64,000 bases of DNA. Source: Acidobacteriaceae bacterium. Its GTDB lineage: Bacteria > Acidobacteriota > Terriglobia > Terriglobales > Acidobacteriaceae. Under the pieces are notes generated by a model, which did not search any database, had not been told where the DNA came from, and saw only the letters and a list, made by a program, of their open reading frames with translations. Position numbers and translations under genes: made by a program. Within the stretch, counting starts at the first letter, position 1, and the number at the start of each line of letters is the position of its first letter. The DNA is taken from NCBI GenBank assembly GCA_030041515.1, contig JASHNS010000053.1, positions 1-64,000 on the forward strand, read 5' to 3'. Below are positions 1 to 64,000 of the stretch, piece by piece.

Positions 1-2
1 CC

Positions 3-1340
3 AGCCTGCGCTGGCAGGCCCGCATCGACTGGGTCGCGTTCTTCTTCTTCTCCGTCTTCGCCCATTTTCTAGTGGACATCTTCTTCGTCGGCGATGTGCT
101 CATGAGCGCGCGGCTCCTGCTGCTGGGCATCTTTGCCCTCATCGATCGCTTCCGCAAGCGGCATATCCCTCCCGGCGACTACCGCCCCCGCGTGGCCGTG
201 CTCATTCCCGCCTATAACGAAGAGGTCGTGATCGTCCGCACCATCCGCTCCGTGCTGAAATCGGACTACCCCGACATCCGGGTCATCGTCATCGATGACG
301 GCTCTCTCGATCGCACCTTCGACGCCGCCCGCGAAGCCTTCCCCGAAGAGATTGCCGCGCACCGGCTGCTGGTCCTCACCAAGCCGAACTCCGGCAAAGC
401 CGAGGCGCTCAATTTCGGCCTGAATCACGTGGAGGAGGAAGTCTACGTCGGCATCGACGCCGACACCGTCATCGCCCCGGACGCCATTTCGAAGCTGGTC
501 CGGTGGTTCGCTGACCCGCGCGTCGGCGCCGTCGCCGGCAATGCCAAGGTCGGCAACCGCATCAATCTCTGGACGCAGTGGCAGGCCCTCGAATACATCA
601 CCAGCCAGAACTTCGAGCGTCGCGCCATGGACCTCTTCAACGTCGTCACCGTGGTTCCCGGCGCCATCGGCGCATGGCGCACCAGCGCCGTGAAGCACGG
701 CGGTTGCTATCCCGTGAATACCGTCGCCGAAGACGCCGACCTGACCATGAATCTGCTCGAACACCAGTACAAGGTGATCTACGACGATCACGCGCTCGCT
801 TTTACTGAGGCCCCCGCCACCGCGCGCAGCCTCATGCAGCAGCGCTTCCGCTGGTCCTTCGGCATTCTTCAGGCTGTCTTCAAGCATTGGGGTGCGGTCC
901 GCACCAACCGCGCCATGGGCTTCTTCGCCCTGCCGAACATTCTCGTCTTCCAGATTCTCTTTCCGCTGTTCTCGCCCCTCATCGACATCATGTTCGCCAT
1001 CGGCGTCGTCCAGTACCTGGTCGACCGGCACTTCCATCCGGAAACCGCCAGCGCCGCCAGCTTTGAGAAGCTGCTCGCCTACTTCCTCATCTTCATCGTC
1101 ATCGACTTCATCACCTCCACGCTGGCCTTTATGCTGGAGCCGCGCCACCCCGTCAATAAAGGCGACGGCTGGCTGCTCTTCCACATCTGGCTGCAGCGCT
1201 TCTCCTACCGGCAGATTTTCTCCGTGGTGCTCTTCCGCACCCTCAAGCGCGCCATTGAAGGCCGGCCCTTCAACTGGGAAAAAATCGAGCGCACCGCGCG
1301 CATGTCGCGCAAGACCGAGGAGATCGCCGCCGGCGAATAG
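3..1340 (+). CDS. Family 2 glycosyltransferase, membrane bound (5' end outside window)
   Basis: The reading frame is open to the window edge, so the N-terminus lies upstream; the GTG at 72 is an internal codon, not a convincing start. The visible part opens with a hydrophobic stretch (WVAFFFFSVFAHF) and then a GT2 catalytic domain: IPAYNEE, VIDDGS, the metal-binding DADT, the EDADLT acidic motif and the QQRFRWSFG (QxxRW) motif. Three or more C-terminal membrane segments follow. This order is that of processive synthases of the PgaC/BcsA/hyaluronan-synthase type, which polymerise sugars from nucleotide-sugar donors at the inner membrane. The product cannot be told from sequence. A second membrane glycosyltransferase starts 26 bases downstream, so the two probably form a surface-polysaccharide operon. 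Confidence 0.85.
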   Translation, partial: SLRWQARIDWVAFFFFSVFAHFLVDIFFVGDVLMSARLLLLGIFALIDRFRKRHIPPGDYRPRVAVLIPAYNEEVVIVRTIRSVLKSDYPDIRVIVIDDGSLDRTFDAAREAFPEEIAAHRLLVLTKPNSGKAEALNFGLNHVEEEVYVGIDADTVIAPDAISKLVRWFADPRVGAVAGNAKVGNRINLWTQWQALEYITSQNFERRAMDLFNVVTVVPGAIGAWRTSAVKHGGCYPVNTVAEDADLTMNLLEHQYKVIYDDHALAFTEAPATARSLMQQRFRWSFGILQAVFKHWGAVRTNRAMGFFALPNILVFQILFPLFSPLIDIMFAIGVVQYLVDRHFHPETASAASFEKLLAYFLIFIVIDFITSTLAFMLEPRHPVNKGDGWLLFHIWLQRFSYRQIFSVVLFRTLKRAIEGRPFNWEKIERTARMSRKTEEIAAGE

Positions 1341-1366
1341 CGATCTGCGGCGTTCTCCCCGCCGCG

Positions 1367-2803
1367 GTGGTACAACGGGACGTGGCATTGCGTCGCAGGC
1401 TCAGGGCGGAAACGGGAGCGGTCGCGCTGGTGCTGGCTTCCGGCCTCGCGCTGCGCCTCTATTACCTCTTCCTCCCCGTCGCCACCGACGACGATACGGC
1501 CGCCTACTCGCAGCTGGCTCACAACTGGTTCCACCACGGCGTCTACGGATTCGTTCACAACGGCCGCATCGTGCCCAGCCTGATCCGGCTGCCTGGGTAT
1601 CCGCTCTTTCTTGGCATCGTCTTCGCCGTCTTCGGGCAGAACCACCTTCGCCCTGCATTCCTCCTCCAGGCGCTCGCCGACCTGGGCGGCTGCTGGCTCC
1701 TCTATGATTGCCTTCGCGTCGAAGTCCCCCGCCGCGCCGCATGGGCCGGCTTGCTGCTGGCGGTCTTCTGCCCATTTACGGCCGCTTACACCGCCGCTGG
1801 CATGACCGAGAGCCTGTCCATCGCCTGCGTCAGCCTCGCGATCTGGTCTCTCGCGCGATTCGTGCGCGCCGCACGCGCAGGGCGCCCCCGCGTGGCTCCG
1901 CTGTTGCTGCTCGCTGCCGCTGCTGGATGCGCCACGCTGCTGCGCCCCGATGGCGCCCTGCTGCTGGCCGTCTTTGCCGCAGCCGTCTTCTGGTACGCGC
2001 GCACAGCCCTGGGCGCGCTTCGCTCCCTGCGCCTGGCAATCCTCACCGCGATTCTGGCGGCGTTGCCGCTGGTTCCGTGGACCCTCCGCAATGCGCAAAC
2101 TTTCCGCGTCTTCCAGCCCCTCGCCCCGGCCGAAGCGAATAATCCCGGCGAGTTCTCGCCCCAGGGGTTTCGTCGCTGGATGCGCACCTGGACAATCGAC
2201 TATGAGAATACCGACGACGTTGCGTGGAATCAGGAGGGCGTCATCGACCCGGATTCCATCCCACCGCGCGCCTGCTCTACCCCCCAGCAGTGCCGCGAGA
2301 CAAGGGCTCTGATCGCGGAACATAACCGGCTCGGCAACGTTACTCCCGCTCTGGATGCGCAGTTTGCCGCCCTGGCCGCCCAGCGCATTCGCGAGCACCC
2401 GCTGGACTACTACCTCTTCATGCCCGCGCTGCGCATCGCTGATATGTGGCTGCGCCCGCGCACGGAGCTCTTCAACATCGACGACGACTGGTGGCACTGG
2501 AGCGACAACCCCGAAGACAGCGCTCTCTCCGTCCTTCTCGGCCTCGTAAATCTCGTCTACGTGGCGCTGGCGGTCTGGGGTTTTGCGCGGCGGCGCGTTC
2601 CCCTCGCCGCGGCGCTGCTGGCATACATGCTGTTGCGCAGTCTCGTCATCGCCACCATGCCCAATCCCGAGCAGCGCTACACCATGGAGTGCTTTCCCAT
2701 GCTGATTCTCGCCGCCGCCTGCGTCTTCGCCGGCGATCGCAAAGCCGCAGGCGGCGGCGCTTCTGCAACGGTGGCCGAAGTACCGTCAGACATGGCCGCC
2801 TGA
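1367..2803 (+). CDS. Multi-pass membrane glycosyltransferase, GT39/ArnT-like
   Basis: 478 residues starting with GTG. About ten hydrophobic segments; a first periplasmic loop with an acidic motif (TDDDTAAY) and RLPGYPLFL, both typical of dolichyl/undecaprenyl-phosphate-sugar-dependent glycosyltransferases (GT39/GT83 fold). A soluble loop of roughly 100 residues follows the middle membrane segments, then PNPEQRYTME before the last segments. Members transfer a sugar from a polyprenyl carrier to an acceptor on the periplasmic face. Acceptor unknown. It follows the GT2 gene by 26 bases and its 3' end overlaps the convergent DUF72 gene by 18 bases. Another GTG at 1382 is a possible start. Confidence 0.7.
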   Translation: MVQRDVALRRRLRAETGAVALVLASGLALRLYYLFLPVATDDDTAAYSQLAHNWFHHGVYGFVHNGRIVPSLIRLPGYPLFLGIVFAVFGQNHLRPAFLLQALADLGGCWLLYDCLRVEVPRRAAWAGLLLAVFCPFTAAYTAAGMTESLSIACVSLAIWSLARFVRAARAGRPRVAPLLLLAAAAGCATLLRPDGALLLAVFAAAVFWYARTALGALRSLRLAILTAILAALPLVPWTLRNAQTFRVFQPLAPAEANNPGEFSPQGFRRWMRTWTIDYENTDDVAWNQEGVIDPDSIPPRACSTPQQCRETRALIAEHNRLGNVTPALDAQFAALAAQRIREHPLDYYLFMPALRIADMWLRPRTELFNIDDDWWHWSDNPEDSALSVLLGLVNLVYVALAVWGFARRRVPLAAALLAYMLLRSLVIATMPNPEQRYTMECFPMLILAAACVFAGDRKAAGGGASATVAEVPSDMAA

Positions 2804-3718
2804 GCCAGGCAGCAGTTTCTCCACGCGCTGCCGCAGCGCCTGCGCGTCAAAGGGAGCGCGCACCTTCGCGTCATTGTCGAAATAGACGTATACATCCCGC
2901 TTGGCGCGCTTCGGAGGACGAGCGGCCGAGGCGTATTCGCCCTCGGGAACAGCGGGCGAGCTCATCGGATGGTCGCGCGGCTCTCCGCCCTGCGCCCAGG
3001 CGGCGATGCGCCGCGCCCAGACGTCGAGGGCCTCGCCGCTGTATCCGCTGGCATAGAGCTGCTCGGAACCGTGGAGGCGCAAGTACAGCAAATCTGCGGT
3101 GACGTCGAGCAGCCGCGGCCACTCCACCGTATCGGCGCAGACCAGGGCGACCTTGTGCCGGCGCAGCAGCGTGACAAACTCCGGCGTAACAAAGCTGGGG
3201 TGGCGAATTTCGATGGCATGGCGCAGCCGGTACTTGCCGCGCGGCTCCAGAAAGGCGCGGCCTTTCAGCCGCGCATCGTGCTCGCCTCCCAATTCCGCCG
3301 CAGCCTCCGTATCCCCGGGCAGCATCGTGAAAAACTCGTCCAGAAGTTCTGGATTGAAGCCGAAATTCGGCGGAAACTGCCAGAGGAATGGACCGAGTTT
3401 GCCTTCCAGCTGCAGCATGCCGGAGGCGAAATAATTCGCCAGCGCAGTGCGGATGTTCCGGAGCTTGCGCATGTGCGTGATGAAGCGCGACCCCTTCACA
3501 GCGAAGACAAAGTCATCGGGTGTCTCCGCCGCCCACTTCGCATAGCTCGACGGCCGCTGCAGCGAGTAAAACGTGCCGTTGATCTCGATGGTCGGGAACG
3601 TCTCCGCCGCAAAGGCCAGCTCGCGCCTGTGCTGGAGCTTCTCCGGATAGAAGACGCCGCGCCACCCCTTGTAGGTCCAGCCGGAGATGCCGATACGAAC
3701 TCTGCCGTAGGCGCTCAC
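2786..3718 (-). CDS. DUF72 family protein
   Basis: 310 residues from the GTG at 3718, which places the family's usual N-terminal motif RIGISGWTYKGW nine residues in. An ATG at 3808 would add 30 residues unlike the family ([13 protein letters not shown]...), and the frame stays open further upstream over the glyQ strand, which I take as antisense shadow. Recognisable family motifs are EINGTFYSLQ, FAVKGSRFITHMRKL, GPFLWQFPPNF, EIRHPSF and YVYFDND. DUF72 proteins have a TIM-barrel-like fold and no firmly established reaction. It is convergent with the upstream glycosyltransferase (18-base overlap) and divergent from glyQ. Confidence 0.85.
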   Translation of the reverse strand: MSAYGRVRIGISGWTYKGWRGVFYPEKLQHRRELAFAAETFPTIEINGTFYSLQRPSSYAKWAAETPDDFVFAVKGSRFITHMRKLRNIRTALANYFASGMLQLEGKLGPFLWQFPPNFGFNPELLDEFFTMLPGDTEAAAELGGEHDARLKGRAFLEPRGKYRLRHAIEIRHPSFVTPEFVTLLRRHKVALVCADTVEWPRLLDVTADLLYLRLHGSEQLYASGYSGEALDVWARRIAAWAQGGEPRDHPMSSPAVPEGEYASAARPPKRAKRDVYVYFDNDAKVRAPFDAQALRQRVEKLLPGSGGHV

Positions 3719-3832
3719 GCAAAGTTGGGACTGAGACCAGCGGTCCAGCGGTTGCACGTGCGGCGGCCATGATGCATTCGGTGCCCACTGCCGATAGAAT
3801 CGATACATCGCTTTAGAACACGAGAGCCAGCG

Positions 3833-4867
3833 TTGACGCCAAACCCTTCGTTGACCTACCAGGAACTGTTGCTGCGCCTCCAGAACTTCTGGGCCGAGCG
3901 CGGCTGCGTCCTGGCCCAGCCTTATGACGTCGAAGTGGGAGCGGGCACCATGTCGCCGGACACATTCCTGCGCGTGCTCGGTCCCGATCCCATCGCCATT
4001 GCGTACACGCAGCCCTCGCGGCGCCCCGCCGACGGCCGCTATGGCGAGAATCCCAACCGCCTCTACAAGCACACCCAGCTCCAGGTAATCCTGAAGCCGC
4101 CGCCAGCCGATATCCAGGAAATTTATCTCGACTCGCTCGAGGCCATCGGCATTCGCCTGCGCGAGCACGACATCAAGTTCGAGGAAGACAACTGGGAGTG
4201 GCCCGTCGGCGGCGCGTGGGGCGTGGGCTGGCAGGTCATGCTCGACGGCCTCGAGATTACCCAGTTCACCTACTTCCAGCAGTGCGGAGGCATGGACCTC
4301 GATCCCATCTCCGGCGAGATCACCTACGGCCTCGAGCGCATCGCTGCGTTCCTGCAGGACGTCGACTCCATCTACGACATCGTGTGGGCGCGCGATCCGA
4401 AATCCGGCCGCGCCATCACCTACCGCGAGGTTCGCCTGCAGGAAGAGTTGCAGCTTTCGGTCTACAACTTCGAAGCCGCGGACATCAGCAAGCTGTGGGA
4501 GCATCTGCGCCTCTACGAAGCAGAATGCCAGGCGCTCCTCGATGAGTTCCGTGCGCGCTTCAGCCCGAAGGCGGAGAAGTCCGCAGAACGCCACGTGAAA
4601 ATCCACGACCGGCTGGTGCATGCGGACGCCACGCCGCCCAGGGACGAAGATTTACGCGAGGCTCTCCAGCGCTTTCCGGTGCTGGGTGCCTACGAACTCT
4701 GCCTCAAGTGCTCCCATCTCTTCAATCTCCTCGACGCCCGCGGCGCTATCTCCGTCACCGAGCGCGTCGCCGTCATGGCGCGCATTCGCAACATGGTCGT
4801 CGGCGTGGCCAAAGCGTATGCCGCGCAGCGCCTCGGCGCGCAACAGCAGGAAATGGGGGCCGCCTAA
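3833..4867 (+). CDS. glyQ: Glycyl-tRNA synthetase alpha subunit
   Basis: 344 residues. Carries the near-invariant alpha-subunit block: [27 protein letters not shown], then [34 protein letters not shown] and [11 protein letters not shown]. The subunit holds the class II catalytic core and pairs with GlyS to charge tRNA-Gly in the cytoplasm. Start is TTG at 3833, which puts [13 protein letters not shown] at the expected distance. The C-terminus runs about 40 residues past the usual ~300. glyS begins two bases after the stop, so the subunits are translationally coupled. Confidence 0.97.
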
Positions 4868-4869
4868 CC

Positions 4870-6969
4870 ATGCCGGATTTGCTGTTCGAAGCAGGAATGG
4901 AAGAGATTCCGGCGCGCATGATCGCGGCGGCCGAGAAGGAATTAACCGACCGCATCGTCGCGATGCTCGGCCGCGAGCGGCTCCTCGTCGACTCCCACGA
5001 AGTCCACAGTTACTCCACGCCACGCCGTCTGGCCGTCCAGGTGAGCGGCGTGCTCGAGCGCCAGCCCGACGTCACCGAACGCATGACCGGCCCCGCCTCG
5101 TCCGTCGCCTTCAAAGACGAAAAGCCGACGCCCGCCGCGCAGGCCTTCGCGAAGAAAGCTGGCGTGCCCGTCGAAGCTCTCGAAAAGACAGCTACGCCAA
5201 AGGGCGATTATGTATCCGCGACGGTGACACATCGCGGACGCCCCGCCATCGAAGTCCTGGGCGACCGCCTGGCCGCCGAACTCGCCGCGATCTACTGGCC
5301 CAAAAATATGTACTGGCGCGCGCACAAGCCCGAGCGCTTCGTGCGCCCCGTCCGCTGGATCGTCGCCATGCTCGATCACGACGTCATCTCGGTGGAGTTC
5401 GCGGGTGTGCGCGCCGGCAAGCAGACCTTCGGCCACCGCATCCTGAACGGAACCCAGCCGGTCGTCATCGACCACCCCGATGATTACGTCGGCGCTCTCG
5501 AAGCCGCGAAGGTCACGGCGGATGTCGCCCTGCGCCGCCATCGCATCCGCAAAGCCCTCGACCAGGAGACGCGCGGCATTCCCGGCGCGCGCTGGCGCGA
5601 GGATACTGCCCTCGTCGAAACCGTCACCCACCTCACGGAGTGGCCCTCTGTGGTGATGGGCACGTTCGATCGCGAATATCTCGCGCTGCCCGAAGAGGTC
5701 CTGGTCACCGTCATGCGCGACCACCAGAAGTATTTCGCGGTCGAGAATCCCCAGGGCAGGCTGGAGCCATATTTCCTCGCCGTGCTCAATACGCACCCCG
5801 AAGAATCCGGCGTCGAAACCATCCGCCACGGCAACGAGCGCGTGCTCCGCGCCCGCTTCAACGACGCGCGCTTTTTCTGGAACGTCGATCAGAAGGTCAC
5901 GCTCGAAGTTCGCGTCGAGATGCTGAAGTCGGTCACCTTCCACAAGGAGCTGGGCAGTTACTGGGACAAGACGCAGGCGAATCTGCGTATCGCTCGGGGC
6001 CTCGCGGACACATTGAGCGAACGTGGAGTGCCGCTTGACAGGGAAGCACTGATAAAGGCGGTGGGCTGTGCCAGGACCGACCTCACCACCGAGTTGGTGA
6101 AGGAATTCACCGAGCTGCAGGGCATCGTCGGCGGCCTCTACGCCCGCGCCCAGGGTCTCGGCGAAACGGTCGCCCAGGCCATCTACTGGCAATATTCTCC
6201 GGCTGCCGTCGAGGACCCGATCCCACCCACCGTTGAGGGTCAGGTGCTCGGACTCGCCGACCGCATCCAGACCATGGTCGCGATGTTCGGCATTGGTCTC
6301 GAACCCACAGGCTCCAAAGATCCCTTCGCCCTCCGCCGCGCAGCCAATGCCATCGTGAAAATCCTGGCCGAGTCGGGGTTGCCGCTCACCATCTCCGATC
6401 TGTTATGCGCGGTTCCGTCCGAAGGCGGCCCGGAAATCCGCGAGAAGCTGCTGGCCTTCTTCCGCGAGCGCCTGGAGTTTTACCTGCGCGACGTACGCGG
6501 CTTCGCCTACGACGTCGTGAATGCGGTCCTGGCAGCCGGTTGCGAAGACGTGCGCGACGCGATCGCCCGCGCGGAAGCTCTGGCCGCCGTCCGCGGTTCG
6601 GAAGATCTGGCCGCCATCTCCGCGGCGTTCAAGCGCATCAAGAACATCCTGCGCCAGGCCACCGAGAAGGGAATTGCGGCCGGGGCCACCGTCCAGTCGA
6701 ACCTGCTGCAGGAGCCGGCGGAGCAGGCCCTCTGCGCCGAGGCCGAAAAGCTCGCCCCCGTAGTCGAAGACCTGCGCAGGCGCGGCGAGTATCGCCACGC
6801 GCTTGAGCGGATCGCGACCCTCCGCCCCCACGTCGACCTTTTCTTCGACAAGGTCATGGTCATGGTCGTCGACGAAATCGTCCGCCGCAATCGCCTCGCT
6901 CTGATCGCCCAGGTGCTCAGCGGATTTTCTTCCATCGCCGACTTCTCCGAACTGGTGTCTGCCTCATGA
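4870..6969 (+). CDS. glyS: Glycyl-tRNA synthetase beta subunit
   Basis: 699 residues, the usual beta-subunit length. Starts with the family hallmark MPDLLFEAGMEEIPARM. Other landmarks are YSTPRRLAV, the KFLGHRIL-like FGHRILNGTQP, VMRDHQKYF, FLAVLNT, HGNERVLRARFNDARFF and the LADRIQTMVAMFGIGLEPTGSKDPFALRR block. The C-terminal ~120 residues resemble the DALR anticodon-binding domain. Works with GlyQ in tRNA-Gly charging. It overlaps the following methyltransferase gene by four bases (ATGA). Confidence 0.97.
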   Translation: MPDLLFEAGMEEIPARMIAAAEKELTDRIVAMLGRERLLVDSHEVHSYSTPRRLAVQVSGVLERQPDVTERMTGPASSVAFKDEKPTPAAQAFAKKAGVPVEALEKTATPKGDYVSATVTHRGRPAIEVLGDRLAAELAAIYWPKNMYWRAHKPERFVRPVRWIVAMLDHDVISVEFAGVRAGKQTFGHRILNGTQPVVIDHPDDYVGALEAAKVTADVALRRHRIRKALDQETRGIPGARWREDTALVETVTHLTEWPSVVMGTFDREYLALPEEVLVTVMRDHQKYFAVENPQGRLEPYFLAVLNTHPEESGVETIRHGNERVLRARFNDARFFWNVDQKVTLEVRVEMLKSVTFHKELGSYWDKTQANLRIARGLADTLSERGVPLDREALIKAVGCARTDLTTELVKEFTELQGIVGGLYARAQGLGETVAQAIYWQYSPAAVEDPIPPTVEGQVLGLADRIQTMVAMFGIGLEPTGSKDPFALRRAANAIVKILAESGLPLTISDLLCAVPSEGGPEIREKLLAFFRERLEFYLRDVRGFAYDVVNAVLAAGCEDVRDAIARAEALAAVRGSEDLAAISAAFKRIKNILRQATEKGIAAGATVQSNLLQEPAEQALCAEAEKLAPVVEDLRRRGEYRHALERIATLRPHVDLFFDKVMVMVVDEIVRRNRLALIAQVLSGFSSIADFSELVSAS

Positions 6970-7682
6970 GCCCCCGCGAACCCCGGCCCCGCTCCCGCGG
7001 CAACACGAAAATGAAGCCCGAGAAAACCTGGGTCGCCGTCGAAGAGTACATGGACGAGCTGCTGCTCTCGCCGGACCCGGTGCTGGACGCGGCGCGCAAG
7101 GCCAGCGCCGCCGCCGGCTTGCCCGATATCGCCGTCACCCCCGGGCAGGGCCGGTTTCTGCAGCTGCTGGCGCGTATGCGCGGGGCGCGGCACATCCTCG
7201 AAATCGGTACGCTCGGCGGCTACAGCACCATCTGGCTGGCCCGCGCGCTGCCCGCCGACGGCCGCCTGATCACCGTCGAAGCCGAAGCGAAGCACTGCGA
7301 GGTCGCCCGCGCCAACGTCGCCCGCGCCGGCCTTTCCGCTCGCGTCGATTTCCGTCTCGGCGAGGCGCTCGAACTGCTCCCCGAACTTGCCGCCGAAGGA
7401 CTCGAACCCTTCGACTTCGCCTTCATCGACGCCGACAAGGAAAACACCGCGGAATATTTCAAATGGGCGATCCGCCTGGCGCGTCCCGGCGCCGCCATCG
7501 TCGTCGATAACGTCGTGCGCGATGGGGAAGTCGCCGACCGGAACACAACCGACGAACGCGTGCAGGGGATTCGCCGTTTTTTGGACGCGGTAGCCGCCGA
7601 GCCGCGCGTCAGCGCCACCACCCTCCAGACCGTCGGCGGCAAAGGCTACGACGGATTCACCCTGGCGCTGCTCAACAGCTAA
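6966..7682 (+). CDS. SAM-dependent O-methyltransferase (catechol/caffeoyl-CoA type)
   Basis: 238 residues. Motif I for S-adenosylmethionine binding is EIGTLGGYST (about 79-88); the divalent-metal site FAFIDADKEN (about 151-160) and IVVDNVVRDGEV match the metal-dependent class of small-molecule O-methyltransferases (methyltransf_3). The substrate is not predictable. Start at 6966 overlaps the glyS stop as ATGA; an ATG at 7011 (MKPEKTW) would remove a short basic, proline-rich leader and is also plausible. It ends four bases inside the convergent alcohol dehydrogenase gene. Confidence 0.9.
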   Translation: MSPREPRPRSRGNTKMKPEKTWVAVEEYMDELLLSPDPVLDAARKASAAAGLPDIAVTPGQGRFLQLLARMRGARHILEIGTLGGYSTIWLARALPADGRLITVEAEAKHCEVARANVARAGLSARVDFRLGEALELLPELAAEGLEPFDFAFIDADKENTAEYFKWAIRLARPGAAIVVDNVVRDGEVADRNTTDERVQGIRRFLDAVAAEPRVSATTLQTVGGKGYDGFTLALLNS

Positions 7683-8677
7683 GGCGTAACAACCGCAGCC
7701 CCATCGATGCGATCCTCGGCCACGGCCAGCAGCGCTTCATTTACCTTATCCAGCGAAAACACTGTTGTCCGCGGACGAATCTCAATCTCCTGCGCCAGCG
7801 CCACAAAATCGCGAGCATCCTCCCGCGTCATGTTCGCCACGCTGCGCAGCTGCCGTTCGCCCCACAGCAGGTGGTCGTAGTCGAACTGCGGCATGCGATC
7901 CAGATGAATGGCATTGATCGCGACAATCCCTCCCTTGCGCAGTGAAGCGAGTGCGGCCACCACCACATCCCCGCTGGGCGCGAAGGTCACCGCACAGTCG
8001 AGCGGCGCCGGCGGCCGCTCCATCGCATCGCCCACCCACGTCGCGCCCAGGCTGCGCGCCAGCTCCTGGTGCGATGCGCCGCGCGTCGACACGTACACCT
8101 CGCACTTCCAGTGCTGCAGCACCTCGATGGCCAGGTGCGCGGAAGCCCCAAATCCGAAGAGACCTACGCGGTCGCCAGGCTGTACCTCGGCCACGCGCAG
8201 GCTCCTGAAACCGATGATGCCGGCGCAAAGCAGCGGCGCCAGGTCCGTCGCGGCTGGCTCCTCCGGCAGCGGAATCAAAAAGTCCGCGCGCGCCACAGCA
8301 TATTCCGCATAGCCGCCATCCACGGAGTACCCGGTAAAAGTTGGATGGTCGCAGAGATTCTCGCGCCCCTTGCGGCAAAGCGGGCAGTTGCCGTCCACCC
8401 CGCCCAGCCAGCTCACGCCCGCGCGCTCGCCCAGGCGAACGCCGTGCGCCTGCGCACCCAGCTGATCCACGCGTCCCACAATCTGGTGGCCCGGAATGAC
8501 AGCATCGCGCAGCGGCGGCAATTCCCCCGCCGTGATATGCAGATCCGTCCGGCACACGCCGCAGGCTTCCACCTTCAGCAGAATTTCGCCAGTGCCAGGC
8601 TCGGGGACCGGCAGGTTCTCCACCGTCAGCGGACGGCTGGCAATCGGCGCGGGATGATGCAGCACGGCGGCGCGCAT
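7679..8677 (-). CDS. Zinc-dependent alcohol dehydrogenase (MDR family)
   Basis: 332 residues. GroES-like domain with catalytic-zinc motif CGVCRTDLH (Cys39, His47) and PGHQIVG (His64); Rossmann domain with GLFGFGASAHL. The structural-zinc lobe reads GVDGNCPLCRKGRENLC: three cysteines (98, 101, 109) are present but the usual first cysteine is Asp95. The protein belongs to the subfamily with GHQ rather than GHE at the catalytic zinc. Likely an NAD(P)-linked alcohol/aldehyde oxidoreductase; substrate unknown. Stop codon TAG. Convergent with the O-methyltransferase. Confidence 0.9.
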   Translation of the reverse strand: MRAAVLHHPAPIASRPLTVENLPVPEPGTGEILLKVEACGVCRTDLHITAGELPPLRDAVIPGHQIVGRVDQLGAQAHGVRLGERAGVSWLGGVDGNCPLCRKGRENLCDHPTFTGYSVDGGYAEYAVARADFLIPLPEEPAATDLAPLLCAGIIGFRSLRVAEVQPGDRVGLFGFGASAHLAIEVLQHWKCEVYVSTRGASHQELARSLGATWVGDAMERPPAPLDCAVTFAPSGDVVVAALASLRKGGIVAINAIHLDRMPQFDYDHLLWGERQLRSVANMTREDARDFVALAQEIEIRPRTTVFSLDKVNEALLAVAEDRIDGAAVVTP

Positions 8678-8720
8678 GTGCTTTCAGATTAGCTCCGGCC
8701 CGCGCCTCGATGCGAAGTTG

Positions 8721-9104
8721 CTACTCCGTCTCCGGCATTTGCGTGATCGAAAGAACGTTGCCGTCCGGGTCGCGAAACCACGCCACGCGCGCGCCGCCCG
8801 GAGCGCTCCACAGCCCCAGCTCGTCCTGTTCCATCCCGGGATAGCGCTCGAAGTACACGCCCGCGGCCGACAACCTGCGTGCTGTCGCGGCAGCATCCCT
8901 CACCTGCCATCCCAGCACCGTGAATCGCTGCGCCTGAAATTCACCCGCCAGCGTGGCGCGCAAAGGCGTGCCGCCGGCGTCGAAGACCAGCGCGAACCGG
9001 TCCTCGCTCTGGAGCCGCAGCCCCAGCGTGTCGCGGTAAAAGCCGCGCGCGCGGTCCGCATCGCGGATCGGCACAAAGGCCACCAGTTTCTGGTTCTCTA
9101 ACAT
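8721..9104 (-). CDS. VOC (glyoxalase/bleomycin-resistance fold) protein
   Basis: 127 residues with the beta-alpha-beta-beta-beta repeat signature of the vicinal oxygen chelate fold: LVAFVPIRDADRARGFYRDTLGL at the N-terminus and WFRDPDGNVLSITQ at the C-terminus. The C-terminal D-P-D-G-N pattern is typical; no clear assignment to glyoxalase I or a dioxygenase can be made. The stop of this gene lies 43 bases before the alcohol dehydrogenase start on the same strand, and the DLH-like gene's start is upstream, but whether they share a transcript is unknown. Confidence 0.85.
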   Translation of the reverse strand: MLENQKLVAFVPIRDADRARGFYRDTLGLRLQSEDRFALVFDAGGTPLRATLAGEFQAQRFTVLGWQVRDAAATARRLSAAGVYFERYPGMEQDELGLWSAPGGARVAWFRDPDGNVLSITQMPETE

Positions 9105-9111
9105 GGGTCCT

Positions 9112-9879
9112 CTACATCCCCGGCTTCAGCTCCTGCGCCAGAAATTTCCGCTCCCGCTCCTTCGCGTTCACGGTGTCGGCTGGCCGATAACCGGCTTTGT
9201 TGTTCGGGTTTTGAAAGGCGTGCCCCGCGTCGGGATAGATCTTCACATTGACGCTCTTGCCCAGCGCCTGCATCGATGTCTGAAAAGCATGAACGTCATC
9301 CGGCGTAATACCCCGGTCGAGACCGCCAAAATTCCCCAGCACCGCCGCGTGGATGCGCTCGAGCGAGGCCCGATCCGTCGGCAGCTCGCCGTAATTGATC
9401 ACCACCGCCCGCAGGTCCGGATCGGCGATCGCCAGTTGCGCCGCGAAGCCGCCGCCCATGCACCAGCCAATCGCTCCAATGCGGCGCGGATCCACATCCC
9501 TGCGCCGCGTCAGATACGCCACCGCCCCGGTCAACGTGGCCACGCTCCGCTGCTGCGAAAGCCCGCTCATCAGCTGATAAGCCTTCTGGGAGTCGCTCGT
9601 CACCTGGCCTCCGTACAGATCCACGGCCAGCGTCACGTATCCCTGCCTCGCAAAATCCTGCGCCTGGTCTTTCACCCAGTCCGTCAGTCCCCACCACTCG
9701 TGGATCACCACCAGCGCAGGGTGCGCGCCATGCCCGGGCGGCAGATACAGAACCCCGTGCACGGTTTCCGTGCCGTTGGACCACCCGACTTCCTGCGCGG
9801 TCTGTGCGCGGCCCGAGCCGCATACCGAGACCATCACGAGAATGGCCGCCAGCCAGCAAACAAGATTCGCGCGCTTCAT
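9112..9879 (-). CDS. Exported dienelactone-hydrolase-family alpha/beta hydrolase
   Basis: 255 residues. The start at 9879 is chosen because AGGAG lies seven bases upstream and it gives a clean signal peptide (MKRANLVCWLAAILVMVSVCGSGRAQ); a longer frame to 9960 has neither. Catalytic triad of the dienelactone hydrolase type is visible: nucleophile Cys140 in GWCMGGGF, an Asp near 188, and His220 in YPDAGHAF. HEWWGL is the oxyanion-side motif. The exported location argues against a role in cytoplasmic chlorocatechol degradation. A second, cytoplasmic family member is at 31495-32172. Confidence 0.88.
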   Translation of the reverse strand: MKRANLVCWLAAILVMVSVCGSGRAQTAQEVGWSNGTETVHGVLYLPPGHGAHPALVVIHEWWGLTDWVKDQAQDFARQGYVTLAVDLYGGQVTSDSQKAYQLMSGLSQQRSVATLTGAVAYLTRRRDVDPRRIGAIGWCMGGGFAAQLAIADPDLRAVVINYGELPTDRASLERIHAAVLGNFGGLDRGITPDDVHAFQTSMQALGKSVNVKIYPDAGHAFQNPNNKAGYRPADTVNAKERERKFLAQELKPGM

Positions 9880-10025
9880 GGGGACGCTCCTGAGAGAACC
9901 TACCTGTATCGCAGAAAACGGCCCGATGGGCAAGCGAAAGTCCAAATCCGCCATCGGCACACATCCGGGCCTCGAATTTCCACATCGGATGGAAGAGAAG
10001 TTCCTTTTCCCCCCGGGGGCCCGCG

Positions 10026-11078
10026 GTGCCCGAGCAAGCCATTTCCCGAACCGAGCAAGCCGCAGCGCCTCCCGCCGTATCCCGGACCGCTGGATCAGCT
10101 CAAAGCGTGCGCCGTCCTCGCCGGCATCAGAGTTTCCGTCGCTGGACCCATCGCCTGCGCCGGCGCTGGCGCGAAACCCGCTGCCTCACCCTCATCGTCG
10201 GCCATGAGCTGCTCCGCACCAAAGTCATCGATTCCGCCTCCGGCCTCGCCTTCTGGTTCATGCTCTCCATGCCGCCGCTGCTCATGGCGGTCATCGCCCT
10301 GGTCTCCCTTCTCCCCATCCCTGGCCTTGTCCCCCAGCTCATGACCGAAGTCGCCATTCTCGTTCCCGCCAACTCCCTGGCGATGGTCGAGAACCTTCTC
10401 GGCAACGTGCTGCAGCCGCACAGTGGAATCCTCTCCTTCGGTGTCCTCAGCTATATCTGGTCCACCACCGGCGGATTCACGTCCATGATCACCGCCCTCA
10501 ACGTCGCCTACGACGTTAAAGTGGAACGCTCCTGGGTTCAGGACCGCATCCGCGCCCTCATCCTGACGTTCACCAGCGGAATACTGCTCAGCATCTCCCT
10601 GTTGGCGATCGTCGCCGGCCCGCACTTCGGACACGTCGTCGGGCAGCTCGTCCACGTACCCCGCTTTGTGGAGCGCCTGTGGCCCGCCATGCGTGTTGCC
10701 ACCGTTTTTGTCACTTTCGCGATCGGCCTGGAAGTCGCCTATTTCCTCGCCCCCAACCGGCGCCAAAAATTCTCTTCCACCATTCCTGGCTCGATTGTTG
10801 CCATCGGTCTGTGGTTCGGAGGATCCTTTGCGCTCAGCTTCTATCTGCACAACGTGGCCGATTATTCCAGGCTCTACGGCGGCCTGGGCGCCATCTTCGG
10901 CCTCATTTTCTGGATCTACATCACGGCCCTCGCCATTCTCATCGGCGGCGAGGTCAACGCGGAGCTGGCGAAGCACCGCGACGCGCTCTTTCGCGGCCAC
11001 CTCAGGCAGACTGTCGCGGAAGTCGAGCGGCTCGCCGGGGAATCGGCGGATCAAACCCATCCCCGCTCGGCGGCCTGA
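10026..11078 (+). CDS. YihY/BrkB family inner-membrane protein
   Basis: 350 residues from GTG at 10026. A basic N-terminal tail of about 60 residues is followed by six predicted membrane segments. Family marks are ALAFWFMLSMPPLL-like ASGLAFWFMLSMPPLLMAVIA, the glycine-rich YIWSTTGGFTSM, and the C-terminal RLYGGLGAIFGLIFWIYITALAILIGGEVNAEL. The family (formerly misnamed RNase BN) has no proven biochemical role. Convergent with the transpeptidase gene, 30 bases apart. Confidence 0.88.
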   Translation: MPEQAISRTEQAAAPPAVSRTAGSAQSVRRPRRHQSFRRWTHRLRRRWRETRCLTLIVGHELLRTKVIDSASGLAFWFMLSMPPLLMAVIALVSLLPIPGLVPQLMTEVAILVPANSLAMVENLLGNVLQPHSGILSFGVLSYIWSTTGGFTSMITALNVAYDVKVERSWVQDRIRALILTFTSGILLSISLLAIVAGPHFGHVVGQLVHVPRFVERLWPAMRVATVFVTFAIGLEVAYFLAPNRRQKFSSTIPGSIVAIGLWFGGSFALSFYLHNVADYSRLYGGLGAIFGLIFWIYITALAILIGGEVNAELAKHRDALFRGHLRQTVAEVERLAGESADQTHPRSAA

Positions 11079-11108
11079 TTCATCGGTCAGGCGTTTCCGG
11101 CAGCCCGA

Positions 11109-12395
11109 TCAGCGCTGCGGATCGACATCCTCGGAATTCATCGAGGGCTCGGCGGATGAGGTTTCCAGCGGTTGCCGCGCCGCAAAGTAGCTGTTATTCC
11201 ACAAGTCGCGGTAGAAGACCCCCGCCAGCTGCGCGGCTTTCGGCCCGAATGTCGCGCGCCCGCCCTCCAGGAAGAACACCACCGCCACTTTGCCGTATTG
11301 CGTGTCCGCGTAGGACGCGAACCATCCAAACCGCGTGCCGTCGTCGGAACACGTGCCCGTCTTGCCCAGCACCGGAAATTGATTGAAGCTCAGGCGCAAC
11401 GATCGAGCCGTGCCGTAGCGCACCACCGCCGCCATCCCATCCTGCAGCGATGGCAGAATGCCCGAGATATCCAGCGTCCGCTTCACCCGCGGCTGGAAAT
11501 CCGCGACCGCCTGCGGCGTGGTCGGATGTTGCAGGTAGTAGAGCGTCCCGCCGTTGGCAATCGCGCTCACCAGCGCCCCCAGTTGCAGCGGCGTCAGCGA
11601 AACTCCCTCGCCGAATGAGCACATGCGGCCCACGCCGCCCTCGCTCGCCGGGATCGGCTGGTCGGGGTACAGGCCCAGCTTCTCGCCCGGGATATTCCAT
11701 CCCGCCAGCTCGCCCAGCCCGAACTCCGTCGCATAATGGTGGACCCGCTCAAATCCCAGCCGTCGCCCCAGCGTCTCGAAGTACAAATTGTTCGAGTGCG
11801 CCAGCGCTTCCGTCAGAGTCAGAGAATAATGTCCGCCCAGATTCACCGGCGTGTCTTCCGTGATGATGCCCTCGGAGAGCGCCGCCAGCGCCACGCTCAG
11901 CTTGATCGTGGAGCACGGCTCCGCCCCGCTGGAGAGCGCCAGCTTCTGGTTCACCATCGCCAGAATGCGCCCGTCGGACGGGTCGATCGCCACCACCGTC
12001 CCGTTCATATCCCCAAGTGCATCGATCGCTGCCTGGCGAACAACCGGATCCTCGCCCGCGGTGACGTCGCCCACCGTCAGGTCCGTCGTCGCAAAGGAGT
12101 CCGCAGTGAACCGCTCGTAATACCGATGCCGCACGTAACGGCGATGAATCCGCCTGCGCGCCAGCGTGGCCGCAGTCACGTGTGCCCGGGTGGTGCCGTG
12201 CGCGGAGCGGTGCGCGGCCCGTCTGCGATGGGCGGCGACCCTCCCGTGCGTCACGGCCCGGCGATGTGCCCTCGCCGCAACCTGCGCCCGCGCATCCGCC
12301 TGATGGACCGGTTTACCGTTCGTCGTCGTGTCGCCCGCGAAGACGACCGACACCGCCAGCAACGTCAAAAGAAGAAACAGGACTATGCGCTTCAT
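11109..12395 (-). CDS. Penicillin-binding transpeptidase with Arg/His-rich linker
   Basis: 428 residues. Signal peptide MKRIVLFLLLTLLAVSVVFA, then an unusual stretch (about residues 31-93) dominated by Arg, His and Ala, then a transpeptidase domain. The three active-site motifs are S162-T-I-K165, S201-N-N203 and K345-T-G. The domain resembles the transpeptidase half of class B PBPs such as FtsI/PBP2 (GDMNGTVVAIDPSDGRILAMVNQ, EGVSLTPLQLGALVSAIANGG), but the usual N-terminal pedestal is missing. Probably a periplasmic peptidoglycan D,D-transpeptidase, or a beta-lactam-binding relative. It lies downstream of ftsZ on the same strand, but a terminator separates them and it has a promoter-like site of its own. 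Confidence 0.85.
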   Translation of the reverse strand: MKRIVLFLLLTLLAVSVVFAGDTTTNGKPVHQADARAQVAARAHRRAVTHGRVAAHRRRAAHRSAHGTTRAHVTAATLARRRIHRRYVRHRYYERFTADSFATTDLTVGDVTAGEDPVVRQAAIDALGDMNGTVVAIDPSDGRILAMVNQKLALSSGAEPCSTIKLSVALAALSEGIITEDTPVNLGGHYSLTLTEALAHSNNLYFETLGRRLGFERVHHYATEFGLGELAGWNIPGEKLGLYPDQPIPASEGGVGRMCSFGEGVSLTPLQLGALVSAIANGGTLYYLQHPTTPQAVADFQPRVKRTLDISGILPSLQDGMAAVVRYGTARSLRLSFNQFPVLGKTGTCSDDGTRFGWFASYADTQYGKVAVVFFLEGGRATFGPKAAQLAGVFYRDLWNNSYFAARQPLETSSAEPSMNSEDVDPQR

Positions 12396-12622
12396 CTCGA
12401 ACTTAGCTTCCTCTGCCTCGGCCTGCTTCTCCTATCGTGCCGCGGAAAACACCCGACACAACCGGCAGATAACCCCGGCTCGCTCAGCCTCTCCCGAATC
12501 GGCAACTCAATTCCTGTTTTGGACTCCGCACCCGCTTCCGCAAGCGCAGAACCGCCCCATCCGCCGCCTGCAGGGCACTTGTTCAGCCATCAGAACTCGA
12601 TGTCGACCGGGACTCTGGGTTC

Positions 12623-12650
12623 ACTATAGCCAAATTCTCCTGGCTGTCCA
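12623..12650 (-). promoter_or_regulatory. Candidate sigma-70 promoter for the transpeptidase gene
   Basis: Read on the minus strand: TGGACA (12650-12645), a 16-base spacer, and TATAGT (12628-12623). Both hexamers are one or two bases from consensus. It would give a leader of roughly 220 bases before the ATG at 12395. No other gene function was seen in 12396-12722 apart from this site. Confidence 0.5.
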
Positions 12651-12723
12651 GTACCTTCCCGCACCGAAGTCATGTCACTTCCGTGTCATTCCGCGTGACC
12701 GGGACGGGGCCTCTTTTCGTGCC

Positions 12724-12770
12724 CAAAATAAAACGCTCACTCCAGACTTGCCTGCCTCGGAGTGAGCGTT
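12724..12770 (-). terminator. Intrinsic terminator after ftsZ
   Basis: A 12-base perfect stem, AACGCTCACTCC / GGAGTGAGCGTT, with a 15-base loop, followed on the minus strand by TTTTATTTT. It sits 27 bases past the ftsZ stop and should end the ftsQ-ftsA-ftsZ transcript. Confidence 0.85.
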
Positions 12771-12796
12771 GGAAGGTCAATCGATGTTCGGAAACC

Positions 12797-14182
12797 TTAT
12801 AGGCCGCCCTTGCGCATGAACGCCGGAATTTCCAGATTCTCTGCCGGTTCTTCCACGAAGCCCGCGTGCGGCGAGATCACCGTCGGAGGCTGATCCGAAT
12901 CTTCGGCAATCGCGAGAGCCGGCATCGCCGCCTCCCGCTCCGGCTCCAGTGAGACGGGCGACGATTCTGTGCGCGTGGCCTCCGCATCGGCTTCTTCCTC
13001 ATGCGGCCGGAATGCCGAGATCACTTCCCGCGCCGTTACTGGCACGAACACCGGCGGCTCGTTGCGAGCCGGAGCCGCGGCGGTCTCATCGTCTTCCTCC
13101 TCGCCGGCAAAACGCGGCGTCGCCGGCCGCGCGCTCACCCGCGGCGAAGCCTCCGCGGACTGCCCGCGCAGCGCGGCGCTCAGCATGTGCTCGCGGCGCT
13201 CTTCCGATGCCTGCCGAAACCCCGTCGCGATTACCGTGATCTTCACGTCGTCGCCCATCTTTTCATCCAGCACCGCGCCGAAGATAATGTTCGCGTCCTC
13301 ATGCGACGCGCACTGGATGAGCGAGGATGCTTCGTTAACCTCGCTCAGCTTCAGCGTGCTCGATCCCGTGATGTTGATCAGGATGCCCCGCGCGCCGTCG
13401 ATCGCCCCGGCTTCGAGCAGCGGGGAAGCCATCGCCGCCTGCGCCGCCTCGACGGCACGATTCTTTCCGCTGCGGATCGCCGTGCCCATCACCGCGTAGC
13501 CCATGCCCGCCATCGTCGTCTTCACATCCGCAAAGTCGCGGTTGATGATCCCCGGAATCGTGATGATGTCCGAGATTCCCTGCACGCCCTGGCGCAGCAC
13601 GTCGTCCGCAATCCGGAACGATTCGAAGAAGCCCGCATCCTTCGCAACGGCCAGCAGCTTCTCGTTCGGGATCACGATCATCGTGTCCACGCTGTCCAGC
13701 AGCTCCGCCATCCCGCGTTCTGCCTGCACCATCCGCCGTTTGCCCTCAAAGCCAAAGGGACGCGTCACCACCGCCACCGTGAGCGCTCCCATCTCGCTGG
13801 CCAGCGAGGCAATCACCGGAGCCGCGCCCGTCCCCGTGCCGCCGCCCAGTCCCGCCGTGACGAAAACCATGTCCGCGCCTTCCAGCGCCTCGATGATCTT
13901 CTCTGAATCTTCCAGTGCCGCCCGACGCCCCACGTCGGGATTGGCTCCCGCGCCCAGCCCGCTGGTCAGCTTCACGCCAAGCTGCAGCTTCACCGCGGCG
14001 TGCGAGAGTTCCAGCGCCTGGCGATCGGTGTTGGCGGCGATGAACTCCACCCCCTCCATGCTGGCGGCGATCATGCGATTCACGGCGTTCCCGCCCCCCC
14101 CGCCCACGCCGATGACCTTGATCTTCGCGCTGCGCGGAATCTCATCGTGATACTGAATGCGGATTTCTTCAGGCTGGTTCAT
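12797..14182 (-). CDS. ftsZ: Cell division GTPase FtsZ
   Basis: 461 residues. Tubulin-like GTPase that forms the division ring. Seen: [17 protein letters not shown], the tubulin signature [10 protein letters not shown], and the T7 catalytic loop NRDFADV. The conserved core ends near residue 320, followed by an acidic, proline/alanine-rich linker of about 120 residues and the C-terminal peptide [11 protein letters not shown] that binds FtsA and other tethers. Start at 14182 is preceded by GAGGGA and gives the expected short N-terminus; longer upstream frames are unsupported. Third gene of ftsQ-ftsA-ftsZ, followed by a strong terminator. Confidence 0.97.
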
Positions 14183-14261
14183 CGAATCCCTCACTACTCC
14201 CACTGATTTTCGTCCCTGTCCTTCAACTGACAACCAGTTACTAACCCCTGGCAACTGTTTC

Positions 14262-15479
14262 TCACAGACTCCCCGCAAACATCGCGCGCAGCTTCGCCCG
14301 CAAGCTCTGGTTTTCCTCGGCACGCGACTGGCTGGTGCGGTGCGCGTACAGCAGCGTTCCCGTCAGTACGGCGCACTCCGGCACGGCCAGTTCCGACGAC
14401 ATCCGCGACAACGGCACCGGCGAGCCGATCCGCGCCGGCACCCGCAGCAGGCTTTCGCACGTGTCCAGCATGCCCGGCAGCCGAGCGCCGCCGCCGGTCA
14501 GCACGCATCCCGCGCCCAGCGCCTCCAGCACGCCGCCCTGGCGCAGGTTATCGCGCAGCATCTGGAACAGTTCCCGTGCGCGCGGCTCCAGAATCTCGCT
14601 GATCATGCGCTGCCGCACCACCCGCGGCTCGTACCCCTGCAGGCCGGTCAGCTCCACTTCGCTCATCTGCGGCACGGCCGTCACCGTGGCGTGGCCGTAA
14701 TGCATCTTCAGGAAATCCGCCTCCGGCGCCGTCACCCTCAGCCCGATCGCCAGATCGTTCGTGAAATGATCGCCGCCGATCGGCACCACCGATGTGTGCG
14801 CCACCGAGCCTTCGAAGAAGACCACCAGCTCCGACGTCGACGCGCCGATGTCGAGCAGGCACACCCCAAGCTCCCGCTCATCGGCCGAAAGCGTGGCTTC
14901 CGCAGCCGCAATCGACTCCAGCACCGTCTCCGTAATCTCCAGCCCCGCGCGGTTCGCGCAGGTCACCAGGCTCTGCAATGCGCTGGCTGAAGCGGTCGCG
15001 ATGTGCAGGTTCACCTCCAGCCGGTTCCCGATCATCCCCACTGGGTCCAGAATTCCCGGCTGCTCGTCCAGGATGAACTGCTGCGGCAGCAGGTGCAGGA
15101 TCTCGCGATCCGCCGGCAGCGAAATCGACCGTGCCCGATCCACCGCCGCGCGCACGTCGTCGCGCGTGATCTCCCGCAGACGCGCACCCAGGCTGATGCC
15201 CCCCCGGCTGTTCACGCCGCGGATATGCGGCCCGCCCACCGCCACCACGCATTTCTCAATCGTCGTCTCAGCAGATTCTTCAGCCGCCGTCGCCGCGCGG
15301 TTGATCGCTTCCGTCGCCGGCCGCAGATCGGCGATCATCCCCTTGCGCATCCCCGCCGCATCGGCCATGCCGTGCCCACGATAGCGCAGCGCCCCTTCCT
15401 GGATCTCCGCGACCAGCACCCGCACTTTGGCGCTCCCGATGTCCATCACCGCGATGACGTTTTCCGGCTGCTGGCTCAA
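14262..15479 (-). CDS. ftsA: Cell division protein FtsA
   Basis: 405 residues with the actin-fold phosphate loops [11 protein letters not shown] (N-terminus) and [15 protein letters not shown] (middle), the adenosine motif [11 protein letters not shown], and a C-terminal basic amphipathic helix ([14 protein letters not shown]) for membrane attachment. FtsA tethers FtsZ to the inner membrane. Its ATG overlaps the ftsQ stop by four bases (ATGA); 79 bases separate it from ftsZ. In that gap is a short low-complexity piece (GACAACCAGTTACTAACC) like those found elsewhere in the window. Confidence 0.96.
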
Positions 15480-16561
15480 CGCATCCTCCGCCCCGCGCGG
15501 CTGTGATTCGGCCGGCTGGTCTTCTTTGCCTTCTGTTTTTTAGCCGCAACCTTCGCGAGCGTCTTTTTTGCGGGCGCCGGCTCCGCGGCAGCCGGTGGAT
15601 TCGCCATTTTCAGCACCACCTCATCGCTGTAGCGCAGATCGGCTGAGACGAGATTCGGATACTGCGCCCGCCACTGCGCGATGTGCGCTTCGTAATTCTG
15701 CCAGCGCGCCAGGAAATCCTCCTGCCCAAAATACAGAAGCACGCCGGTTCCATTCGCCGCCACCGTCGCCTTCACGTCCTCCGGATCCGACAGGTCGATC
15801 TCGCTGAATTGCGCCGAGATCTTTCCTCCTCCCGCATCCAGGTCGTGCAGGAAGCGCTGGTACAGCTGCATCCGCGCCGCCCGCGCTCCAGCCGGATCGC
15901 CGGGGTTGATTCCCGTCACCACCGGAAACGAGTAATGCTTCGCCGCCATCTGCTGGGGCGGCATTTCCAGCAGCACCCCCGCCGCATCCACCAGCTCAAT
16001 TTGCCCCTTCACCTCGGCGAAAGCGATCGGCGTCCTTTCCGTGACCGCCACGCGGATCTGATCCGGCAGAATCCGCATCACACTGGCGCCCTTGACCCAG
16101 GGAATCTGCTCCAGCTCCAGCCGCCGCCGCTCCAGCGGCACCCGAAACAGATTGCGCCCGATATCCGAGCCAAAGACCGAAAGCAAATCCGCGCGCGTCA
16201 GCTGGCTGTTGCCCACAATCTGGATGTCCGACGCCGAAGAAATCGTGAACCGGGGATCGTGGTGCAGGAAGCTCGTTGTCGCCCAGACCAGGGCGATCGC
16301 GCCTCCCAGCACCGCCAGCACGCACGCCGCGAAAACAGGCTTTCCCCACCGGGTCCGCGCCCAGGGGGGCAAAATCCCGCGACGGATGGGAACCCGCCGC
16401 CGCGCACGAAGGAAACGTTCTTCCGTCTCGTCATCGTCTTCCGCGCGCGGGCCGCGCGCAGAGCGCGCCGCTTCCGGTTCACCCCCACGCGGGCGATAAA
16501 AATCGTCCCCTGGTTCGTCCAGAGTCGATGTGCCGCCGTGTTGGTCTGGTTTTACCGCCAC
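15476..16561 (-). CDS. ftsQ: Cell division protein FtsQ
   Basis: 361 residues. Acidic and basic cytoplasmic N-terminus (about 1-72), one membrane segment (about 73-95, FAACVLAVLGGAIALVWATT), then a POTRA domain (about 103-172: IQIVGNSQLTRADLLSVFG...VKGASVMRILPDQIRVAVTERTP) and the FtsQ/DivIB beta domain. The last ~40 residues are a Lys/Arg/Ala-rich tail. FtsQ links early and late divisome proteins in the periplasm. murC/ddl, which often precede ftsQ in the division-and-wall cluster, are not upstream here. Confidence 0.93.
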   Translation of the reverse strand: MAVKPDQHGGTSTLDEPGDDFYRPRGGEPEAARSARGPRAEDDDETEERFLRARRRVPIRRGILPPWARTRWGKPVFAACVLAVLGGAIALVWATTSFLHHDPRFTISSASDIQIVGNSQLTRADLLSVFGSDIGRNLFRVPLERRRLELEQIPWVKGASVMRILPDQIRVAVTERTPIAFAEVKGQIELVDAAGVLLEMPPQQMAAKHYSFPVVTGINPGDPAGARAARMQLYQRFLHDLDAGGGKISAQFSEIDLSDPEDVKATVAANGTGVLLYFGQEDFLARWQNYEAHIAQWRAQYPNLVSADLRYSDEVVLKMANPPAAAEPAPAKKTLAKVAAKKQKAKKTSRPNHSRAGRRMR

Positions 16562-16946
16562 GCGCCGAGCAAGGTCGTGAGAGTCGCCGTCTCGAATATA
16601 GCGTGACGACCCCTGTGGATCGGCGGGGAAATCCCCCAGGTATCAGGGTAGGGAACAGCGCGCTCCAATTAGGACCTGGGTGCCCCGCTTCTGCCCGGTT
16701 TTGGCAGAAGTGGGAAAGCACGAATCTACCCGTGCCAATGTTCCGCTTTGTATCCGGACACGATGCGAAACCGCGCCGCAATCGCACGCGCCATAGGCGC
16801 ACCGCAGAACCGCCTCGGCACGGAAGTGCTGGGAGTGCGCGTAGAGAGAAGAAGAGTCCCGGAGGGACGACGCCCCGTGTCAGGACGCAATTCCGGGTGC
16901 CCCACCCTTGTCGCGCTTTTTGCGACAGGGTGGGGATATGTCCCCA
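16562..16946. other. Non-coding stretch with two long hairpins
   Basis: No gene seen. Two hairpins with the same GGGTGCCCC lead-in: 16678-16714 (arms CCCGCTTCTGCC and GGCAGAAGTGGG) and 16895-16935 (arms around CCCACCCTTGTCGC and GCGACAGGGTGGG). A third copy with yet another stem is at 32319-32355. The flank is constant and the stem differs, so this looks like a dispersed hairpin family rather than gene-specific terminators. Confidence 0.6.
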
Positions 16947-17504
16947 TCAAAATTTCTGTTCCGCCGTCCTGCCGCGGCGCCGCGTCCACAGCGGCGCGCC
17001 CCACGCACCCACCGCCAGCAGCGCCCCAAAAAGCACCACCGCATCGATGCTCACCCGTCCCTGCCGCGTCCAGTAGGCCTGCGGATCCAGATCCAGCCAC
17101 AGTGCAAACTCGTCCAGCGTCAGCGCCGCTCCCATCCCAAATCCAATCGCGATCAACCGGCTCATCAGGATGGACATCGCGGTCGCTCCGTTGCCGAATT
17201 CCGCCAGCATCCCGTACCCCGTCACCAGCAGCAGCAAAATCCCCCACACCAGGTGGTGAATGTGCCGTCCGTGCATCGTCACCCAATGAAACGGACCAAT
17301 GTGGTGCGTGATCGCCGCCACCAGAAGCCGCACCGCCAGAAACGTGATGAAAAAGCTCACCGACGCCAGAAACAGCCGCCGCCGCGGCCGGTCCGGAATC
17401 CGTTCGTGCAAAATCCGTCCCGCCCGCGTCAGATGCAGCACCAGCAGCATCCCCCCGGCGCACACCGCCATCGTCAGCAGAATCCAAAGGTCCCTTTTGT
17501 GCAT
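16947..17504 (-). CDS. Conserved membrane protein, HxHH/LDE family (copy 1)
   Basis: 185 residues; start at 17504 has GGAGAGG just upstream. About five hydrophobic segments. Two polar motifs lie at or in membrane segments: HIHHLVWG (His81, 83, 84) and ALTLDEFALWLDL (Asp131, Glu132, Asp138), followed by QGRVSIDAVV. I know similar unnamed membrane proteins in other bacteria but no function. The conserved His, Asp and Glu would suit metal binding; that is inference. A second copy lies 290 bases away on the same strand with the same motifs, so the pair arose by tandem duplication. Confidence 0.7.
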   Translation of the reverse strand: MHKRDLWILLTMAVCAGGMLLVLHLTRAGRILHERIPDRPRRRLFLASVSFFITFLAVRLLVAAITHHIGPFHWVTMHGRHIHHLVWGILLLLVTGYGMLAEFGNGATAMSILMSRLIAIGFGMGAALTLDEFALWLDLDPQAYWTRQGRVSIDAVVLFGALLAVGAWGAPLWTRRRGRTAEQKF

Positions 17505-17636
17505 GTCCTCTCCCGTCCTCGACCCGGCCGCCCGGCGCCTCAATTGGGTCCCCGGCGGCCCCGAACCGCTCTCCCCGATTTTGTCAGATGGTCGAAGCCG
17601 GGTACTCGAAGCACCCACTCGTTCCGGCCTTGCGTG

Positions 17637-17765
17637 CAAGGGCACGACTTCACAGCCTGCGAAAAAAATGCTCCGAGGCGAGAGCCTTGTATCAGGGCAT
17701 GACTTCAGTCGTGCCGAAAAAGCCGCATGAAGACTGGGCTTCAGCCCCTGAGTCTCCTTGCGGGA
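17637..17765. repeat. CTTCAG-hairpin repeat, partial cassette
   Basis: Contains GGGCATGACTTCAGTCGTGCC and GGGCTTCAGCCCC, the first two hairpins of the cassette described at 33800-35090. It lies between the two paralogous membrane-protein genes. The arm has a C-to-T change (CATGAC for CACGAC) that leaves a G-T pair. Confidence 0.75.
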
Positions 17766-17794
17766 CCGGTCAATCCTCCGTATCGTTCAACCTG

Positions 17795-18370
17795 TCACCG
17801 CGCCACCGTCTTCCCCGCGTGCTTGTGTTTCCCCTTCCGTGCCCGCTGCGTCCACATCGGCGCGCCCCACGCGCCCACCGCCAGCAGCGCCGCAAACACC
17901 ACCACCGCGTCAATGCTCTCCCGTCCCTGGAAGGTCCACGTCGAGTCGCGAATGTCCAGCCACATCGTAAACTCGTCCAGCGTCAGCGCCGCGCCCACGC
18001 CGTAGCAGATCGAAAGCACGCGGCTCGCCAGCACCGAAATCGGCGTCGCCCGCGTCCCCCATTCCGCCACCATCCCGTAGCCAGAGACGAGCAGCAGCAG
18101 AATCCCCCACACCAGGTGGTGCACGTGCAGGCTGCCCACCGTTACCCATCCAAACGGCGGAACGTGAAAGTACACCAGCACCACCGCCAGACGTACCCCC
18201 ACAAACGCAATCAGAAAGCTCGTCGTCGCAATCAGCAGCCGCCGCCGCGGCCGGTCCGGAATCCGCTGGTGCAGGATATTGCCGGCCTCGGTCAGATACA
18301 GCAGGATCAGCATCGTCGCCACGCAGATGGCGGCGAAAGTCAGCAGCACCCAGGTCCCGCTCGCGTTCAT
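17795..18370 (-). CDS. Conserved membrane protein, HxHH/LDE family (copy 2)
   Basis: 191 residues, clearly paralogous to the gene at 16947-17504: [29 protein letters not shown] (His82, 84, 85), [15 protein letters not shown] and [10 protein letters not shown]...[10 protein letters not shown] are shared. About five membrane segments; the C-terminus is a Lys/His-rich tail (KGKHKHAGK) absent from copy 1. Function unknown. Its start is 68 bases from the divergent uvrA start. Confidence 0.7.
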
Positions 18371-18392
18371 GCCGGCATTCTCCCCACGCCAC

Positions 18393-18398
18393 TATAAT
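18393..18398 (+). promoter_or_regulatory. TATAAT -10 element upstream of uvrA
   Basis: A perfect TATAAT 40 bases before the uvrA TTG start, inside the 68-base divergent gap. No good -35 at 16-18 bases. Could carry an SOS-type or other regulated promoter, but no LexA-like box was recognised. Confidence 0.45.
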
Positions 18399-18438
18399 CA
18401 AACTGGGCGACTTTCTCCTGCGGCCCCGGAACTCCGTC

Positions 18439-21400
18439 TTGAGCGATGAAATCATTATCCGCGGCGCGCGGACCCACAACCTGAAAAACATCGACTGCGC
18501 CATCCCCCACGGGAAGCTCACCGTCGTTTCCGGCGTCTCCGGCTCCGGCAAGTCCTCGCTCGCCTTCGACACCATCTACGCAGAAGGCCAGCGCCGCTAC
18601 GTCGAATCGCTCTCTGCCTACGCCCGTCAGTTCCTGGAGCGCATGGAGAAGCCCGATGTCGACCTCATCGACGGCCTCGCGCCCGCCATCGCCATCCGCC
18701 AGAAAAACTCCACGCGCAACCCGCGCTCCACCGTAGCCACTGCCACCGAGATCTACGACTACATGCGCCTGCTCTGGGCGCGCTGCGGCACGGTCCACTG
18801 CACGGTCTGCGGAGGTGTGGTCCGCCGCGACACCGTCGACGAGATGGCCACTGCTATCCTCGCTCTCGGCGAAGGCACGCGCCTCCACGCGCTCTTTCCC
18901 GTCCAGCCGCTCGCCACCGCGCCCATCTCGCCGGCCGGAGAAGGGAAGTCTGCCCCGGCAAAACCCGCCCGTCGGACACGCAAATCCGCGTCCGCCCCCG
19001 CCGAGACGCCGAAATCCAGCCTCTCCGACGCGCTCCGCGAGCGCCTCTTCGATCTGCGCAGGCGCGGCTTCAATCGCCTTTACCAGAACGGCGCGATGTA
19101 CGAATTCTCCACACCCGAATCGCTCCTCGAAATCGACTTCGCCCTCCCCGTCTACGTCCTCGTCGACCGCATCGTCGTCTCCCAGGAAAACCGCGCCCGC
19201 ATCGTCGACGCAGCCGAAATCGGCTACCGCGAATCCGGCGAAATTTTGTACGAGATCGTCCACCGCGAACAAAACTCGGTCATGCGAGCCGAAGGGAGCG
19301 CAGCGACCGGAGTCCTGAGCGCAGCGACCATCGGGAGCGGAGTCGAAGGAGCCGTATTTCCTCGTCCAACGGATCTAACGCAGTCAGCGAGTCGAACGGC
19401 ACCCGCGCAATCTGTCATCCTGAGCGAAGGCCGCGCAGCGGCCGTAGTCGAAGGACCTGCATTTCCAGCCATCCGCTTCTCAGCCGCCTTCGAGTGCAAA
19501 ACCTGCCATCGCAGCTATCGCGAACCGGAGCCCAGCCTCTTCTCCTTCAACAACCCCTTCGGCGCCTGTCCCCGCTGCCAGGGATTCGGCAACACCATCG
19601 ACTTCGACCTCGACCTCATCATCCCCGACAAGTCGAAGACCCTCGATGAAGGCGCCATTGACCCCTGGAATCGCCCCAAATACCGCACCTACCTCACCGA
19701 GCTCCGCCGCGCCGCGCGCCAGAATGGCATTCCCCTCGACGTCCCCTGGTGGGATCTGACCCCCGGCCAGCAGGCCTTCGTCCTCGACGGCTGCGGCTCA
19801 TTCATCGGCGTGCACGGCTTCTTCGACTTCCTGGAGCGCAAGAAATACAAGCTCCACGTCCGCGTCATGCTTTCGAAATACCGCGGCTACGCCCTCTGCC
19901 CCGACTGCAAAGGCCAGCGCCTCCGCGCCGAAGCCCGCGCCGTCCGCATCGCCGAGAAAAACATCTGCGACGCCGCCTCGCTCACCATCGGCGCCGCCTT
20001 CCAGTTCTTCTCCTCACTTGATCTGACGCCCATGCAGCAGGAGATTGCCGGCGACATCCTCAACGAAATCCGCCAGCGCCTCAAATTCCTCGACGCCGTC
20101 GGCCTCGACTACCTCACTCTCGACCGCCTCGCCTCCACGCTCTCCGGCGGCGAATCCCAGCGCATCCAGCTGGCCACGTCGCTCGGCTCGCGCCTCGTCG
20201 GCGCGCTCTACGTCCTCGACGAGCCCTCCATCGGCCTGCACCCGCGCGACACCGCCCGCCTCATCCGCATCCTCGACGACCTGCGCGATCTCGGCAACAC
20301 CATCCTCGTCGTCGAGCACGATCCCGACGTCCTCCGCGCCGCCGACTATCTTCTCGACCTCGGTCCCGGCGCCGGCGAATTCGGCGGCAAAGTGCTCGCC
20401 GCCGGCACCGTCGCCGAAGTCTCCGAGAACCCCGCCTCCATCACCGGCCGCTATCTCAGCGGCCATCTCACCATCCCTGTCCCCGCGCGCCGCAAAGCGC
20501 CAGGCAGCGCCCGCGACTGGCTGCGCCTCCGTGGCGCCCGCGCCCACAACCTCAAGGGCATCGACGTCGACATCCCGCTCAACCTCCTCGTCTGCATCAC
20601 CGGCGTCTCCGGATCCGGAAAATCTACCCTCGTGCACGAGGTTCTCTACAAGGCGGTCGCCCTCGCGCTCGGTCGCGTCGAAGGCGCCGATCCCACCAGT
20701 GCCTACCGCGATCTCAAAGGCGTCGAGCGCCTCAACGACATCGTCCTCGTCGACCAGACCCCCATCGGCCGCACCCCGCGCTCCAATCCCGTCACCTACA
20801 TCAAGGCCTTCGACGCCATCCGCGAGCTCTTCGCCTCGCAGCCCGAAGCCCAGCGCCGCGGCTACACCGCCGGCCATTTTTCCTTCAACGTTCCCGGCGG
20901 CCGCTGCGACCAGTGCGAGGGCGACGGCACCGTCACCGTCGAAATGCAGTTCCTGGCCGACGTGGAATTGCCCTGCGAAGAATGTAACGGCACGCGCTAC
21001 AAATCCTCGACCCTCGAGATCCACTACAAAAACAAAAACATTCACGAAGTTCTGCAAATGACCGTGCGCGAAGCGCTGCGCTTCTTTACCGGCCATCCGA
21101 AAATCGTCGACAAGCTCGCCGTCCTCGAAGAAATCGGTCTCGGCTACGTCCGCCTCGGCCAGTCCGCCACCACGCTCTCCGGCGGCGAAGCCCAGCGCGT
21201 CAAACTCGCCGCGCATCTGGCCTCCGCCCGCTCCGCCGAGCGCGGCTCCGACGGCAAAAAAGGCGGCAGCCGCGTCCTCTACATCCTCGACGAGCCCACT
21301 ACCGGCCTCCACTTCGACGATGTCGGCAAGCTGCTCGTGGCGCTGCGCAAGCTCATCGACGGCGGCGGCTCGATGGTCATCATCGAGCACAATCTCGATG

Positions 21401-21591
21401 TCATCAAGTCTGCCGACTGGGTCATCGACCTTGGCCCCGAAGGCGGCGCGGCCGGCGGCCAGATCGTCGCCGCCGGTACGCCCGAAGAGATCGCCAACAA
21501 CGAGCTCTCCCACACCGGACAATGGCTCGCTCGCGTTCTTCAGGGCCACGCCGTCCAATCCACACCCACCGAAAGCGAAGTTGCCTCGTGA
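18439..21591 (+). CDS. uvrA: Excinuclease ABC subunit A
   Basis: 1050 residues against the usual ~940-960; start TTG at 18439. Damage-sensing ATPase of nucleotide excision repair; a UvrA dimer loads UvrB on lesions. Both ATPase halves are intact: Walker [13 protein letters not shown] and [12 protein letters not shown]; signature [12 protein letters not shown] and [12 protein letters not shown]; Walker [12 protein letters not shown] and [11 protein letters not shown]. Zinc modules: CKTC...CPRC and CDQC...CEEC. Extra length comes from two places: an Ala/Lys/Pro-rich insert near residues 155-195 in the UvrB-binding region, and residues ~282-344, which are encoded by intergenic-type repeats (separate entry). 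The frame is preserved through both. Confidence 0.96.
19282..19470 (+). repeat. Dispersed repeat DNA inserted in frame within uvrA
   Basis: 189 bases (63 codons) just before the first zinc module. The 3' part, 19414-19465, is a complete copy of the intergenic element TCATCCTGAGCGAAG - hairpin (GGCCG/CGGCC) - GTCGAAGGACCTGCATTT. The 5' part contains a decayed copy (CTGAGCGCAGCGACC ... GGAGTCGAAGGAGCCGTATTT). Translated it gives Ser/Ala/Gly-rich sequence with no stop. Confidence 0.85.
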
Positions 21592-21617
21592 AGTTCCAGC
21601 GTCTGATCCAAAAAAGA

Positions 21618-21756
21618 AGATCTGTCATCCTGAGCAAGAGCAGATCTGTCATCCTCAGCAAGAGCAGATCTGTCATCCTCAGCAAGAGTAGATCTGTCAT
21701 CCTGAGCGAAGTTGGCGCGCCCGGCGCGCCAACGCAGTCGAAGGACCTGCATTTTC
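21618..21756 (+). repeat. Four 24-bp tandem repeats fused to a TCATCCTGAGC hairpin element
   Basis: AGATCTGTCATCCTGAGCAA-type units start at 21618, 21642, 21666 and 21690 (exact 24-base period). The last runs into a full element: TCATCCTGAGCGAAG, hairpin GTTGGCGCG/CGCGCCAAC, GTCGAAGGACCTGCATTT. The repeat unit is the element's own first half, so the array looks like local expansion. Confidence 0.85.
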
Positions 21757-21839
21757 CTGACAGCGAATGCCACGAACTTCCAGGACACAGCCCGAATTGC
21801 TGTTCCCTTGCCATCCCGCTCTGTGCTCTGAGCTCAGTC

Positions 21840-23129
21840 ATGGTGTTCTGTGCTCTGAGCACCGTTCTCTGCTTCGCGCAGTCCTCGCAACTGCCTCCCG
21901 GCACCTCCGTTCCCGGCGATGTTGCGCAGCAGCAGGCGCAGCCCACCGCGCTCCAGCAGGCCGAATCTTCCATCGAGGCAAAGAACTACGCCGCAGCAAC
22001 AACCCAGCTCAACACCTGGCTCTCCGCGCATCCCGCGGACGCCCGCGCTCTCTTCGATCGCGGATACGTCGCGGACGCCCAGGGCCAATCCGCCGTTGCC
22101 GCCTCCTGGTACCGCAAAGCCATCGCCGCCGATCCGAAGCAATTTGAGTCGCGCCTGGCTCTCGGACTCCTCCTCGCCGGCCAGGGCGACGCCGTCGGCG
22201 CCCGCACGCAGCTCTACGCCGCCACTAATCTCCAGCCCAACCCGCCGAATCCCGCCGCCAAAGCCCAGGCCTGGCGCGCGCTCGCCCAGGTGCTTCGCAA
22301 CTCCGACCCCATCGGTGCCCGCGACGCCCTCGTCGAGGCCCTCAAGCTGACGCCGGAAACTCCCTCCGATACCCTCCTCGCCGCGCAAATCGCCGACGCT
22401 GCCGGCGACAGCGACCTCGCCGAGCAGGAATACCGCAAGCTCCTCCAGGAGCAGCCCGACTCGCCCGAGGCCACCGCCGGTCTCGCCCATCTCCTCCTCC
22501 AGGAGAAGCGCTACGCCGACGCGCAGCCGCTCGTCGCCGCCGCGCTCGCACAACACCCCAACGATCCAGCGCTCAATGCGGAGATGGCCGTCATCCTCAA
22601 CGGCGAAGGCAAGCCGGCCGATGCGCTCGCCGTCCTCCAAAAGCTCCACACGCTCGAGCCCGCCAACCGCGACGTCACCGGCATGCTCGCCGACGCCGAA
22701 TTCCAGTCTGGCGATCTGGACGCCGCCGACACCCTCTACCAGCAGCTCCTCGCCGCCACGCCCAACGATCCCGATCTCCTCGACTCTCACGGGCAGATTC
22801 TCATCCGCCAGCAACATTTCGCCGACGCCCTCGCCGTCTTCCAGAAAGCCGCCGCCGCCCGTCCCGATGACGTCGACGCCTGGTCCGGCATCGCTTTTGC
22901 CGACTCCAAACTCGCGCGCTGGACTGACGAGCTCCACGCGCTTTCCATGAGATCGAAATTTGCGCCGGAGAATCCCAGCACTCTTTTTTTGTGGGCGACC
23001 GCCTACGACAACCTGCATCAGAACAAGGCAGCGGCGGATTATTACCATCGCTTCCTCGCCGCCGCTCAGGGTAAATTCCCAGACCAGGAGTGGCAGGCGC
23101 GGCACCGGCTGATCGCTCTCGAAAAATAA
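21840..23129 (+). CDS. Exported TPR-repeat protein
   Basis: 429 residues from ATG 21840, which gives a short signal-like start (MVFCALSTVLCFAQ). The frame is open back to a GTG at 21588 that overlaps the uvrA stop, but that start would translate the 24-bp repeats, so I prefer 21840; no clear ribosome site decides it. Helical TPR-like repeats fill residues ~40-420: alternating A/G/Y-rich 34-residue units such as DARALFDRGYVADAQGQSAVAASWYRKAI and DSPEATAGLAHLLLQEKRYADAQPLV. Such proteins act as periplasmic or outer-membrane scaffolds; partner unknown. Confidence 0.78.
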   Translation: MVFCALSTVLCFAQSSQLPPGTSVPGDVAQQQAQPTALQQAESSIEAKNYAAATTQLNTWLSAHPADARALFDRGYVADAQGQSAVAASWYRKAIAADPKQFESRLALGLLLAGQGDAVGARTQLYAATNLQPNPPNPAAKAQAWRALAQVLRNSDPIGARDALVEALKLTPETPSDTLLAAQIADAAGDSDLAEQEYRKLLQEQPDSPEATAGLAHLLLQEKRYADAQPLVAAALAQHPNDPALNAEMAVILNGEGKPADALAVLQKLHTLEPANRDVTGMLADAEFQSGDLDAADTLYQQLLAATPNDPDLLDSHGQILIRQQHFADALAVFQKAAAARPDDVDAWSGIAFADSKLARWTDELHALSMRSKFAPENPSTLFLWATAYDNLHQNKAAADYYHRFLAAAQGKFPDQEWQARHRLIALEK

Positions 23130-23299
23130 AAGGGTGCTGCTCATCCCTCGTGTCGCTCGACGGGCGTCCGCGGATGAGCCTCGGGGCTCTCATCGGCCGC
23201 TCCGCAAACACGGACGGCTTCGAGGCACAGGCCACTCCAGTGGCGCAGATCGTGGGATTCGCGGCCCGCTGCGCGCGGCGCGTCTCCCGGAGGTGCGCA

Positions 23300-23761
23300 A
23301 TGCGCTGTTCTGCTATTCCCCTCTGTTTTGCTGCCGCAGTTCTTCTCTGTGCTCCCCTCGCCTGGGCGCATCGCTCCGCCGACCAGCCCCCCGACGCCAA
23401 ACAGCTCGCCGAACTCGAGGCCCGCGCCGCTTCCGCCACCCCGCGCGATCAGCCCTGGCTCTACGCACAGCTCGTGCATTCCATGACCGATGTCGCTACC
23501 GCTCAGTTTCAGGCCGGCCAGGACCAGCAGGCTGAATCCACGCTCCGTCAGGCCCAGACCTACGCCGGCCGGATTCGCGTCAGCCTGCTCCACGGTGCGA
23601 AACGCCTGCAGAGAGCTGAGATCCTCGTCCGCCACACCGCCTTTCGCCTCCGCCAGCTCATGCTTGGAGCTTCGCTCCTCGATCGTCCCACCCTGGAGGC
23701 CACCATCCGCCAGCTCAACCAGGTACAGTCGGAGATGCTAAACCAGGTCCTGGTCCGGTAG
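23300..23761 (+). CDS. Small exported alpha-helical protein, function unknown
   Basis: 153 residues. Start at 23300 has GGAGGT six bases upstream and a good signal peptide (MRCSAIPLCFAAAVLLCAPLAWA). The mature part is mainly helical, with DAKQLAELEARAASATPRDQPWLYAQLVHSMTDVATAQFQAG and a final ATIRQLNQVQSEMLNQVL. No family recognised. The 170 bases between this and the TPR gene hold no gene. Confidence 0.75.
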   Translation: MRCSAIPLCFAAAVLLCAPLAWAHRSADQPPDAKQLAELEARAASATPRDQPWLYAQLVHSMTDVATAQFQAGQDQQAESTLRQAQTYAGRIRVSLLHGAKRLQRAEILVRHTAFRLRQLMLGASLLDRPTLEATIRQLNQVQSEMLNQVLVR

Positions 23762-23798
23762 AGTTCGTTGAGTCTGACATTCGCAACGAAGGGGCTCT

Positions 23799-23851
23799 GT
23801 CATCCTGAGCGCAGTTTGCCGCGCCCTTTGCGGCAAACGCAGTCGAAGGAC
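23799..23851. repeat. TCATCCTGAGC hairpin element
   Basis: Constant head TCATCCTGAGCGCAG, hairpin GTTTGCCGC/GCGGCAAAC, constant tail GTCGAAGGACCTGCGTT. Same family as 21690-21756, 27285-27349, 32223-32309, 51909-51971 and 63770-64000. Confidence 0.8.
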
Positions 23852-24796
23852 CTGCGTTGTTCTTCAACAAACTTCAGACCCGCCATACAAATGCACCCTC
23901 GCAATTGCGAGGAATCAGAAGCTTCGCGATTATGTCGGCGCGACCGGCAGGGAGCGGCGATCCTGAATGCTCCGAAAAACTGCACAGTCTCTCTGAAGGT
24001 GCCGTAACCCCGACCATCGCAAATCACTCTCTCCCATCCGCGCACCAAACTGCCCCGCGCGACCGCACCGCTTTCGCTGCAAATTCCCGCCTTTTCCCTG
24101 AACGATCCACATCCTTTCAACAGCACCGCGGTTGTGCTCGGATAGTGTTCATCGGCCTTTCATGAATGCCGGTGCAAACATCCCCTCCTCACGCCGCGCA
24201 GCTTCGCCTCATTTTCTCCGTTTACACGGCGGGGGGTCCTTCGTACTCTGACGTGGCGTTTCCATGCAGCGTGTTGTATACGGCCACGCTGAACTTTCAG
24301 ATTGCGGACGGGATTTGCCCCGCGATCGCCCCAGGCTCAAGTCGCCTGACGGGCTGATTCCGGCGCAGATTCGCCCCAATCTGAAGCGGCCGGCCAGCGG
24401 TACGGCATGCGGCATGGGGACACACTTTCGCCTTTTGCTGAAAATTTAACCTTGGAAGGGAACGCAGCCGCAGTGCGTCGCCCGGTGCCGTCCCGTGTTC
24501 GCGCGGGGGAGTCTCCTCAGGAGGCTGGCTCTCCTGGCTTTCACGCTGTAATCGCATTCTCTTCCCCCGTATCCCGCGCCCAGCGGGCGATGCCTCGCGC
24601 GCACTCAAAGTGCCACGCTCGCATCCGCTCCCGGGCACGGGATGCGGGCCACTGGAACTCGCCGGCAGGTGCAACCTGCGTACCCTGGTCTACTCCCTGG
24701 TTCCTTCCTGGGTGTGCCTGCCGCCAGACCCCGCCTCGCGCGGGTTCAGCCTTCCTGCGCCTTTTTCGGGCAAACGGCGGCTCACCGGGAGAATCG
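23852..24796. other. 945-base stretch without a supportable gene
   Basis: Open frames on both strands lack ribosome sites, family motifs or consistent codon use. Part of 24460-24780 is rich in short inverted repeats (for example GGGGGAGTCTCC...GGAGGCTGGCTCTCC), which might be a structured leader or RNA before the receiver gene, but I match it to no known RNA family. No tRNA seen. Confidence 0.4.
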
Positions 24797-25243
24797 ATGC
24801 GACCGAAGAAAACCATCCTCTGCGTTGACGATAACGAACAAGCCCTCGCCGTCCGCAAATTCCTCCTGGAAACTCGCGGCTACCGCGTTATTGCCGCTTA
24901 TACCGCCGAAGAAGCCATCGAACGCTTCCGCGACGGTGGCATTGACCTCGTCCTCGGCGACGTCGTCATGCCCCTGATGGACGGCAACGAGATGATCCGG
25001 CGCATGAAAGACATCGCCCCAGAGATCCCCATGATCCTCATCAGCGGCACCGTCAAGGCCTTCGAGCGCGCCAACCGCGCCGACGCCTTCCTGCCCAAAG
25101 GCGCCTGCACGCCCGTCGAGATGCTCGAGCGCATCCGCGTCATGATCGCCCGCAAGCGCGGACCCCGCAAGGTCGTCCGTCCCGTCTTCGCGCCCTCTGA
25201 CGCCGCCGTCTTCGAAGCCACCCCGCATCCAGTCGCATCCTGA
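24797..25243 (+). CDS. Stand-alone response-regulator receiver
   Basis: 148 residues, GGGAGA just upstream of the ATG. CheY-like receiver: acidic pair Asp11-Asp12, phospho-acceptor Asp55 (LVLGDVVMP), LISGT (Ser83) and Lys101 (FLPKGA). After the receiver there is only a basic ~30-residue tail, so there is no DNA-binding or enzymatic output domain. No histidine kinase gene is near. It may work in a phosphorelay or by protein contact. Confidence 0.88.
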   Translation: MRPKKTILCVDDNEQALAVRKFLLETRGYRVIAAYTAEEAIERFRDGGIDLVLGDVVMPLMDGNEMIRRMKDIAPEIPMILISGTVKAFERANRADAFLPKGACTPVEMLERIRVMIARKRGPRKVVRPVFAPSDAAVFEATPHPVAS

Positions 25244-25249
25244 GTGCCC

Positions 25250-25420
25250 GTAGACCGCAAACCGTAAACAGTAGTCCGTAGACCGTAGACAGTAGACCGT
25301 CGTCCGCAAACGCGCCTCTGACTACGGATTGCTGATAACTGACTACCAGCTACCAGCCACCAGCTACCGACTCCGGTCTCCCGTCTACGGTCTCCGGTCT
25401 CCCGTCTACGGTAATCTGTT
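25250..25420. repeat. Low-complexity degenerate repeats
   Basis: Runs of short related words: GTAGACCGTAGAC, CAGCTACCAGCCACCAGC and GTCTACGGTCTCCGGTCTCC. The first and last are reverse complements, so the stretch could fold back on itself. Similar words occur at 14223-14260, 51885-51900, 59800-59832, 62490-62545 and 63716-63765. Non-coding. Confidence 0.65.
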
Positions 25421-25423
25421 CAC

Positions 25424-26137
25424 GTGGAACCCATGATCCGCGCCGAGCACCTCGGCAAGACCTATCGCTCCGGCAAGCTCGACGTTCCGGCCCTGCGCGA
25501 CGCTACCTTTTCCGTCGATCCCGGCGAATTCGTCAGCATCGTCGGCCCTTCCGGCAGTGGCAAATCCACCCTCTTCTATCTCCTCGGCGGTCTCACCCGC
25601 GCCTCTTCCGGCCGCGTCCTCATCGGCGGCGTCGATTTTTCCGCGCTGGGCGATGCCGAACGCACCAAAATGCGCCGCGCCCGCATCGGCTTCATCTTCC
25701 AGAAGTTCAACCTGCTGCCCACGCTCTCCGCCCGCGCCAACATCGAGATCGCCCACGAAATCGCCGATTCCGGCAAGCCGCTCGATCATGCCTTCCTCGA
25801 CAAGCTCGCCGAGATGCTCAACATGGCCGGCCGCCTCCACCACCGTCCCTCCGAGCTTTCCGGCGGCGAGCAGCAGCGCGTCGCCATCGCCCGTGCCCTC
25901 ATCACCCAGCCCTCCATCGTCCTGGCCGACGAGCCTACCGGCAACCTCGATACGGAGAACTCCGACATTGTCCTCCAGATGCTCCGCCGTTCCAACCAGG
26001 AGCTGAAGCAGACCGTGCTCATGATCACTCACAATCCCGAGGCCGCCGCCATCGCCGACCGCATCATCCACATGCGCGACGGCCAGATTCGCGGCATCGA
26101 GCCCGGCCAGCGGCGAGTGGCCGACCATCGGTGGTAG
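25424..26137 (+). CDS. ABC transporter ATP-binding protein, LolD/MacB type
   Basis: 237 residues from GTG 25424; an ATG three codons later is equally possible. Walker A GPSGSGKST (41-49), Q-loop FIFQKFNLLP, signature LSGGEQQRVAIARAL, Walker B IVLADEPTGNLD and H-loop MITHNPE. It belongs to the LolD/FtsE/MacB subgroup that drives mechanotransmission permeases. No permease is adjacent; the orphan MacB-like permease at 59859-62312 is 34 kb away. Whether it pairs with that is unknown. Confidence 0.9.
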   Translation: MEPMIRAEHLGKTYRSGKLDVPALRDATFSVDPGEFVSIVGPSGSGKSTLFYLLGGLTRASSGRVLIGGVDFSALGDAERTKMRRARIGFIFQKFNLLPTLSARANIEIAHEIADSGKPLDHAFLDKLAEMLNMAGRLHHRPSELSGGEQQRVAIARALITQPSIVLADEPTGNLDTENSDIVLQMLRRSNQELKQTVLMITHNPEAAAIADRIIHMRDGQIRGIEPGQRRVADHRW

Positions 26138-26260
26138 AACCACCCTCTTTCCGGGGATTTTCCCGATTCCTCAAAAACGGCACGATGACTACAAAGTTCA
26201 CCCGTGCGCGTCATATCGCGTTAGACTTATTGAGGGAAACCCCGCTCCAAAACGGATCAA

Positions 26261-27235
26261 ATGGCCACAACTCTGCATACGCAAGCTGAAGTTTCCGATA
26301 CGTCGAACGGATCGAACGGCTCCGCAAGCAGCATCCATGATCTCCTGACGGAAAAGCTCAACGAAGCCACCCGCGGCCTCGATACCCGTTCCGCCGTCGA
26401 GATCGCCCGCATCATCAATCAGGAAGATCAGAAGGTCGCCGGGGCCGTCAAAAAGGCCATCCCCGAGATCGCCCAGGTCATCGATATGGTCGCCCACGCC
26501 CTGCGTGAAGGGGGCCGTCTAATCTACGTCGGTGCTGGCTCCAGCGGCCGCCTCGCTGCTCTCGATGCCTGCGAGCTGCCCGCCTATTTCTCCACCAGCC
26601 CCCAGACTGTCCAGTACATCATGGCCGGCGGACCCAAGGCGCTCGCCTCGCCCGTCGAGGTTAACGAAGATTCCGAAGACCTCGGCAAGCGCGACATCGC
26701 GCGCCGCCGCCCCAGCCGCCGCGATGTGGTCATCGGACTTTCCGCCAGCGGCCGCACCCCCTACGTGGTCGCTGCGCTGAAGTACGCTCGCTCCCTCGGC
26801 GCCAAACCCGCCTGTATCACCTGCAATCCCGGCTCTCCACTCGCGCTCGCCGTCGAAGCCGCCATCGTCGCCGAGGTTGGCCCCGAAGTCATCTCCGGCT
26901 CCACCCGCATGAAGGCCGCAACCGCCCAGAAGATGATCACCAACATGATCACGACCGGCGCCATGACGCGGCTCGGCTATGTGTACGAAAACCTGATGGT
27001 GAACGTGCACATGCACAACTCCAAGCTCATCGAGCGCGGCATCGGCATCCTGATGCGCGCCTGCCAGGTGGGCCGCGAGCAGGCCGTCGACGTCATCAAA
27101 TCCGCGGGCCGCAGCGTCCCCGTCGCCCTCGTCATGCTCAAGGCCAAAGTCGACAAGCCCGAAGCTGTCCGCCGCCTCGCCCGCGCCGAAGGCAACGTCC
27201 GCCGCGCCATCGAAGACTCCGTCATGGACGTCTAG
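26261..27235 (+). CDS. murQ: N-acetylmuramic acid 6-phosphate etherase
   Basis: 324 residues, a usual length. Removes D-lactate from MurNAc-6-phosphate to give GlcNAc-6-phosphate in cytoplasmic peptidoglycan recycling. SIS domain with VGAGSSGRLAALDACELP, LSASGRTPYV and the catalytic-glutamate region (VNEDSED and PEVISGSTRMKAATAQKMITNM). The C-terminal block ends RAEGNVRRAIEDSVMDV; its last 63 coding bases are copied exactly 292 bases further on (27461-27523). No anmK or nagZ nearby. Confidence 0.95.
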   Translation: MATTLHTQAEVSDTSNGSNGSASSIHDLLTEKLNEATRGLDTRSAVEIARIINQEDQKVAGAVKKAIPEIAQVIDMVAHALREGGRLIYVGAGSSGRLAALDACELPAYFSTSPQTVQYIMAGGPKALASPVEVNEDSEDLGKRDIARRRPSRRDVVIGLSASGRTPYVVAALKYARSLGAKPACITCNPGSPLALAVEAAIVAEVGPEVISGSTRMKAATAQKMITNMITTGAMTRLGYVYENLMVNVHMHNSKLIERGIGILMRACQVGREQAVDVIKSAGRSVPVALVMLKAKVDKPEAVRRLARAEGNVRRAIEDSVMDV

Positions 27236-27284
27236 CGCGACCGTCCCCCTCGCTCTCCACCCCAACTCCAACACCACAGACCCG

Positions 27285-27349
27285 TCATCCTGAGCGAAGT
27301 GGACCGTGCGCCCAGCGCGGTCCACGCAGTCGAAGGACCTGCATTTCAT
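27285..27349. repeat. TCATCCTGAGC hairpin element
   Basis: Head GTCATCCTGAGCGAAG, hairpin GTGGACCG/CGGTCCAC, tail GTCGAAGGACCTGCATTTC. It lies between the murQ stop and the duplicated murQ tail. Confidence 0.8.
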
Positions 27350-27460
27350 GCCGAATGCTCCGGCCCGGCATGCAGCATCCCGCCTTTTCTCCTGACCGGC
27401 GCCTGACGAGCACCTATTATGCAGTCGGGGGATTGGGAGTGCGCGAGAATAGCGTCACTG

Positions 27461-27523
27461 CCGCCGCCTCGCCCGCGCCGAAGGCAACGTCCGCCGCGCC
27501 ATCGAAGACTCCGTCATGGACGT
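27461..27523 (+). repeat. murQ: 63-bp exact copy of the murQ 3' end
   Basis: Identical to 27169-27231, the last 21 codons' worth of murQ up to the stop. The bases after the copy (GTAGGCGGACGG) differ from those after murQ (CTAGCGCGACCG). No start codon or reading frame use is evident; it is a gene fragment left by duplication. Confidence 0.9.
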
Positions 27524-27542
27524 GTAGGCGGACGGTGTTCGA

Positions 27543-28361
27543 CTACCAGCTCCCCATCCGGAAGTCCACCTCAACGTTGATCTGGACCGCAACGGGCTTG
27601 CCCTCAAACTTCGCCGGCGCAAAGCGGTATTGCTCCACGGCCGCCACGGCCTCTTCATCCAGTCCCATGCCGAGCGCCCTCACAATGTGGACTTCCTGTG
27701 GCTTCCCGGTCGCATCGACAATCAGGCCAATGACCGCGATGCCCTGGTAATGGAGTTCCAGGGCCGCAGCGGAGAATCCGGGATTAGCCGCATACAGAAG
27801 CTTCGGGGCAGTAACCCCCGAACCAGGCAGCCTAGCCCCAGGGTACGTCGTCTCCGGCGGAAGCACCTGCTGGTTGTTCTGTCGGCTAAGGAGCCATGGC
27901 TGCCAGCACGCGGGCGCATCCTTCGCCAGTTCCGCGTCGAGCTCCGCCGCAAAGATGTTTCCGATCGCCGTCCTGAGTTCGTCCGGCTGAGCGGGATTCC
28001 ACGCAATCAGAATTTTGACGGTATCGCTCCGATCCCAGGGCCACGTGTCCACCCCGGGCTTGCTGGCAGTAATCGGAAACTCCAGCCCCTCCCGCGTGGC
28101 ATCAATTCGCACCTCGGAATCCGTCACCTTCACCTTGTCGAGACGCAAGGCGCTCAGCCCAAACGGCAGCTGATCCGCCTGGCCCTCCAGGTGGCCCTGA
28201 GCGTCAAATCTCAGCCTGGGACCGTCATACCGGCCACGCAGCAGGACAACGCGCCCCTGCAGCTATGCCGCGATCCATTGTGGAGTGATAGCGGTTTGCG
28301 CGGTGCACGCGAGGGAGACAGTACAGCAGGCAACGACAGCAACCAGTGAGCGAATCTTCAT
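27543..28361 (-). pseudogene. TonB-C-domain exported protein, stopped by an early TAG
   Basis: From ATG 28361 the frame gives a signal peptide (MKIRSLVAVVACCTVSLACTAQ), then TAG at codon 33 (28265-28263), then continues in frame for 240 codons to the natural stop at 27543. Alignment by eye with the paralogue at 29050-29931 puts the TAG at a Gln (VEAQLKAPI versus WIAA*LQGRV), so one C-to-T change explains it. After the stop the domains are intact: LRFDAQGHLEG..., a middle domain (DELRTAIGNIFAAELDAELAKDAPACWQPWL) and a TonB C-terminal domain (GIAVIGLIVDATGKPQEVHIVRALGMGLDEEAV). A shorter product from a TTG at 28148 would lack a signal peptide. TAG is a normal stop elsewhere here, so this is most likely a recent pseudogene or a sequence error. 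Confidence 0.8.
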
Positions 28362-28552
28362 CGCTCCCAAATTGCCACGGAAGCCGCCGCCCGGGCAAGA
28401 ACAAATGCCCAATTCGCGCTTCTCCGCTGTCGCTGCATCAGTCGCTGCACCCCGTCGAGAAGCTCCAGCTGGATGGCTGCTGCAACATCACGTCTGGCCG
28501 GGCACGCTCTTTTCATTCGAGCGACATGACCGCAGCCAGGCGCCCCCGGCGC

Positions 28553-28558
28553 TATACT
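28553..28558 (+). promoter_or_regulatory. TATACT -10 element before the metallothionein leader
   Basis: TATACT in the gap between the divergent TonB paralogue and the metallothionein gene. No good -35 seen. A seven-codon frame (MKRRVKL, 28576-28599) begins 18 bases downstream, ahead of the hairpin at 28601-28665. Confidence 0.4.
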
Positions 28559-28600
28559 GCTTCCCAAACCCACCCATGAAGCGCCGCGTAAAGCTTTAGA

Positions 28601-28665
28601 CCCCCGGCGCCTTCGCCCGGCCCAAGCAATCGTCCCCGGAACCCGAGGCGCCAGGGGGCGTTTTT
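28601..28665 (+). terminator. Terminator-like hairpin in the metallothionein leader
   Basis: Arms CCCCCGGCGCCTTCG (28601-28615) and CGAGGCGCCAGGGGG (28644-28658), with one bulge and one mismatch, followed by CG and TTTTT. On the other strand no T-run follows, so it works in the plus direction. No gene ends here on the plus strand. It is therefore either an attenuator ahead of the metallothionein ATG (65 bases later) or the end of a short RNA. Confidence 0.6.
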
Positions 28666-28729
28666 CCCGAACCGCGTTCCCCAACCGCGCATCTCAGACA
28701 AAAGCCCGAACAACGGGCGGGGGTGGTTC

Positions 28730-28873
28730 ATGGCGCCATTGAAGAAATGTGCTCACCCGGCCTGCACCTGCATGACCGCGGACAAATATTGCAGCACCTA
28801 CTGCAAAGACAAAGCCGCCAGCATTGAGATTTCCTGCGGATGCGGCCATTCCGCGTGCAGTGGCCATCTATAG
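28730..28873 (+). CDS. Small bacterial metallothionein
   Basis: 47 residues, with GGGGGTGG just upstream of the ATG. Seven cysteines (7, 12, 14, 21, 25, 36, 38 plus 43, eight in all) and three histidines (9, 40, 46). The pattern C-x-H-x2-C-x-C, then YCSTYCKD, then CGCGHSAC matches the SmtA/BmtA metallothionein family in order and spacing (CACEPCLC...YCSEACADGH...CGHTGCNC type). These proteins bind Zn, Cd or Cu in the cytoplasm. Shorter than SmtA by about ten residues. No SmtB-type regulator gene is near; the leader hairpin upstream may take that role. A GC-rich hairpin follows. Confidence 0.78.
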   Translation: MAPLKKCAHPACTCMTADKYCSTYCKDKAASIEISCGCGHSACSGHL

Positions 28874-28876
28874 CTG

Positions 28877-28906
28877 AAGCGCGGGCCTGAACACCAGGGC
28901 CCGCTT
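28877..28906 (+). terminator. GC-rich hairpin after the metallothionein gene
   Basis: Arms GCGGGCCTG and CAGGGCCCGC around AACAC, starting four bases after the stop. There is no T-run, so it may stabilise the 3' end rather than terminate alone. Confidence 0.4.
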
Positions 28907-29049
28907 CGATGCCCAGCGCCAGCGCAGATCGTGGTGCTCCGCCCTCCGGCCCGCAGACGCCTGCCCGCACAAGCCTGTGCTGCCCGGGCCGCGCGACCCG
29001 TACGTCAAGTGCCGCAACGCGCCTCTTCACAACCCCAGATTGACGGTCG

Positions 29050-29931
29050 CTATGGGGGCGTGGTCGGCCCCCGCTCGAACTGCGATCCCCAATCCAATGA
29101 CGGTGAAAAAGGCATCACGAAATCGATCAGGACCGCCGCCGGCTTGCCCTTGTACAGCGCAGGCTTAAAGCGGAGTTGGCTCGCCACCTTCACCGCCGCC
29201 TCGTCCAGGTCCATCCCCACCGGCCTCACAATTCGAATCTCGGCCGGCTTGCCGCTGGCGTCGATCACGAAAGCAAGCGTGGGTGCGCCGATGTAACCCA
29301 CATGCTGGGCGATCAGCGGATCCTCCGGCATCCTGAGAATAGTAGGGTTCATCCTGGGAGGAGTAATGTCCTTCGATTTGGGCTTCTCCCAGTCGTAACC
29401 CAGGTCAATCGCATTAGTGGAGTTCGCCTCCATATTCACGCTCGGATCCAGCTGGTGCTGTACCCATGGGCGCCAATACGCCGGCACCTCGTCTGCCAGG
29501 TTCGCGTCAATATCCATGCAGAACACCTTCGCCAGCGCGGAGCTCAGTTCCTCGGGGTGTCGCGCGTCCAGTGCGACTTCGATCCTCACCTCGTCGCCCC
29601 ATGCCTGCTCCCGAACCCAGCGCTGGTTGCTGCTCCGGCTGTAGAGGAACTCCAGGCCCTCGCGCTGGGCCTCGATCACAACCTCCGAGGCCCTCACCCT
29701 GACCCCGTCGAGCCGCACCGCGCTCAGTGAGAACGGCAGTTGCTTCGCCTTCCCGATCAGATTTCCCTCGGAGTCGAACTTCAGCGCACGCCCGTCGTAC
29801 ATCCCCCGCATAATCAAAATCGGCGCCTTGAGCTGCGCCTCGACGCTTTGTGCTGTGACAGTCGTCTGCGCAGAACAGGCCACAGAGCCGGTGCAGCAGG
29901 TAAAGACGGCGACAGAGAACCAGATTTTCAT
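29050..29931 (-). CDS. Exported TonB-C-domain protein
   Basis: 293 residues; the ATG at 29931 gives a signal peptide (MKIWFSVAVFTCCTGSVACSAQ). Intact paralogue of the interrupted gene at 27543-28361: MYDGRALKFDSEGNLIG, EAQREGLEF, HPEELSSALAKVF and ADEVPAYWRPWV. The C-terminal ~90 residues are a TonB C-terminal domain (APTLAFVIDASGKPAEIRIVRPVGMDLDEAAVKVASQLRFKPALYKGKPA). Unlike classical TonB it has no N-terminal membrane anchor plus proline linker, so 'energy transducer' is a domain label, not a proven role. Confidence 0.82.
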   Translation of the reverse strand: MKIWFSVAVFTCCTGSVACSAQTTVTAQSVEAQLKAPILIMRGMYDGRALKFDSEGNLIGKAKQLPFSLSAVRLDGVRVRASEVVIEAQREGLEFLYSRSSNQRWVREQAWGDEVRIEVALDARHPEELSSALAKVFCMDIDANLADEVPAYWRPWVQHQLDPSVNMEANSTNAIDLGYDWEKPKSKDITPPRMNPTILRMPEDPLIAQHVGYIGAPTLAFVIDASGKPAEIRIVRPVGMDLDEAAVKVASQLRFKPALYKGKPAAVLIDFVMPFSPSLDWGSQFERGPTTPP

Positions 29932-30089
29932 CGCTACCAACTTGTCATGGACGTTCTTTACAAGCAAGTACAATCCTTCGCCCGTAATCGAGAGCCCGAT
30001 CTGGACACGGTACATTGCCCCTGACTTCCGTACCCTCCGCCGATCCCGGTTCAGACCCCCTCCCGCTATACTCGTTCCAGGACCCTCCC

Positions 30090-30329
30090 ATGTTCGCCTC
30101 GCTGCGCTTCATCTGGAACGCGACCAGCGGCCATCGCCTCCGCCCCTGGCGCAGCGAATACGTGAAGTGGCGCGTCGAAACCTACTCCGGCCTCAAGGCC
30201 GACGAGCTCACTGCCCGCGACATCTTCGCCTTCGTCTGGCGCGAGAAGGGCAATCTCCTCCGCTTCCTCCACTGGACCGGCAAAATGGCCTCCTGGACCA
30301 CCCGGCCGGACACACGAGACGCGAGCTGA
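30090..30329 (+). CDS. Small conserved protein of unknown function
   Basis: 79 residues; AGGA upstream of the ATG. Rich in Trp and Arg: FIWNATSGHRLRPWRSEYVKWRVETYSGLKADELTARDIFAFVWREKGNLLRFLHWT. I recall similar short proteins in acidobacterial genomes, with no function assigned. A TATACT box lies at 30067-30072. The VWA gene starts eight bases after its stop, so the two are probably co-transcribed. Confidence 0.65.
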   Translation: MFASLRFIWNATSGHRLRPWRSEYVKWRVETYSGLKADELTARDIFAFVWREKGNLLRFLHWTGKMASWTTRPDTRDAS

Positions 30330-30337
30330 CCCAGGCC

Positions 30338-31420
30338 ATGGGAAACTTCCAGGACTCCGCGCCGTCTCCAGTCCATGTGCGAACCTGCGCGCTCCGCCAC
30401 CTGACCCTCGGCCTCCTGCTCTCGATCCTCCCCCTCGCGCGCGCCCAGCAGCCGCACCCCATCCCGGAACCGTCCGACGCCAATCTCAATCCGCCCACCT
30501 TCCGCGTCAGCACCAACCTTGTCGTCGTCCCCACGCTCGTCGAAAAGCCCAATGGCGACATCGTCTACGGACTCAGGCCCAGCGACTTCGCCCTTTACGA
30601 CAACGGCGTCCAGCAGAAAATCCAGGTCGATGACGACCTCAACATCCAGCCCGTCTCGCTGGTCGTCTGCGTCGAGCGCGGCCGCGATGCGCCGCTGGAA
30701 TTCAACATCATCCGCCGCCTCGGCCCGCTGCTCGATCTCTTTGCCGGAGGCAGCCGCGGCGATGTCGCCCTCGTGTCCTTCGATTCGCGTCCCGTCTGGA
30801 TGGACCCCTTCACCAGCGACACCGATCTCATCGCGCACGATCTTGCCGATCTCCCGCCGGGCGACGGCGGCGCGGCCATCGTCGATGCGGTCGGCTACTC
30901 CGTCAATTTGCTGGAGCAGCAGCCCGCCAACCGCCGCCGCGTCCTCCTGCTCATCAGCGAGTCGCGCGACCACGGCAGCCACCGCTTCAACCTTCCGCAA
31001 CTCGTCCAGCGCATCGGCACCAGCAACACGCTCGTCCTCAGCCTGGTCTTCTCTCCGTCGAAATCCGAGATCATCGACTGGGCGCGCGGCAATACCGGCG
31101 GCGGAGCCGAGCTCAACATGCTCGCCCCGCTCCTCATGACCATCAACGCCATGCGCCGCAACACCCCCAAAACCCTCGCCGCGCTCTCGGGCGGCGAGTA
31201 CGCCCCCTTCACTCGCGAGAAGGCCTTCGAGAAGCGGGTCGCCGAAGAAGCCAACCACGCCCGCAACCGCTACATCCTCAGCTTTCACCCTGCCGATCTC
31301 ACGCCCGGCCTGCACACCATCCAGGTGAAACTGACGCAGGATTACGGCGCCCGCGTCATCGCCCGCAACAGCTACTGGATGATCCGCCGCGACGATCCCG
31401 GTTCCGCGCCCCAGCCTTGA
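30338..31420 (+). CDS. Exported acidobacterial-type VWA-domain protein
   Basis: 360 residues. N-terminal signal (LTLGLLLSILPLARAQ), then TFRVSTNLVVVPTLVEKPNGDIVYGLRPSDFALYDNGVQQKIQ, the typical opening of the acidobacterial VWFA family (TIGR03436). The VWA core follows: a degenerate MIDAS (VVCVERGRD where DxSxS is usual), and LLLISESRDHGS. The C-terminal part has the family's YILSFHPADLTPGLHTIQVKL. Presumed extracytoplasmic adhesion or assembly domain; the weak MIDAS suggests it may not bind metal. Confidence 0.85.
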   Translation: MGNFQDSAPSPVHVRTCALRHLTLGLLLSILPLARAQQPHPIPEPSDANLNPPTFRVSTNLVVVPTLVEKPNGDIVYGLRPSDFALYDNGVQQKIQVDDDLNIQPVSLVVCVERGRDAPLEFNIIRRLGPLLDLFAGGSRGDVALVSFDSRPVWMDPFTSDTDLIAHDLADLPPGDGGAAIVDAVGYSVNLLEQQPANRRRVLLLISESRDHGSHRFNLPQLVQRIGTSNTLVLSLVFSPSKSEIIDWARGNTGGGAELNMLAPLLMTINAMRRNTPKTLAALSGGEYAPFTREKAFEKRVAEEANHARNRYILSFHPADLTPGLHTIQVKLTQDYGARVIARNSYWMIRRDDPGSAPQP

Positions 31421-31494
31421 GCGGCCTGCGCCCGATCCTCGCCCGCCGCATCCAAAACACTGGTTCCGATAGATTCATTCACAGGAGGGTTTTC

Positions 31495-32172
31495 ATGGGG
31501 GAACATGTCAAGCTCCGCGCCTTTGACGAGCACGAATTCGACGCGTACGTCGCCCGTCCCGCCGGCGAGCCGTTCGCCGGCCTCGTCGTCGTGCAGGAAG
31601 CCTTCGGCGTCAACAGTCACATCCGCTCCGTCACCGACGGCTTTGCCAGGGACGGCTTCCTCGCCGTTGCACCCGCCCTCTTCGATCGCATCGAGCGCGG
31701 CGTGGAGCTGGGCTACACTGGCGACGACATGCAGAAGGGAATTGCGATCGCTCGCCAGGTCGATCCCGCCAAAGCCCTCCTCGACGTCGAAGCCGCGTTG
31801 GACTACGCTCGCCGCGAGACCGGCAAAAAAGCCGGCGTCATCGGCTACTGTCTCGGTGGATCGATGGCGTGGCTCGCCGCCACCCGCCTGCATCCCGACG
31901 CAGCCGTCGGCTACTACGGCGGCATGGTCATCAAATTCGCCGGCGAAACGCCGCGCGCGCCCGTCATGCTCCACTTCGGCCTTGAGGATCAGCACATCCC
32001 CAAAGCCGACATCGACGAAAAGGTCGCCCGCGCCCATCCCGAGATCCCAATCTACTGGTACCAGGCAGGCCACGGCTTCAACTGCAACGATCGCGCCAGC
32101 TACAACCCCGAAGCCGCCAGGCTCGCCCGCCAGCGTTCCCTCGAATTTCTCAAAAAGCATCTGGCCCCATAG
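31495..32172 (+). CDS. Dienelactone hydrolase family protein, cytoplasmic
   Basis: 225 residues; AGGAGGG upstream fixes the ATG at 31495. Catalytic triad of the family: Cys119 (GYCLGG), Asp165 (LEDQHIP) and His193 (AGHGFNC). VVVQEAFGVN is the oxyanion-side motif. No signal peptide, unlike the relative at 9112-9879. Hydrolyses dienelactones or related esters in the general family; no aromatic-degradation genes are near. Confidence 0.92.
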   Translation: MGEHVKLRAFDEHEFDAYVARPAGEPFAGLVVVQEAFGVNSHIRSVTDGFARDGFLAVAPALFDRIERGVELGYTGDDMQKGIAIARQVDPAKALLDVEAALDYARRETGKKAGVIGYCLGGSMAWLAATRLHPDAAVGYYGGMVIKFAGETPRAPVMLHFGLEDQHIPKADIDEKVARAHPEIPIYWYQAGHGFNCNDRASYNPEAARLARQRSLEFLKKHLAP

Positions 32173-32222
32173 GCCGTATCGACCCTTTGGGCCTTCAAAC
32201 AACCTTTCCCACCAAAAGAACT

Positions 32223-32357
32223 GTCATCCTGAGCGGAGTTGGCGCGTATTTTGCGCCAACGGAGTCGAAGAGCCTGGCCTGAGCGCAACCGAAGGCACCT
32301 GCATTTCGCGCACCTGCCGGGTGCCCCACATCTGCCCGCATTTGGCAGATGTGGGAT
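32223..32357. repeat. TCATCCTGAGC element plus GGGTGCCCC hairpin
   Basis: 32223-32309: head GTCATCCTGAGCGGAG, hairpin GTTGGCGC/GCGCCAAC and an extended tail ending CACCTGCATTTC. 32319-32355: GGGTGCCCCA with a perfect 12-base stem CCCACATCTGCC/GGCAGATGTGGG. Two different families lie side by side before the exporter gene. Confidence 0.75.
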
Positions 32358-32396
32358 GCCCTCGAGATCATTTACCCGTTTAAATTTCTTTTCACC

Positions 32397-33761
32397 ATGC
32401 CCGACCCACCCACGAACTCCGACGAACCCTCCCAGCCCCACGGCCTTTCCCACGCGTGGCGCGCCCTGCGCCATCGCAACTTCCGCCTCTTCTTCGGCGG
32501 CCAGACCATCTCCCTCGTCGGCACATGGATGACCCGCATCGCCACGGCGTGGCTGGTCTACCGCCTCACCCATTCCGCTCTCCTGCTGGGCACGGTCAGC
32601 TTTGCGGGGCAAATCCCCACGTTCCTCCTCGCGCCCTTTGCCGGCGTTCTCGTCGACCGCACCAATCGCCGGCATCTCCTGGTCTGGACGCAGACCCTCG
32701 CCATGATCCAGTCCCTCCTGCTGGCCTGGCTCGCCCTGGCGCGCATCATCACCATCCCTGAGATTCTCGCCCTCAGCGTCTTCCAGGGCGTCATCAACGC
32801 CTTCGACATGCCCGGCCGCCAGGCCTTCATGATCCAGATGGTCACGCCGCAAAAGGTCGACGATCCCGCAGCCCCCGCCACGGACCGCAGCGATCTCTCC
32901 AACGCCATCGCCATCAATTCCTCGATGGTCAACGTCGCTCGCCTCGTCGGCCCCTCCATCGCCGGTCTCGTCATCGCCGCCTCCAGCGAAGGCTGGTGCT
33001 TCCTCATCGACGGCCTCAGCTACATCGCCGTCATCATTTCGCTGCTCATGATGCACGTCGACGCGCGCGCCGTGCGCCGCCACGCCGCCTCCATGTTCGA
33101 GCAGCTCCGCGAGGGCTGGTCCTATGTTTCCACCTTCGTGCCCATTCGCACCATCCTCACGCTCTTTGCGCTCGTCAGCCTCATGGGCATGCCCTACATG
33201 GTGCTCATGCCCGTCTTCGCCGGCAAAGTCCTCCATGGCGGCCCGCACACGCTCGGCTTTCTCATGGGCGCCGCCGGAGCCGGCGCGCTCATCTCCGCCT
33301 TCACTCTCGTCCTGCGCCGCTCCGTCCGCGGCCTCGTCAAGATGATCCCCATCGCCGCGGTCATGTTCGGCTCCGCGCTTGTCCTCTTCGGATTCTCGCG
33401 CTGGATCTGGACCTCGCTCATTCTCATGCTCTTTGCCGGCTTCGGCATGCTCCAGGGGCTCACCGTCAGCAATACCATCATCCAAACCCTGGTCCCCGAA
33501 GATAAGCGCGGCCGCGTGATGAGCTATTACACCGCGTCCTTCACCGGCATGGCCCCCTTCGGCAGCCTGCTCGCCGGCTCCATGGCCGCGTGGATCGGCG
33601 CGCCCCGCACCGTCATGTTTACCGGATCCTGCTGTATCCTCGGCGGCCTGTGGTTCTGGTCCCGCATGCCCGCTGTCCGCCGCGACATGCGCCCCGTCTA
33701 CGAGCGCCTCGGCATCATCGCCCCCGTCCCCGAAGAAGTAGAAGAAACCGGCTCGAACTAA
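32397..33761 (+). CDS. MFS exporter, EntS-like (MFS_3)
   Basis: 454 residues from ATG 32397; twelve predicted membrane segments. Family marks: FRLFFGGQTISLVGTWMTRIATAWLVY, the loop APFAGVLVDRTNRRHLLVWTQ, and LVPEDKRGRVMSYYT in the second half. EntS-type carriers export siderophores or small molecules; no siderophore genes are here, so the substrate is unknown. An upstream frame to 32349 overlaps repeat DNA and is not used. Confidence 0.88.
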   Translation: MPDPPTNSDEPSQPHGLSHAWRALRHRNFRLFFGGQTISLVGTWMTRIATAWLVYRLTHSALLLGTVSFAGQIPTFLLAPFAGVLVDRTNRRHLLVWTQTLAMIQSLLLAWLALARIITIPEILALSVFQGVINAFDMPGRQAFMIQMVTPQKVDDPAAPATDRSDLSNAIAINSSMVNVARLVGPSIAGLVIAASSEGWCFLIDGLSYIAVIISLLMMHVDARAVRRHAASMFEQLREGWSYVSTFVPIRTILTLFALVSLMGMPYMVLMPVFAGKVLHGGPHTLGFLMGAAGAGALISAFTLVLRRSVRGLVKMIPIAAVMFGSALVLFGFSRWIWTSLILMLFAGFGMLQGLTVSNTIIQTLVPEDKRGRVMSYYTASFTGMAPFGSLLAGSMAAWIGAPRTVMFTGSCCILGGLWFWSRMPAVRRDMRPVYERLGIIAPVPEEVEETGSN

Positions 33762-33799
33762 CAGGCCCTCCCGTCACTGAACAAAGGTGCGTATGCGCA

Positions 33800-35090
33800 C
33801 ACGGCTGCTGTGTCAGGGCAAGTCTTCACAGGCTGTCGAAAAGTCTTTGAGGGTGAGATTTTGTATCAGAGCACGATTTCACAGCTTGCGAAAAAACGCT
33901 CCGAGACAGGGGCTTTGTATCAGGGCACGACTTCAGTCGTGCCGAAAACAACGCAAAAAAGGAAAGGGCTTCAGCCTCTGCGCGAAGCGGTCGCGCAAAG
34001 CGCGACAACGGTAGAAGCCTCGGCCTTCAGGCCGAGGAACACAGCCCCCCAATCCACGCGCCTTCAGGCGCGGAATATCTCAGACAGTGCCGGCACGAAC
34101 CTCGAAGGTCCTCTACGCCCGGGCAGCCCCGCGCAAAGCGCGACACCCTCGGCCCCACAGCTTGCGAAGAAACGCTCCGAGACAGGGGCTTTGTATCAGG
34201 GCACGACTTCAGTCGTTGCCGAAAACAACGCAAAAAAGGAAAGGGCTTCAGCCCCTGCGCGAAGCGGTCGCGCGGAGCGCGACAACGGTAGAAGCCTCGT
34301 CCTTCAGGCCGAGGAACACAGCCTCCCCAATCCACGCGCCTTCAGGCGCGGAATATCTCAGACAGTGCCGGCACGAACCTCGAAGGTCCTCTACGCCCTG
34401 GCAGCCCCGCGCAAAGCGCGACACCCTCGGCCCCACAGCTTACAAAAAAGCGCTCCGAGACACGGGCTTTGTATCAGGGCATGACTTCAGTCGTGCCGAA
34501 AACATCGCAAGAAGGAAAGGGCTTCAGCCCCTGCGCGAAGCGGTCGCGCAGAGCGCGACAACGGTAGAAGCCTCGTCCTTCACAGCTTGCGAAAAAACGC
34601 TCCGAGACAGGGGCTTTGTATCATGGCACGACTTCAGTCGTGCCGAAAACAACGCAAAAGGGAAAGGGCTTCAGCCCCTGCGCGAAGCGGCCGCGCAGAG
34701 CGCGACGATGGTAGAAGCCTCGGCCTTCAGGCCGAGGAACACAGCCTCCCCAATCCACGCGCCTTCAGGCGCGGAATATCTCAGACAGTGCCGGCACGAA
34801 CCTCGAAGGTCCTCTACGCCCGGGCAGCCCCGCGCAAAGCGCGACACCCTCGGCCCCACAGCTTACAAAAAAGCGCTCCGAGACACGGGCTTTGTATCAG
34901 GGCACGACTTCAGTCGTGCCGAAAACATCGCAAGAAGGAAAGGGCTTCAGCCTCTGCGCGAAGCGGTCGCGCAGAGCGCGACAACGGTAGAAGCCTCGTC
35001 CTTCACTGCTTGCGAAAAAACACTTCGAGACAGGGGTTCTGGATCAGGGCATGCCTTCACTCGTGCCGCAACAGCTCGAAAATGAGTTCG
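33800..35090. repeat. Array of modular CTTCAG-hairpin cassettes
   Basis: About 1.3 kb without a gene. Each cassette is a row of perfect hairpins: GGCACGACTTCAGTCGTGCC; GGGCTTCAGCCC; GTCGCGC-AAA-GCGCGAC; CCTCGGCCTTCAGGCCGAGG; GCGCCTTCAGGCGC. The first hairpin occurs at about 33924, 34199, 34478, 34625, 34901 and (degenerate) 35047, so units are ~277 or ~147 bases long; the short ones lack the fifth hairpin and the stretch CGAAGGTCCTCTACGCCC. Frames through the array are open and can be mistaken for genes; they show no family and shift between units. Confidence 0.85.
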
Positions 35091-35203
35091 GGCTTGAGCC
35101 GACGCGAAACACCCTTGTCTTCATGAGGACTCTTCCGCAAGCTGTTCAGGCGTCCCGACGCAGAGCCCCGATTGCCCGCGATGCGGCCCTTGGCCGGCGT
35201 CAC

Positions 35204-35243
35204 CCCAAAAAATAAAAAATCCCCGGCCGCGCGACGGCCGGGG
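35204..35243 (-). terminator. Intrinsic terminator for the MarR-DUF2007 transcript
   Basis: Stem CCCCGGCCG/CGGCCGGGG (35221-35243) with a five-base loop, followed on the minus strand by ATTTTTTATTTTTTGGGG. It is about 190 bases past the MarR stop. Confidence 0.85.
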
Positions 35244-35431
35244 ACAGGAGGCGTTCGAAATTTCACTTCCAGAATAAAAACTCAACGCGACGCTGTCTTC
35301 GCGCCAAAGATCGCTTTTTGCCTCCATCCTTCGGTGGAGTCGCGGCAGCGCACACTTCGATTTCGAGCGCGAACGGTCACGCCTCCTGGCCCATGCGAAC
35401 GCAGCGTGGCAACCCCCCGCCAGCTACCGCC

Positions 35432-35977
35432 TCAGGCTGACGCTTCCCGCCGCACCGCGGGCCGCGGACGCCCGTTCTCGGCGCCCTGCGTGTTCCCATT
35501 CGGTGTCAGCAGCACCCGGCGCAGTGCCCGGATCAGCTCCGGCCCCGTCTCTTCCAGTTCGCGCAGGTGCCAGGCCGCCAGCGAGCTCAGCAGCTTCTCG
35601 CCCAGTGGCGTCATCCGCAGCAGAATGCGCCGGTGATCGGTGGGGTCGGGGCAGCGACGCAGCAGCCCCTGCTCGATGGTGCGATCCACCAGCTCCACCG
35701 CGCTGTTGTGCTTCAGCAGCATGCGCGCAGCGACATTGGCGATGGTCGGATCCAATTCCTCCGGCATCCCCCAGATGCACTGCAGCAGTTGATACTGCTG
35801 CGCGCGCACCCCGGCGGCATCGGCAGTCAGGCTGCTGAAGTGCAGAAACTTCCGCAGCTGAAAGCGAAACTCCGCCAGCCGGCGCATCTGCGCCCGCGTC
35901 AGCGGAGTGGGTTCGCTCGAAGGAGAATGACCGTTGGAGGCGACGGGATGGATTCCGCGGTTCTCGGCTAGCATCAT
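35432..35977 (-). CDS. MarR-family transcriptional regulator
   Basis: 181 residues; ATG at 35977 or 35974. Winged-helix core near residues 60-125: QYQLLQCIWG, NVAARMLLKHNSAVELVDRTIEQGLLRRCPDPTDHRRILLRMTPLGEKLL, with the typical D-x-R-wing motif DPTDHRR. Acidic/proline C-terminal tail. A perfect 30-bp palindrome starts six bases upstream of the ATG, so self-repression is likely. Ligand and targets unknown. Downstream of the DUF2007 gene on the same strand. Confidence 0.9.
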   Translation of the reverse strand: MMLAENRGIHPVASNGHSPSSEPTPLTRAQMRRLAEFRFQLRKFLHFSSLTADAAGVRAQQYQLLQCIWGMPEELDPTIANVAARMLLKHNSAVELVDRTIEQGLLRRCPDPTDHRRILLRMTPLGEKLLSSLAAWHLRELEETGPELIRALRRVLLTPNGNTQGAENGRPRPAVRREASA

Positions 35978-35982
35978 GCCAA

Positions 35983-36012
35983 CATCGTAGCACGATATAT
36001 CGTGCTACGATG
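35983..36012. promoter_or_regulatory. Perfect 30-bp palindrome, probable MarR operator
   Basis: Left half CATCGTAGCACGATA, right half its exact reverse complement. It lies between the DUF2007 and MarR genes and covers the last codons of DUF2007 (36005-36012). On the minus strand it ends TACGATG six bases before the ATG, which could be a -10 for leaderless transcription. Placement at a MarR start is typical of autoregulation. Confidence 0.8.
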
Positions 36013-36241
36013 CTTGAACGTCTTCCGGCTGCCCCGATATCCCCGGATCCGCCAGGATTGCCCGCGCGTCTTCCTCCTCTTCGGGCATCACCTGCAACTG
36101 CAGCGGACCCAGCCCCGGCTCCATGATTCGCGCGTTCTCGCCCGACAAAAACACCGTGATGCCCGCCGACTGCAGGCGCAGCTTCGCCATCTCCGCTTCC
36201 AGCGGCTCGTTAAAATTCGCAACTGTCACCATGTCTGGCAT
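36005..36241 (-). CDS. DUF2007 putative signal-transducing protein
   Basis: 78 residues. MVTVANFNEPLEAEMAKLRLQSAGITVFLSGENARIM is the family's opening, where two short beta strands frame a helix; LQLQVMPEEEEDARAIL follows. DUF2007 domains are small ferredoxin-like folds resembling PII proteins; role unknown. Its 3' end lies in the MarR palindrome, so a repressor bound there could also block readthrough. Confidence 0.85.
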   Translation of the reverse strand: MPDMVTVANFNEPLEAEMAKLRLQSAGITVFLSGENARIMEPGLGPLQLQVMPEEEEDARAILADPGISGQPEDVQAS

Positions 36242-36362
36242 AAATTTCCCCCGGGTTCGTTTGTCTGCTGCAGAGTACCACTCTGCTTCGATGCGCCTCG
36301 CCGCTTTCCCGTAGACCTCTGAAGCGGTTGTAAACTAAGGAGTTCCCTGGAGGTTTTCCGCT

Positions 36363-37664
36363 TTGATTCCGCGCTATACCCGCGCCCCCATGGGCGCAGT
36401 CTGGAGCGAAGAGAGCCGCTTCCGCGCCTGGCTCGAGGTCGAAACCGTCACCAGCGAAGTCCTCGCCGAAGATGGTCTCGTTCCCGCTGACGCCGCCCGC
36501 GCCATCCGCCAGCGCGGCGGGTTCTCGCTCGAGCGCATCCACGCCATCGAAGCCGAGGTCCGCCACGACGTCATTGCCTTCACCACCGCGGTCGCCGAGA
36601 AAGTCGGCCCCGAGGCTCGCTGGCTTCACTACGGCCTCACCTCCAATGACGTCGTCGATACCGCCCAGGCCCTCCAGATCAAATCCGCCTCCGCCATCCT
36701 CCGCGAAGACATCGAGCGCCTGCTCGCGGTGCTCAAATCCCGCGCGCTCGAATTCAAAAACACTCCCACCGTCGGCCGCACCCACGGCATGCACGCCGAG
36801 CCCACGACCTTCGGCCTCAAGCTGCTCAACTGGTATGCCGAGATGCGCCGCAACCGCGAGCGCTTCGAAGCCGCCGCCGAACAAATGCGCGTCGGCAAGC
36901 TCTCCGGCGCCGTCGGCACCTTCGGCCACCTCAGCCCCCGCCACGAAGAGCGCATCTGCGGCCGCCTCGGTCTCGTGCCCGCGCCCATCGCTACCCAGGT
37001 CATCCAGCGTGATCGCCACGCGTATTACGTCGCCACCCTTGCGGTGCTCACTGCGACCCTCGACAAAATCGCCACGGAGGTCCGCCATCTGCAGCGCACC
37101 GAAGTCCGCGAGGTCGAAGAATATTTCTCGCCGAAGCAGAAGGGCTCGTCGGCTATGCCGCACAAGCGCAACCCCATCACCGCCGAGCAAATCTCCGGCC
37201 TCGCCCGCGTTGTCCGCGCCAACTCCCAGGCCGCGCTCGAAAATGTCGCCCTCTGGCACGAGCGCGACATCTCCCACTCCTCCGTCGAGCGCGTCATTCT
37301 GCCGGACTCGACCATCCTCGCCGATTATCTGCTCGCCAAAACCGCCGACCTCATCGAAAAGCTCGTCGTCTATCCCGCGCGCATGCAGAAGAACCTCGAC
37401 TCCACCGGCGGCCTCATCTTCAGCGGCCAGTTGTTGCTCGACCTCGCCGAAGCCGGCATGTCGCGCGAGGAGGCCTACCGCCTCGTCCAGCAGCACGCCA
37501 TGAATGCCTGGCAGAACGATCTCGTCTTTCGCGAACTGGTCGCCGCCGACCCGCAGATCTCCACGCGCCTCACTCCGGAGAAGCTCGGGAAGACCTTCAA
37601 CCTCACTCGCCAGCTCGGCAACGTCGACGCCATCTTCGAGCGGGTGCTGGCGGGCGAGGCGTAA
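36363..37664 (+). CDS. purB: Adenylosuccinate lyase
   Basis: 433 residues; TTG start at 36363 after GGAGG, giving MIPRYTR, the common start. Cleaves adenylosuccinate and SAICAR in purine synthesis. Fumarase/aspartase-superfamily signature GSSAMPHKRNP is intact (catalytic Ser in the flexible loop), as are GRTHGMHAEPTTFGLK and SSVERVILPDST. ubiX follows four bases after the stop. Confidence 0.97.
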   Translation: MIPRYTRAPMGAVWSEESRFRAWLEVETVTSEVLAEDGLVPADAARAIRQRGGFSLERIHAIEAEVRHDVIAFTTAVAEKVGPEARWLHYGLTSNDVVDTAQALQIKSASAILREDIERLLAVLKSRALEFKNTPTVGRTHGMHAEPTTFGLKLLNWYAEMRRNRERFEAAAEQMRVGKLSGAVGTFGHLSPRHEERICGRLGLVPAPIATQVIQRDRHAYYVATLAVLTATLDKIATEVRHLQRTEVREVEEYFSPKQKGSSAMPHKRNPITAEQISGLARVVRANSQAALENVALWHERDISHSSVERVILPDSTILADYLLAKTADLIEKLVVYPARMQKNLDSTGGLIFSGQLLLDLAEAGMSREEAYRLVQQHAMNAWQNDLVFRELVAADPQISTRLTPEKLGKTFNLTRQLGNVDAIFERVLAGEA

Positions 37665-37668
37665 TTCC

Positions 37669-38280
37669 ATGGTCGAAGCCCCGGCGCTCACCCTCACCGT
37701 CGCCCTCACCGGCGCCAGCGGCTCCATCTTCGTCCGCGAGCTCCTCGCCGCTCTCGACGCCGACCCGCGCATCGCGCGCGTGCATTTCGTTCCCTCGGAA
37801 AATTCGCTGCGCGTCGTCGCGGAAGAGCTCGGCATCTCCGGCCGCAACGGGCTCGCCGAAAAGCTCCTCGGCCGTGCATCGCAGAAAATCCTCCAGCACG
37901 CCGAAGCCGATATCGCCGCGCCGATCGCCAGCGGCAGCTATCCCACCGCCGGCATGATCGTTTTGCCCTGCAGCATGGGCACGCTCTCCGGCATCGCCCA
38001 CGGCACCGCCGGCAACCTCATCGAGCGCGCCGCCGACGTCTGCCTCAAGGAACGCCGCCCGCTCATCCTCTGCCTCCGCGAGACGCCCTTCAGCAAAATT
38101 CACATCCGCAACATGAGCCTCGCCGCCGACGCCGGCGCCACCATCTTTCCTGTCATGCCCGCCTTCTACAACCGTCCTGTGGACTCGACGGATATGGCCC
38201 GCCAATTTGTTTTCCGCGTGCTCGCGCATCTCGGCCTGCCCCAACCCGGCGCGTATGTCTGGAAGCCAGGCGTCGAGTAA
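37669..38280 (+). CDS. ubiX: UbiX-family flavin prenyltransferase
   Basis: 203 residues. LTVALTGASGSIFVRELL opens the flavodoxin-like fold; GSYPTAGMIVLPCSMGTLSGIAHG and ERRPLILCLRETPFSKIHIRNM are family marks, the latter binding dimethylallyl phosphate. Makes prenylated FMN for UbiD-type decarboxylases. No ubiD partner in the window. Four bases after purB, so probably co-transcribed. Confidence 0.95.
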   Translation: MVEAPALTLTVALTGASGSIFVRELLAALDADPRIARVHFVPSENSLRVVAEELGISGRNGLAEKLLGRASQKILQHAEADIAAPIASGSYPTAGMIVLPCSMGTLSGIAHGTAGNLIERAADVCLKERRPLILCLRETPFSKIHIRNMSLAADAGATIFPVMPAFYNRPVDSTDMARQFVFRVLAHLGLPQPGAYVWKPGVE

Positions 38281-38284
38281 GAGC

Positions 38285-38685
38285 TGATCTCCCCCAGTGA
38301 CGTTGGTTCTCAATGCCACGCGGTCCCACGCCAGGGGGCGGTTTACATTGGTTCTTTGATGCCGGCGGTCCCGCGCCAGCGGGACGGCGGTAGAAGCCTC
38401 GGCCTTCAGGCCGAGGAAACAGGATCCCAAAACGATGGGCCTTGAGGCCCGGATCATCCCATCCACCGCGCCGTTTGCGCGATCCACCATAGCTTTGTAT
38501 CAGGGCACGACTTCAGTCGTGCCGCACATGGCCTAAAAAACCGGGGCTTCAGCCCCTGCGCGAAGCGGTCGCGTAAATCGGGACGGCAGTAGAAGCCTCG
38601 GCCCTCAGGCCGAGGAACACAGACTCCAAATCCACGCGCCTTCAGGCGCGGAAAGTCTCAGAGAGTTCCGGCACGAACTCAGTCC
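38285..38685. repeat. CTTCAG-hairpin cassettes
   Basis: Two cassettes without a gene: CCTCGGCCTTCAGGCCGAGG, GGGCCTTGAGGCCC (loop TG instead of TC), GGCACGACTTCAGTCGTGCC, GGGGCTTCAGCCCC, and a loop variant CCTCGGCCCTCAGGCCGAGG. It touches the 3' end of gmhB, which ends inside the last unit's flank. Confidence 0.8.
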
Positions 38686-39245
38686 AGCAGCGCAACAGCC
38701 TCTTCGAGCGACGCCACGACAGCATCGGCCAACCCCGCCGCCTGCTCCGCGCCGCCCTTGCGCGTCTCCGGATCCCCTTCAATAAAGATGGAGCGCATCC
38801 CCAGCCCGCGCGCCGCCTCAATATCCGAAAGGGAATCGCCCACCACAACGCTGTTCTCCACGGAAGCCTCCGGAAAATCTCGAAACGCCTCAAGAAACAA
38901 CCCAGGCTTCGGCTTGCGGCAGTCGCACTCATCCAGATCATGCGGACAAAAGTAGAACGCGTCGATGCGCGCTCCGTGCGCAGCCAAATGCTCCCGCAGC
39001 CGCGCGTGCAGCGCGTCTACGTCGCCCGACGTGTAATGCCCCAGCGCGATCCCGCGCTGGTTCGAGACAACCACCACCCGCCTCCCGCTCCGGTTCAGCG
39101 CCGCGATCGCGCGTTCCACGCCCGGCAGCAGATGGAACTCGCTCCAGCGCCCGATGTACTCCCCCTCCGGCGCTTTGCGATTCAGCACGCCATCGCGATC
39201 CAGAAATACGCAGCGAATACCTTGAAAATGCGGATTCACCGGCAA
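38679..39245 (-). CDS. gmhB: D-glycero-D-manno-heptose 1,7-bisphosphate 7-phosphatase
   Basis: 188 residues. HAD-fold phosphatase: nucleophile motif FLDRDGVLN, VVVSNQRGIALG, and VVVGDSLSDIEAA. The zinc site FCPHDLDECDC (Cys-x-His ... Cys-x-Cys) is the GmhB/HisB hallmark. Third step of ADP-heptose synthesis. Start TTG at 39245; GTG at 39239 is an alternative. gmhA and hldE lie on the other strand beyond the 194-bp array. Confidence 0.93.
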   Translation of the reverse strand: MPVNPHFQGIRCVFLDRDGVLNRKAPEGEYIGRWSEFHLLPGVERAIAALNRSGRRVVVVSNQRGIALGHYTSGDVDALHARLREHLAAHGARIDAFYFCPHDLDECDCRKPKPGLFLEAFRDFPEASVENSVVVGDSLSDIEAARGLGMRSIFIEGDPETRKGGAEQAAGLADAVVASLEEAVALLD

Positions 39246-39296
39246 GCTGAGGCTCGTAACATTGGCGCTGGTGTCCTTCTCCTGGAACCGGTTAAA

Positions 39297-40215
39297 GAGT
39301 CTTGTATCACGTCACAACTTCGTCGTGCCGAAAGAGCGGTTCAACGAAATGGGCTTCAGCCCCTGCGCGAAGCGGTCGCGCACAGCGCGACAACGGTAGA
39401 AGCCTCGGCCTTCAGGCCGAGGAAACAGGATCCCCAAACGATGGGCCTTTAGGCCCGGATCATCCCATCCACCGTGACGCGCGCCGTTTGCGCGATCCTC
39501 CATGTATCACGTCACAACTTCGTCGTGCCGAAAGAGCCGTTCAACGAAATGGGCTTTAGCCCCTGCGCGAAGCGGTCGCGCACAGCGCGACAACGGTAGA
39601 AGCCTCGGCCTTCAGGCCGAGGAAACAGGATCCCCAAAACGATGGGCCTTTAGGCCCGGATCATCCCATCCACCGCGCCGTTTGCGCGATCCTCCATGTA
39701 TCACGTCACAACTTCGTCGTGCCGAAAGAGCGGTTCAACGAAATGGGCTTCAGCCCCTGCGCGAAGCGGTCGCGCACAGCGCGACAACGGTAGAAGCCTC
39801 GGCCTTCAGGCCGAGGAAACAGGATCCCCAGGACGATGGGCCTTTAGGCCCGGATCATCCCATCCACCGCGCCGTTTGCGCGATCCTCCATGTATCACGT
39901 CACAACTTCAGCCGTGCCGAAAGAGCCGTTCAACGAGATGGGCTTTAGCCCCTGCGCGAAGCGGTCGCGCACAGCGCGACAACGGTAGAAGCCTCGGCCT
40001 TCAGGCCGAGGAAACAGGATCCCAGGACGATGGGCCTTTAGGCCCGGATCATCCCATCCACCGCGCCGTTTGCGCGATCCTCCATGTATCACGTCACAAC
40101 TTCAGTCGTGCCGAAAGAGCGGTTCAACGAAATGGGCTTCAGCCTGCGCCTTGTATCAGGGCACGACTTCAGTCGTGCCGTACAGCGCCCTCAAATCTCC
40201 GGGCTTTAGCCCCTG
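39297..40215. repeat. Tandem ~194-bp hairpin-cassette array
   Basis: Units begin with TGTATCACGTCACAACTTC at 39303, 39503, 39697, 39891 and 40085 (periods 200, 194, 194, 194); the fifth is partial. Each holds GGGCTTCAGCCC (or GGGCTTTAGCCC), GTCGCGC-ACA-GCGCGAC, CCTCGGCCTTCAGGCCGAGG, GGGCCTTTAGGCCC and GCGCCGTTTGCGC. Units are nearly identical; the first has a six-base insertion (GTGACG). No gene. Confidence 0.9.
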
Positions 40216-40322
40216 CGCTTCCCGAATGGCGCGCCCCCTTCTCCGCAAGCAATGCAGTCGTACCGCAAAGGGCCCAATTTCCGGGGGCCGAACGCCCCGA
40301 TCCTGTCGAACTCTTCACCGAA

Positions 40323-40349
40323 TTGCAGCGACAGAACAACTAGTATGAT
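40323..40349 (+). promoter_or_regulatory. Candidate promoter for gmhA-hldE
   Basis: TTGCAG (40323-40328), 15-base spacer, TATGAT (40344-40349). The -10 is one base from consensus; the spacer is short. It overlaps an upstream ATG at 40345, which supports the ATG at 40372 as the real gmhA start. Confidence 0.5.
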
Positions 40350-40371
40350 AACGAAGAATCTCAGTGCAGCT

Positions 40372-41004
40372 ATGGCAGAAACGCCGGACAAATCGAACGT
40401 CTTCGCGTCGACGATCGACGAGCATCTCGCGGTCATTGAGGCGCTGCGCGATCGGCAGCCGGTGCTCGTGCGCATTGCCGCGGAAATGGTCAAAGCCCTC
40501 CTGCGCGGCAACAAAGTCCTCTGGTGCGGCAACGGCGGCAGCGCCGCTGACTCCCAGCACCTGGCCGCCGAGCTCGTCGGACGCTTCCGCCGTGAGCGCC
40601 GCGCCCTCCACTCCGTCGCCCTCACCACCGACACGTCCATCCTCACCGCCATCGGCAACGATTACGGTTACGAACATGTTTTCCGTCGCCAGGTCGAGGC
40701 GCTCTGCATCCCCGGCGACATCCTGATCGGCCTCTCCACCTCCGGCAGCAGCCGCAACGTCTGCCTCGCCCTCGAGGCCGCACGCAATCTTGGAGCCTTC
40801 ACCGTCGCCTTCACCGGCGCCGGCGGCGGAAGCATGAAGCAGGTCGCCGACCTCGCCCTCTGCGTGCCCTCCAGGGACACTGCGCGCATTCAGGAAGCGC
40901 ACATCCTCTGCGGCCATATCCTCTGCGACTCGGTGGAACAGGAGATTTGTGCCCACCCCGCGCCCGCCATCCCCCGCGCAAAGGAAGAAAGAACCGCACC
41001 GTGA
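40372..41004 (+). CDS. gmhA: Sedoheptulose-7-phosphate isomerase
   Basis: 210 residues from 40372 (ATG at 40345 is possible but coincides with a -10 box). SIS domain: VLWCGNGGSAADSQHLAAELVGRF, LTTDTSILTAIGNDYGYEHVF, GLSTSGSSRNV and a C-terminal EAHILCGHILCDSVEQ. First step of ADP-heptose synthesis. Its stop overlaps the hldE GTG start. Confidence 0.95.
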   Translation: MAETPDKSNVFASTIDEHLAVIEALRDRQPVLVRIAAEMVKALLRGNKVLWCGNGGSAADSQHLAAELVGRFRRERRALHSVALTTDTSILTAIGNDYGYEHVFRRQVEALCIPGDILIGLSTSGSSRNVCLALEAARNLGAFTVAFTGAGGGSMKQVADLALCVPSRDTARIQEAHILCGHILCDSVEQEICAHPAPAIPRAKEERTAP

Positions 41005-42506
41005 TCCAGGATCTCCATCGCGCCATGCAGTGCATCCAGGGCGACTGGCAGCGGGTGCGCGTTCTCGTCGTTGGTGATGTCATGCTCGATCGCTATATCT
41101 GGGGCGAGGTCGAGCGCATCTCTCCGGAAGCTCCCGTCCCCGTCGTGCGAGCTTCCCATCGCAGCGAGCAGCCCGGCGGTGCCGCCAACGTCGCCATGAA
41201 CATCCTCGGCCTCGGCGCTCAGGCCACGCTCTTCGGATTTCGCGGCGACGACTCCGACGGTGCCGCACTCGAAGCCTGTCTCAGCCAGTCCGGCGTGGCC
41301 TCGGCCATCGCGCCGGTCGCCGCCCATCCCACCACCTGCAAACTCCGCATTCTCGGCGGCCGACAGCAAATGCTGCGCCTCGATACAGAGCAGACCGCCG
41401 GCTATCCCTCCGGCGCGCATGCGGCGCTGCTCGCCAGCCTCGAGACCGCGCTCGACTCCGCGCACGCCCTCGTCCTCTCTGACTATGCCAAGGGCGTGCT
41501 CACTGAGGAGTTCTGCCGTCACGCCATTGCCGCGGCGCGCAAGCGCCGCATTCCGGTGCTCGTCGACCCCAAACAGCGGGACTTCTCCCGCTATCGTGGC
41601 GCGACCGCGATTTGTCCGAATCTGGCCGAACTTTCTCTCACCACAGGTGTGCCCGCAACCCAGGTCGAATCGTTGCTGGCCGCCGGCCGGGAACTCGTCA
41701 CGAAACTCAACCTGAGCTATCTCATCGCCACCATGGGTGAAAAGGGGATCGCGGTTCTGAGCGAAGCGGCCCGCTTCATCGCCCCGGCCGTCGCGCGCCA
41801 GGTCTTCGACGTCTCCGGCGCGGGCGATACCGCAATCGCCACCCTCGCCCTCGCTGTCGCCAGCGGCCTCACCATGGAAACCGCCGTCCAGCTCGCCAAC
41901 GCCGCCGCCGGCATCGTCGTCGGCAAAGTCGGCACCGTTCCCGTCACCCGCGACGAGCTGCTCACCAGCCTCATGCCGGAAATCGAGCTGCACGCCCAGG
42001 AGAAAGTCCTCTCCCTCGACGAACTCCGCGTCCGCGCCTCCGCGTGGCGTGCGGAAGGGCAGAGCATCGTCTTCACCAACGGCTGCTTCGACCTCCTCCA
42101 CATCGGACACATCACGCTGCTCGAAGATGCCCGCCGCGAAGGCGACCGCCTCGTTGTGGCCATCAACAGCGACGCTTCCGTCAGCGCCCTGAAAGGCCCC
42201 GCGCGGCCCATCGTCGGCGAGCGCGAGCGCGGCCGCATCCTCGCCGCCCTGGCTGCTGTCGATGCCGTCGTCGTCTTCGCCGAGCCCACCCCCATCCGCG
42301 TCATCGAAGCCCTGCGTCCCGACGTCATCGTGAAAGGCGGCGACTACACCGAAGACAGCATCGTCGGCGCGAAAGAGGTCCGCTCCTGGGGAGGCCGCGT
42401 CAAAATCGTGCCCATCGTCGAAGGCTTCAGCACCACCCGCCTCATCGCCCGTGCCACGACGCCCGAAACCCCCGCCGATCCCCCGCACAAGCCCGCCCTT
42501 CAGTGA
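41001..42506 (+). CDS. hldE: Bifunctional heptose-7-phosphate kinase/heptose-1-phosphate adenylyltransferase
   Basis: 501 residues; GTG start at 41001 overlaps the gmhA stop (GTGA) with AGGA upstream. N-terminal ribokinase-like domain (about 1-320: PGGAANVAMNILGLGA, DVSGAGDTAIATLAL) and C-terminal nucleotidyltransferase (about 360-490: VFTNGCFDLLHIGHI, KGGDYTEDS). Steps two and four of ADP-heptose synthesis are on one chain. With gmhA and gmhB only the epimerase hldD is missing from the window. Supports an LPS inner core with heptose. Confidence 0.96.
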   Translation: MIQDLHRAMQCIQGDWQRVRVLVVGDVMLDRYIWGEVERISPEAPVPVVRASHRSEQPGGAANVAMNILGLGAQATLFGFRGDDSDGAALEACLSQSGVASAIAPVAAHPTTCKLRILGGRQQMLRLDTEQTAGYPSGAHAALLASLETALDSAHALVLSDYAKGVLTEEFCRHAIAAARKRRIPVLVDPKQRDFSRYRGATAICPNLAELSLTTGVPATQVESLLAAGRELVTKLNLSYLIATMGEKGIAVLSEAARFIAPAVARQVFDVSGAGDTAIATLALAVASGLTMETAVQLANAAAGIVVGKVGTVPVTRDELLTSLMPEIELHAQEKVLSLDELRVRASAWRAEGQSIVFTNGCFDLLHIGHITLLEDARREGDRLVVAINSDASVSALKGPARPIVGERERGRILAALAAVDAVVVFAEPTPIRVIEALRPDVIVKGGDYTEDSIVGAKEVRSWGGRVKIVPIVEGFSTTRLIARATTPETPADPPHKPALQ

Positions 42507-42539
42507 GCAGTGGGTCGGCGTAGGGCCGTTTTGGAAGGC

Positions 42540-43030
42540 CACACCTTCACAGCTCCAGGAAAAACACTCCGAGACTGGGGCTTTGTATCAGGGCACGAGT
42601 TCAGCGCCTGCCCTGAGCGCAGCGAGTCAAACTGAATCGGGGACGACCTCACAGCTCGCGCACCTCCGAGACAGGAGCTTTGTATCAGGGCACGACTTCA
42701 GTCGTGCCGCACAGCTGCCAAAAAGTCTCGGGCTTCAGCCCCTGCGCCTTGTACCGGGGCACGGCCTTTGAGCCTGCCCTGAGCGAGCGCAGCGAGTCGA
42801 ACTGAATCGGGGCACGACCTCACAGCTCGCGCACCTCCGAGACAGGGGCTTTGTATCGGGGCACGACTTCAGTCGTGCCGCACAGCTGCCAAAAAGTCTC
42901 GGGCTTCAGCCCCTGCGCGAAGCGGTCGCGCAAAGCGCGACAACGGTAAAAGCCTCGGCCTTCAGGCCGAGGAAACGCCCGCAAAACGACGGGCCTTCAG
43001 GCCCGGAATCTCCCCACCACGACAAATTCA
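42540..43030. repeat. CTTCAG-hairpin cassettes with a second repeat type
   Basis: Non-coding. Two near-duplicate blocks (about 42640-42760 and 42810-42920) with ACGACCTCACAGCTCGCGCACCTCCGAGACAGG, GGCACGACTTCAGTCGTGCC and GGGCTTCAGCCCC, and flanking GAGCGCAGCGAGTCGAACTGAATCGG. Ends with CCTCGGCCTTCAGGCCGAGG and GGGCCTTCAGGCCC. Confidence 0.8.
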
Positions 43031-43040
43031 CCCACGCCCT

Positions 43041-44276
43041 TCAGTGACCCGCCGGCGCGAAAACGCCATCCTTCTGGAACATCTGCCGGATCCCCCGCAT
43101 CGCCTGCCGCGTTCGCTCCTCATTTTCAATCAGCGAAAACCGCACGTGTCCGTCGCCGTACTCGCCGAATCCGATGCCCGGGCTCACCGCCACTTTCGCC
43201 TCCTGCAGCAGCTTGGTTGAAAATTCCAGCGACCCCAGCGCCCGGTACGGCTCCGGGATCGGCGCCCACACAAACATCGTCGCCTTCGGCAAAGCCACTT
43301 CCCATCCCGCCTTGTTCAGTCCCGCCACCAGGCAATCGCGCCGGCTCCGGTATGTGTCCCGAATCTCCCCGACGCACTCCTGCGGTCCCTCGAGCGCCAG
43401 GATCGACGCCACCTGAATCGGCGTAAACGTCCCGTAATCGAAGTAGCTCTTCAGCCGCGCCAGCGCCGCCACCAGCTCCGGATTGCCCACCATGAATCCC
43501 ACCCGCCAGCCGGGCATGTTATAGCTCTTGGAAAGCGTGAAGAATTCAACTGCAACTTCCTGAGCCCCCGGCACTTCCAGTACCGACGGCGCTCGATACC
43601 CGTCGAATACGATATCCGCGTATGCGAGGTCGTGCACCAGCCAGATCCCGTGTTGCCGGCACAGCGCCACCACCCGCTCGAAGAACCCTAAATCCACGCA
43701 CTGCGTCGTCGGATTCGCGGGAAAATTCAGGATCAGCATCTTCGGCCGGGGCACCATCAGCGGAATCGCCGTCTCCAGTTCCGCCAGGAACGCCGTTGCG
43801 TCATGGATCGGCACGCTGCGGATCGTCGCCCCCGCAATCACGGGCCCATAGATATGAATCGGGTAGCTCGGATTCGGCACCATCACCACGTCGCCCTGGT
43901 CCAGCGTGGCCAGGCACAGGTGCGCAATGCCCTCCTTCGACCCGATCGTCACGATCGCTTCCTTCTCCGGATCGAGCATGACGCCGTACCGCTGCTCGTA
44001 CCAGTTGCAGATCGCGCGGCGCAGCCGCGGAATCCCCTTCGAGAGCGAGTAGCGGTGCGTCTCCGGCTTGCGCGCCGCCTCGATCATCTTGTCCACGATG
44101 TGCTGCGGCGTCGCGCCGTCGGGATTGCCCATCCCGAAGTCGATGATGTCTTCGCCGCGCCGCCGCGCGCTGGCCTTCAGCTCGCCGGTGATGTTGAAGA
44201 CGTAGGCCGGTAGGCGCTTGATACGGGAAAACTCGTGCACGGTGTCCTCGGGAATGCTCTCCCCTGAGTTTGGCAT
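43041..44276 (-). CDS. alaC: Alanine-forming aminotransferase (AlaC type)
   Basis: 411 residues. PLP-fold type I aminotransferase that closely follows E. coli AlaC by recall: [81 protein letters not shown], and the PLP lysine in [19 protein letters not shown]. It converts pyruvate and glutamate to alanine and 2-oxoglutarate. Substrate class is inferred from similarity. Divergent from the GH79-like gene. Confidence 0.88.
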
Positions 44277-44359
44277 AAACCTTCCGCCCGCACGAATCGT
44301 TTCGCGACGCTTCCCGCACGACAGTCACAGCGCGCTCTCTGCGAGTACACTCAGGAGCG

Positions 44360-45904
44360 ATGACAACCGTTACCCGACGCAGCTTCCTCGCCGGTGCGGC
44401 GGCTTCCGTGGCCGCGGCTCACCTCCACGCGCAAACTGCGGCTCCGGCACACGCCCGTCTGCTGCTCCCCGCCCAGGCCACCGGCCCGCACATGCCGGAA
44501 CGATTCGTCGGGCTGTCCTACGAAGTGCAGCAGCTCAAGGATCCGAGCTTCTTTTCCTCCGCCAACACCGGCCTGGTCGAGCAGTTCAAAGCGCTCTCCG
44601 CGAACGGCGTCCTCCGTCTCGGCGGCAACACCAGCGAATACGAATGGTGGAAGCCGAAACCCAGTTCCGCTGAGCCGCAGCATCCTCAAACGCACGTCGT
44701 CACCGGAGAGCCGCAGTCGCTCTATTACCCGGTCACCGCGGAAGCCGTGCGCCATCTCGACACGTTCCTCCGCGCCACCGGCTGGAAGTGCATCTACGGC
44801 ATCGGCCTCGGCACCAACGTGCCCGAGCGTGCCGCCGAAGAAGCCGCCTTCGCCGCCATGACCCTCGGCCCCCGCCTCGAATACTTCCAGGTCGGCAACG
44901 AAGTCGATCTCTTCGCCCCGCACCTCCGCGATCCCCGGCATTGGAACGCGCAGATCTACCTCGACCAGTGGCTCGCCTTCGCGCGAGCCATCTCCTCCGC
45001 CGTCCCCGGCGCGAAATTCGGCATGCCCGACGTCGCCTCGCGCCTCGACTGGCTCACGGAGATCGCGCAGGTGTGGCCGGCGATTCAAAACCCGCCGACG
45101 ATCGCAGCGCTCACGCATCATTATTACTTCGGCGGCCCTGCCACCAATCCGAAGGTGAACATCCCCAACCTGCTCAGCCCCGATGCCATGGCCAAAGTCC
45201 AGGGCATGGCCGATATCGCCAAAGCCGCCGCGCAAAAAATGGGCGTTCCCCTCCGCATGACAGAAGGGAACACCTGCTATCGCGGCGGCAAGCCCGGCGT
45301 CTCCGACGTCTTCGCCGCGTCCTTATGGGCGGCGGATTACTCGCTGCTGCTCGCTGCCAACGGCTACACGGGAGTCAATCTCCATGGCGGCAGCGGACCC
45401 TCTGTCGCGAATTCCGTCGGCGGCTCGCTGCCTGGCGATGCGCTCCTCCGCGATCAGGGCGCGACGCCCCAGCAGATCGCCTCCCACCCGCACCCGTTCT
45501 ATACGCCCATCGCCAGCTTCGGCACGCAATATGTGATGGAGCCGGTAGCGTATGGCCTGAAATTTGCCGGCTTCATGACCGGCGGCACGTTCATGCAGAG
45601 CGATCTCACCGGCACGCTGCAGGCGACCGGTGTGGACGCAACCGCCTATGCCGCAAAAATGCCCGGTGGTGAGACGCGTGTCATCGTCCTCAACAAGGAC
45701 GCCGCTCGCGATCTCGCCCTCGATCTGGATTTAGGCACAAGCCACGGCCGAAGCTCCGTCGAAATCCAGAAACTCCACGCGCCCAACCTCGACAGCCGCA
45801 CAGCAACGATCACGCCCACCGGCTCAGAACACGTATCCCGCGGCCGCTACAGCACTACCGTGGAGCACAGTTCAGGAGTCTGCCTCACCTTCCGGCCCGC
45901 CTAA
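44360..45904 (+). CDS. Tat-exported glycoside hydrolase, GH79-like
   Basis: 514 residues. Twin-arginine signal TRRSFLAGAAASVAAAHLHAQ. TIM-barrel region about 35-400: FVGLSYEVQQL, NGVLRLGGNTSEY, FQVGNEVDLF (candidate acid/base Glu181) and LRMTEGNTCYRGG (candidate nucleophile Glu302); the latter two are where clan GH-A enzymes carry their catalytic pair. A C-terminal beta domain follows (ETRVIVLNKD). GH79 includes beta-glucuronidases and heparanase-like enzymes. Family call is by motif and order only; substrate unknown. Confidence 0.72.
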   Translation: MTTVTRRSFLAGAAASVAAAHLHAQTAAPAHARLLLPAQATGPHMPERFVGLSYEVQQLKDPSFFSSANTGLVEQFKALSANGVLRLGGNTSEYEWWKPKPSSAEPQHPQTHVVTGEPQSLYYPVTAEAVRHLDTFLRATGWKCIYGIGLGTNVPERAAEEAAFAAMTLGPRLEYFQVGNEVDLFAPHLRDPRHWNAQIYLDQWLAFARAISSAVPGAKFGMPDVASRLDWLTEIAQVWPAIQNPPTIAALTHHYYFGGPATNPKVNIPNLLSPDAMAKVQGMADIAKAAAQKMGVPLRMTEGNTCYRGGKPGVSDVFAASLWAADYSLLLAANGYTGVNLHGGSGPSVANSVGGSLPGDALLRDQGATPQQIASHPHPFYTPIASFGTQYVMEPVAYGLKFAGFMTGGTFMQSDLTGTLQATGVDATAYAAKMPGGETRVIVLNKDAARDLALDLDLGTSHGRSSVEIQKLHAPNLDSRTATITPTGSEHVSRGRYSTTVEHSSGVCLTFRPA

Positions 45905-45914
45905 GCCCCTGCGG

Positions 45915-46600
45915 AGCGCAACACCCCCCGGAACCCCGGCCTCGTATCAGCGCATGAGGTCACAGCTTGCTGAAATCCCCTTTGTGGATGGGGTTTTGTA
46001 TCAGGGCACGACTTCAGTCGTGCCGCACATGGCCCCAAAAACCTCGGGGCTTCAGCCCCTGCGCGAAGCGGTCGCGCAAAGCGCGACGGCGGTAGAAGCC
46101 TCGGCCTTCAGGCCGAGGAACACAGCCTCCCAATCCACGTGCCTTCAGGCGCGGAATATCTCAGACAGCGCCGGCACGAACGTCGAAGGTCCTCTACACC
46201 CGGGCAGTCCGGCGCAAAGCGCGACAACGGTAGAAGCCTCGGCCTTCCCAGCTTGCGGAAAAACGCTCCGAGACGGGGGCTTTGTATCACGGCACAACTT
46301 CAGGGCGTGCGGGAAAACTCTGCGAGACGCGCGCCTTGTATCAGGGCACGACTTCAGTCGTGCCGCACATGGCCCCAAAAACCTCGGGGCTTCAGCCCCT
46401 GCGCAAAGGGGTCGCGCAAAGCGCGACGACGGTAGAAGCCTCGGCCTTCAGGCCGAGGAAACAGGATCCCCAAAACGATGGGCCTTTAGGCCCGGATCAT
46501 CCCATCCACCGTGACGCGCGCCGTTTGCGCGATCCTCCATGTATCAGCGCACGAGTTCACACCTGCCGAAACCGCCCCAAAACGAGTCCGTCTTGATCCG
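45915..46600. repeat. CTTCAG-hairpin cassettes, mixed long and tandem types
   Basis: About 0.7 kb with no gene. Copies of GGCACGACTTCAGTCGTGCC, GGGGCTTCAGCCCC, GTCGCGCAAAGCGCGAC, CCTCGGCCTTCAGGCCGAGG. The 3' part (46440-46545) ends with the tail of the 194-bp unit, including GGGCCTTTAGGCCC, GTGACGCGCGCCGTTTGCGC. This links the two array types. Confidence 0.8.
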
Positions 46601-46616
46601 CTGACGAGCCCGCCCT

Positions 46617-47999
46617 TCAGCACCGCACGATCTTCTCCGACTCGATCCCCCGCGTAGCATTCCGCGTATCCACCACCAGCTGCGCGTCGCGCACAATCCG
46701 CCCGTAGTCGTAACTGGAGTGGTCCGTGACGATCAGCACGCAATCGTAACCGGCGAGATCCTCCAGCGAAGCGCACGTCAAATTCAGCTCGTAATGCCGC
46801 CCCCGCCCCACTCGCGGAAAGTACGGATCGTGGTAATCCACCACCGCGCCGCGCTTCTTCAGCAGCGTCAGAATCGTCAGCGCCGGCGATTCGCGCAGAT
46901 CGTCCACGTCCTTCTTGTACGCCACACCCAGCACCAGCACCCGTGACCCATTCAGCGGCTTGCGATGCTGGTTCAGCGCTTCCGCCGTGCGCTCCACCAC
47001 GTAGTACGGCATGCGATTGTTGATCTCGCCGGCCAGTTCGATAAATCGCGTGCGGAAGTCGTACTGCCTCGCCTTCCAGGACAGGTAAAACGGATCGATG
47101 GGAATGCAGTGTCCGCCCAGCCCGGGCCCCGGATAAAACGCCTGAAAGCCGAAGGGCTTCGTCTTCGCCGCGTCGATCACTTCGAAAATGTCGATCCCCA
47201 TCCGCTCGCAAAGCTGCTTCAGTTCGTTCACCAGCGCGATGTTCACGCACCGGTAGATGTTCTCCAGCAGCTTCGTCATCTCCGCCGCTGCCGGCGAACT
47301 CACCGAGACCGTGCGATTGAAGATGGCGCCATAGAGAGCTCGCGCCAATTCCTGCGAGACGGGTCCCACGCCGCCTACTACCTTGGGAATATCGCGCCGC
47401 GCCACCGTATCGTTGCCCGGATCCTCACGTTCCGGAGAAAAAGCCACGTAAAACCCCGGCGAGCTGCCATCCGATCTCGATTCCGCATGAAGATGGTTCG
47501 GATTCCCCGAATCCAAAAGCGGAATCAGCAGCTCCTCCGTCGTTCCCGGATACGTCGTGCTTTCCAGAATCACAAGTTGATTCCGGCGCAGGTGCGGAGC
47601 GATCGCCTTCGCCGTCTCGGTAATAAAGCTCAGGTCCGGCTCCATGAACTCATCCAGCGGCGTCGGGACGCAGATGATCACTGCATCCATCGTGCCGATC
47701 GCCGCGTAGTCAGCCGATGCGGAGAATCCACGCTGGCGCGCGCCCTGAATTTCAGCCGCCGGTATCCGAACGATGTAGGAGCTTCCCGCGTTCAGCGCCG
47801 CCACTTTCGCTTCGTCGATATCGAAGCCGGTGACCGGAAATCCCTGCTCGCTGAACAGCAAAGCCAGCGGCAGCCCCACGTATCCCATTCCTACGATCCC
47901 CACTCGGAAATTGCGCGCCTGGATGCGGCTAAGAAGTTCGTCGTGGGGACTGCGAGCCGGTGGCTGAAGTGTTGTGCTGGAGGTCATGGTTTTTCTCAT
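46617..47999 (-). CDS. Nucleotide-sugar dehydrogenase (UDP-HexNAc/glucose type)
   Basis: 460 residues. NAD-binding GIVGMGYVGLPLALLFSEQGF, CVPTPLDE, ESTTYPGTTEELL, FSPEREDPGN, KLLENIYRCVNIALVNEL, the catalytic cysteine in LGGHCIPIDPFYLSW, and C-terminal VLGVAYKKDVDDLRESPAL. Closest to the WbpA/WecC/TviB branch that makes UDP-uronic acids of acetamido sugars. Supplies acidic sugars for a surface polysaccharide; divergent from the sugar transferase at 48610. ATG at 47987 is a second possible start. Confidence 0.9.
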   Translation of the reverse strand: MRKTMTSSTTLQPPARSPHDELLSRIQARNFRVGIVGMGYVGLPLALLFSEQGFPVTGFDIDEAKVAALNAGSSYIVRIPAAEIQGARQRGFSASADYAAIGTMDAVIICVPTPLDEFMEPDLSFITETAKAIAPHLRRNQLVILESTTYPGTTEELLIPLLDSGNPNHLHAESRSDGSSPGFYVAFSPEREDPGNDTVARRDIPKVVGGVGPVSQELARALYGAIFNRTVSVSSPAAAEMTKLLENIYRCVNIALVNELKQLCERMGIDIFEVIDAAKTKPFGFQAFYPGPGLGGHCIPIDPFYLSWKARQYDFRTRFIELAGEINNRMPYYVVERTAEALNQHRKPLNGSRVLVLGVAYKKDVDDLRESPALTILTLLKKRGAVVDYHDPYFPRVGRGRHYELNLTCASLEDLAGYDCVLIVTDHSSYDYGRIVRDAQLVVDTRNATRGIESEKIVRC

Positions 48000-48609
48000 T
48001 CTGGAGGGTGTCGCGCAAACCTGTCCGGCAAATGCTGTTCTACGCCGTCAGGCAGCTTCGCACGTCAGCACTTGCTCTTTCCGTTGCGGGCCCGTCCCCA
48101 GCCCTCCCGGCCATCTCGACTGCGTCCGGCCGGCAGGCGGAGGCATGAAGTGCCAATGTGAAACGCACCGGTGACTCCTGTTTGCAACCCGCGCAATTCC
48201 AATTGACACCGCCCTTGTGACGATCTAGGATGTCGTTCGATTCGCTCAGCTATTGTATCGGGCCAATCGGGATCAATGCTGCTCGGCCCGCTCATCTGGG
48301 CGTTCTGCGCAGCGTTGCGCTGCAGGGCTCATGGCTGCCGGAGTTGGAGAAAATTAAACGTGCAACGGACACGTTTGTATTGTATGTTGCTAGATAACAC
48401 ATACAGCTGTACCTGAATACGGTCCGCCGGTCGCGGCATTTACGGGTAAATCTGTTCTTCAGGCGTCTCTCTCTTTTGCTGGACTTTACATCTGCCACAG
48501 TGCTTTTGGTTCGGCTTAGGGTCACCGTCGATTGACAGGCAGAATCCGCATCTCGCAGAAGCCGCACGCGAGTATCCCCCAACCGCAGCAAGTCCCGGCA
48601 GGATCGGGT
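48000..48609. other. Divergent promoter region, AT-rich in the middle
   Basis: 610 bases between the divergent nucleotide-sugar dehydrogenase and sugar transferase genes. No gene seen. 48340-48410 is far more AT-rich than the rest of the window (GAAAATTAAACG, TTGTATTGTATGTTGCTAGATAACAC), as expected of regulatory DNA. GCAACGGACACGTTTG and ACGTGCAACGG form partly symmetrical words. No assigned operator. Confidence 0.5.
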
Positions 48610-50118
48610 ATGGCTACTTCTGAGTATCTGAGAAACGAGAGTTCCGCCAGGCGAGCCGCCGCGTCTCTTTCTTCCGATCCCGCTTCACCAAAGGGCTCCC
48701 GCCTTGGCCCGGCCACTGCCATGTCCGCCACCATGGTGGTTGGCGACGTGATCACGATGCTGCTGGCATTCGCCCTGGCGCTCGCGTTGCGCCTTTCCGT
48801 CGTTCCCCATCTTGGCATGCAGCTGCGGACCTACTGGGGCCGCCCCGCCGACGTTTTCTACCTGATCTGGTTTATCCTCGCCTACCTTCTTGTCTCGCGG
48901 CGTTACGGGCTCTATGCCTCTGTCCCTGCCGTCAACGGCTATCACGATCTGCGCCTGGTCCTCCAGGGATGTCTGACCGCTGGCCTGCTCCTCTGCGGCG
49001 CCCTCTATGTCTTCCACGGCATTGAGGTTTCTCGTATCCTGGTCACCCTCTGGGTGATCACCGCTTCGGTCATGCTGGGCATTCGGCGCTACCTGTGGCG
49101 GCGGGCCCGCTACCGCAAATTCGAACAGGGAATCGAACTGCGCAATGTGGTCATCCTCGGCACCGGACAGCTGGGCTATGCCATGGCGCGCGAGCTCCAG
49201 GACCGCCGGCGCCTCGGTTGCCGCTTTGTCGGCTTTATCTCCCGCCCCGGATCTCCCCTCAGCCCCGAGATTGCCCCCGAGTACGTGCTCGGCGGCATCG
49301 AGCGGATTCGCGCCCTCACTCGCCAGCACTTTATCGACGAACTCGTCCTCACTGAGTTCTATCCCACCGAGGACGCCATCCGCCTCGTGCAGGATGCCCG
49401 TGAGCTGGATATTGACGTCAGGGCCATCGCCGGCTATTACGGCGATCTCGCCATGAATGCTCCCGTCGAATATCTGGGGATCTTCCCCGTCGCCGCGCTG
49501 CACCGGCGCCGCCATCGCGCAGCCGGCCTCGCCTGCAAGCGCATGGTCGACGTCATCCTCTCCCTCATGGCGCTCTTCGCCACCGCCCCGCTCCTGATTG
49601 TCATTGCCCTTTGCATCAAGCTGGAAAGCGAAGGCCCTGCGCTCTATGTCTCCGACCGCATCGGCAAGCGTGGCCGCGTCTTCCCCTGCTTCAAGTTCCG
49701 CACCATGGTCAGAAATGCCGAAAAGATGAAGCAGGACGTGGCCGAGCTCAACGAGCGCGACGGCATCCTCTTTAAATGCAGCAACGATCCTCGCGTCACC
49801 CGACTCGGCCGCTTCCTCCGCAAATACAGTCTCGACGAGTTGCCCCAGTTCCTCAACGTGCTGCGTGGCGAGATGAGCATCGTCGGGCCCCGCCCTCCCA
49901 TCGCCACGGAAGTGGAAAAATACGACCTCGAACACTTTCGCCGCCTCGAAGTCATGCCCGGCCTCACCGGCCTCTGGCAGGTCCAGGCCCGCCACGATCC
50001 TTCCTTCGCCAAATACATCGAGCTCGATACCGCCTATGTCGAGAACTGGAGCTTCTGGCTCGATCTCAAAATCCTGCTCCGCACCGCCGGCGTCATCGTC
50101 CAGGGAACCGGCGTCTAA
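48610..50118 (+). CDS. Undecaprenyl-phosphate sugar phosphotransferase (WcaJ/EpsZ type)
   Basis: 502 residues from ATG 48610 (AGGA nearby). Four or five N-terminal membrane segments, a Rossmann-like middle domain (VVILGTGQLGYAMARELQD), one more membrane segment (SLMALFATAPLLIVIALCIKL) and the bacterial sugar-transferase domain with FKFRTMVRNAE, LRKYSLDELPQFLNVLRGEMSIVGPRPP and PGLTGLWQVQ. Adds the first sugar phosphate to undecaprenyl phosphate, starting exopolysaccharide repeat synthesis at the inner membrane. With the divergent dehydrogenase it marks a small exopolysaccharide locus. Confidence 0.92.
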   Translation: MATSEYLRNESSARRAAASLSSDPASPKGSRLGPATAMSATMVVGDVITMLLAFALALALRLSVVPHLGMQLRTYWGRPADVFYLIWFILAYLLVSRRYGLYASVPAVNGYHDLRLVLQGCLTAGLLLCGALYVFHGIEVSRILVTLWVITASVMLGIRRYLWRRARYRKFEQGIELRNVVILGTGQLGYAMARELQDRRRLGCRFVGFISRPGSPLSPEIAPEYVLGGIERIRALTRQHFIDELVLTEFYPTEDAIRLVQDARELDIDVRAIAGYYGDLAMNAPVEYLGIFPVAALHRRRHRAAGLACKRMVDVILSLMALFATAPLLIVIALCIKLESEGPALYVSDRIGKRGRVFPCFKFRTMVRNAEKMKQDVAELNERDGILFKCSNDPRVTRLGRFLRKYSLDELPQFLNVLRGEMSIVGPRPPIATEVEKYDLEHFRRLEVMPGLTGLWQVQARHDPSFAKYIELDTAYVENWSFWLDLKILLRTAGVIVQGTGV

Positions 50119-50324
50119 CGTCCTGCGTCTGAAATTCGCAGCAAAAATGCTCCGGCGAAGCCGAAGGGCCTGTCCTGAACAACCTCCCGTCCTTCTGCCT
50201 CTCCCGCTTGCCAGAATCCATCCGCCTGAAGCACACTGGTTCGCACGAATCCGCGGCTGGTTTCGACGTCGCGTTCTGACTCCGATGCCGGCCGATGTCC
50301 CTGTTTCCATTCGCGGAGGTCCCG

Positions 50325-51887
50325 TTGAACCAGTTCCAGCGCAGGTCGTGCGCCCTCGCTGTGGGGGCGTTGCTCGTCGCTGCAGGATCCTTCCTGCATG
50401 CCCAGGATCAGCCCCACCCCGGTGGCCCCCATCCCGCAGAGCCGCAGAAGGAGCAGCCCGTCCCGCCCGAGCGCAGCTCCGTCACCCATCATGAGCTCAC
50501 CGTGAACGGCCAGACCCTGCATTACACGGCGACCGCCGGCACGCTCCTCATCCGCGACGGCGAAGACGACCATCCCTACGGCAGCATCTTCTACGTCGCC
50601 TACACGCTCGACGGCGCCGATCCCAACACGCGCCCCGTCACCTTTCTCTACAACGGCGGACCAGGCTCCTCCACCATCTGGCTGCACATGGGCTCCGTCG
50701 GCCCCGTGCGCGTGGTCACCGACAGCCCCGACGCCACCGGACCCGCGCCCTACCAGGTCGTCCCCAACCAGTACACGCTGCTCGACAAATCCGATCTCGT
50801 CTTCATCGACGCGCCGCTCACCGGCTTTTCCCGCGCCGTCGGCAAAGGCACGCCCAAAGACTTCAATGGCGTCGACCAGGACCTCAGGGCCTTCGACAAG
50901 TTCATCCTGCGCTGGGTCACGGTCAACGAGCGCTGGAACTCGCCCAAGTACCTCTTCGGCGAATCCTACGGAACCACCCGCTCCGCCGGCCTCTCTGACG
51001 CCCTTCAGAACTCCGGCATCTCCCTCAATGGCGTCATCCTGCTTTCGTCCATCCTGAACTACAACATCCTCGTTCCCGGTATCGACGAGGAGTACATCGG
51101 ATATCTGCCGTCGTACGCCGCCATTGCCTGGTACCACAACAAGCTCGCCAATAAGCCGGCAGATCTGAAGGCATACCTCCAGGAAGTGCGGGCCTTCGCG
51201 CGTGGCCCTTATGCCGGGGCGCTGGCCCAGGGCGACATGCTGCCGCCGGACCAGTTCGACGCCATCGCGCAGAAGGTGGCTGCCTATACCGGACTGAACG
51301 TGCAGTACGTGAAGGACGCCAAACTCCGCGTCAATCCCAGCGAATTCCGCAAGCAGTTACTGCACGATCAGGGAGAAATCCTCGGCCGCTACGACGCGCG
51401 CTTCGAGGGCACCGACGCCAACAACGTGGGTGAGTTTCCCGGATACGATCCTTCCGATTCAGGAATTGCCGGTGTTTTCACAGCGGCCTTCCACGATTAC
51501 CTCAGCCGGCAGCTGAACTATGAAAGCGATGACCCGTACCGGGTATCGTCGCAGTCCATCGGGCAGTGGGACTGGAATCATCGCGCGCCCGGCATGATGT
51601 TTGGATTTGGCCGTACGCAAAAGATGCCGGACGTGGCGCTCGACCTCGCCGACGCGATGCGGAAAGATCCAAAGATGAAAGTCTTCTCCGCCAACGGCAT
51701 GTTCGATCTCGCCACGCCGTTCTTCCTCACCGAGTTCGACATCAGCCACATGATGCTCGCCCCGCAAATCGCGAAGAACGTCGAGTTCGGCTACTACCCC
51801 GCCGGCCACATGGTTTACCTCAACGTCGACGCGCTGAAGATGCTGGTCCACGACCTCGACACCTTCTACGCCCAAACCGATCACTGA
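50325..51887 (+). CDS. Exported serine carboxypeptidase, peptidase family S10
   Basis: 520 residues. Start TTG at 50325 is chosen because GGAGG lies five bases upstream and it gives a clean signal peptide (NQFQRRSCALAVGALLVAAGSFLHAQ); ATG 50295 would add ten residues. Catalytic triad of S10: Ser in FGESYGTTR (~214), Asp in NGMFDLATP and His in YPAGHMVYL; NGGPGSSTIW is the oxyanion motif. Removes C-terminal residues from peptides in the periplasm or outside. Confidence 0.9.
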   Translation: MNQFQRRSCALAVGALLVAAGSFLHAQDQPHPGGPHPAEPQKEQPVPPERSSVTHHELTVNGQTLHYTATAGTLLIRDGEDDHPYGSIFYVAYTLDGADPNTRPVTFLYNGGPGSSTIWLHMGSVGPVRVVTDSPDATGPAPYQVVPNQYTLLDKSDLVFIDAPLTGFSRAVGKGTPKDFNGVDQDLRAFDKFILRWVTVNERWNSPKYLFGESYGTTRSAGLSDALQNSGISLNGVILLSSILNYNILVPGIDEEYIGYLPSYAAIAWYHNKLANKPADLKAYLQEVRAFARGPYAGALAQGDMLPPDQFDAIAQKVAAYTGLNVQYVKDAKLRVNPSEFRKQLLHDQGEILGRYDARFEGTDANNVGEFPGYDPSDSGIAGVFTAAFHDYLSRQLNYESDDPYRVSSQSIGQWDWNHRAPGMMFGFGRTQKMPDVALDLADAMRKDPKMKVFSANGMFDLATPFFLTEFDISHMMLAPQIAKNVEFGYYPAGHMVYLNVDALKMLVHDLDTFYAQTDH

Positions 51888-51908
51888 CAACCAGCTACAA
51901 AAACGCGC

Positions 51909-51971
51909 TGTCATCCTGAGCGCAGTTTGCCGCGTCGTTCGCGGCAGACGGAGTCGAAGGACCTGCATTTC
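51909..51971. repeat. TCATCCTGAGC hairpin element
   Basis: Head GTCATCCTGAGCGCAG, hairpin GTTTGCCGC/GCGGCAGAC with one mismatch, tail GTCGAAGGACCTGCATTTCC. It follows the S10 peptidase gene and a short AACCAGCTACAA word. Confidence 0.8.
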
Positions 51972-52066
51972 CAAACCTGCCGCCCCGGAGACACGCGAGG
52001 CACCAGCAACCAGCGAGGTGATGGCCGATACAACAAAGCCACGGCCGAGCAGAGTACCCTGTCATC

Positions 52067-53191
52067 ATGGCGACGGTGGAGCTTCCCAAAACGCAGCAGC
52101 GCGGCGGCCGACTCGAAGCCGCGCGCACGGTCCTGGAGCGCGCCATCGCGGAGCGCGCTTTTCCCGGCGCCGCGTGGGGCATTCTGCACCACAGCGAAGC
52201 GATCGCGCTGGAAGCCGCCGGGCGTTTGACGTATGAACACGACGCTCCCGCCGTGCGCCCGGAGACGGTCTTCGATCTCGCCAGCGTCACCAAAGCCGTT
52301 GCGACCACGGCGGCCGCCATGCTCCTCCTCGACCGCGGCCTCCTCGATCTCGACATGCGCATCGGCGACATCCTCCCCGGCTTCGTCGTGGGCATGGAGC
52401 CGGGCAGCCGCAAAGAACGCGTCACCCTGCGCATGCTCCTCGCGCACACATCAGGCCTGCCCGGCTACGTCCAGTTCTTTCACAGCTGCGCTACCGCCGA
52501 AGCCCTGCTGCGCGCCGCGCTGGCGCTGCAACTCGAAGCCCGCCCTGGCGAGCGCACCGAGTATTCCGACCCCGGATTCATCCTCCTCGGCAAAGCCCTT
52601 GAAGTCCTGAGCGGCCAGCCCCTCGACCGCTTCTGCGCCCGCGAAATCTTTGTGCCCCTCGCTATGGACTCAACTCGCTTCTGTCCGCCGCCAGCCGCGC
52701 ACGCCGCCATCCCTCCCACCGAGAACGATACCTGGTTCCGCCATCGCGTGATCCAGGGCGAAGTCCAGGATGAAAACGCGTCGGTGATGGGCGGAATCGC
52801 CGGCCACGCGGGGCTCTTCGCGAACGCGCAGGACATCCTTCGCTTCGCAGCCTGCGTATTGGCCGAGGGAAAAACTCCCGCCGGCCGCCAGCTCTTTCAG
52901 CCGCAAACGGTCAGGCAGTTCGCCGCGCGCCAGGGCGAGGGCCGCGCCCTCGGCTGGGACGTCCCCACTCCCGGCGGATCCTCCGGGAAGTACTTCTCCC
53001 CGCGCTCCATCGGCCACCTGGGATTTGCCGGAACCTCCCTCTGGATCGATCCCGAGCGCGACCTGGCCGTCACGCTCCTCACCAATCGCACCTGGCCCGA
53101 CCGATCCAATCAGGCAATCAAACAAATCCGCCCCCTGTTTCACGATGCAGTGATCGAAGCGCTTCAGGAATCGCAGCAAGGACATCAGTAA
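52067..53191 (+). CDS. Serine hydrolase, class C beta-lactamase-like
   Basis: 374 residues, no signal peptide. Ser73-x-x-Lys76 in LASVTK, YSD near 167 in place of the usual YxN, and HLGFAGTS for the HxG motif near the end. LLAHTSGLPGY is typical of the family. Such proteins include esterases, D-aminopeptidases and PBPs. The lack of a signal argues for a cytoplasmic esterase-like role. Divergent product not predictable. Confidence 0.85.
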   Translation: MATVELPKTQQRGGRLEAARTVLERAIAERAFPGAAWGILHHSEAIALEAAGRLTYEHDAPAVRPETVFDLASVTKAVATTAAAMLLLDRGLLDLDMRIGDILPGFVVGMEPGSRKERVTLRMLLAHTSGLPGYVQFFHSCATAEALLRAALALQLEARPGERTEYSDPGFILLGKALEVLSGQPLDRFCAREIFVPLAMDSTRFCPPPAAHAAIPPTENDTWFRHRVIQGEVQDENASVMGGIAGHAGLFANAQDILRFAACVLAEGKTPAGRQLFQPQTVRQFAARQGEGRALGWDVPTPGGSSGKYFSPRSIGHLGFAGTSLWIDPERDLAVTLLTNRTWPDRSNQAIKQIRPLFHDAVIEALQESQQGHQ

Positions 53192-53214
53192 AAAAGGGGC
53201 CAGGGGCTCAGCGT

Positions 53215-53650
53215 GACTCTGCCTGGAAGGGGTGCGGATTGACAGCAGGCAGAAAAGCCCTTCGAGGCTGGGCCTTTCTATCAGGCCACGACTTCGCAGC
53301 TTGCGGAAATCGTCAGGAAGCGGCCGGTTTTGAAGGGACACGGCCTTGAGCCCTGCCGTAAAGGCTCAAATTCAAACCGGCTTCAGTCGCTGAGGAGCGG
53401 TTTCTCTTGCGCGATGCCGTTTGTCCGCAACCTGTTCGGCCTTGCCGAAACCAACCCAAAACAAGAGGCTTTCGGCGCTCTGCGCGAAGCGCTTGCGCAA
53501 AGCGCGACGACGGTAGAAGCCTCGGCCTTCAGGCCGAGGAAAAACACGCTCGCAAAACAAAAGGCCTTCAGGCCCGGATCATCCCATCCACCCAGGCGCG
53601 CGCCCTTTACGCGACACGGGTACGTGCCATGGTTTCCATCGGGGCACGAC
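53215..53650. repeat. Degenerate CTTCAG-hairpin cassettes
   Basis: Non-coding. Contains CCTCGGCCTTCAGGCCGAGG, GGCCTTCAGGCCC and a worn GCTTGCGCAAAGCGCGAC; the front hairpins are decayed (GGCCACGACTTCGCAGC). Lies between the serine hydrolase and the convergent TonB gene, whose stop at 53652 falls directly after GCACGACTTCAG. Confidence 0.7.
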
Positions 53651-53651
53651 T

Positions 53652-54764
53652 TCAGTAGATCCTGAAGTTCACTTCAATGTTGATCGTCACCGGAACAGCG
53701 TGGCCGTGATACATCGCGGGCTTGAACTTGTACTGTCGCACCGCCTCCATCGCCTTCTCGTCCAGCCCCATCCCCAGCGGCCGAACTACATGCACCTGCT
53801 GCGGATTGCCCTGGGCGTCCACGATCAGCCCGACCACGCAGATTCCCTGATACTTCGCGCGCCGCGCTTCATCGGAGAATTCAGGATCGGGCGCGTACAG
53901 CAGCACCGGATTCGATACCCCGCCGCCAGGGCTCATCGGGCCGCCGCCGTAGCCGCCGCCTTCACCCGGCCCCACCCCGCCGCCGTTGCCGGAGCCAATC
54001 CCGCCGCCATTCCCCGTCCCAAAACCAGACCCGCCGCCTGAGCCCTGCGAGGCCAGCGCCACCTGCGGCGACTGCGGAATGCCCAGGTTCGGCAGCGAAG
54101 CCTGGTCCGGCAGCTTGATTGGGTTCGGCATCTTGATGGTCGGTTCAACTGCCAGCTTGGGATGGTCGATGCGCAGGATCTGCGGCGGCGTAATCTGCGT
54201 CTTCGCCATCTGCGGCAGCTTGCCCCTGGAGGCTTCCACAATCTCATGATTGCCGCCCCCACCGCCGCCGCCCATGGTCAGCTTGGCCGGCGCAACCGGC
54301 ATGAAGGGTGGCACGTCCACCACCGTCACCTTCTGCTTCACCTGCCGCGTATGCCAGTCCGCCAGCACCAGCAGGAAGATCAGCCCCAGCACCAGCGCGT
54401 GCGCCCCAAACGAGACCGCCTGCGACATCGGATTGCGCTTCACCGCCATCCGGTCCGGCACCGCAATCGGCGCGGAGGTCAATTCAAGCGGCGGCAGCTT
54501 CGGCGGCGCAAAGAAGTCGTGCAGGTTATTCCACAGCGTCGTCCAGATCGGCTCTTCGTCGATCACATTCAGGCTCGTGGACGCTACCGGCTGCGACGTC
54601 AACTGCAGCGGTGGCTGCTTCACCGGCCTGAACGCATCGCGAAGATTGGACCATAGGGAAACCCACATCGGGCCGTCAGCTTCCTGGAGGACGTCACGCT
54701 GGACCTCCGTGAGCCGAGAATCCTGGGCTTCCGCTTCAGGCTTGGACAAATCCGAATTCCCCAT
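53652..54764 (-). CDS. Inner-membrane energy transducer TonB
   Basis: 370 residues. A cytoplasmic N-terminal part holds a duplicated ~33-residue module: DGPMWVSLWSNLRDAFRPVKQPPLQL (about 30-55) and EEPIWTTLWNNLHDFFAPPKLPPLEL (about 70-95). One membrane segment (about 117-136), a Gly/Pro-rich periplasmic linker (GGGGGGG, GSGGGSGFGTGNGGG) and the TonB C-terminal domain (RRAKYQGICVVGLIVDAQGNPQQVHVVRPLGMGLDEKAMEAVRQYKFKPAMYHG). Unlike the other TonB-C proteins here it has a membrane anchor, so it is the best candidate for real energy transfer to outer-membrane receptors. No exbBD nearby. Confidence 0.88.
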   Translation of the reverse strand: MGNSDLSKPEAEAQDSRLTEVQRDVLQEADGPMWVSLWSNLRDAFRPVKQPPLQLTSQPVASTSLNVIDEEPIWTTLWNNLHDFFAPPKLPPLELTSAPIAVPDRMAVKRNPMSQAVSFGAHALVLGLIFLLVLADWHTRQVKQKVTVVDVPPFMPVAPAKLTMGGGGGGGNHEIVEASRGKLPQMAKTQITPPQILRIDHPKLAVEPTIKMPNPIKLPDQASLPNLGIPQSPQVALASQGSGGGSGFGTGNGGGIGSGNGGGVGPGEGGGYGGGPMSPGGGVSNPVLLYAPDPEFSDEARRAKYQGICVVGLIVDAQGNPQQVHVVRPLGMGLDEKAMEAVRQYKFKPAMYHGHAVPVTINIEVNFRIY

Positions 54765-55038
54765 AACGACACGCCGGAAAGAATCTCCGGCTTCTCCTGA
54801 TTATCCACTTCCAGGCGGCCTCTTGTCCTGGGGATTGGCCGATTTCTTTGGCGCCCCGATTGTCCTCTGGTTGGCCCATTTCATCGGATGCCCGCCGTCT
54901 GCAAAGGATAGCTGTCCGTGATCCTTGCAGGAATAGACGTTTCCCCGTCCTGGAAGTCACGGCGAAATACCGCACAAAAGAACTCGCAAAACACAGCGAT
55001 TACAATAAGGTTTTATCCACTCGAAAGACGGAGTTCCG

Positions 55039-58017
55039 ATGCCCGTTGTTCCGCCGCCGGGGAACGAGACGCCCGGCCCCTGGCCACCGCTGAAGGAGAC
55101 GCTTTCGCTGCCCCGCACCGACTTCGCCATGAAGGCGAATCTCCCCCAGAATGAGCCAAAGCGCCTCGAAGCCTGGCGCCAGACTGACCTCTACGCCCGC
55201 ATCCGCCAGGCCCGCCACGGCCGCCCCCGCTACGTCCTCCACGACGGCCCTCCCTACGCCAACGGACCCCTCCATCTCGGCCACGCCCTCAACAAGTGCC
55301 TCAAGGATTTCATCGTCAAGTCCAAAACCATGGCGGGCTTTGACGCCCCTTACGTCCCCGGCTTCGACTGCCATGGCCTTCCCATCGAAATCAAAGTCGA
55401 CGAGCAGCTCGACCGCAAAAAGCTCGACCTGCCCGCCGCCGAATTCCTCCGCCACTGCCGCGAGTACGCCCAGAAGTACGTCGACCTTCAGACCAGCCAA
55501 TTCGTCCGCCTCGGCGTCTTCGGCCGCTGGCAGTAGCCCTATTCCACCATGTCGCGCGACTACGAAGCGCGTACGCTCGAAACCTTTTACCGCTTCCTCG
55601 AAGGCGGCTTCGTCTATCGCGGCCTCAAGCCCGTCTACTGGTGCATCCACGACCGCACCGCGCTCGCCGACGCCGAAATCGAGTACGAGATGCACTCCAG
55701 CCCCAGCGTCTACGTCCGCTACGATCTCACCAGCGACGCTGCGGCCCTCCATCCTGCCCTCGCCGGCCGCCAGGTCGCGACCATCATCTGGACCACCACC
55801 CCCTGGACCCTCCCCGCCTCGCTCGCCGTCGCCTTCCATCCCCAGTTCGAGTACGTCGCCCTGCAGTCCGGTGACGCCCAGGACGCCCGTGTTTACATCG
55901 TCGCCGCCGCCCTGGAGCAATCCGTCCGCGAAAACTGCAAACTCGAATCCGCCGTCCCCGTGGCGAAGTTCCTCGGCGCGCGTCTCGAAGGCGCCACCTT
56001 CCGCCATCCCTTCCTCGACCGCCAGATCCTCGGCGTCCTCGCCGACTACGTCACCACCGAGCAGGGAACCGGCGCCGTCCACACCGCTCCCGCCCATGGC
56101 GCCGACGACTTCTACACCGGCGCGAAATATGGCCTCGATCAAACCTGCCGCGTCGACAACGAGGGCCGCATCCGACAGGGCCTGCCCGAATACGACGGCA
56201 AGACCGTCTTCCAGGCCAATCAGCCCATCATCGATCTGCTCGCCGCGCGCGGCGTGCTCCTCGGCCGCTCCGACATCTACCACAGCTATCCGCACTGCTG
56301 GCGCTGCCATAACCCCGTCATCTTCCGCGCCACGGAGCAGTGGTTCATCTCCACCGACACGCCCATGACGAACCCCGACGGCACGCCGACGACCTTCCGC
56401 CAGCGCGCCCTCGATGAGATCAAAAACAGCGTGAAATGGGATCCCGCGTGGGGCGAAGAGCGCATCGCCAACATGATCGCCACGCGCCCCGACTGGTGCA
56501 TCTCCCGCCAGCGCGTCTGGGGCGTGCCCATCGCCGTCTTCCTCTGCAAAGGCTGCCATGCGCCGCTCAACGACTGCGTCCTCAACGAGCGCATCGTCGA
56601 GCTGTTCGCGAAGCAGGGCGCCGAAGCGTGGCATACCGAGGCCGCCGATCGGCTCCTCCCGCACGGCGCGCACTGCGCCAAGTGCGGCGGGACAGAATTC
56701 CGCCGCGAGACCGACATCCTCGACGTCTGGTTCGACTCCGGCGCCAGTTGGTACGCCGTCCTCGAGCAGGAGCCCGGCCTCGCGCCGCCCGCCGACCTCT
56801 ACTTCGAGGGCGGCGATCAGTACCGCGGCTGGTTCCACACCTCGCTGCTCACCAGCGTCGGCGTGGGCGCCGAGCACGCCACGCCCTACAAAATGGTCGG
56901 CACCGCGGGATGGACATTGGACGAGCAGGGCCGCGCCATGTCGAAATCTCTCGGCAACGGCGTCGACCCCGTCGACATCGCCGACCGCCTCGGCGCCGAA
57001 ATCGTCCGCCTCTGGGTCGCCAGCGTCGATTTCCGCGAAGACGTCGTCTCCAGCGAACAGATCATGCAGCGCCTCGCGGAAAACTACCGCAAGCTGCGCA
57101 ACACCTTTCGGTTTCTGCTGGGAAATCTCGACGGCTTCTCGCCCGCGCGCGACGCCGTCGCCGACGCCGAGCTGCTTCCCCTCGATCGTTACATGCTCGC
57201 CCGCACCCGCGAGCTGGTCGAGAAGCTGGTCGGCGCCGACGGCCAATCCGGCTGGTACGGCGACTTCCAGTTCCACCGCGTCTTCCACGCCGTCAACGAA
57301 TTCTGCATCGTCGACCTCAGCTCGTTTTACCTCGACGTGCTCAAGGACCGCCTCTACACCTTCGCGCCCGCGAGCCGCGAGCGCCGCTCCGCGCAAACCG
57401 TCCTCTGGCGCATTGCCGACGCGCTCGTGCGCCTCGTCGCACCCATCCTCAGCTTCACGGCGGAAGAGGTCTGGCAGTGTCTGCCGAAAGTCGAAGGCCG
57501 CCCGGAGAGCGTGCATCTCGCCGAGTTTCCGAAGGCCGAAGATCTCGGCGCACCCCTCTCTGATATCGAGGAGTTCGAGTGGATGGTTTTGCTCCGCTCG
57601 CGGACGCGCGCCCTCCATCAATTGGAGACAGACAGAAAGGCCGGCAAGATCGGGAAGGCTCTTGAAGCTGGCGTCCGGATTGTCACCCGCACCAAAATTT
57701 TCACCAGAGCTGCCAGCAGATATCAAGACTCGCTCAAGGAATTATTTAATGTGAGCCAAGTGGAGGCCGCAGCAGAAAACTTGGAGATCCACCCCGATAG
57801 ATACGAGCAGGAATTTGAAAGTGGCCCAATTTCCGATGCTGCGTTCGATCAAGTGGTTGTGGTCTCGACCTTCCCCGCCCTCGGCACCAAATGTAACCGC
57901 TGCTGGAACTACTACCCAGACGACTCCCCGCAGCACGTCCGCCAGTTCGGCCCGTGGGAAAATGTCTGTGGCCGCTGCGCCGACGCCCTCAGCCAGATGG
58001 GATACAAAGACCGCTGA
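55039..58017 (+). CDS. ileS: Isoleucyl-tRNA synthetase, interrupted by an in-frame TAG at codon 166
   Basis: 993 codons from ATG 55039 (GGAG upstream). HIGH motif HLGH at 79-82; catalytic and editing regions (FDCHGLPIEIKVDE, TIIWTTTPWTLPAS, YGLDQTCRVDNEGR); KMSKS as AMSKSLGNGVDP; C-terminal zinc knuckle TKCNRCW...NVCGRCAD. At 55534-55536, in a conserved stretch (LGVFGRWQ*PYSTM), there is TAG with no frame change. Downstream an ATG at 55549 starts an 822-residue frame that holds the editing domain, KMSKS and zinc; upstream gives 165 residues with HIGH. Either the two halves assemble, TAG is read through, the gene is dead with another copy elsewhere, or the base is wrong. Charges tRNA-Ile. Confidence 0.9.
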
Positions 58018-58029
58018 AAAGCGCGATTG

Positions 58030-58110
58030 TTTGAAGGGGCACGGCTTCAGCCGTGCCGTAAAACTCGTAAGATGAATGGGGCTTTAGCCCCTGAGGGACG
58101 ATTTTCCTGC
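58030..58110. repeat. Short CTTCAG-hairpin pair
   Basis: GGGGCACGGCTTCAGCCGTGCC and GGGGCTTTAGCCCC between ileS and lspA. The stem has ACGGC/GCCGT in place of ACGAC/GTCGT, a paired change that keeps the hairpin. Confidence 0.75.
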
Positions 58111-58151
58111 TTGAGTTACCGCCACCACACACTGCTGAGCGAGGCCGTCCA

Positions 58152-58646
58152 GTGACCCGCGATCGCCGCCCCTGGCTCTTCCTCATTGCCGCCTGCGTCC
58201 TCGCGCTCGATCGCCTCACCAAAGCCTGGATCGTCGCCCACATCGAGATCGGCAACACCATCCGCGTCATCCCGCGCGTCTTCTGGCTCTCCCACGTGCA
58301 GAACCCCGGCGCGGCTTTCTCGCTCTTCATTGACTCGCCGCGGCCCACCCTCACCCACTGGCTGCTGGTCGCCTTTTCGCTGGCCGCCGCGCTGGTTGTG
58401 TTTCTCGTCCTGCTCTGGATCGGCCGCCGCTTCACCGCGACCACCCTCGCCCTGGCCCTGGTCCTCGGCGGCACCCTCGGCAACGTCTGGGACCGCATCC
58501 GCTTCGGGATGGTCACCGACTTCCTCGCCGTCCGCATCTACCACTACCACTGGCCCGACTTCAACGTCGCCGACTCGGCCATCGTCATCGGCGGCATCCT
58601 CCTCGTGCTGGACGCCCTCCGCGCCCCCCACCACGAAAAGAATTGA
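58152..58646 (+). CDS. lspA: Lipoprotein signal peptidase (signal peptidase II)
   Basis: 164 residues; GTG at 58152. Four membrane segments. Aspartyl-protease residues in GNVWDRIRFGMVTDF and FNVADSAI; NPGAAFSLF is the usual loop. Cleaves prolipoprotein signals after lipid modification at the inner membrane. ileS-lspA adjacency is common in bacteria. Confidence 0.95.
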   Translation: MTRDRRPWLFLIAACVLALDRLTKAWIVAHIEIGNTIRVIPRVFWLSHVQNPGAAFSLFIDSPRPTLTHWLLVAFSLAAALVVFLVLLWIGRRFTATTLALALVLGGTLGNVWDRIRFGMVTDFLAVRIYHYHWPDFNVADSAIVIGGILLVLDALRAPHHEKN

Positions 58647-58664
58647 CCCGGCGTCCTGAGTCTG

Positions 58665-59000
58665 CATTTGCGGAAAACCCTCCAGGACAGGGGCTTTGTA
58701 TCAGGGCACGACCTTGGTCGTGCCGAAACTGGCCCAAATTGAGCCCGGGCTTTAGCCCCTGAGGGAGGTTTTTTCCTGGATGGTGGCTTTTTCCGCACGC
58801 TCTTCAGTCGTGCCGTACAGCACACAAAAAACCGCGGCTTTCAGTTCCCGCGCGAAGCGGTCGCGAAAAGCGCGACGACGGTAGAAGCCCCGGCCTTCAG
58901 GCCGGGGAAAAGCAGCATGAAGAACGGAGGCCTTCAGGCCCGGATCATCTCACCGCCTCGGGGTGGGCTTGCGAAATAACTCGTCGAAGCAGGCGCTTCG
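58665..59000. repeat. CTTCAG-hairpin cassettes with a covarying stem
   Basis: Non-coding. Contains GTGCCGAAA, GGGCTTTAGCCCC, GTCGCGAAAAGCGCGAC, and CCCCGGCCTTCAGGCCGGGG at 58888-58907. Elsewhere that hairpin is CCTCGGCC...GGCCGAGG: T-to-C in one arm and A-to-G in the other, both preserving the pair. Last piece GGCCTTCAGGCCC near 58930. Confidence 0.8.
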
Positions 59001-59098
59001 TATCCGGGCACGACTCCCCAACCCCCCGCAACCTTGCCCGCGATCACGGGTCTGAAGGGGTACGGACATCGCATCCCGAAGCCGCCTTCGGGAATATA

Positions 59099-59128
59099 TT
59101 GCAATTTCGATCCAGCGGTGCCTATACT
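59099..59128 (+). promoter_or_regulatory. Candidate promoter for the small hypothetical gene
   Basis: TTGCAA (59099-59104), 18-base spacer, TATACT (59123-59128), about 64 bases before the TTG at 59193. A hairpin TCCCGAAG/CTTCGGGA lies just before it (59074-59093). Confidence 0.55.
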
Positions 59129-59192
59129 CAAGCCTCGTCCCCCTGTAGTGCTGTCTGTCCCGGTTGCCCTGTCGGAAAGAACGAGGTGCCAC

Positions 59193-59672
59193 TTGGGTTC
59201 CCCTACGGTCCTCTATTACGGTGCGGATGACTGCATGCGGATTCCCGTCCTTCGGGTCGCCGGATTCCACGTGGCCCGCTGTGCCTCGGTGGCCGAGCTG
59301 GAGCGCCGCCTGCAGGATGATCCCGAAATCGCCATGGTGCTCTTCGAGGAAGCGCGCGGCCAGTCTGCCGACAGCGCGCTGGCGCTGGCCAGGAGACGCA
59401 GCACCGCGGTCCTCGCCCTCTTCCGGCATCCCGCGGGCGAAAGCAGCGAGGCAACATTCGACCTCGTCATCGACCCGGCCACCCCTCCGGCCCGCTGGCT
59501 CCACCGCGTCTCCGAGCTCCTGCTGGCCCGTGCTGGATTCACCGGCGCTCCCTGCGGCTGGGCCCAGGTGGCCCGCAGTCTCGAGTCGCGCCGCCGGAAT
59601 GGGCTCCCGGACGAGGGCAGCGTCCGAGCTCGTGGCTATCGCATCCAGCCCGAAAAGAGGAGATGTACCTGA
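59193..59672 (+). CDS. Hypothetical protein, possible degenerate receiver
   Basis: 159 residues from TTG 59193, preceded by GAGGTG. The first ~85 residues look like a receiver fold: TVLYYGADDCMRIPVLRVAGFHVARCASVAELERRLQDDPEIAMVLFEEARGQSADSALALARRRSTAVLALF, but the phospho-acceptor Asp is not where expected (LFEEA), so it would be a pseudo-receiver if so. The C-terminus is short and basic. Start is uncertain; the frame is open upstream. Confidence 0.55.
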   Translation: MGSPTVLYYGADDCMRIPVLRVAGFHVARCASVAELERRLQDDPEIAMVLFEEARGQSADSALALARRRSTAVLALFRHPAGESSEATFDLVIDPATPPARWLHRVSELLLARAGFTGAPCGWAQVARSLESRRRNGLPDEGSVRARGYRIQPEKRRCT

Positions 59673-59858
59673 GCTCACCGGCCCGCAAGCCAGGCCACGG
59701 AGAGCTGCGCAAAGGTCTTGACCTCATCACCCCTCAGGAATCAGGAACCAGCGATCAGAAAAAGGCCGCGCCTCGATGGCGCCGGCGTTTTCCGCCTTGC
59801 AGCTAAACCGCAAACCGTAGACCGCAAACCCTCCCTGTTCCCGGCACCCCATCCACCC

Positions 59859-62312
59859 CTATTCATTCCTCAGCACCTGCATCGGATCCGTCTCCGCCGC
59901 GCGCCGTGCCGGAATCAGTGCCGCCAGCAGCGCCGCAGCCACCAGCAGCGCAATGCCCGCGAGAATCGACACCGGATCGGTCGCACGGGTCTGGTACAGC
60001 AGGCTCTCTACCCAGCGCGTGGCCGCAAAGGCCAGCGCCAGCCCCGCAACGATCCCTCCCAGCACCGGCAGAGCCGCCTCCCGCACAACAAAACGCATCA
60101 GCGCGGCCTTGCCGCAGCCCAGCGCGATCCGGATCCCAAATTCCTGCTGCCGCTGCGAAACCGAGTACGCCAGCACCCCATAGATTCCCAGCAGCGCCAG
60201 CAGCAGCGCCGCGGCGCCGAAGCTCGACAAGAGCTGCATCTGGAAGCGCTCGCTGGCCACCGAGTCAGAGACCTGCGCGTCGAGCGATTGGAGCAGGGGG
60301 ACGGCGACTTCGGGATCGATCTTCCACAGCGTCTGGCGGATCGACGCGGCCAGTCGCGAGCTGGGCAGCGCACTGCGGATGAGGAAGTTCGGGCGATACC
60401 ACGCGTTTTGCCAATAGGAGAAGTACACCATGTTGGCGACCGACTGCAGATCGTTAATGCGGGCATCGGCCAGAACGCCCACCACCGTGTAGGTATTGTT
60501 GTCGCCGAGCTTGAAGGTGCGGCCGATGGGATTCTCGCCCGGCCAGATGTCTCTGGCCGCCTTTTCGGAGATGAGCGCGTTGCTGGGGTGATTCCTGTCC
60601 GAGGGTTGAAGATCACGGCCCTCGACCAGCGGGATGTGCAAGGTCGTCGCGTAGCTGGGGCTCACCCAGCGAATATCGGCGATGGGCGTGCGGCTGGCCG
60701 GCAGAGGGCGATCGGGACGGTTCACCAGGTCCTCCCAGGTTGCGCCGGCCATGGGCGTCTCGCTGGTCAGTGCCACCGACTGGACGCCGGGGATCTGAGC
60801 GAGATCGCTGAGGGCGCGGTCGTCGAAGGCGGCGCGCGCGGCCTGGCCCTTGGCGTCGGTGCCGCCGAACTGCGGGGCGTAGAGATACGCGGACGCCAGC
60901 GTGACCTGGCTTGCGTCGAAGTCCCGGTTCTGATCCAGCAGGTGCGCAAAGCTGCGGACGAGCAGACCGGTGATCACCAGAAGCGCGAGCGTACAGGCGA
61001 CCTCCGAGGCGACGAGAAGATGGCGGGCGCGGCGGCTTTCGTGCGACGCCGAAACGCGCGCGGTGCTGGACTGCATCGCTCCGTGAGGATCGATCCGCAT
61101 GGACCGGAGCGCGGGCAGCAGGCCGAAAACGAACGCCGTGAGCATGGAGAGTCCCGCGGCAGCGAGCAGCACCGGCCAGCTCACGTGAATGGCGTTAAGC
61201 CGCGGCAGGGTGGTCGGCGCGGCGGCGAGGAAAAGGCGCACCCCCAGCAGGGAGAGGACGATCCCCAGCGCTCCGCCGGCGACAGCGAGCACCAGCGAGT
61301 CGGACAGAGCAGACCACACCAGGCGTCCGCGATCCGCCCCCAGCGCCGCACGGACGGCCAGCTCGCGCTCGCGAGCGACGGCCCGCGCCAGTTGCAGATT
61401 GGCGAGGTTCACGCAGGCAATCAGAAGAATGGCTCCCACCGCCGCCAGCAGAAGCCAGAGGGCCGCGCTGATGCCGCCGGTCACATTGGCCAGCAGCGGT
61501 TCCACATACGGCATCGGCTTCGTATCCAGATGCCTGGCCCCGATGAAGGCGGACTGGATGGTGTTGAGCTCCGCCTGCGCCTGCGTCACCGAGACGCCCG
61601 GCCTGAGCCGCGCGATCGCCAGGTAGTTGTAGTTGTACTGATCGCTGGTGCCGTTCGCGTCCAGCACCACCGGCGTGAATATCTGGTACGGCTCAGCCCC
61701 GTGCGGCACAGGACCCTGCCAGGTATCGCTGACCGCGGGGAACTGGAAACTCCGCGGCAGAACCCCGACGACCGTTTCGGGAATGCCTCCGATGCGGAGG
61801 GTCCGGCCGATGGCCGACGCGTCGCCCTGAAGGTACTGCTGCCAGGCATCCCAGCTCAGGATGGCCACGTTGTCGTGGCCCGCCCTCGCTTCGGAGGGCA
61901 GAAAGGTCCGCCCCAGAATCGGATGAACCCCCAGCACGGAGAAGAAGTCGGGCGAGATTGCGAGGCCTTTCACGATCTGCGGATGACCGTTGCCGGCAGC
62001 GACGCTGTACGACGATGTCTGAAAAGCCGCGGCGCCGGAAAGAGTCTTCGCCGCCGCCTTCCAGTTGAGGAACTGCTGAGGATTGACCTCAATGGGGGCG
62101 GACGCGACGGAGCGGTCGCTCTCCCAGAGCATCACCAGCTGGCCGGGATGGGGGAGGGCCAGGGGCTTGAGCAGCACCGAGTCGACCACGCTGAAGATCG
62201 TCGTGACCGCGCCGATGCCGAGGGCCAGCGTCAGGATCGCGGTGAGGGCGAATCCGGGCGACTGGCGCAGGGTGCGGACGCTGAAGCGCAGGTCCTGAAG
62301 GAATCGTGGCAT
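59859..62312 (-). CDS. Acidobacterial duplicated orphan permease (MacB-like)
   Basis: 817 residues from ATG 62312, with GGGAGAGG upstream. Two FtsX-type halves: N-terminal segment QDLRFSVRTLRQSPGFALTAILTLALGIGAVTTIFSVVDSVLL, MacB periplasmic domain, a membrane block, then a second repeat of the same order ending with EFGIRIALGCGKAALMRFVVREAALPVLGG and IPARRAAETDPMQVLRNE. Matches the ADOP family (TIGR03434), common in acidobacteria and lacking a linked ATPase. An ABC ATPase of the right class is at 25424, not adjacent. Probably an efflux or mechanotransmission permease. Confidence 0.92.
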   Translation of the reverse strand: MPRFLQDLRFSVRTLRQSPGFALTAILTLALGIGAVTTIFSVVDSVLLKPLALPHPGQLVMLWESDRSVASAPIEVNPQQFLNWKAAAKTLSGAAAFQTSSYSVAAGNGHPQIVKGLAISPDFFSVLGVHPILGRTFLPSEARAGHDNVAILSWDAWQQYLQGDASAIGRTLRIGGIPETVVGVLPRSFQFPAVSDTWQGPVPHGAEPYQIFTPVVLDANGTSDQYNYNYLAIARLRPGVSVTQAQAELNTIQSAFIGARHLDTKPMPYVEPLLANVTGGISAALWLLLAAVGAILLIACVNLANLQLARAVARERELAVRAALGADRGRLVWSALSDSLVLAVAGGALGIVLSLLGVRLFLAAAPTTLPRLNAIHVSWPVLLAAAGLSMLTAFVFGLLPALRSMRIDPHGAMQSSTARVSASHESRRARHLLVASEVACTLALLVITGLLVRSFAHLLDQNRDFDASQVTLASAYLYAPQFGGTDAKGQAARAAFDDRALSDLAQIPGVQSVALTSETPMAGATWEDLVNRPDRPLPASRTPIADIRWVSPSYATTLHIPLVEGRDLQPSDRNHPSNALISEKAARDIWPGENPIGRTFKLGDNNTYTVVGVLADARINDLQSVANMVYFSYWQNAWYRPNFLIRSALPSSRLAASIRQTLWKIDPEVAVPLLQSLDAQVSDSVASERFQMQLLSSFGAAALLLALLGIYGVLAYSVSQRQQEFGIRIALGCGKAALMRFVVREAALPVLGGIVAGLALAFAATRWVESLLYQTRATDPVSILAGIALLVAAALLAALIPARRAAETDPMQVLRNE

Positions 62313-62542
62313 GGCGAACCTCTCCCTGAGAGCTTTTGGAATCAAGTGCACATCATGGGCCACCTCCGCTCAGCCTGCAAGCTCTTTGTTTCCGTCGGCG
62401 TCGCCGCGCGGTGCGAAGGCGCCCGCCGCGCCGCCTGTTCGCCCCCGGACAGCGGTGTTCGCGCCCGGACATCGACGCACCGTCTCCGATCTCCTGTCCG
62501 GCCCCTGTACGCTGTCCCGCTGAACGCTGTACGCTGGACCGC

Positions 62543-63715
62543 ATGAATCCCAAAACCACGCATGCGGGAAACGGCCGCGCAGCCAACGCCAAGGCCGGAG
62601 CGCGCGAGCGCTTCGACGCGGCCCGCGACGAGCTCATCGCGCTCAGCCATCGCATCCACGCGCATCCCGAGCTCGGCTTCGAGGAAGAGCAGTCCTCTGC
62701 CTGGCTCTGCGAGGCGCTCGACCAGGCCGGCTTCGCCGTCGAGCGCGGCATCTGCGACATGCCAACGGCGTTCCGCGCGACGGCCGGCTCCGGCCCGCTC
62801 CACATCGGCATCTGCGCGGAGTACGATTCGCTCCCCGGCATCGGCCACGCCTGCGGACACAACATCATCGCCGCCTCGGCCGTCGGCGCGGCCCTGGCTG
62901 CGGCCAAAGTCGCCGACGAGGCCGGCCTCACCATCACCGTGGTCGGCACGCCCGCCGAGGAGGTGGGCAACGCCAGCGGCAAAATCCTCATGCTCGAGCG
63001 CGGCGGCTTCGACGGCATCCACGCGGCGATGATGGTGCACCCCGCGCCCATGGACATGCTGGAGGCGAAGATCATCGCCGCCTCCATGTTCGAAGTGCGC
63101 TGCACCGGCAAGGAGGCGCACGCGTCGGCCTTCCCCGAGCTGGGCATCAACGCGGCCGATGCGCTCACCATCGCGCAAACCGCGCTCGGCCTGCTGCGCC
63201 AGCACATCAAGGCGACGGACCGCATCCACGGCATCGTCACCGAGGGCGGCGTCGCGCCCAACGTCATCCCCGCGCACACCGCGGCGAAGTACATCATCCG
63301 CTCTGAGACGCTGGAGCAGCTCAACGATCTGCGCCCGAAGGTCTATCGCTGCTTCGAGGCCGGCGGCCTCGCCACCGGCGCGAAGGTCGAGATTACCGGC
63401 GGCGACAAGCCCTACGCCGAGATGATGCACGACCACTCGATGGCCGCGCTCTTCCGCGCGAACTCCGAAGCGCTGGGCCGCCCGTTTCCCGACCTTGGCG
63501 AACTGGGCCGCCGCCCCACCGGCTCGACGGACATGGGCAATGTCTCGCTGGCGATGCCGTCCATCCATCCCATGATCGGCATCAACTCGCTGCCGGCGGT
63601 CAACCATCAGCCGGAGTTCACAGCGCACTGCATCACCCCGGACGCCGACAAAGCGCTCATCGACGGCGCCCTCGCCATGGCGTGGACCTGCGTGGATATG
63701 GGGATGAGGCAGTGA
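62543..63715 (+). CDS. M20-family amidohydrolase
   Basis: 390 residues from ATG 62543. M20/M40 zinc-peptidase fold: HRIHAHPELGFEE, YDSLPGIGHACGHN (zinc His, Cys), VVGTPAEEVGNASGK and GVAPNVIPAHTAAKYIIRSET (dimer domain). Resembles AbgB/p-aminobenzoyl-glutamate or N-acyl-amino-acid hydrolases (HIPO/IAA type); substrate not predictable. Upstream 62490-62542 is the GCTGTACGCTG low-complexity type. Confidence 0.9.
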   Translation: MNPKTTHAGNGRAANAKAGARERFDAARDELIALSHRIHAHPELGFEEEQSSAWLCEALDQAGFAVERGICDMPTAFRATAGSGPLHIGICAEYDSLPGIGHACGHNIIAASAVGAALAAAKVADEAGLTITVVGTPAEEVGNASGKILMLERGGFDGIHAAMMVHPAPMDMLEAKIIAASMFEVRCTGKEAHASAFPELGINAADALTIAQTALGLLRQHIKATDRIHGIVTEGGVAPNVIPAHTAAKYIIRSETLEQLNDLRPKVYRCFEAGGLATGAKVEITGGDKPYAEMMHDHSMAALFRANSEALGRPFPDLGELGRRPTGSTDMGNVSLAMPSIHPMIGINSLPAVNHQPEFTAHCITPDADKALIDGALAMAWTCVDMGMRQ

Positions 63716-63769
63716 CCAGTGGGCAGAGATGAGTGAACAGTGATCAGTGATCGGTGATCACAAAAAACC

Positions 63770-64000
63770 GTCATCCTGAGCGAGCGAGCCGAACCCGCTG
63801 CGCGCATTGTGCGCAGCAGGAGTTCCGGCCGCGAGTCGAAGGACCTGCATTTCAAATGGGTGTATCAGCGCATGACTTCAGGGCCTGCTCCGAGCGAAGG
63901 TGCGGTGCTGCTTGCGCTCTGTCTCCCGCCAATTTGCAAAGATTCGTCATCCTGAGCGAGCGAGCCGAATCCGCTGCGCGCATTTTGCGCAGCAGGAGTT
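63770..64000. repeat. Two TCATCCTGAGC elements, the second cut by the window
   Basis: 63770-63854: head GTCATCCTGAGCGAGCGAGC, hairpin CTGCGC/GCGCAG, tail GAGTCGAAGGACCTGCATTTC. 63946-64000: the same head and hairpin, running off the edge. Between them is ATGACTTCAGGGCCTGC, a worn CTTCAG piece. No gene. Confidence 0.75.

Follow-up and report, generated by a model that had tools for sequence, protein, structure and literature searches.

Isoleucyl-tRNA synthetase (IleRS) is an essential enzyme, and an in-frame stop codon within the one gene found for it in a draft genome raises the question of whether and how that codon is crossed in the cell. Such a codon interrupts ileS in the window examined here, a stretch of 64,000 nucleotides from an Acidobacteriaceae bacterium that belongs to a contig (C87) of 65,567 bases. 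The site lies well inside the contig and not at its end.

An amber codon in an otherwise open ileS frame

The ileS frame extends from the ATG at 55039 to the TGA at 58015-58017 and comprises 992 codons, among which the TAG at codon 166 (55534-55536, forward strand) is the sole stop, as the initial annotation had reported. The features of the locus are collected in Table 1. The two parts of the frame match both the catalytic domain profile PF00133 (414 long) and the solved IleRS structure 8c9e in continuation: the 5′ part covers positions 2-128 of the profile (E 2.3e-38) and 4-149 of 8c9e (E 2.5e-49), and the 3′ part covers positions 135-411 and 159-914, respectively. The frame is intact to the C-terminus apart from the one codon, which had also been proposed. 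The suggested order of motifs was recovered as well, with HLGH, which we take to be the HIGH signature, upstream of the amber codon, and the sequences presumed to be the MSKS loop and the zinc knuckle, the latter with both of its Cys pairs, downstream. The 3′ part additionally carries the editing domain and the anticodon-binding domain. The loop reads AMSKS, the A being usual at that place (95 of 98 relatives). An in-frame ATG at 55549 is positioned 12 bases 3′ of the amber codon.

Table 1. Features of the ileS locus, in coordinates of the window.
Feature	Coordinates	Strand	Remarks
ileS 5′ part	55039..55536	+	165 codons; HIGH signature (HLGH); ends at in-frame TAG
ileS codon 125	55411..55413	+	GAC (Asp); Gly in all 98 distinct relatives
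In-frame amber codon	55534..55536	+	codon 166; variable position among relatives
ileS 3′ part	55549..58017	+	822 codons from a conserved Met; no Shine-Dalgarno sequence found
lspA (signal peptidase II)	58152..58646	+	PF01252, E 3.4e-39; intact neighbor 3′ of ileS, same strand

The stopped position among relatives

The position was compared in IleRS sequences of relatives, which are Acidobacteriaceae. Of 118 loci offered to the alignment, 9 were dropped owing to low identity or a short frame; addition of the sequence under study and removal of duplicates left 99 distinct sequences. Among the 98 distinct relatives the column of codon 166 accommodates 11 different residues (R 27, Q 17, K 13, D 12, N 12, E 5, T 4, S 3, A 3, H 1 and Y 1), and a stop occurs in the studied sequence only. 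The P and Y residues that follow directly are invariant. The initial annotation placed the TAG in a conserved stretch: the stretch is indeed conserved, whereas the column with the stop belongs to the variable positions within it. The residue encoded by the ATG at 55549 is Met in 95 of the 98 relatives. Nine of the 11 genus mates cover codon 166 and all nine have a sense codon there, namely GAT in four, CAG in two, and AAC, GCC and TCG in one each. A single C-to-T step separates CAG from TAG. A 21-base pattern that spans the stop was detected among 215 loci only in the two that represent the studied genome (L001 and L163). A shared ancestral stop is rejected on the basis of the sense codons in the genus mates and the restriction of the pattern to these loci.

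TAG is an ordinary stop codon in the genome

The assembled DNA gave 44 Rfam tRNA matches, all of which were typed by ARAGORN and none of which has the anticodon CUA. Thus, the suppressor tRNA that had been listed as one alternative is not among the tRNAs found. PylS was not detected in the assembly, from which its N-terminal domain is absent. The RF1 gene, prfA, is intact (534 bits), and a second release-factor match of 386 codons that fell below the cut-off is presumably RF2. The ends of 143 long coding-like open reading frames (ORFs), drawn from a sample of ~454 kb, consist of 66 TGA, 40 TAG and 37 TAA codons. TAG is an ordinary stop in this genome, as no CUA tRNA was found, RF1 is intact, PylS was not recovered, and 40 of the 143 ORFs terminate with it. 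Wholesale reassignment, already considered unlikely in the initial annotation, is rejected on the same grounds, as is partial reassignment.

An ordinary stop may nevertheless be leaky. If the amber codon is real and recent, a near-cognate tRNA could place Gln, Lys or Tyr at UAG often enough to provide sufficient full-length IleRS. The column tolerates each of these residues, with Q in 17, K in 13 and Y in one of the 98 distinct relatives. The amber codon is followed by C, and TAG-C may be a leaky context; however, this context is not special here, being present at 19 of the 40 TAG ORF ends and constituting the commonest TAG context in the sample. A survey of bacterial genes describes purifying selection on genes that contain in-frame stops, among them cases in which TAG and CAG occupy the same position (Belinky et al., 2021; PMC7918605). 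Against readthrough stand the intact RF1, the absence of any suppressor from the 44 tRNAs identified, and the RNA fold after the stop, which resembled that of shuffled sequence (z 0.17), so that a special RNA structure at this place is rejected. Moreover, a low rate of readthrough would be expected to starve the cells of an essential enzyme. Overall, readthrough gains no positive support and is regarded as a rather doubtful explanation.

No evident adaptation to the stop

A further means of crossing the codon would be the production of IleRS in two pieces of ~18 and ~92 kDa, with translation stopping at 55536 and restarting at the ATG at 55549, and the pieces then associating. E. coli IleRS that was split experimentally is reportedly active. 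The in-frame ATG 12 bases past the stop and the normal constraint on the 3′ part are also in keeping with this possibility. Nevertheless, when the 17 upstream bases, excluding the last three before the ATG, were paired with the anti-Shine-Dalgarno tail, the site at 55549 yielded -2.1 kcal/mol compared to a random median of -2.2 kcal/mol, which is not above background. By comparison, pairing reached -6.1 kcal/mol at the genuine start at 55039 and -7.4 kcal/mol at that at 58152. Pairing at the random level argues against a newly arisen ribosome-binding site upstream of the 3′ part, and this candidate is rejected. The ATG specifies the Met that is conserved in the family and hence was not created as a start codon. 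The break falls inside the catalytic domain profile PF00133, and the stop is present in none of the nine genus mates that cover the codon. Overall, nothing around the amber codon looks adapted to it. The genuine split enzyme entertained in the initial annotation gains no positive support from these features, and production in two pieces is judged quite improbable.

Constraint on both sides of the stop

The ileS gene was examined for signs of decay. In leave-one-out comparisons the sequence broke one of 141 otherwise invariant columns, at codon 125, where Asp replaces the Gly of all 98 relatives; the codon in nine genus mates is GGC or GGG. A C:G to T:A change could account for the GAC at this codon, as it could for the amber. 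Across the 99 sequences, the studied gene deviated once at columns that are ≥95% conserved (median 2) and four times at columns that are ≥90% conserved (median 7). Relative-rate counts, given with the studied gene first, were 32 versus 56, 18 versus 42, 44 versus 41, and 62 versus 58, and thus revealed no acceleration. The dN/dS values between this gene and that of L204 were 0.092 for the 5′ part and 0.146 for the 3′ part, compared to 0.150 and 0.168 between L204 and L205. Most pairwise values thus fell within the range of the relatives; those against L205 were higher (0.322 and 0.328) and were accompanied by lower dS. Private changes in the 5′ part numbered five in 265 sites, in line with the three to 10 in eight genus mates.

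Thus, the parts 5′ and 3′ of the stop have both remained constrained, in a test that is powerless if the stop is very recent. A decaying gene was not seen, codon 125 being the sole oddity. As judged from these sequence comparisons, neither part of ileS appears to have clearly decayed, a pattern with which a very recent real mutation would be compatible. The amber codon therefore looks either very young or not real, since clear decay is lacking and the ATG at 55549 is an old conserved Met without a Shine-Dalgarno sequence.

The assembly and the search for a second IleRS

The assembly comprises 4,765,937 bases in 123 contigs, and is 99.93% complete and 0.93% contaminated. A search of the assembly with the TIGR00392 profile identified one IleRS gene; the second ileS that had been raised as an alternative was not found. 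Seven other matches to the profile, all below the cut-off, derive from three other open frames, which from their rank and length we take to be ValRS, LeuRS and MetRS. Neither tRNA-Ile(GAT) nor tRNA-Ala(TGC) is among the 44 tRNAs found in the assembly. A 16S match also was absent, although the control for this search was weak, being positive in only nine of 14 genomes. In view of the two missing tRNAs and the lack of a 16S match, the assembly probably represents a metagenome-assembled genome (MAG). The tRNA complement includes two tRNA-Cys(GCA) genes (G000:C77:40034-40106 and G000:C89:7545-7616). That ileS is a very young pseudogene covered by a second IleRS gene in unassembled sequence is highly improbable: although the assembly is without some necessary items such as tRNA-Ile(GAT), it is almost complete and discloses a single IleRS, ileS shows no decay, and the only relatives in which another IleRS type was noticed, among the matches listed, are distant ones such as G221, with two ileS frames.

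In-frame stops elsewhere in the genome and in other drafts

The ~454 kb of the genome were screened for stops with a same-frame coding signal on both sides. The screen flagged 1006 of 1430 mock positions (70%), and frameshifts are outside its scope. Ten stops emerged. On inspection by eye, eight resembled ordinary gene-to-gene boundaries and one a spurious open frame, and ileS was the only single gene that is cut among the ten. No stop is present in rpoB or in the frames assigned to ValRS and LeuRS. An assembly full of nonsense errors was not seen in the ~454 kb at a screen sensitivity of ~70%.

The ileS genes of 319 genomes (G000-G318), some of which have partial genes, were surveyed. Among the matches listed, at least two other drafts possess a lone internal stop. 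G254, of the same phylum, has an ileS of a different type that is open except for a TAG at codon 14 (L216:370-411), where the related G221 has GAA. In G144, ileS is split over two contig ends (L217 and L218), and a TAA occupies a Gln position 61 bases from one of these ends. The ileS genes of G005 (L211) and G048 (L219) are in two reading frames, as if frameshifted. These four genomes are fragmented drafts, each with at least 140 contigs. The broken ileS genes in the four drafts fit a background of draft-genome errors, which they do not prove.

A wrong or minority base as the preferred explanation

The most probable reading, with a probability of roughly 0.6, is that the assembled consensus at 55534-55536 is an error or a minor-strain allele, and that the base misrepresents the living, growing cells. 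In the living population, codon 166 would then be a sense codon and ileS intact, the consensus having taken up a wrong base or one from a minority strain. The sense codon may well be CAG, which is used by two of the nine genus mates and is one C-to-T step away from TAG. This reading accounts best for the data because the gene is essential, single-copy and constrained, the stop is unshared and falls where substitutions are tolerated, a single transition away from CAG, and there is no compensation for it. The wrong base suggested in the initial annotation thus ranks first among the remaining explanations.

Certain observations count against an error. The amber codon is located mid-contig in a contig of 65.6 kb; the absence of any other single-gene in-frame stop in ~454 kb indicates that the assembly is not visibly rich in nonsense errors; and genes that carry in-frame stops while under purifying selection are reportedly widespread in bacteria (Belinky et al., 2021). 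The converse, that a natural amber codon is crossed to make the sole IleRS of a free-living acidobacterium, either in two pieces via reinitiation or by leaky readthrough at a tolerant position, is unlikely. Were it true, termination efficiency would set the level of a housekeeping enzyme. A real amber codon would be a natural example in which an essential synthetase survives a nonsense mutation, no suppressor tRNA having been found, and would allow the readthrough or reassembly needed for cell survival to be measured. If, instead, the base is wrong as favored here, caution is warranted: when an essential gene in a draft genome contains a lone stop, neither a pseudogene nor a new genetic device should be assumed before the reads are checked.

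Comparison with known systems

A literature search located no relevant paper on split IleRS, on premature stops or pseudogenes of ileS, or on errors that create in-frame stops in MAGs. The LeuRS of Aquifex aeolicus is a class I synthetase that is naturally encoded by two genes. The ileS locus resembles that system in that two open frames jointly cover one synthetase, but differs in that a single nonsense codon, present in one genome, separates the frames, the second frame lacks a ribosome-binding site, and the break falls in the catalytic domain profile. The locus also resembles the isolated nonsense bases in draft or MAG genomes, as in G254 and G144, being likewise a lone, unshared stop without supporting features. 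Unlike the stop of G144 near a contig end, the codon in question lies in the interior of a contig, and the assembly is nearly complete.

Belinky et al. (2021) describe bacterial genes that remain under purifying selection despite a single in-frame stop, and find that such stops persist only briefly. Even a real amber codon in ileS would be a case of the kind described there unless two-piece function were shown (PMC7918605). The gene shares with those in the survey the presence of one nonsense codon in an otherwise intact and constrained frame, and the worked example therein also sets TAG against CAG at one position. In contrast, the set in that survey was confined to stops in at least two genomes to remove sequencing errors, whereas the stop in ileS occurs in one genome only.
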